A stretch of DNA of 20,822 nt from Desulfobacterales bacterium (GTDB lineage Bacteria > Desulfobacterota > Desulfobacteria > Desulfobacterales > JAHEIW01), in the NCBI GenBank assembly GCA_030145015.1, contig JAQYWI010000095.1, positions 1 through 20,822 on the forward strand, in the 5' to 3' direction. The position numbers and the translations under genes were made by a program. Within the stretch, counting starts at the first letter, position 1; each line of letters begins with the position of its first letter. The notes beneath the pieces were generated by a model that worked only from the letters and a program-made list of their open reading frames with translations, ran no database searches and was not told the DNA's origin. This document shows, piece by piece, positions 1 to 20,822 of this stretch.

Positions 1-1365
1 GAAATCACCGAAAATGTGCCATCAAACAACCCGACAGCCAGGGCATTCACGCTGACATCCGCATTTTGGTTTGCCGCGGCAACCAGTATGGGAATGATCG
101 GCGCGGGTTACCTGATTGCACCGGATTTTTTGGCCAATGTCGAGTATATCCACTTCGGCCGCATAAGGCCGATGCACATCAATGCCGTGCTGTTCGGTTT
201 TGTGACTCCCGGCCTGTTGGCGGTGGCGTTTTATTATTTCCCCCGATTGTTGCGCACCGAGCTCTTCAGCCACAAACTGGGGGTATTCAGCGCCATATTC
301 TGGAATATTATGGTGACCGCCGGCATGATCGGAATTGCTACCGGGCACACTCAGGGCCGCGAATATGCGGAATTGCCATGGTCGGTCGACATCATGGTGG
401 TGATCAGTTTTGCGCTGGTGGCGATCAACATCCTGATGACCGTCTGGCGCCGCAAAGAGCCGATTTTATACGTTTCCATCTGGTACACAGCTGCAGCGGT
501 GGTGCTGACATCCATCACCTATTGCCTGGGCAACGTCATCTGGAAACCCGATACCGGCGCCCTGGTGGGTATCCCGGATGCGATCCTTTTATGGTTTTAC
601 GGCCACAATATTTTTGGACTTCTATTGTCGCCCATGGGTCTGGCGGTGGCCTATTATGTGCTGCCGATTGCCACGCGCAGCCCCTTGTACAGCCACACGC
701 TGTCGCTGCTGGGATTCTGGTCGCTGATCATCGTTTACACCCACATCGGTACCCATCACCTGCTGCAGGTGCCGGTGCCCACCTGGCTGAAAACCATATC
801 GATTGTCGACAGTGTGGCCATGGTGATCCCGGTGATGATCGTACTGATCAATCTGTGGTACACGATCAAGGGCAAACTGGGGGAGATTCATGCCGATATC
901 GGTGCCAAATTCGTGCTGACCGGCACCATTTACTATTTCTTCGTCAATATCCAGGGCTCGATGATGGCCCTGCCGCATGTGCAGCGTATCACCCACTTCA
1001 ACAACTGGGTGGTGGGCCATGCCCATATCGGTGTGCTCGGGTTTGCCGGGGTAACGGCTCTGGGGGGGCTGTATTTTATTCTGCCCAAAATTACGGGCAA
1101 GCCCCTGTACAGCAGATTCCTGGCCGACGTCCAATACTGGCTGGTGCTGATCGGCGTCACCGGCTTTGCGGTCGTATTGACCATTGCCGGATTAATTCAG
1201 GGCAATGCCTGGTACAATGGTGAAACCCTTTATCGGACCTTACCCATGATTCAACCCTATTACATTTTAAGAGCGTCGCTGGGATCGTTTATTATGATTG
1301 GCGCATACATCGGATTATACAACATCATTCGATCGTTATATTTTAATCGTGGAGCTGCAACATGA
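1..1365 (+). CDS. ccoN: cbb3-type cytochrome c oxidase catalytic subunit I (CcoN), 5' end open at window edge
   Basis: Catalytic heme-copper subunit that reduces O2 to water in the cytoplasmic membrane. Numbering from the GTG at 16, the ligand pattern of CcoN is complete: low-spin heme ligands H54 (RPMHINAV) and H337, CuB ligands H197 (WFYGHN) and H247/H248 (GTHH), high-spin heme ligand H335 (VGHAHIG), and Y241, six residues before the HH pair, at the position of the cross-linked tyrosine of C-family oxidases. The H197-Y241 spacing of 44 matches the Pseudomonas stutzeri enzyme as I remember it. About 12 hydrophobic segments are present. The reading frame stays open to base 1, so the GTG at 16 (449 residues) may be internal and the true start may lie upstream; the usual length is about 470-480. 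The stop overlaps the ccoO start (ATGA), indicating translational coupling. Confidence 0.95.
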   Translation, partial: EITENVPSNNPTARAFTLTSAFWFAAATSMGMIGAGYLIAPDFLANVEYIHFGRIRPMHINAVLFGFVTPGLLAVAFYYFPRLLRTELFSHKLGVFSAIFWNIMVTAGMIGIATGHTQGREYAELPWSVDIMVVISFALVAINILMTVWRRKEPILYVSIWYTAAAVVLTSITYCLGNVIWKPDTGALVGIPDAILLWFYGHNIFGLLLSPMGLAVAYYVLPIATRSPLYSHTLSLLGFWSLIIVYTHIGTHHLLQVPVPTWLKTISIVDSVAMVIPVMIVLINLWYTIKGKLGEIHADIGAKFVLTGTIYYFFVNIQGSMMALPHVQRITHFNNWVVGHAHIGVLGFAGVTALGGLYFILPKITGKPLYSRFLADVQYWLVLIGVTGFAVVLTIAGLIQGNAWYNGETLYRTLPMIQPYYILRASLGSFIMIGAYIGLYNIIRSLYFNRGAAT

Positions 1366-2294
1366 GAATGACCCCAACTGTCATTTTCACGGGCATCCTG
1401 GCCCTGCTGGCGGCCATCACGCTGATTGTCGTCTATTGGCCGTATGCCACCCAGGATATGACACCTTCTGATATTTTTCGCTCGCGCACGGCGATTGAAA
1501 ATGAGGGTCGTAAGATTTACCTGCAAAACGGGTGCGTCTACTGCCACAGTCAGTCCATTCGGTCGATCGATTGGGGCCACGGGGCCCAACGCATTGCCCA
1601 ATCCGGCGACTATATTGCCGATGAACCCGTGGCGCTGGGATCCCAGCGCACCGGTGTGGATCTGTCGCAGGAAGGCGGCGAGCATCCGGACGACTGGCAC
1701 ATTACCCATTTTGTCAACCCCCGCTACACGCGGCCCAGTTCGATCATGCCGCCTTTCGAGTGGCTGGGCGCGCAACGCATCGATACGCTGACCCAGTATA
1801 TCCAAAGTCTGGGGTTCAAGGATGCCGACCGGCGCATGCAGCGCCAGCGTTACTGGAAAACGGAATCCATCAAAGCCTATGAGGCTGGACCGGTGGAAAA
1901 TGTCCGCTGGCTGGCGGAAATCGTTCCGCAGGGATGGCGCAACATACCGAATCCCTATCCGACCAGCGCGGCCGGCCTTCAACGCGGCCAAAAAATTTAT
2001 CAGAATTTTTGTATCGGCTGCCATGGTCCGATCGGTGACGGCATGGGGCCGGCCCAGCCCTGGATATACCCGCCGCCGTTGAACTTCACGATCTTAAAGG
2101 GCAGAGAAATATCCGGCGGGATCCTTTACTATCAGATCATGAACGGCATCACCGGAACCGCCATGCCGTATTTCAAACGCGAGCTGGAATCACAGAAGAT
2201 CTGGGAAGTCGGTGATTACGTGGCGGTTTATTTTATCAATGAAAGTGATGCCAATTCCGAACCGCGCGGGATAGACTCCGCCTGGGAACCCTAG
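1362..2294 (+). CDS. ccoO: cbb3 oxidase subunit II (CcoO) fused to a second cytochrome c domain (diheme)
   Basis: Membrane-anchored cytochrome c subunit that passes electrons to CcoN. One N-terminal membrane segment (about residues 7-26) is followed by a CcoO domain with heme motif CVYCH (C58, C61, H62) and the CcoO-like PSSIMPPFEW stretch supplying a probable axial M129. After about residue 200 a second class I cytochrome c domain begins, with CIGCH (C217, C220, H221) and probable axial M268 (GTAMPYF). Canonical CcoO has one heme and about 200-240 residues; this protein has 310 and two hemes, so the extra domain resembles one CcoP heme domain moved here. GGAG at 1351-1354 gives a good ribosome binding site for ATG 1362; an alternative ATG lies six bases downstream. 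The fusion reading is inferred from motifs and length. Confidence 0.92.
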   Translation: MRMTPTVIFTGILALLAAITLIVVYWPYATQDMTPSDIFRSRTAIENEGRKIYLQNGCVYCHSQSIRSIDWGHGAQRIAQSGDYIADEPVALGSQRTGVDLSQEGGEHPDDWHITHFVNPRYTRPSSIMPPFEWLGAQRIDTLTQYIQSLGFKDADRRMQRQRYWKTESIKAYEAGPVENVRWLAEIVPQGWRNIPNPYPTSAAGLQRGQKIYQNFCIGCHGPIGDGMGPAQPWIYPPPLNFTILKGREISGGILYYQIMNGITGTAMPYFKRELESQKIWEVGDYVAVYFINESDANSEPRGIDSAWEP

Positions 2295-2297
2295 TTT

Positions 2298-2404
2298 AGT
2301 TGAATAGTTAAATGGCTGATTGGTTAAATAGTAAAAAAGGATACATTCTGATTTAAATAGATGAAATCATCAAAAACCAATCAACAAATTAACCAATTAA
2401 CGAA
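2298..2404. repeat. AT-rich imperfect inverted repeat (TTGGTTAA type)
   Basis: The 119-base gap between ccoO and ccoS contains a left arm at about 2298-2326 (GTTGAAT..GATTGGTT) and a right arm at about 2375-2404 (AACCAATC..TTAATTCG) that are imperfect reverse complements. The core word is TTGGTTAA/TTAACCAA. The same vocabulary reappears downstream of ccoI at 6689-6752, suggesting a dispersed repeat rather than a gene-specific terminator. No T-tract follows the structure. Confidence 0.6.
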
Positions 2405-2413
2405 TTAACCAAA

Positions 2414-2677
2414 ATGTACTACCCTTACTTTATCGCATACATGGCGGCCGGTTTTATTATCAGCCTGGTGGTATTTTTCTGGGCGCTGAACAGCGGTCAG
2501 TTCAAAGACCAGCAGCGGGCGCGATTCTTGCCGCTGCAAAATGATCTGCAAACCAAACCGGCAAAAGCACCGCGATTTGTGCGCATTCAAACCTTTGCGC
2601 TATTGACGCTGGTCTGTTTATGCCTGGCAAGCGCGGTGGCGGTGGTGACCTTTGCCCTGTTAAAGGGCCTGAAGTAA
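2414..2677 (+). CDS. ccoS: cbb3 oxidase assembly protein, CcoS-like
   Basis: Small membrane protein of 87 residues. The first half carries a membrane segment (about residues 5-26) ending in FFWALNSGQFKDQQ, which matches the CcoS signature of a membrane helix followed by W-x(3)-SGQF-(D/K)D. CcoS is required for cofactor insertion (heme b and CuB) into CcoN. Unlike the usual CcoS of about 50-70 residues with one helix and an acidic tail, this one has a second hydrophobic segment at about 62-84 and a basic linker. It lies inside the oxidase cluster upstream of ccoI, the normal place for ccoS. No Shine-Dalgarno sequence is visible before ATG 2414, which directly follows the AT-rich repeat. Family assignment rests on the short signature. 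Confidence 0.7.
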   Translation: MYYPYFIAYMAAGFIISLVVFFWALNSGQFKDQQRARFLPLQNDLQTKPAKAPRFVRIQTFALLTLVCLCLASAVAVVTFALLKGLK

Positions 2678-2728
2678 TACCGCCTCAGGGAAAGGACGCG
2701 CTTTAGGACCCTAAAAAGGAAACCGGTT

Positions 2729-3004
2729 ATGAGATATTTTCAGTTACTGGGCATTCAACATTTCGTCATGTATCTGTTTCCGGCCCTGGCATCGATTGTG
2801 CTTTTTATAATCGGTCTGGGATTCTACTGTTTTCGTCGTAAGGACTCGGAAGCGCGTAAAACCCGTATCATCGAGGAATTTCCCGGCGGCATTCAAGGCC
2901 GCAACGCCCCGTTTCCCTTGATTGTGTATCTGACCATCGTCGGAACCATTATCTGGGCACTTGCCTATATTATCTTAATCGGCGTTTTGGGAGTAAAAAT
3001 CTGA
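2729..3004 (+). CDS. Two-helix membrane protein resembling the CcoP N-terminal anchor / CcoQ
   Basis: Protein of 91 residues with two membrane segments: about 12-35, followed by FRRKD as a positive-inside stop, and about 62-88. The second half, with EFPGGIQGRNAPFPL followed by TIIWALAYIIL, resembles the FixP_N anchor of CcoP, in which a 'DGI..LNNPLPRWW' stretch precedes a 'TIIWAIGY' helix. The first half could play the role of CcoQ. There is no heme motif, so this would be a CcoP anchor separated from its cytochrome domains. AAGGA at about 2716-2720 is a plausible ribosome binding site. The stop overlaps the next start (TGATG at 3002-3006), so the two are probably translated together. It could also be an unrelated small oxidase subunit. 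Confidence 0.65.
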   Translation: MRYFQLLGIQHFVMYLFPALASIVLFIIGLGFYCFRRKDSEARKTRIIEEFPGGIQGRNAPFPLIVYLTIVGTIIWALAYIILIGVLGVKI

Positions 3005-3288
3005 TGGAACCTCCGGCGCAGCAAACATCCGCTTTCAAAACCTGGCTGATCGTTCTTTTTTGTGTCGCCATCGTGGTATTCCAGGGCTGGCTGGCATTTA
3101 CGGTTATTGGTGATCTCGGCCAGCCCGATTGGGACTATCGGCCGATCGCAGACGTCCCCGGGGAATCTGCCTATGCGGTCTATGATCCCTATTATGCGCT
3201 GCCCCATGCGCAGCATGTGCTCAAAGAGCAGGGCCGCGAAGAAAACCCGAAGCATTTGTACGTGCTGCCTTTTGAAGGTATTGAATAA
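3004..3288 (+). CDS. Single-helix membrane protein of unknown function in the cbb3 cluster
   Basis: I do not recognise this 94-residue protein. It has a short polar N-terminus, one membrane segment at about 13-37, and a periplasmic-looking tail of about 55 residues with no cysteine, hence no heme or CxxC copper site. The tail is rich in aromatic residues and prolines (WDYRPIADVPGES, YDPYYALPHAQH) and holds three histidines. It starts on the stop codon of the previous gene and its own stop directly abuts the next start (TAAATG), so it is locked in an operon with the oxidase genes. The site is where a ccoH/fixH gene might be expected, but I see no FixH signature. A structural subunit linking the separate cytochrome c to CcoNO is a guess from position. 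Confidence 0.75.
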   Translation: MEPPAQQTSAFKTWLIVLFCVAIVVFQGWLAFTVIGDLGQPDWDYRPIADVPGESAYAVYDPYYALPHAQHVLKEQGREENPKHLYVLPFEGIE

Positions 3289-3807
3289 ATGAAAAAATTA
3301 TTCGGAATTCTATTCGTCGTTCTGGTTTTAATTCTGGGTGCCTACCACCTGTTGATGTTTTATGACAATAACTTCCGTTACGGCCGCATGCGCGAAACGC
3401 CGGCCGTGCGGCCGTATGAAGCGCCGCTTTTGATCAAAGAAGCCGGTCTGGTTCCGGCCAACGGTGGCGAAGCCGTCTACCGGGTATCGGCGGGGATCGA
3501 CATAAAGTCCCCCATCAATATGGCGCAGCCGGCTGTCATCGCCAGAGGAAAAGGCGTATACCTGACCTATTGCGCCCAGTGCCATGGCCACAGGCACGAT
3601 GGCAACGGCACTGTCGGTCAGAGCTTTGCCCCGCTGCCGGCCGATTTGCGCAGCGCCAAGGTCCAGGACAGCCCTGCCGGTGTACTTTTCAAAAACATCA
3701 GCTACGGCGTTCCCGAAGGGCGCCAACCGCCCCTGCATGCGACCATCACCATTGAAGATCGCTGGCGGGTCGTTTCCTATGTCAAATCCCTTGGCACCCG
3801 AGAATAA
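3289..3807 (+). CDS. Membrane-anchored monoheme cytochrome c, probably bis-His ligated
   Basis: Protein of 172 residues with an N-terminal membrane segment or uncleaved signal (about 3-24), a linker containing several prolines, and a class I cytochrome c domain from about residue 80 with CAQCH (C95, C98, H99). After the heme motif there is not a single methionine, so the usual Met axial ligand is absent. The stretch where an MPP-type ligand loop would be expected reads GRQPPLHATI, making H150 the best candidate for the sixth ligand. The C-terminal EDRWRVVSYVKSL helix is typical of cytochromes c of respiratory complexes. It starts directly after the upstream stop codon. Together with the diheme CcoO it restores three c hemes, so it probably substitutes for one CcoP heme domain. 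Confidence 0.88.
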   Translation: MKKLFGILFVVLVLILGAYHLLMFYDNNFRYGRMRETPAVRPYEAPLLIKEAGLVPANGGEAVYRVSAGIDIKSPINMAQPAVIARGKGVYLTYCAQCHGHRHDGNGTVGQSFAPLPADLRSAKVQDSPAGVLFKNISYGVPEGRQPPLHATITIEDRWRVVSYVKSLGTRE

Positions 3808-3861
3808 ATCTCCGCAAACCCAAATTCCATTGTTTTTTATATTTTATTCATATTAATTTCT

Positions 3862-3990
3862 GGTTTCAGGTTTCGGGTGTCAGGTGTCAGTGTTCAGCAT
3901 TCGTATATCAGAGTTGTCAGCTCTTCGGATTCTGACACCTGACACCTGACACCTGAACACTGAAACCTTAATTTGTGACACCTGAAACCT
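3862..3990. repeat. Inverted repeat of GTGTCAGG / CCTGACAC words upstream of ccoI
   Basis: Left arm at about 3862-3897 (GGTTTCAGG, then GGTGTCAGGTGTCAG and GTTCAG) and right arm at about 3931-3967 (three CTGACACC-type units, then CTGAACACTGAAACC) are reverse complements over most of their length, separated by about 33 bases. A further TGACACCTGAAACCT follows at 3976-3990. It ends 16 bases before the ccoI start. It is not a CRISPR array, since units are contiguous and without spacers. Confidence 0.8.
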
Positions 3991-4006
3991 ATGTTAACGA
4001 CACTCC

Positions 4007-6616
4007 ATGAATAAAAGCTCCAATCACCAGCCTGTGAACCCACGGACATGCGACCTGTGTGGTCTGCCGTTACGTTATGGAACCGTTAATGCGGTGTTTT
4101 CAGGAGATACATATGCTTTTTGCTGCAACGGCTGCCGACAGGTGTTTACGATTTTAATGGAGTCCACGGATTCGCCGAATCCTGAAACTTTTCGTGAAAC
4201 CGACCTGTTCAGACAATGCCGGGCCAGGGGCATCATTCCCGGCTCCGAAGAAGAACTAACCGCAGCGGGCAGCACCCATGCGGAGGCCGCACCGATGCCT
4301 TCAGCGGCTGCACGGGACAACGTTCTGACGCTCAAGCTGAGGGTCGGCAACATGTGGTGTTCGGCCTGCGCCTGGATCATCGATGAATCCTTGAAAAAAA
4401 CCCCGGGCGTCGTCGATTCGACCTGTAATTTCTCCACGGACCGGCTCCAGGTGGTCTACGATCCGGTCAAAGTCACCTCCCATCAGATCATCGCAACCAT
4501 CGGCAAACTCGGTTACCGGGCGACGACGCCCGGTGATTCTGAAAAAACAACCGAACGCCGTAGAGAATTTGTTCGATTTGCCGTTTCTGCTTTTTTGACC
4601 ATGAACGTCATGATGTTATCCTTTGCCCTGTATACCGGGTTTTTTACGGATCTTTCTCCTGAAAATGCGGCTAAAATTTCCTGGCCCATGTTCGTCATGG
4701 CCACCACCGTTTTGTTCTATGGCGGATATGATTTTTATAAAAAAGCCTGGGCCGGATTACGGAATGCCGCTTTCAGCATGGAAACCTTGATCATCATCGG
4801 TGCTTTGAGTGCTTATTTTTTCAGCACCTATAATCTTTTTGCGAAAAGCATCCATCTATACTACGACACCGCTTCCATGCTGATCACGCTGGTGCTCTTA
4901 GGTAAAACCCTGGAGCGCCGCGCCAAAGGACAAGTTTTAGAAGATTTGGAAAATTTCTTTGCGCTGATGCCCACCAAAGTCAGAATCTGCAGTGGCGATT
5001 TCCCCGGGGGCCGCTATGTGGCCATCGAACAGCTTGCACCCGGCGATATCTTTCGGGTAAGCGAAACTGATATTATACCGGCTGACGGCCATGTCCTATC
5101 CGGCAACGGCACCGTGGAAGAATCTTCACTGACCGGCGAGCCCTTGCCCATCACCAAAAAGCCGGGTGACTTTATCAGAAGCGGTGCCCGGGTTCAGCAG
5201 GGCAGTTTTAAAGTCAAGGCCGCAAAGGTCGGAAACGACTCCACTCTGGGGCAGATGATGCAGATCATCGAAAAAACGCTGCTGACCAAAATGCCCATCG
5301 AGGGCAAAACCGATGTTATTTTGCAGTGGTTCGTTCCCGTCATTCTGCTGCTGGCGACAGCCACCGGCATGGCGTGCCGGTTCATGGGATTGTCGCTGGA
5401 AACATCGATCCTGCGCGCTGTAACCGTCATGGTCATCTCCTGCCCCTGCGCTCTGGGAGTTGCCATCCCCCTGGCCCGGGTGGCCGGTATATCCATTGCT
5501 GGCCAAAAGGGCATCCTGGTGCGCAATTTTATCGCATTTGAAATGGCTGGCCGGATTACCGCATTTGTTTTTGACAAAACCGGAACCATCACTCACGGCA
5601 ACTGGACCCTGCAAGAAATTGTGGCGTTCGCGCCCTGTGATGAAAACCAGGGGTTTAAATTGGCGGCGGGACTGGAGCAAAACTCAGATCATTTTATCGG
5701 ACGGGAAATTCTGCGGCAGGCCCAAAAACGAAATATTGAGCCCGCAACCGTAAACGAAATTCAAACGCAAGAAAATGGTGTTATCGGCCGCTTTAAGGGT
5801 GACATCCTAAAAATCGGATCGGCAGACTTTCTGAAAGACACGACTGTAAAATTCAATAAACACCCTGGGTCAACGACCACCCGCACAGCGGGTGGCTTGG
5901 ATTTTACCGCCATCGGCGGGAAAAGACAGGGGCGCGAAGTGCCCCAATCGTTGCGGGTGGAACCGGGTGCGAAGCACCCGGTTTGGAAAACCCAATCCGA
6001 TGATTTACAACAGGGATCCACATATTCGTATGTATATCTGAGCATCGGAGATCGGCCCGCCGCTGTGTTTGTTTTCGGAGACAGCATTCGAAACGGTGCC
6101 AGGGCAACCGTTGAAAAATTGCTTCAGCGGGGATTACGGCTGGCATTGGTTTCCGGGGATGGAATTGAAACCACCCGGGCCATCGCAAAGGATGTCGGAA
6201 TCCAGGATGCCTACGGCGGTCAGATGCCCAACGATAAAGTCGCCATCGTCAAAACGTTGCAGGATCAAAACCATTCGGTGGCCATGGTGGGCGACGGCAT
6301 CAATGACGCCCCGGCACTCGTTCAGGCCGACCTCTCCCTGGCCGTCCACTCCGGGGCGAATCTAGGGGAAGAGGTGGCGGATGTGACCCTGATGCGTGCA
6401 GAACCCGAACAACTCATCGATTTTTTAAGATTTTCCGGCGCTGTTAATAAAAAAATCAGCCAGAATCTGATCTTCACATTTGCGTATAATGTGATCAGCA
6501 TCCCCATGGCCATGAGCGGCCTGCTGACTCCGCTGGTGGCCGTATCCGCCATGCTTCTAAGCAGCATCAGCGTTATTGGAAACACGTTGATGTTGGTACG
6601 CAAGCACTCTGCCTAG
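4007..6616 (+). CDS. ccoI: Copper-translocating P1B-type ATPase for cbb3 assembly (CcoI/FixI), with in-frame repeat insertion
   Basis: P-type ATPase that delivers copper for the CuB site of the cbb3 oxidase. The FixI/CcoI type is shown by an N-terminal cysteine cluster (C15-x2-C18, C39 C40 and C43 in CCNGC) before a heavy-metal domain with MWCSAC (C118, C121). The core is complete: TGE at 376-378, membrane CPC at 479-481, phosphorylation site D523 in DKTGT, and hinge GDGIND at 762-767. The N-domain ATP-site motif reads SDHFIG rather than the common S-x-HP form; H562 is kept, the proline is not. Residues about 621-664 are not family sequence: they are encoded by a multi-hairpin repeat also found at 12918-13178. 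Without them the length is about 825, normal for the family. No clear Shine-Dalgarno precedes ATG 4007. Confidence 0.93.
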   Translation: MNKSSNHQPVNPRTCDLCGLPLRYGTVNAVFSGDTYAFCCNGCRQVFTILMESTDSPNPETFRETDLFRQCRARGIIPGSEEELTAAGSTHAEAAPMPSAAARDNVLTLKLRVGNMWCSACAWIIDESLKKTPGVVDSTCNFSTDRLQVVYDPVKVTSHQIIATIGKLGYRATTPGDSEKTTERRREFVRFAVSAFLTMNVMMLSFALYTGFFTDLSPENAAKISWPMFVMATTVLFYGGYDFYKKAWAGLRNAAFSMETLIIIGALSAYFFSTYNLFAKSIHLYYDTASMLITLVLLGKTLERRAKGQVLEDLENFFALMPTKVRICSGDFPGGRYVAIEQLAPGDIFRVSETDIIPADGHVLSGNGTVEESSLTGEPLPITKKPGDFIRSGARVQQGSFKVKAAKVGNDSTLGQMMQIIEKTLLTKMPIEGKTDVILQWFVPVILLLATATGMACRFMGLSLETSILRAVTVMVISCPCALGVAIPLARVAGISIAGQKGILVRNFIAFEMAGRITAFVFDKTGTITHGNWTLQEIVAFAPCDENQGFKLAAGLEQNSDHFIGREILRQAQKRNIEPATVNEIQTQENGVIGRFKGDILKIGSADFLKDTTVKFNKHPGSTTTRTAGGLDFTAIGGKRQGREVPQSLRVEPGAKHPVWKTQSDDLQQGSTYSYVYLSIGDRPAAVFVFGDSIRNGARATVEKLLQRGLRLALVSGDGIETTRAIAKDVGIQDAYGGQMPNDKVAIVKTLQDQNHSVAMVGDGINDAPALVQADLSLAVHSGANLGEEVADVTLMRAEPEQLIDFLRFSGAVNKKISQNLIFTFAYNVISIPMAMSGLLTPLVAVSAMLLSSISVIGNTLMLVRKHSA
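5867..5997. repeat. Multi-hairpin repeat element, short copy, inserted in frame within ccoI
   Basis: 131 bases matching the reverse complement of 12918-13178. Bases 5868-5971 differ from the other copy at about six positions, and 5974-5997 matches the other end at 23 of 24. It folds into four consecutive hairpins with three-base loops: 5877-5895 (8-bp stem, loop ACA), 5902-5924 (10-bp stem with one mismatch, loop ATC), 5929-5945 (7-bp stem, loop GAA) and 5961-5983 (perfect 10-bp stem, loop GAA). The frame is open through all of it and encodes about 44 residues between the ATP-binding region and the GDSIRNGA region of the ATPase. No target-site duplication is obvious. Confidence 0.88.
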
Positions 6617-6688
6617 GGTGTCAGTTCCTGGGTTCCAAGGTTTAAGGTTCAACAGGCTAAATACCTTGTTGCATTAGTCCCATTAGTT

Positions 6689-6752
6689 GAATTGGTTTAA
6701 TTGGTTGGATCTTAACCAATCGAACGAATCGAACCAATCAAACCAATTAAAC
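6689..6752. repeat. AT-rich inverted repeat (TTGGTTTAATTGGTT type)
   Basis: Left arm GAATTGGTTTAATTGGTTGG at about 6690-6709 and right arm from AACCAATC at 6714 through ACCAATCAAACCAATTAAAC at about 6752 are imperfect reverse complements, with the right side carrying an extra unit. It uses the same TTGGTTAA vocabulary as 2298-2404, so the two probably belong to one dispersed family. No T-tract follows, so it is not a convincing intrinsic terminator. Confidence 0.6.
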
Positions 6753-6944
6753 GAAAAATGAATACTTTTATGCAATAAATTCCCATATCGCGGACCTCTC
6801 CAATCTCATGACCCGCAGAAGCGATCCCCAGGTCCTGAAAGATCAAAACCTTCCGCTATTAAAACACACTACATTCCAAGCGCTTACATCGTTTGTCGGG
6901 TGGCCGCAAATTTAATGCTTTAAAGATCATTATTATGTAACGAA

Positions 6945-6960
6945 TGGTATTGTTTTTGCA
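6945..6960 (+). promoter_or_regulatory. Candidate sigma-54 (-24/-12) promoter for the prkA cluster
   Basis: The sequence TGGTATTGTTTTTGCA has the GG and GC dinucleotides separated by exactly 10 bases, as required for sigma-54, with a good -12 element (TTTGCA) and a -24 element that departs from TGGCAC at two positions. Transcription would begin near 6971, leaving a leader of about 350 bases before prkA. The homologous yeaGH operon of E. coli is known to be sigma-54/NtrC dependent, which makes the match more credible. No enhancer-binding site was identified. Confidence 0.42.
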
Positions 6961-7320
6961 TCTATATATGTAGATGTGTTGTAAGGGTCGGCGCTGATAC
7001 TTCGACAATATGAGGACTGAAGCCTTGCCGCAAAAAACATCAAATGCTCGAAAAATGCAGATATTAATAGCATTTCGACGTTTAGCGATGATTTTTGAGA
7101 TTCATGAAATTAAACAATGATAAGCTGTTCATTTGAAAATCAGCTTTAAAGGAAAATGGCGCTGCCAGAAATTTATACAGCCTAACGTCAAAAAATCGTT
7201 AAATTTTTCCATTATTACGGTTAAATTTATAGGAAAATCAGAAACTGGCAACTTAAGCCGATATCTGTAAGACGAGGACTTATAAGGAATCCATAACCAT
7301 AATTTATAATGGGAGGAAAA

Positions 7321-9378
7321 ATGCCTAAAAAATCAATCGCCCTTCACCAGCACCTGGCGGCCGTAAAAGACGGCAAGCTGCGATTTGAAAATGCGTTCCA
7401 GGGGGTGACCCGTATGATTCTGGAAAGCGAAATTGAGAAGGTGGTGGTGAACGGTAAGACGACCTATGATTTTAGAATCTTCCGCAACGGTTCCAAACAC
7501 ATCATCGGCATGTATAATGAGATCAACAGTTTCGTTTCCTACGTGAAAGATGCGGCCGAGAGCGGTTCTTCCAAGGAAATGGCCTTTGTCCTGGTTGGCG
7601 AGCCGGGCAATGGCAAAACGTTTTTTGTGGAATTTCTGTCCGGCAAATATCGCAACTTTCTGGCCCAGGAAAAAAACCGCAAGTTTACGTTTAAATTCCT
7701 GAATCTGGACAAGACCGGTAATTACGGCAAAATTTCTACAGTTGAGTCGCAAACTTATGAGGATCCCATGATCCTGGCGATGAATTTGTTTGATGATTCG
7801 GATGAAAGTAAGAAATTTTTGGCCAAACAGATCGGCTTTTCCGATAAGGATATTGAAAAACTGTATGAAAATTACCGGCCTTTAGGCGCCTGCAGCGGCT
7901 ATATCTGGAATGATATCCGCAATCATTGTGACGGAAATGTTGATGAAATGTTGAAATTCGTTGAGATCACACCCGTGCCCTTGACGGAAAGTTTGGGCAC
8001 GGTGACCGGAAAATATCCGGCCAAAGATAAAATCACCTCCTCTGCCGTAGATCTGCTGGGCGAAGAGTCCATCCAGCGCTTACTACATATCACTGACACC
8101 AACAATCCGTACCGTTTTGATTTACGCCGCGGCGCATTGGCCCGCGTCGCCGGTGGCGGGATTCATTTCAGCGACGAGATATTCAAAAACAAAAAGGATC
8201 TGGTCCAGGTTTATCTAGGTGTCATTCAAAACCGCAACATCGAGATTGACGGCTTCAAGTGGCCCATTGATACGTTGATTGTGGCCACCAGCAACAACTC
8301 CGAATTTCACCGCTTTCTTTCAGAAAAAGAAGAAGCGCCCATCGTCGACCGCTGCCGGATCTGCTACGTGTCCCACAACACCAACTACAAACTCCAAAAA
8401 GAGCTGACCGGCTATGCCATCGGCAGTGAAACCCGCACCACGCTGACCCGCGAAGATCTGCACCAGGATCCCAATCTGAATTACTCCGCTTCAGTTGCTT
8501 CCGTTTTAAGCCGCCTGCCGCGTTCCGAAAAACTGACTCCGGTGGAAACCATGAAACTCTCCGCCGGAGAGGTCGCCGGCGAAAAAAGCATTAAAACATT
8601 GGCAGAAGTTATCGACACCCTCAACCAGGATCCGGAGATCATCAACCGCTTCGGCCAGAAGGGCCTGGGGCAGCGAAATCTGGGTAGAGCCATTCAGCTG
8701 ATGATTGAAAGCTCTGAAACCAATGAAGGCCGGTGCATGTTCGCCTATGACATCTTCAAGGCGCTGGAACGTATTATTCTGGATTATGTTACGGAAGCCA
8801 ATGATCGGGCCAAATACCTTGATGATCTCAAAACCGGCAAAGGATTGTATCGCGAACGAATTATGACCGAGATGTTCAATGCCTATATGGATGAACCCTT
8901 CGCCATTCGCAAGGACGTCATGAACTATGTGAACATGATCATCGGAATCGATGCCGAAAACTTAGGCCCTGATAAGATGTGGAAATACAAAGACCCGCAA
9001 AACAAGGAACTCAAGGCCTTAAAGATCGATGAACGCTATATCAACAGCGTGGAAGAACGCCTGGGCCTTAAAACCGAAGAACAGCGTGAGTCCTTTCGAA
9101 CATCGATCCGTAAAATCTACGGCCAGAAGATTTCGGTCGATCCGGATTACGATTTTATGGACAACCTGGAGCTGGTAAAAGCCGTCACCGACGTCCGCCT
9201 CAAATCCGATATTGCCGGTGCCGGCAGTCTGATCGGCGCGCTGGCCAACCGTACCAATGAGGAAAACCAGAAACTCTACGATCGCATGATCGAAACCATG
9301 CTCAATAAACTGGGCTACTGCCGCACCTGCGCACAAAAGACGATCGAGTACTTCTGCACGCAAGAAGACGAAAAATAA
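7321..9378 (+). CDS. prkA: PrkA-type AAA+ serine protein kinase (YeaG-like), first paralogue
   Basis: Cytoplasmic PrkA-family protein, 685 residues, close to the usual length. The AAA+ part shows Walker A GEPGNGKT (93-100), a Walker B-like GIHFSDEIF (D285, E286), sensor-1-like VATSNNSEF (321-329) and a probable arginine finger R344 in VDRCRI. The C-terminal half is the helical region to which serine kinase activity is assigned in this family. It ends in a CRTC..C cluster also echoed in the second paralogue. In E. coli the homologue YeaG works with YeaH in sustained nitrogen starvation, and Bacillus PrkA acts in sporulation. ATG 7321 is preferred because GGGAGG at 7311-7316 sits just before it; an in-frame ATG at 7309 overlaps that site. 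It heads the prkA-yeaH-spoVR-prkA2 cluster and probably responds to nutrient or energy stress. Confidence 0.95.
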   Translation: MPKKSIALHQHLAAVKDGKLRFENAFQGVTRMILESEIEKVVVNGKTTYDFRIFRNGSKHIIGMYNEINSFVSYVKDAAESGSSKEMAFVLVGEPGNGKTFFVEFLSGKYRNFLAQEKNRKFTFKFLNLDKTGNYGKISTVESQTYEDPMILAMNLFDDSDESKKFLAKQIGFSDKDIEKLYENYRPLGACSGYIWNDIRNHCDGNVDEMLKFVEITPVPLTESLGTVTGKYPAKDKITSSAVDLLGEESIQRLLHITDTNNPYRFDLRRGALARVAGGGIHFSDEIFKNKKDLVQVYLGVIQNRNIEIDGFKWPIDTLIVATSNNSEFHRFLSEKEEAPIVDRCRICYVSHNTNYKLQKELTGYAIGSETRTTLTREDLHQDPNLNYSASVASVLSRLPRSEKLTPVETMKLSAGEVAGEKSIKTLAEVIDTLNQDPEIINRFGQKGLGQRNLGRAIQLMIESSETNEGRCMFAYDIFKALERIILDYVTEANDRAKYLDDLKTGKGLYRERIMTEMFNAYMDEPFAIRKDVMNYVNMIIGIDAENLGPDKMWKYKDPQNKELKALKIDERYINSVEERLGLKTEEQRESFRTSIRKIYGQKISVDPDYDFMDNLELVKAVTDVRLKSDIAGAGSLIGALANRTNEENQKLYDRMIETMLNKLGYCRTCAQKTIEYFCTQEDEK

Positions 9379-9439
9379 AAGGGTCGCCCGCTTAGCCGGC
9401 CGTTTTCAGGTGGGCACAGAGGCCTTTCTAATGACTGTT

Positions 9440-9506
9440 TTGTTCATTTGAATTTTGAAAATTCGGATTTGTTTCGAATTTCGTTATTCGAATTTCGGAT
9501 TTCAAA
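9440..9506. repeat. AT-rich dispersed repeat with TTCGAATTTCG words, upstream of yeaH
   Basis: Within the 165-base gap between prkA and yeaH, this stretch carries repeated words GTTTCGAATTTCG, TATTCGAATTTCGGATTT and GAATTTTGAAAATTCGG. The same words, in both orientations, occur at 11002-11166 upstream of spoVR. The yeaH start codon follows about 38 bases later without a visible Shine-Dalgarno sequence. Confidence 0.6.
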
Positions 9507-9543
9507 TCTATGTGTAGTTCATTCAAAAACTGTGATTTAAATT

Positions 9544-10926
9544 ATGGATCCAAAACTCCTCGAACTTTATGAACATCTGAAAAAAAAAGGCCTGACGCCC
9601 GAACAGGAGCGTAAAATTCTGGCCGAGCTGGAAGCGGCCGATGCCCATGACCTTCCTGAAACCGCCGCAGCTGGATCCTCCAAATCATTCCGCAAGTTCC
9701 AGAATATCTACAACTATAACGACCTGTCTTTCTTGCAGGGAATAACCGCCATGCAAAGTACCCACAACACCAGTCTGAAATCCATCGATGAACTGCTGGA
9801 AAGGGACAAGCAACGCGAAGAGGACGGCTTTCCGCGTAAAATAAACGTCGGCCGTATAATCAAACCGGGCAAAGCCGGCAAGGACAAAATCGTCGTGGTT
9901 CCGTCAACCGTGGAAGAAAAATTTATGCATGACCCCTCCTTTCAGACCTCCGAAGAAGAACCCTACGGGGGCACCGGTGATGGGGAAGAAGGTGATGTAA
10001 TCGGTGAACAGCCGGTCCATGCCCCGGATGGCGGCGACGGAACCGGTCCGGGACAGGGAGAAGGCGCCCAGCACGAAATGGAATCCAACGCCTATGATCT
10101 GGGCCGGATTTTGACCGAAAAATTTCAACTGCCGAACCTCAAAGACAAAGGCAAAAAACGGTCCCTCACCCGCTATACATATGACCTCACCGACCGCAAC
10201 CGCGGGTTCGGCCAGCTGCTGGATAAAAAAGCCACCCTGAAGAAAATTGTCGAAACCAATATTCATCTTGGAAACCTGCCCGATATCAACGCCATCGATC
10301 CAGCACAATTTCTGGTTTCGCCAACCGATATGGTCTACCGGGTGCTGTCCCGTGAAAAGGACTATGAATCCCAGGCAATGGTTTTTTTTCTGCGGGATTA
10401 TTCCGGCTCGATGGCCGGCAGATCAACGGAACTGGTCGTTGCTCAACATGTGATGATATACAGCTGGCTGTTATATCAATATGCCATGCAGGTGGAAACG
10501 CGTTTTGTGCTGCATGACACCGAAGCCTCGGAGGTAGAGGACTTTTACAAGTACTACAATTCGGCGGTGGCCGGCGGCACCCAGGTGTCTTCTGCATACC
10601 GCCTGGTCAACGAAATTGTCGAAAAAGAAAACCTGGCCCGGGACTTTAATATTTACATCTTTCACGGCACCGACGGCGATGATTGGGACACCGACGGCAA
10701 GGAATCCATTCCCCAATTGGAAAAAATGTTGAGTTATGCCAATCGGATTGGAATTTCCATCGCCGAACATACTCAGGAAGCCACCCATAACACCGAAGTC
10801 GAAAAATATTTAAAAAAGTCCGGGATGCTGACGGAAAAGCCGGATTTACTCAGACTGGACGTCATGCAGGAAAGTGCCGACGAACCCAGGCTGATTCAAG
10901 GGATAAAGCACCTTATATCTGAATAA
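9544..10926 (+). CDS. yeaH: YeaH/YhbH family protein (DUF444) with von Willebrand A domain
   Basis: Soluble DUF444 protein of 460 residues. The C-terminal half is a von Willebrand A-like domain with a complete metal-binding (MIDAS) site: DYSGS (D285, S287, S289), T346 in AGGTQVSSA, and FHGTDGDDWDTDG (about 374-385) giving the acidic residues. This tail resembles E. coli YeaH (QASDGDNWADD). Residues about 138-180 form a glycine- and acid-rich disordered linker typical of the family. The N-terminus (LLELYEHLKKKGLTPEQERK) is helical and lacks the IDRR..NRQRF opening of the enterobacterial form, so this is a divergent branch. AAA+ proteins and MIDAS proteins often act in pairs, and PrkA is the obvious partner here. 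ATG 9544 has no Shine-Dalgarno sequence; it was chosen because the helical N-terminus is plausible and nothing better exists. Confidence 0.93.
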   Translation: MDPKLLELYEHLKKKGLTPEQERKILAELEAADAHDLPETAAAGSSKSFRKFQNIYNYNDLSFLQGITAMQSTHNTSLKSIDELLERDKQREEDGFPRKINVGRIIKPGKAGKDKIVVVPSTVEEKFMHDPSFQTSEEEPYGGTGDGEEGDVIGEQPVHAPDGGDGTGPGQGEGAQHEMESNAYDLGRILTEKFQLPNLKDKGKKRSLTRYTYDLTDRNRGFGQLLDKKATLKKIVETNIHLGNLPDINAIDPAQFLVSPTDMVYRVLSREKDYESQAMVFFLRDYSGSMAGRSTELVVAQHVMIYSWLLYQYAMQVETRFVLHDTEASEVEDFYKYYNSAVAGGTQVSSAYRLVNEIVEKENLARDFNIYIFHGTDGDDWDTDGKESIPQLEKMLSYANRIGISIAEHTQEATHNTEVEKYLKKSGMLTEKPDLLRLDVMQESADEPRLIQGIKHLISE

Positions 10927-11001
10927 ACAAAACCTGATTTTGTTAACTGATCATTCGCTAAATATATAAGGAAACTCGAAGCACGCCTGATTTTATAAAA
11001 T

Positions 11002-11166
11002 TGGTCGAAATCCGAAACAAATCCCAAATTCGAATGTTCAAATTTTCTAAACGATGATTACAAACCTTACAAAGTCAAAAATTGAGATAAAGCCTTTTTG
11101 TTTAGAATTTTGGTCATTTTGATATTCAAATTTGCTTAGAGTTTCGATATTCGAATTTCGAATTTT
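11002..11166. repeat. AT-rich inverted repeat in the yeaH-spoVR gap
   Basis: The 306-base gap holds no coding frame. Left arm at about 11003-11047 (GTCGAAATCCGAAACAAATC..ATTCGAATGTTCAAATTT) and right arm at about 11115-11162 (TTTTGATATTCAAATTTG..GTTTCGATATTCGAATTTCG) are imperfect reverse complements, able to form a long weak hairpin. Both are related to the stretch at 9440-9506. The region from 11163 to the spoVR start is very AT-rich and shows no ribosome binding site. Confidence 0.65.
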
Positions 11167-11232
11167 ACGTGGCCTTTAAAAAAAATTTGAATTAAAAAAT
11201 TAATCCAGCGTTTTTTAAATGATTTCCAAATT

Positions 11233-12918
11233 ATGGAATTAATCAATCAACATACCAAAAAGATAATGGAAGGGTGCAAAGAGCGGGCCCGGGAAGCCGG
11301 GCTGCAATTTCAGGATGAAACCCTGGAGTACATTGTCAGCAACCGTGACCTGCTCGAGCTAACGCCCAAACTGATGATTCCGACGCTCTATGATTACTGG
11401 GTCCACGACGTCGAAGTCCTCAAAGAAAAGGGCCGCTACGAGCTCTACCCCAACAATCCCTATGAGACAGTGATCAACACACGGCCGGCCATCTCATACT
11501 ACAATGACAACAATCCGGATTGGATGAATGTCATGATCTTTTACCACGTGCTGGCGCACATCGATTTTTTCCAGAACAATTTGTATTTCCGGCACACCTG
11601 GGATTATGACTTCACCGGCCGGGCGCTTTCGGATAAGCGTATGATCTCAAAAATCAGATCGGAGAAAGGCCGCTGGCTCGATTATGTGATCGAGTTTGCC
11701 CGCAGTAGCGACAATCTGGTGGGATACCACAACGAGCTTGCCGTGCTTAATCGTCCGCCGGTGACGAAAAAATCCAGGATGCTGGACTTTTATTTTGACG
11801 AATTTCTACAATCAATAAAAAAAATAAATGTAAATGAATATATAAAAGAAATCGAAAGATACAATGACTGCATCAAGACCAGTAAAGACCATGGTGAAAA
11901 AGCCTTTTTTGCGGAGGTGTTCAGAAAATACCCGGAATTTGATGCCATCTATAAAAAAAGCCTTAAGGAAAAAACAGATCAAAAACTGGATTTGATGCAA
12001 TATATATTGGAGCACTCCGAGTTTTTAAATAAGGAAGATAATCGCTGGATGAAACCGGTTATCGAAGTGGTTCGCAAGACCTCTTTGTTTTTCCAGCCCC
12101 AGATTCGAACCAAGATCATGAATGAGGGCTGGGCCAGCTACTGGCACGAAAATCTCTTCCTGCAGGATGACCGTATCGAAGGGCACGAGGTCGATTTTGC
12201 GCGCACCCATGCCTTTGTGACGGCATTGCCCCGGGTGGGATCGAACCCATATGCATTGGGGATGCGGATTTTCCATTACATCGAGGAACTGGCAGATAAA
12301 GGCAAGTATTCAATTGCGTTTAAGCGGCTGCTGGATGCCAGGGAAAGAGAAAAATTTGATGCCAACACCGGAATTGGCAAAGCGTTTGTCTATAAAATTC
12401 GCGAAAACCTGAACGATTTTATATTTATCAACACATTTGTGGATCAGGATTTTATCAATCGCAATAACCTGTTTGTGGCCGGCAAGCGGCTCAACCAGAG
12501 CAAAGGCGTCTGGGAGTATTATGTCAAAAGCCGCAAAGCTGGGGATTATCGCCAGATGCTCTTTGACTCGCTTTACCATCCGCCCCACATCGCCATTGAT
12601 CCGCAAAAATCCAAGAATGGCGATCTTTATTTGAATCACCATTTTGAGGGCAAACCGCTGATCAGTGAATTTATTACCAATACCATGATGGGAATTGAGT
12701 ATATGTGGGGAGCTCCCGTCAAGCTGGAGACCAGCGAAGTCAAAAAAGTCGAACCCCCGAAAATTCAAATCCCTATTCCCGGGATGGCAATGCCGCGGGA
12801 GGATGACGGCAGGCAAATGGAAATAAAGTGGCAGCGGGTGTTATACACCATGAAAGACCGCAAGCTTTCCAAAGTGACGTTAACGGACTCGGATGTTCAC
12901 CAAACTGCAGCGAAATAG
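11233..12918 (+). CDS. spoVR: SpoVR family protein (YcgB-like)
   Basis: Cytoplasmic protein of 561 residues, somewhat longer than the roughly 470-510 usual for the family. Diagnostic stretches are MIFYHVLAHIDFFQNNLYF (102-120), aligning with the histidine-containing region of E. coli YcgB (MAHACYGHNSFFKNNYLF), KIMNEGWASYWHENL (294-308), the family's best-conserved segment, and SNPYALGMRIFHYI (337-350). SpoVR was named for a role in Bacillus spore cortex formation, and YcgB is co-regulated with YeaG/YeaH; the biochemical function is unknown. It is the third gene of the prkA cluster. No Shine-Dalgarno precedes ATG 11233. An in-frame ATG at 11266 is an alternative, also without a site. The stop codon TAG shares its last base with the multi-hairpin repeat element. 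Confidence 0.93.
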   Translation: MELINQHTKKIMEGCKERAREAGLQFQDETLEYIVSNRDLLELTPKLMIPTLYDYWVHDVEVLKEKGRYELYPNNPYETVINTRPAISYYNDNNPDWMNVMIFYHVLAHIDFFQNNLYFRHTWDYDFTGRALSDKRMISKIRSEKGRWLDYVIEFARSSDNLVGYHNELAVLNRPPVTKKSRMLDFYFDEFLQSIKKINVNEYIKEIERYNDCIKTSKDHGEKAFFAEVFRKYPEFDAIYKKSLKEKTDQKLDLMQYILEHSEFLNKEDNRWMKPVIEVVRKTSLFFQPQIRTKIMNEGWASYWHENLFLQDDRIEGHEVDFARTHAFVTALPRVGSNPYALGMRIFHYIEELADKGKYSIAFKRLLDAREREKFDANTGIGKAFVYKIRENLNDFIFINTFVDQDFINRNNLFVAGKRLNQSKGVWEYYVKSRKAGDYRQMLFDSLYHPPHIAIDPQKSKNGDLYLNHHFEGKPLISEFITNTMMGIEYMWGAPVKLETSEVKKVEPPKIQIPIPGMAMPREDDGRQMEIKWQRVLYTMKDRKLSKVTLTDSDVHQTAAK

Positions 12919-13178
12919 ATTGGGTTTTCCAAACCGGGTGGTTGTTTGTATACCGATCGGGCGCTACGCACCCGATCACAAACACAATGATTGCGAGCTA
13001 ACGTTCGCTTGTTTTTCCGTCCTACGGCCGGAAAATCAAACATCCCTCTCACAGAGCGGTATGGTCATTGATACGCACCCGGTTTCACCCGCAACGATTA
13101 GGGCACTTCGCGCCCCTGTCTTTTACCGCCTATGGCGGTAAAATCCAAGCCACCCGCTATGCGGGTGGTCGTTGACTC
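12918..13178. repeat. Multi-hairpin repeat element, full-length copy, between spoVR and the second prkA gene
   Basis: 261 bases made almost wholly of hairpins, most with three-base loops: 12955-12977 (10-bp stem, one mismatch, loop TAC), 12993-13008 (6-bp stem, loop TAAC), 13013-13035 (10-bp stem, one mismatch, loop TAC), 13101-13116 (loop TTC), 13121-13143 (perfect 10-bp stem, loop TAT) and 13150-13168 (perfect 8-bp stem, loop TAT). A long-range stem can pair 12931-12940 with 13077-13086 and enclose the central modules. It is in opposite orientation to the copy at 5867-5997, which lacks the central 135 or so bases. It fills the whole gap from the spoVR stop codon to the ribosome binding site of the next gene (GGAG at 13179-13182). 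Confidence 0.88.
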
Positions 13179-13189
13179 GGAGACATCTC

Positions 13190-15601
13190 ATGGGCAAAGT
13201 GAAAAAAGCCATCCGTGCTTTGAAAAAAGAAGAAAAGCGCACCAAAGAAGATGTGAGTGCTGAGAATAATATTCAAAAAGCCATGCTGAATCTTAACCAG
13301 AACATGAGTGCAAAGGAACAGCGCACCTCGATTCCCTTTGCAGAGTTTCTTGACGAACTGGTTGTGAATCCGAAAAGCGTGATGCGCAATATTTTTCAGG
13401 TGTTTCACGATATGATGAAAGCCTATGTCGGCGAAGGTGTAGATGAATACCCCGATGATCCCGAGTCCATCCAATATGCCAATTACGATTGCAATAAGCT
13501 GTTTGTAGAGGGAACAGACAACCCGTTTTTTGCAGACCGTTTGTTCGCCAACCGGTTGGTTAAACTCGTCGAAGCCTTAAAACGCGGCACCCAGCAAAAT
13601 AAAATCTATATTTTTAAAGGACCCCCCGGCTGCGGTAAAAGTACTTTTTTAAACAATATGCTCACCAAGTTTGAGGAATATGCCAGTACCGATGCCGGTT
13701 TTCGATATGAGACCGTCTGGCGTTTTGATCGCAAGATATTCGGCCAGTTCAGAGATTATGAAGCCCATCCCATCCTCAAGCAGCTATCCAGCCTGCTGCA
13801 AGATTCCAACCCGGATCTGACGGATGCAACCGGCAACACGGGTTTGCTGAATTCATCTGCAAACTCTGAAGAACTGCTTGATGATTCCCACGCACCATAC
13901 ATGGCTGAAGACTATGTTGAAGTCCCCTGCCCGAGTCATGACAATCCCCTGCTGATGATTTCCAAGCATTATCGGCGGGAATTTTTCGATGATTTGTTTA
14001 AAAATGATAAATTTAAATGGCAGCTTTCCACCGAAAAAGAATTTGAGTGGGTATTCAAAGCCCAGCCGTGTACGATCTGCAGTTCTTTGTATGAAGCGCT
14101 GCTGGGCCGGTTGAAAAGCCCGCAGCGGGTATTTGAGATGCTGTATGCGCGGCCGTACCGCTTCAACCGGCGCCTGGGTGAAGGCATTAGCGTGTTTAAC
14201 CCCGGCGATCAGCCCTTAAAGCAAAATGTGATGAGCAATGTCATGCTTCAACGGCGGATCAATAATATGCTCAGGGACAGCAACCTGGTAAAATACATCT
14301 TTTCCCAGTATGCCAAGACCAATAATGGGATTTATGCCCTGATGGACATCAAATCGCATAATACCGAACGCTTAATTGAGTTGCACAATATCATCAGCGA
14401 AGGCGTTCATAAGGTGGAAGATATTGAAGAAAACGTCAATTCTCTGCTGCTGGCGGTGATGAACCCTGAAGATGAGAAGAACATCCAGGGTTTTCAATCC
14501 TTCCTGGACCGTGTGCAATACATCAAGATACCGTATGTTATGGATCTTTCAACCGAGGTGGAGATCTATCGCAATATTTTCGGCCGGCACATTGATGAAC
14601 GCTTCCTGCCAAGGGTTCTTCACAATTTTGCCAGAGTTATTATATCCACGCGCCTGAGCACCAAATCAGATGCCATGCTGGACTGGATTGATGATCCCGC
14701 GCGCTATCGTCTTTTTTGTGATGAAAACTTGCAGCTGCTTAAGATGGAAATCTACACCGGATATATTCCAAACTGGCTGTCGGAAAAAGACCGCAAGCGC
14801 CTCACCGCCAAGCGGCGGCGGAAAATTATTGCCGAATCTGAAAACGAAGGCGATAAAGGCATCTCCGGCCGTGATTCCATCAACATTTTCAATAGATTTT
14901 ACTCGACCTATACCAAGGAAGATAAGCTCATCAGAATGTCGGATCTGTGTAATTTTTTCACCAAAGCCCGCAAGGAAATCAAGGACCTGATACCCCAGGG
15001 GTTTTTGGATTCTCTTTTGCGCATGTATGATTACACGATTCTGCAGGAAGTTAAGGAGTCCCTCTACTATTACAACGAAGAGCAGATTTCCCGGGAAATT
15101 CAAAACTACCTGTTTGCGATTAATTTTGAAATCGACTCTGTCGAAACCTGCACCTACACCGGGGAAAAACTGGAAATTACCGAGGAATTTCTGGAGGGCA
15201 TTGAAGCTAAATTACTGGGGGCCAAGGCGGATCGAAATCAACGCAAAACCTTTCGGGAAGAGACCCAGAAAGAGTACACCACCAAAACACTTACCCAGGA
15301 AATCATGGTTGAAAATGTTCCAATTGCGGAAACAAAGATTTATCAATCCATGCACGATCGCTACGTGCACAACTTGAAGGAAAAAGTGCTGGATCCCTTT
15401 CTTGAAAACGAAAACTTTCGCCGCGCCATCAAAGATTACGATAAAGAGGATTTCAAGACCTACGACAAGCGGATCAGGGAAGATGTGACCTATCTGATCA
15501 ACAATTTGTGCAAAAAATGCAGATATACTGAACAGGGCGCCAAAGAAATATGCATTTACGTCATTGATAATGACCTGGCAAAGAAGTTTGCCGATGCTTA
15601 A
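13190..15601 (+). CDS. PrkA-type AAA+ protein, second divergent paralogue
   Basis: Protein of 803 residues with the PrkA layout: Walker A GPPGCGKS (144-151), a probable zinc site made of VPCPSH (C247, H250) and PCTIC (C294, C297), a Walker B region NGIYALMDIKSH (380-390), sensor-like LAVMNPEDE (421-429) and arginine finger R441 in LDRVQYIKIPYV. The last Walker B acid is D386 where PrkA proteins, including the neighbour at 7321, have E, so hydrolysis may be slower. It is about 120 residues longer than the first paralogue; the basic, charged N-terminus (KKAIRALKKEEKR) and an insert between Walker A and the zinc site account for part of this. Its C-terminal CKKC..C helix resembles the end of the first paralogue. 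ATG 13190 with GGAG seven bases upstream is preferred to the TTG at 13172. It probably forms a complex with, or counteracts, the first kinase. Confidence 0.88.
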   Translation: MGKVKKAIRALKKEEKRTKEDVSAENNIQKAMLNLNQNMSAKEQRTSIPFAEFLDELVVNPKSVMRNIFQVFHDMMKAYVGEGVDEYPDDPESIQYANYDCNKLFVEGTDNPFFADRLFANRLVKLVEALKRGTQQNKIYIFKGPPGCGKSTFLNNMLTKFEEYASTDAGFRYETVWRFDRKIFGQFRDYEAHPILKQLSSLLQDSNPDLTDATGNTGLLNSSANSEELLDDSHAPYMAEDYVEVPCPSHDNPLLMISKHYRREFFDDLFKNDKFKWQLSTEKEFEWVFKAQPCTICSSLYEALLGRLKSPQRVFEMLYARPYRFNRRLGEGISVFNPGDQPLKQNVMSNVMLQRRINNMLRDSNLVKYIFSQYAKTNNGIYALMDIKSHNTERLIELHNIISEGVHKVEDIEENVNSLLLAVMNPEDEKNIQGFQSFLDRVQYIKIPYVMDLSTEVEIYRNIFGRHIDERFLPRVLHNFARVIISTRLSTKSDAMLDWIDDPARYRLFCDENLQLLKMEIYTGYIPNWLSEKDRKRLTAKRRRKIIAESENEGDKGISGRDSINIFNRFYSTYTKEDKLIRMSDLCNFFTKARKEIKDLIPQGFLDSLLRMYDYTILQEVKESLYYYNEEQISREIQNYLFAINFEIDSVETCTYTGEKLEITEEFLEGIEAKLLGAKADRNQRKTFREETQKEYTTKTLTQEIMVENVPIAETKIYQSMHDRYVHNLKEKVLDPFLENENFRRAIKDYDKEDFKTYDKRIREDVTYLINNLCKKCRYTEQGAKEICIYVIDNDLAKKFADA

Positions 15602-15720
15602 ATAGAGGGGAGATTGCGGAGTCTTATAATTCTGAGATTTGAACCTGAAAAAACCTTGTAGTATATCTAAGTCCGATTGAGTCCTTCCTTTAAGAAATTC
15701 CCAGGCATCAAATAACAAAT

Positions 15721-15900
15721 TCATTTGGTTTGAATTTGCGCGTTAAGACAATCGCAGTATTCATCAAAGATAAAGTACATACAGCGGTGTTCATAGCTTG
15801 ATTTTTCAAAAAAGCTGCATTTTTCCTGCTGTTTGGAATCTTCGGCGGTGCAGACGGACATCTTATCTTTTTTACAGTAATTCGTTTCAGAACAACTCAT
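15721..15900 (-). CDS. Small cysteine-rich protein of unknown function
   Basis: A 59-residue protein with seven cysteines (positions 3, 9, 17, 28, 40, 49, 51), starting MSCSETNYC and ending in a CMYFIFDEYCDCLNAQ stretch. The start is chosen because GGAGG lies eight bases upstream of ATG 15900 on the minus strand, the strongest ribosome binding site in the window apart from that of the TRAP binding protein. The frame stays open further upstream, but that part looks non-coding. The cysteine spacing suggests a metal-binding or redox protein, cytoplasmic because no signal peptide is seen. I do not recognise the family. An 8-bp AT-rich inverted repeat (15716-15738) overlaps its stop codon. It stands alone on the minus strand between two + strand units. 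Confidence 0.6.
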   Translation of the reverse strand: MSCSETNYCKKDKMSVCTAEDSKQQEKCSFFEKSSYEHRCMYFIFDEYCDCLNAQIQTK

Positions 15901-16303
15901 CTCGACGCCCTCCTCATTCAGGCCAGAAAATAAAGCATCAACAGCGGTTGAATATATTGGTGCGAGCATTGCTGCACACGGTTATTACCATTCCTAAAAG
16001 CAGAATTCATGCCAATTTGTCCGGCAGGTTATATCTTTTTTTATTTCACGAACAAGTGCGGCGGGTTAGCCCAAAATAAGGCCACGCTAATCTTTGTATA
16101 TCGTTGAAGGTAGTCAAATCATTGACCATTGTTGGTACCGGCGCCTGAAACCGAGTAAATCCATCATTTGTTGGTAACCGTGACCGAGGACTGAAAGTTG
16201 ATCCTTCAGGTTGAACTTTAACGTTAATCTGATTATGTTATCCTTAATTTCGGCAAATTTTACCGAAAAATATGAATATATTTTCTCATGGGATGGGAAA
16301 AAA
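15901..16303. other. Intergenic region upstream of ubiE; no gene seen
   Basis: About 400 bases lying between the divergent small cysteine-rich gene and ubiE. It should hold promoters for both, but I cannot single out a convincing -35/-10 pair. The only visible structure is a short hairpin, CTGAA..TTCAG, at about 16191-16209 and a GGTACCGGCGCC palindrome-like stretch at about 16135-16146. Open frames crossing this stretch have no family resemblance. Confidence 0.4.
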
Positions 16304-17098
16304 ATGGAATGGCTTGAAGAAAAAAAGCGCCGGACACAAATTAACAACAGCCCTAAAGGTGGCGATGAGGCCTACTTCGGTTATGAGCGCATCAGCACCG
16401 TGGCTAAAACCGATCGGGTCATACAACATTTTAACTCCGTAGCCCGTCATTATGACTTCATGAATACCTTATTAAGCTTCGGCATTCATTACGCCTGGAA
16501 GCGCACAGCGGTCAGGATGCTAAAATTGGCCCCGGGAGATCGCGTACTGGACGTGTGTGGCGGAACGGGTGATCTGGCAATTCTGGCCGCCAGAGCGGTC
16601 GGTCCTGCCGGCCAGGTTGCGATATATGATATCAATCGCGCCATGATTAAGGCGGGCTTACACAAAATGGCCAACACCGATATAGAGACCCGTTTGTGGC
16701 ACGTGCAGGGAAATGCCGAGTGCATTTCTTTTCCGGACCGGCATTTTGACGCCGCAATGGTCGGATTCGGTATCCGCAATGTCACCCATATACAAAAGGG
16801 ATTTGAAGAAATGTATCGCGTGTTAAAGCCGGGTGGAAAGTTGATGTGCCTGGAGTTTTCAAAGCCCACATGGCCGGTTTTTCGCTGGCTATATGATTTT
16901 TATTCGTTTTATATCATGCCGTTTCTCGGTGAGCTGCTGGTGGGCTCCAAAAAAGCCTATACGCATCTGCCGGAATCCATTCGGATGTTTCCACTCCCGA
17001 ATGAGCTTTCAAAATTGCTCAAAGAAATCGGTTTTTCCCGGATAACCTACCGCCGCCTGACCAACGGAATCGCCGTCATCCATCTGGCTGAAAAATGA
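16304..17098 (+). CDS. ubiE: UbiE/MenG-type quinone C-methyltransferase
   Basis: SAM-dependent methyltransferase of 264 residues (E. coli UbiE has 251) that performs the last C-methylation in menaquinone, and in some organisms ubiquinone, synthesis. Seen: HFNSVARHYDFMNTLLSFGIH (42-62), the SAM motif DVCGGTGD (83-90), YDINRAM, GIRNV, YRVLKPGGKL followed by LEFSKP, and the C-terminal YRRLTNGIAVIHLAEK; all are UbiE hallmarks. ATG 16304 is preferred, with GGGATGGG just upstream; the frame is open from an in-frame ATG at 16211, but the extra 31 residues have no family counterpart. In an anaerobic or microaerobic deltaproteobacterium the product is most likely menaquinone, which would feed respiration. 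The related RNA/quinone methyltransferase MenG is the same family, so the exact substrate is inferred. Confidence 0.92.
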   Translation: MEWLEEKKRRTQINNSPKGGDEAYFGYERISTVAKTDRVIQHFNSVARHYDFMNTLLSFGIHYAWKRTAVRMLKLAPGDRVLDVCGGTGDLAILAARAVGPAGQVAIYDINRAMIKAGLHKMANTDIETRLWHVQGNAECISFPDRHFDAAMVGFGIRNVTHIQKGFEEMYRVLKPGGKLMCLEFSKPTWPVFRWLYDFYSFYIMPFLGELLVGSKKAYTHLPESIRMFPLPNELSKLLKEIGFSRITYRRLTNGIAVIHLAEK

Positions 17099-17278
17099 AA
17101 CCCGACAAACCCGAGTTTCGGTTGAGCGCGTTGTTCCGTTTAGCCCGTTGTGCCCGTTAAGCCTGTTGAAGAAGATATCTGCCAGGTGTTCTTAGACTGA
17201 GTATATCGGATTCTCCCCTAATTTCTGGAAGTCAACATTATCTGTTGTAGCCCTCGCTAAAGCACTATTATTTCTATT

Positions 17279-17304
17279 GGGGATGTTACACAATGTAACA
17301 CCCC
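17279..17304. promoter_or_regulatory. Palindrome TGTTACA-CAA-TGTAACA flanked by GGGG/CCCC
   Basis: The core at 17284-17300 has perfect 7-bp arms around a 3-base centre, and GGGG/CCCC extends the arms with one bulged A. As DNA it looks like a dimeric repressor operator about 100 bases upstream of the TRAP promoter candidate. As RNA it is a stable hairpin followed by TTAATTTTC, a mediocre terminator for ubiE. Both readings remain possible. Confidence 0.5.
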
Positions 17305-17403
17305 TTAATTTTCATTGGAGGTCTTTCTGTTAATAATATGTAATAAATTCAAAATAATATCAGGGTGATCCATCGTGGCCCATGGTTCTTTTTTTTGCAG
17401 GGC

Positions 17404-17433
17404 TTGACATCTTTAAACTATTTGGATTAATAA
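17404..17433 (+). promoter_or_regulatory. Candidate sigma-70 promoter of the TRAP operon
   Basis: A perfect -35 box TTGACA at 17404-17409 is followed by TTAATA or TAATAA at 17427-17433 with a 17- or 18-base spacer. The -10 box is a weak match, but the surroundings are strongly AT-rich. Transcription would start near 17440, giving a leader of about 75 bases. Confidence 0.45.
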
Positions 17434-17515
17434 ATATTAACATAAAATTCTTTCGGTAAATTGCAGTTGTGCTGGAAGTTTATTGATCTACCAACAAAAC
17501 CTGTGGAGGAAAACT

Positions 17516-18610
17516 ATGAAAAGACGAGAATTTATCAAAAAAGCTGGTATTGGGGTTATTTCTGCTGGAGCCGTGATTGCAGGCGCTCCTGCCGTACATG
17601 CACAAAAGACGATAGAAATTACATTGGTTACGACGTGGCCTCGTGATTTTCCGGGTCTGGGTACCGGGGCGCAACGGTTTGCAAAGCGATTGTCTGATAT
17701 GACCAATGGTCGTATGAAGGTGAACTATTTTGCCGCTGGTGAACGCGTAAAGGCATTTGATTCCTTCGATGAGGTTGCCTCCGGCAATGCCCAGATGTAT
17801 CATGCCGCCGATTATTATTGGAAAGGCAAGCACCCCGGTTGGGCTTATATCACCGGTGTTCCCTTTGGTTTAACCTACAACGAAATGAACGCCTGGATAC
17901 GCTTTGGCGGAGGCCAGGAATTATGGGATGAACTGGGTGCCGGGTTTGGGATCAAAGGACTGATGTGTGGTAATACCGGCTCGCAGATGGGCGGGTGGTT
18001 TCGCAAGGAAATCAATTCTGCTGAGGATCTGAAGGGGCTTAAGATACGCATACCCGGCCTTGGCGGCGATGTCATGGCCAAGCTCGGTGCTTCCCCTGTT
18101 TCCATTCCGGGCGGCCAGATTTATGAAAACCTGATTGCCGGATCAATTGATGCGACGGAGTGGGTCGGCCCTTGGAACGATGGGTTCATGAAATTATATG
18201 AAGCCGCCAAGTATTACTACTACCCGGGCATGCATGAGCCCGGCTCGATGCTGTCTATCGGCATGAATAAAAAATGGTGGGATGGTCTTGCAAAATCTGA
18301 CCAACTGACTATTGAAGCTGCCGCATCCATGGAAAATGATGTAATGATGGCTGAATTCAATGCAAAAAACGGCGCATCCCTTGCCAAACTGGTCAATGAG
18401 CAAGGCGTAAAACTACGCGAATTTAACGATGATGTCTACGATGCTTTTGGTGAAGGAGCTGCGGCAGTATATGCAGAGGTAGTAAAACACAGTAAATTGA
18501 CAGCCAGAATCCACGAAAGCTTTGTCAAAGCACGCCAAGAGGTTGGAAGCTGGATGAAGATCTCCGATCAGGCCTACCTTAACCAGCGCAACCGTGTACT
18601 GGGTTTGTGA
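17516..18610 (+). CDS. dctP: TRAP transporter solute-binding protein, TakP-like (DctP family)
   Basis: Periplasmic binding protein of 365 residues for an organic acid. A Tat signal is clear: KRREFIKKAG, hydrophobic stretch, AVHA cleavage site after residue 29. The mature part matches the Rhodobacter TakP type for 2-oxo acids: GNTGSQMGGWFRKEI (152-166) with N153 and Q157, LKGLKIRIPG with the family's anion-binding R178, and DATEWVGPW (212-220) with E215/W216, which in TakP help bind a metal ion and substrate. GGAGG six bases before ATG 17516 is a very good ribosome binding site and decides the start over an upstream in-frame codon at 17483. First gene of a P-Q-M TRAP operon and separated from dctQ by a terminator, so it is probably made in excess. 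The substrate, probably a 2-oxo or hydroxy acid, is inferred. Confidence 0.93.
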   Translation: MKRREFIKKAGIGVISAGAVIAGAPAVHAQKTIEITLVTTWPRDFPGLGTGAQRFAKRLSDMTNGRMKVNYFAAGERVKAFDSFDEVASGNAQMYHAADYYWKGKHPGWAYITGVPFGLTYNEMNAWIRFGGGQELWDELGAGFGIKGLMCGNTGSQMGGWFRKEINSAEDLKGLKIRIPGLGGDVMAKLGASPVSIPGGQIYENLIAGSIDATEWVGPWNDGFMKLYEAAKYYYYPGMHEPGSMLSIGMNKKWWDGLAKSDQLTIEAAASMENDVMMAEFNAKNGASLAKLVNEQGVKLREFNDDVYDAFGEGAAAVYAEVVKHSKLTARIHESFVKARQEVGSWMKISDQAYLNQRNRVLGL

Positions 18611-18634
18611 TCGATATGTAAACGTCTTCCATTG

Positions 18635-18673
18635 AAATATGGTACCCCCCGGGGTACCATATTTCTCCTTTTT
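18635..18673 (+). terminator. Rho-independent terminator/attenuator between dctP and dctQ
   Basis: Perfect 14-bp inverted repeat: AAATATGGTACCCC (18635-18648), two C residues, GGGGTACCATATTT (18651-18664), then CTCCTTTTT. It begins 25 bases after the dctP stop and about 100 bases before dctQ. The inner GC pairs open to form the loop. Partial termination here would give more binding protein than permease. Confidence 0.8.
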
Positions 18674-18769
18674 ATGGGACGTTTTAAATAACAAATTTGG
18701 CTTTCCAATTTCGCACGGCCGCACAGTCACAATACATCTACTACCGCATTTTTAAACAGTCCAAAGTTT

Positions 18770-19840
18770 ATGAGCTCATCAGACACCACCGTTACAAATG
18801 ATTTATCAAATACAGCCATAGAGGACGATGCTTCCGGCCATAAAGTCATCGTTTTGCTGATACGAACATTTGCAGTATCGATTGTCGCGATCATGCTGCT
18901 TTTTTTAATTAACAACTACCTGAATTTCTGGCGTCAATGGCCTGGATTGCCATCTCTTTTTTCACACTATGGCTGGTTTGGCCTGGAAGCCTTACGCACC
19001 CCCCTCGCAGGTGGCCAGATAATAAAAGGGTGGCTTCAAATTCTGAGTTACCTGGGAGCGGTTGCTCTGGTTGTCCTTTATGTCTTATGGACTCCCAAGC
19101 GGCCCTTGCGCTCGGATGCGGCTTTACTGTCCAGGTTTGCTGCCTATATCATTCGTGCGGCCTTTTGGATCGTACTGATTATAGGCTTGGTCGATATCCT
19201 CATCTCTTTTCTCAGGGTGGAGAACCTCCTATCACCATTAGTTGGTGATGATTTGTCCGAAGCCATTGGGCGCCCCCAATTTCGCGGTACTTATGTGCAC
19301 TATCCACTGGTCCTGCTATCGTTTGTCATCGCTTTTTTTAATAGATCTCTGGGATTTACCTGGTTGACTTTTCTGGTGGTACTGGCAGAGTTCCAGATTG
19401 TTATTTCCCGGTTTGTTTTTTCCTACGAGCAGCCTTTCATGGGGGATCTCGTACGTTTCTGGTATGCGGCATTATTTCTTTTTGCCAGTGCCTATACCCT
19501 GGTTCATGAAGGACATGTTCGTGTCGATGTTTTTTATTCGCGTTTCAGTAAACGCAACAGGGCATGGTCCAATACCGTTGGCACATTGCTGTTGGGCTTG
19601 CCAATTGGGTGGATTATCCTCGTGACCGGTATGTGGGGTAAAACAAGCAGTATCAACAGCCCGATCTATAGTTTCGAGGTTTCACAATCCGGTTATGGAT
19701 TGTATGTGAAGTACCTGATGGTCGGGTTTTTAGCGGTCTACGCTGTGTCCATGATTGTACAATTTTCCAGTTACCTGCTCGACAGGGTCGCTGACCTTCG
19801 TCAAGAACCAGGTGGTGATCAGTTAGCCGGTGAGTCATAA
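18770..19840 (+). CDS. dctQ: TRAP transporter small permease with large N-terminal membrane extension (DctQ family)
   Basis: Integral membrane protein of 356 residues. The C-terminal part from about residue 190 is a normal DctQ domain: AEFQIVISRFVF, then FWYAALFLFASAYTLVHEGHVRVDVFYSRFSKRNRAW (about 230-266), a hallmark of small TRAP permeases, and two further helices. The first 180 residues add about four membrane helices (about 26-50, 84-104, 118-147 and 173-190), so the total is near eight instead of the usual four. Standard DctQ proteins have 160-230 residues. It sits between the TakP-like binding protein and dctM, with 29 bases to dctM. The ribosome binding site before ATG 18770 is weak. 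The start is supported by the polar N-terminal tail before the first helix. Confidence 0.88.
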   Translation: MSSSDTTVTNDLSNTAIEDDASGHKVIVLLIRTFAVSIVAIMLLFLINNYLNFWRQWPGLPSLFSHYGWFGLEALRTPLAGGQIIKGWLQILSYLGAVALVVLYVLWTPKRPLRSDAALLSRFAAYIIRAAFWIVLIIGLVDILISFLRVENLLSPLVGDDLSEAIGRPQFRGTYVHYPLVLLSFVIAFFNRSLGFTWLTFLVVLAEFQIVISRFVFSYEQPFMGDLVRFWYAALFLFASAYTLVHEGHVRVDVFYSRFSKRNRAWSNTVGTLLLGLPIGWIILVTGMWGKTSSINSPIYSFEVSQSGYGLYVKYLMVGFLAVYAVSMIVQFSSYLLDRVADLRQEPGGDQLAGES

Positions 19841-19869
19841 CACGATAATAAAATAAAAGGGATCACTAG

Positions 19870-20822
19870 ATGGAATTAGTCTTTCTCGCTATTCTCCTTC
19901 TGACGATGATGGCTGCGCTTTCTTCCGGTTTCCCGGTCGCCTTTTCATTGCCGGGGGCTGCCATTTTATCCATTGGATTGGCAGCGCTATGTGGTTATCT
20001 GTTTACAGGAGATTCCAGCGCCTACTTCGTAGAAGGAGGCGCCCTACAGTGGCTCAATGCCGGCGTGACCAATTTTCGAAGCCTCTATTGGGATGTCGAG
20101 CGGGATACCCTGATCGCGGTCCCCTTGTTTATTTTTATGGGCATTATGCTGCAACGTTCCAAGATCGCAGAAGATCTTTTGGTTGCGATGGCCCAGCTGT
20201 TTGGGCCGGTTCCCGGAGGATTAGGCATCTCCGTTGTCCTGGTCGGCGCACTGCTTGCGGCTACCACCGGTATCGTTGGGGCAACGGTCGTTGCCATGGG
20301 ATTGATTTCACTTCCGGCAATGTTACGCAACAATTATTCCAAACCATTGGCAACAGGCACAATTTGCGCCTCGGGCACGTTAGGACAGATCATTCCCCCC
20401 TCTATTGTGCTGATTATCCTTGCCGACCAGTTAACCGGCGCTTCCGATCAAGCCAGTACACTCCGCAAAACAGCTTATAAAGCTGCCACCGGTGAATTTA
20501 ACATGCCTTCGATACTGGATGTTACCTCTACCAGTGCCGGTGAAATGTTTATGGGAGCCCTGGTACCCGGTTTGGTACTTGTCGGGTTATATACCATTTA
20601 TATCTTGTTTGTAGCCATATTTCGGAAAGGGTCCGCTCCGCCGGTACCTTATGAAGGAAAATACGATCGAAAATTCGCCATCCGGGTTGCGATGGCTTTG
20701 ACGCCGCCGTTGACCCTCATTTTTTTGGTGCTCGGCTCCATCATACTGGGAGTGGCAACGGTCAATCAAGCAGGTGCGGTGGGTGCCGTTGGCGCCATGA
20801 TCATGGGGGGCTATCGCCTTGC
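19870..20822 (+). CDS. dctM: TRAP transporter large permease (DctM family), cut by the window end
   Basis: The frame is open from ATG 19870 to the last base (317 codons), so the 3' end is missing; AAGGG at 19857-19861 is the ribosome binding site. DctM is the ion-coupled transport subunit. Family features seen: an N-terminal helix followed by SSGFPVAFSLPGAA, TLIAVPLFIFMGIMLQRSKIAEDL, PGGLGISVVLVGALLAATTGIVGATV, ASGTLGQIIPPSIVLIILADQL and GALVPGLVLVGLYTIYI. The ADQL loop is followed by about 30 extra polar residues (SDQASTLRKTAYKAATGEF..) before GEMFMGALVPG, where many DctM proteins go on almost directly. Third gene of the TRAP operon, probably translated with dctQ. Confidence 0.93.
   Translation, partial: MELVFLAILLLTMMAALSSGFPVAFSLPGAAILSIGLAALCGYLFTGDSSAYFVEGGALQWLNAGVTNFRSLYWDVERDTLIAVPLFIFMGIMLQRSKIAEDLLVAMAQLFGPVPGGLGISVVLVGALLAATTGIVGATVVAMGLISLPAMLRNNYSKPLATGTICASGTLGQIIPPSIVLIILADQLTGASDQASTLRKTAYKAATGEFNMPSILDVTSTSAGEMFMGALVPGLVLVGLYTIYILFVAIFRKGSAPPVPYEGKYDRKFAIRVAMALTPPLTLIFLVLGSIILGVATVNQAGAVGAVGAMIMGGYRL

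Follow-up and report, generated by a model that had tools for sequence, protein, structure and literature searches.

The best-described palindromic repeats to survive as protein inserts are those of Rickettsia and Wolbachia. Rickettsia palindromic elements (RPEs) are described as dispersed palindromic repeats of ~100–150 nt that lie in frame in unrelated protein genes and encode a conserved peptide (PMC10969869, PMC3767692, PMC2996958). For RPE-1 to RPE-3, orthologues are reported to share the element at its site, and for some RPEs the question has been raised of an insertion hot spot or a common origin (PMC3767692). Coding palindromes are also named for Wolbachia and the archaeon Methanocaldococcus jannaschii (PMC2996958). 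The GTAG/CGTC REPs are described as 20–40 bp units, single, in dimers or in groups, with a tag tetranucleotide, and intragenic REPs as recurrent in uvr, rec and helicase genes, with free-living bacteria among the carriers (PMC3733652). Bacterial MITEs are given as gene-less, dispersed elements of a few hundred bases (PMC10969869), and PARCEL coding repeats as palindromic, protein-coding and arranged in tandem arrays (PMC2996958).

Here we describe a multi-hairpin repeat found in frame within ccoI in the window, the whole 20,822-nt stretch of Desulfobacterales DNA that was analysed. Our reading, to which we assign a probability of roughly 85%, is that a gene-less mobile multi-hairpin repeat has spread in Desulfobacterales-like genomes and survives in genes as translated in-frame inserts in variable linkers. 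The RPEs appear to be the nearest known kind, with the same way of life, and we claim neither kinship nor membership. Like the RPEs, the element is a dispersed palindromic repeat of about 100–150 nt that is inserted in frame in several unrelated proteins as one peptide; set against their published description, it differs in occurring in another phylum and in having several hairpins, a closing helix and nested copies. The Wolbachia and M. jannaschii coding palindromes, as described, are likewise in-frame inserts in assorted housekeeping genes. The first-pass annotation had named the RPEs as precedent, and this holds for the way the element works; the occurrence of the same peptide in ~20 other protein families strengthens the view of a palindrome living in proteins. 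We found no description of this element among the open-licence titles listed, which is weak evidence of absence.

Table 1 Features of the ccoI insert and its partner copy in the window
Feature	Coordinates	Strand	Evidence or remark
ccoI, copper-translocating P-type ATPase with insert	4007..6616	+	ORF of 869 aa; Pfam HMA, E1-E2_ATPase, Hydrolase
In-frame ccoI insert, 132 nt / 44 codons, GSTTTRTAGGLDFTAIGGKRQGREVPQSLRVEPGAKHPVWKTQS	5867..5998	+	Translation; absent in 111/121 aligned CcoI rows
Element core, TCAACG to CCCAA	5870..5995	+	126 nt in 13/15 subfamily copies; covariance model match
Helix B, 5871-5876 with 5948-5953, closing three hairpins	5871..5953	+	Fold; own versus swapped arms
Hairpin H4, three-base loop	5877..5895	+	Fold; own versus swapped arms (small margin)
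Hairpin H3, inner stem 5907-5919, three-base loop	5898..5928	+	Fold; own versus swapped arms
Hairpin H2, three-base loop	5929..5945	+	Fold; own versus swapped arms
Hairpin H1, three-base loop; nested unit sits here in partner copy	5960..5984	+	Fold; swap margin only 0.02
Intergenic compound copy, gap between spoVR and second prkA-like gene	12918..13178	-	Outer unit core match 13069-13176; second unit ~12940-13074

The ccoI ORF (4007–6616) has no stop through 5867–5998, so the in-frame palindromic insert of the first-pass annotation, all 44 codons of it, stands. The ~95% inverted match to a distant non-coding stretch that it had reported was recovered as two pieces: residues 5869–5976 of the DNA match the reverse complement of 13069–13176 (94% identity over 108 nt) and 5972–5997 that of 12918–12943 (96% over 26 nt). 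The match is split because the partner copy, 12918–13178, is compound, with a second unit of like layout nested within the loop of the outer unit's first hairpin; by eye, some copies in other genomes look compound in the same way. The first-pass annotation had named, as something that would refute it, a partner that is a decayed piece of ccoI. This is ruled out, as relatives with an insert-free ccoI contain dozens of copies of the repeat.

At the protein level, the whole Pfam Hydrolase profile (PF00702) is matched around the insert. The CcoI alignment to copper ATPase 3rfu comprises two blocks, query residues 190–610 and 658–865, and 3rfu has 7 residues where the window CcoI has residues 611–657. 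The insert site is placed between blocks of the cytoplasmic ATP-binding part, and we infer any finer placement; a CcoI structure model (mean pLDDT 53) was too poor for placing the insert.

The region 5860–6005 folds into four hairpins with three-base loops, as the first-pass annotation had it, plus a 6-bp helix that encloses three of the four. The fold energy is −76.4 kcal/mol versus a shuffle mean of −52.4 (z −6.3; 0/200 shuffles as low), and a covariance model of the repeat matches window 5863–6001 with 142 bits. For 67 copies and six helices, unlike arms were exchanged between copies in an alignment fitted to a 22-pair model that lacks the outer helix and H3. In every helix the mean own-stem length exceeded the largest of 200 arm-swap means (A 4.24/3.46, B 4.57/4.33, H2 5.60/4.95, H3 7.64/5.90), with slight margins for H4 (7.25/7.09) and H1 (7.88/7.86) because the arms of these two hardly vary. 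The helices are kept by matching changes, clearly so for four of the six (outer helix A, B, H2 and H3). In one subfamily the closing helix CAACG/CGTTG is changed to CACCG/CGGTG, and the outer helix occurs as GGGT/ACCC, GGTTG/CAACC, GTTTG/CAAAC and CTTGC/GCAAG; some copies mismatch, for example CACCG paired with CGTTG in two. As to the strand of the fold, the model pairs include 101 G-T versus 25 A-C, an excess that by our estimate comes mostly from one nearly invariant G-T pair, and the mean fold energies of the two strands are −59.4 and −61.9. A known structured RNA family was rejected as the identity of the element, with no Rfam family matched at gathering score.

The stretch 5867–5998 belongs to a dispersed repeat family of Desulfobacterales-like genomes. 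Searches by blastn with the window copy gave at least 42 matches in genome G001, at least 45 in G173, 28 in G187, 10 in G003, 9 in G253 and 7 in G002 (E limits 0.01 and 0.001, fragments counted, 40/47 candidates scored in G001 and 40/75 in G173). Within the order that includes G001, the repeat was matched in 30 of 291 genomes (E 1e-6, at most two candidates scored per genome), and in a phylum sample in 4 of 395, G001 itself among them (E 1e-10, stricter filters). Three phylum-sample genomes, G062, G611 and G664, hold a more distant version of the repeat (L238–L248, 51–76 bits). The three nearest named records are two uncultured Desulfobacterales and one deltaproteobacterium. The repeat had no match in E. 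coli genomes or phages, and 12 plasmid records matched in pieces of 22–33 bases only (best E 0.2); a phage, plasmid or E. coli repeat was rejected on these grounds. The examined loci, which are chosen best matches of some genomes and thus a subset of copies, contain 130 near-full copies, of which just 2 sit in an ORF that extends 50 codons to either side. One is the window ccoI and the other, L157, is unconvincing. A looser scan of 117 copies adds, by eye, L038 in a regulator-like ORF and L008 at an integrase-like C-terminus, and the remaining rows have the look of chance ORFs or of starts called too far upstream. Most copies in the loci read seem to be intergenic.

The ends of the repeat unit, GAGTCAACG / CAATC, carry no GTAG or CGTC tag; for the ccoI subfamily, 15 copies were picked by end motifs. 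Subfamily B, from G173 and G001, comprises 24 copies (L094, L031, L120 and 21 other loci) with a longer common left flank that starts TTATACC; most of these also have in common a right flank that ends near CTATAA. With this longer unit and its partly matching ends, subfamily B is MITE-like, the core being carried inside. The ccoI subfamily is without these flanks and differs from MITEs in that neither clear terminal inverted repeats nor a target duplication were evident by eye.

Could the repeat be REP-like, with a RAYT (Y1) transposase moving it? Intragenic REPs are likewise palindromes within coding genes, and are reported in uvr and rec genes too (PMC3733652). Y1 transposase genes are present in 8/8 genomes searched (54 matches); in the one-contig genome G187, 2/3 lie <5 kb from a copy (chance 0.02), and in G173 2/7 (contigs C147 and C263) lie 1.4 and 1.8 kb from one. 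Against this stand the other one-contig genomes, with 0/6 Y1 genes in G069 and 0/18 in G003 within 5 kb, and the 8 Y1 loci read of the 54 matches, none of which held a strong copy (best 14 bits). The repeat itself also departs from the 20–40 bp GTAG/CGTC hairpin, being a unit of ~130 nt with several hairpins and untagged ends. A transposase tied to the repeat was not found among the Y1 genes of 8 genomes, of which 8 loci were read and three one-contig genomes were assessed by distance. We consider movement by a RAYT unlikely and take the nearness of Y1 genes as a lead, not a link. Two Y1 genes on contig C1 of G187, near 35123 and 1452450, lie ~4 kb from a repeat copy.

Returning to the repeat as an inhabitant of genes, we aligned 121 CcoI rows, comprising the window's P0001, its database twin P0002 and 119 others (from the best 120 of 7,964 matches). 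The insert is present in P0001–P0010 and missing in the other 111, which differ in length by only 1–3 residues near the insert spot. The expectation of the first-pass annotation that these residues are absent elsewhere in CcoI was borne out, and a conserved CcoI segment of the same length is rejected as the identity of 5867–5998, since those 111 rows are without it.

The insert-bearing proteins are scattered on the CcoI tree. A quick tree was built from 40 rows selected from an earlier 85, with near-copies thinned, the insert cut out and P0140 scored as insert-bearing. On it the 8 insert-bearing rows need 7 changes, at least 5 of them forced by well supported branches, and a single clade of insert-bearing rows is rejected (lnL 544 lower, p-AU 9e-44); shuffled labels need 7.5 changes, and 201–202 of 500 shuffles were as low. 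The 85-row tree, which included three near-identical insert rows and counted P0140 as insert-free, gave 6 changes (4 forced) with the insert label clustered (0–1 of 500 shuffles as low). The insert variants do not follow the hosts: P0002 and P0003 carry different insert variants, yet their hosts are 93% alike, and P0003, P0005 and P0140 have a common variant (95.2–97.6%). By eye, the local flanks of P0004 resemble those of its insert-free sisters P0058 and P0064, which speaks against simple transfer of a ccoI piece. The CcoI rows are metagenome clusters, and for any single row chimeric assembly is possible; in G173 the contig ends just past the site in ccoI, which by eye reads as empty. From the scatter of insert-bearing rows at one aligned position, it follows that the insert was gained, lost or exchanged among copies there repeatedly. 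In this the CcoI insert departs from the RPEs whose orthologues share the element, and its scatter is new relative to known palindromic inserts. It bears on the question raised for RPEs, of an insertion hot spot or a common origin (PMC3767692).

A search with the insert peptide (residues 621–665 only, against proteins of about 478–1520 aa) found 44 proteins, namely 10 CcoI clusters and 34 others, which we grouped from Pfam content and source names into 20 unrelated families. These are a TPR-SPOR protein (two copies), histidine kinases, RhlB, a SagB-type enzyme, UvrA, an acyl-CoA synthetase, an HD-CE/ATPase protein, a DinG-like helicase, a TPR-glycosyltransferase, a CcoG-like protein, a ModF-like ABC protein, an MrfA-like helicase, UvrC, P0143, P0144, MscS, a GltD-like protein, P0148, P0149 and RecC; some of these names we presume from domain content. 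That the same repeat appears as nearly the same 44-residue peptide in some twenty unrelated proteins illustrates how selfish DNA can persist inside genes. Inserts were placed in their hosts by BLASTP. In UvrA, P0143 and P0144 the insert is terminal, possibly a mis-annotation. PARCEL repeats stand in tandem arrays, whereas here the inserts are single and interspersed, with two in one protein (P0122). In UvrC, relatives in 5/6 genomes searched are without the insert (the sixth had no UvrC match), and in the five aligned one conserved block runs into the next; the UvrC Pfam profile PF08459 is whole across the insert (407–612 over profile 1–159). RecC of relatives lacks the insert in 6/6 genomes, and its site is a variable linker (5 aligned). 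The hosts are repeatedly DNA repair proteins or helicases (UvrC, RecC, UvrA, UvrD-like, DinG-like and MrfA-like; P0142, P0150, P0127, P0159, P0131–P0133, P0141), and intragenic REPs in other bacteria are likewise reported in repair and helicase genes (PMC3733652).

The inserts are often more alike than the proteins that carry them, as in 28/28 CcoI pairs and 3/3 histidine-kinase pairs (for example, host 73–85%, insert 86–100%). In the histidine kinases P0123, P0125 and P0129 the hosts are 82–85% and the inserts 97.6–100% alike, which suggests that copies exchanged sequence or entered recently. The same figures could be taken to mean that selection favours the insert, in CcoI and in other proteins, as a functional module, a reading we hold to be very improbable given that the hosts are unrelated in function, most copies read lie outside genes, insert-free sister proteins are common, and in RhlB and MscS the inserts diverge at about the pace of their hosts. 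Two host families, RhlB (P0156) and the synthetase (P0153/P0154), have lost 16 residues in frame within the insert, which fits deletion between two CCCAATC repeats of the element, as read in the window sequence.

The reading of a mobile repeat tolerated in genes gains from the frame in which it is found. In 18 of 19 internal host families (our grouping) one reading frame of the element is used. Among the 15 subfamily copies this frame is open in 12, antisense R1 in 13, F2 in 9, F1 in 4 and R2 in 2. One frame is used although another is as often open; selection therefore seems to see the insert peptide, which, judging from this one-frame use, is probably translated. The binomial probability of 18/19 is 5e-9 with equal detection of all frames and 0.002 if the others are fourfold less detectable; at tenfold lower detection it is 0.10 and the bias is not significant. 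Four other frames were searched at lower sensitivity, 100 words being spread over 173 residues, and this gave 5 proteins: P0159 (UvrD-like, R1), with an internal insert, P0157, P0158 and P0160 (N-terminal) and P0161 (C-terminal). Out-of-frame copies would have escaped the peptide search, which covered predicted proteins only. The used-frame peptide is hydrophilic and nearly cysteine-free, and the R1 peptide has about two cysteines and is less hydrophilic. A preference among F0, F1 and F2 would point to the peptide because all three share one RNA, and the one-frame bias separates a peptide effect from an effect of stops. The subfamily copies, mostly outside genes, have no codon-position bias (25:22:21), so the open frame looks like a by-product rather than a selected coding unit; when all subfamilies are taken together, only 37 of 85 copies have the used frame open.

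Multi-hairpin elements skipped by ribosomes exist, and the strong fold of this one would suit an intron-like element or a ribosome bypass, by which the insert is removed before the protein is made or while it is being made and the protein is normal, but such removal is indifferent to frame or stops, which sits badly with one open frame in 18/19 internal host families, and with no Rfam family at gathering score the idea is far-fetched.

We return to a mobile repeat that is small, multi-hairpin and gene-less, with a core of 126 nt and an insert of 132 nt, and that would spread through Desulfobacterales-like genomes. The ccoI subfamily unit has a length that is a multiple of three and a frame on one strand that is usually stop-free, so that a copy landing in that frame would add ~44 mostly hydrophilic residues and the protein would not be broken. 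Selection would remove most other intragenic copies, the survivors being putatively translated and tolerated peptide inserts in variable linkers. This picture builds on the observed insert-free relatives, conserved flanks and frame bias, from which we infer translation, tolerance and removal. The probable use of the hairpins is in movement as single-stranded DNA or in replication slippage, hairpins and short end repeats together may allow exact loss, and exchange among copies may keep them alike. As for the exact, repeated presence and absence of the insert in CcoI, the element might, tentatively, enter and leave the same CcoI position exactly and repeatedly, by site-specific insertion or precise hairpin-driven excision, and exchange sequence with other copies. 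It would then act in working proteins as a mobile peptide module that is reversible, and DNA-repair enzymes would be among the hosts it recurs in. With a case from environmental anaerobes that is large and apparently independent, one can test how selfish DNA survives in genes.

Elsewhere in the window, positions 7309–15601 hold prkA, a DUF444 gene, spoVR and a second, longer prkA-like gene in one row. The space from spoVR to the second prkA is taken up by the compound repeat, which starts at the last base of the spoVR stop codon. A different inverted repeat, of TGACACCTGACACC-like units, lies directly before ccoI (3855–3974), and A+T-rich direct and inverted repeats of the TTCGAATTTCG type lie on both sides of the DUF444 gene (9425–9502 and 11006–11165).
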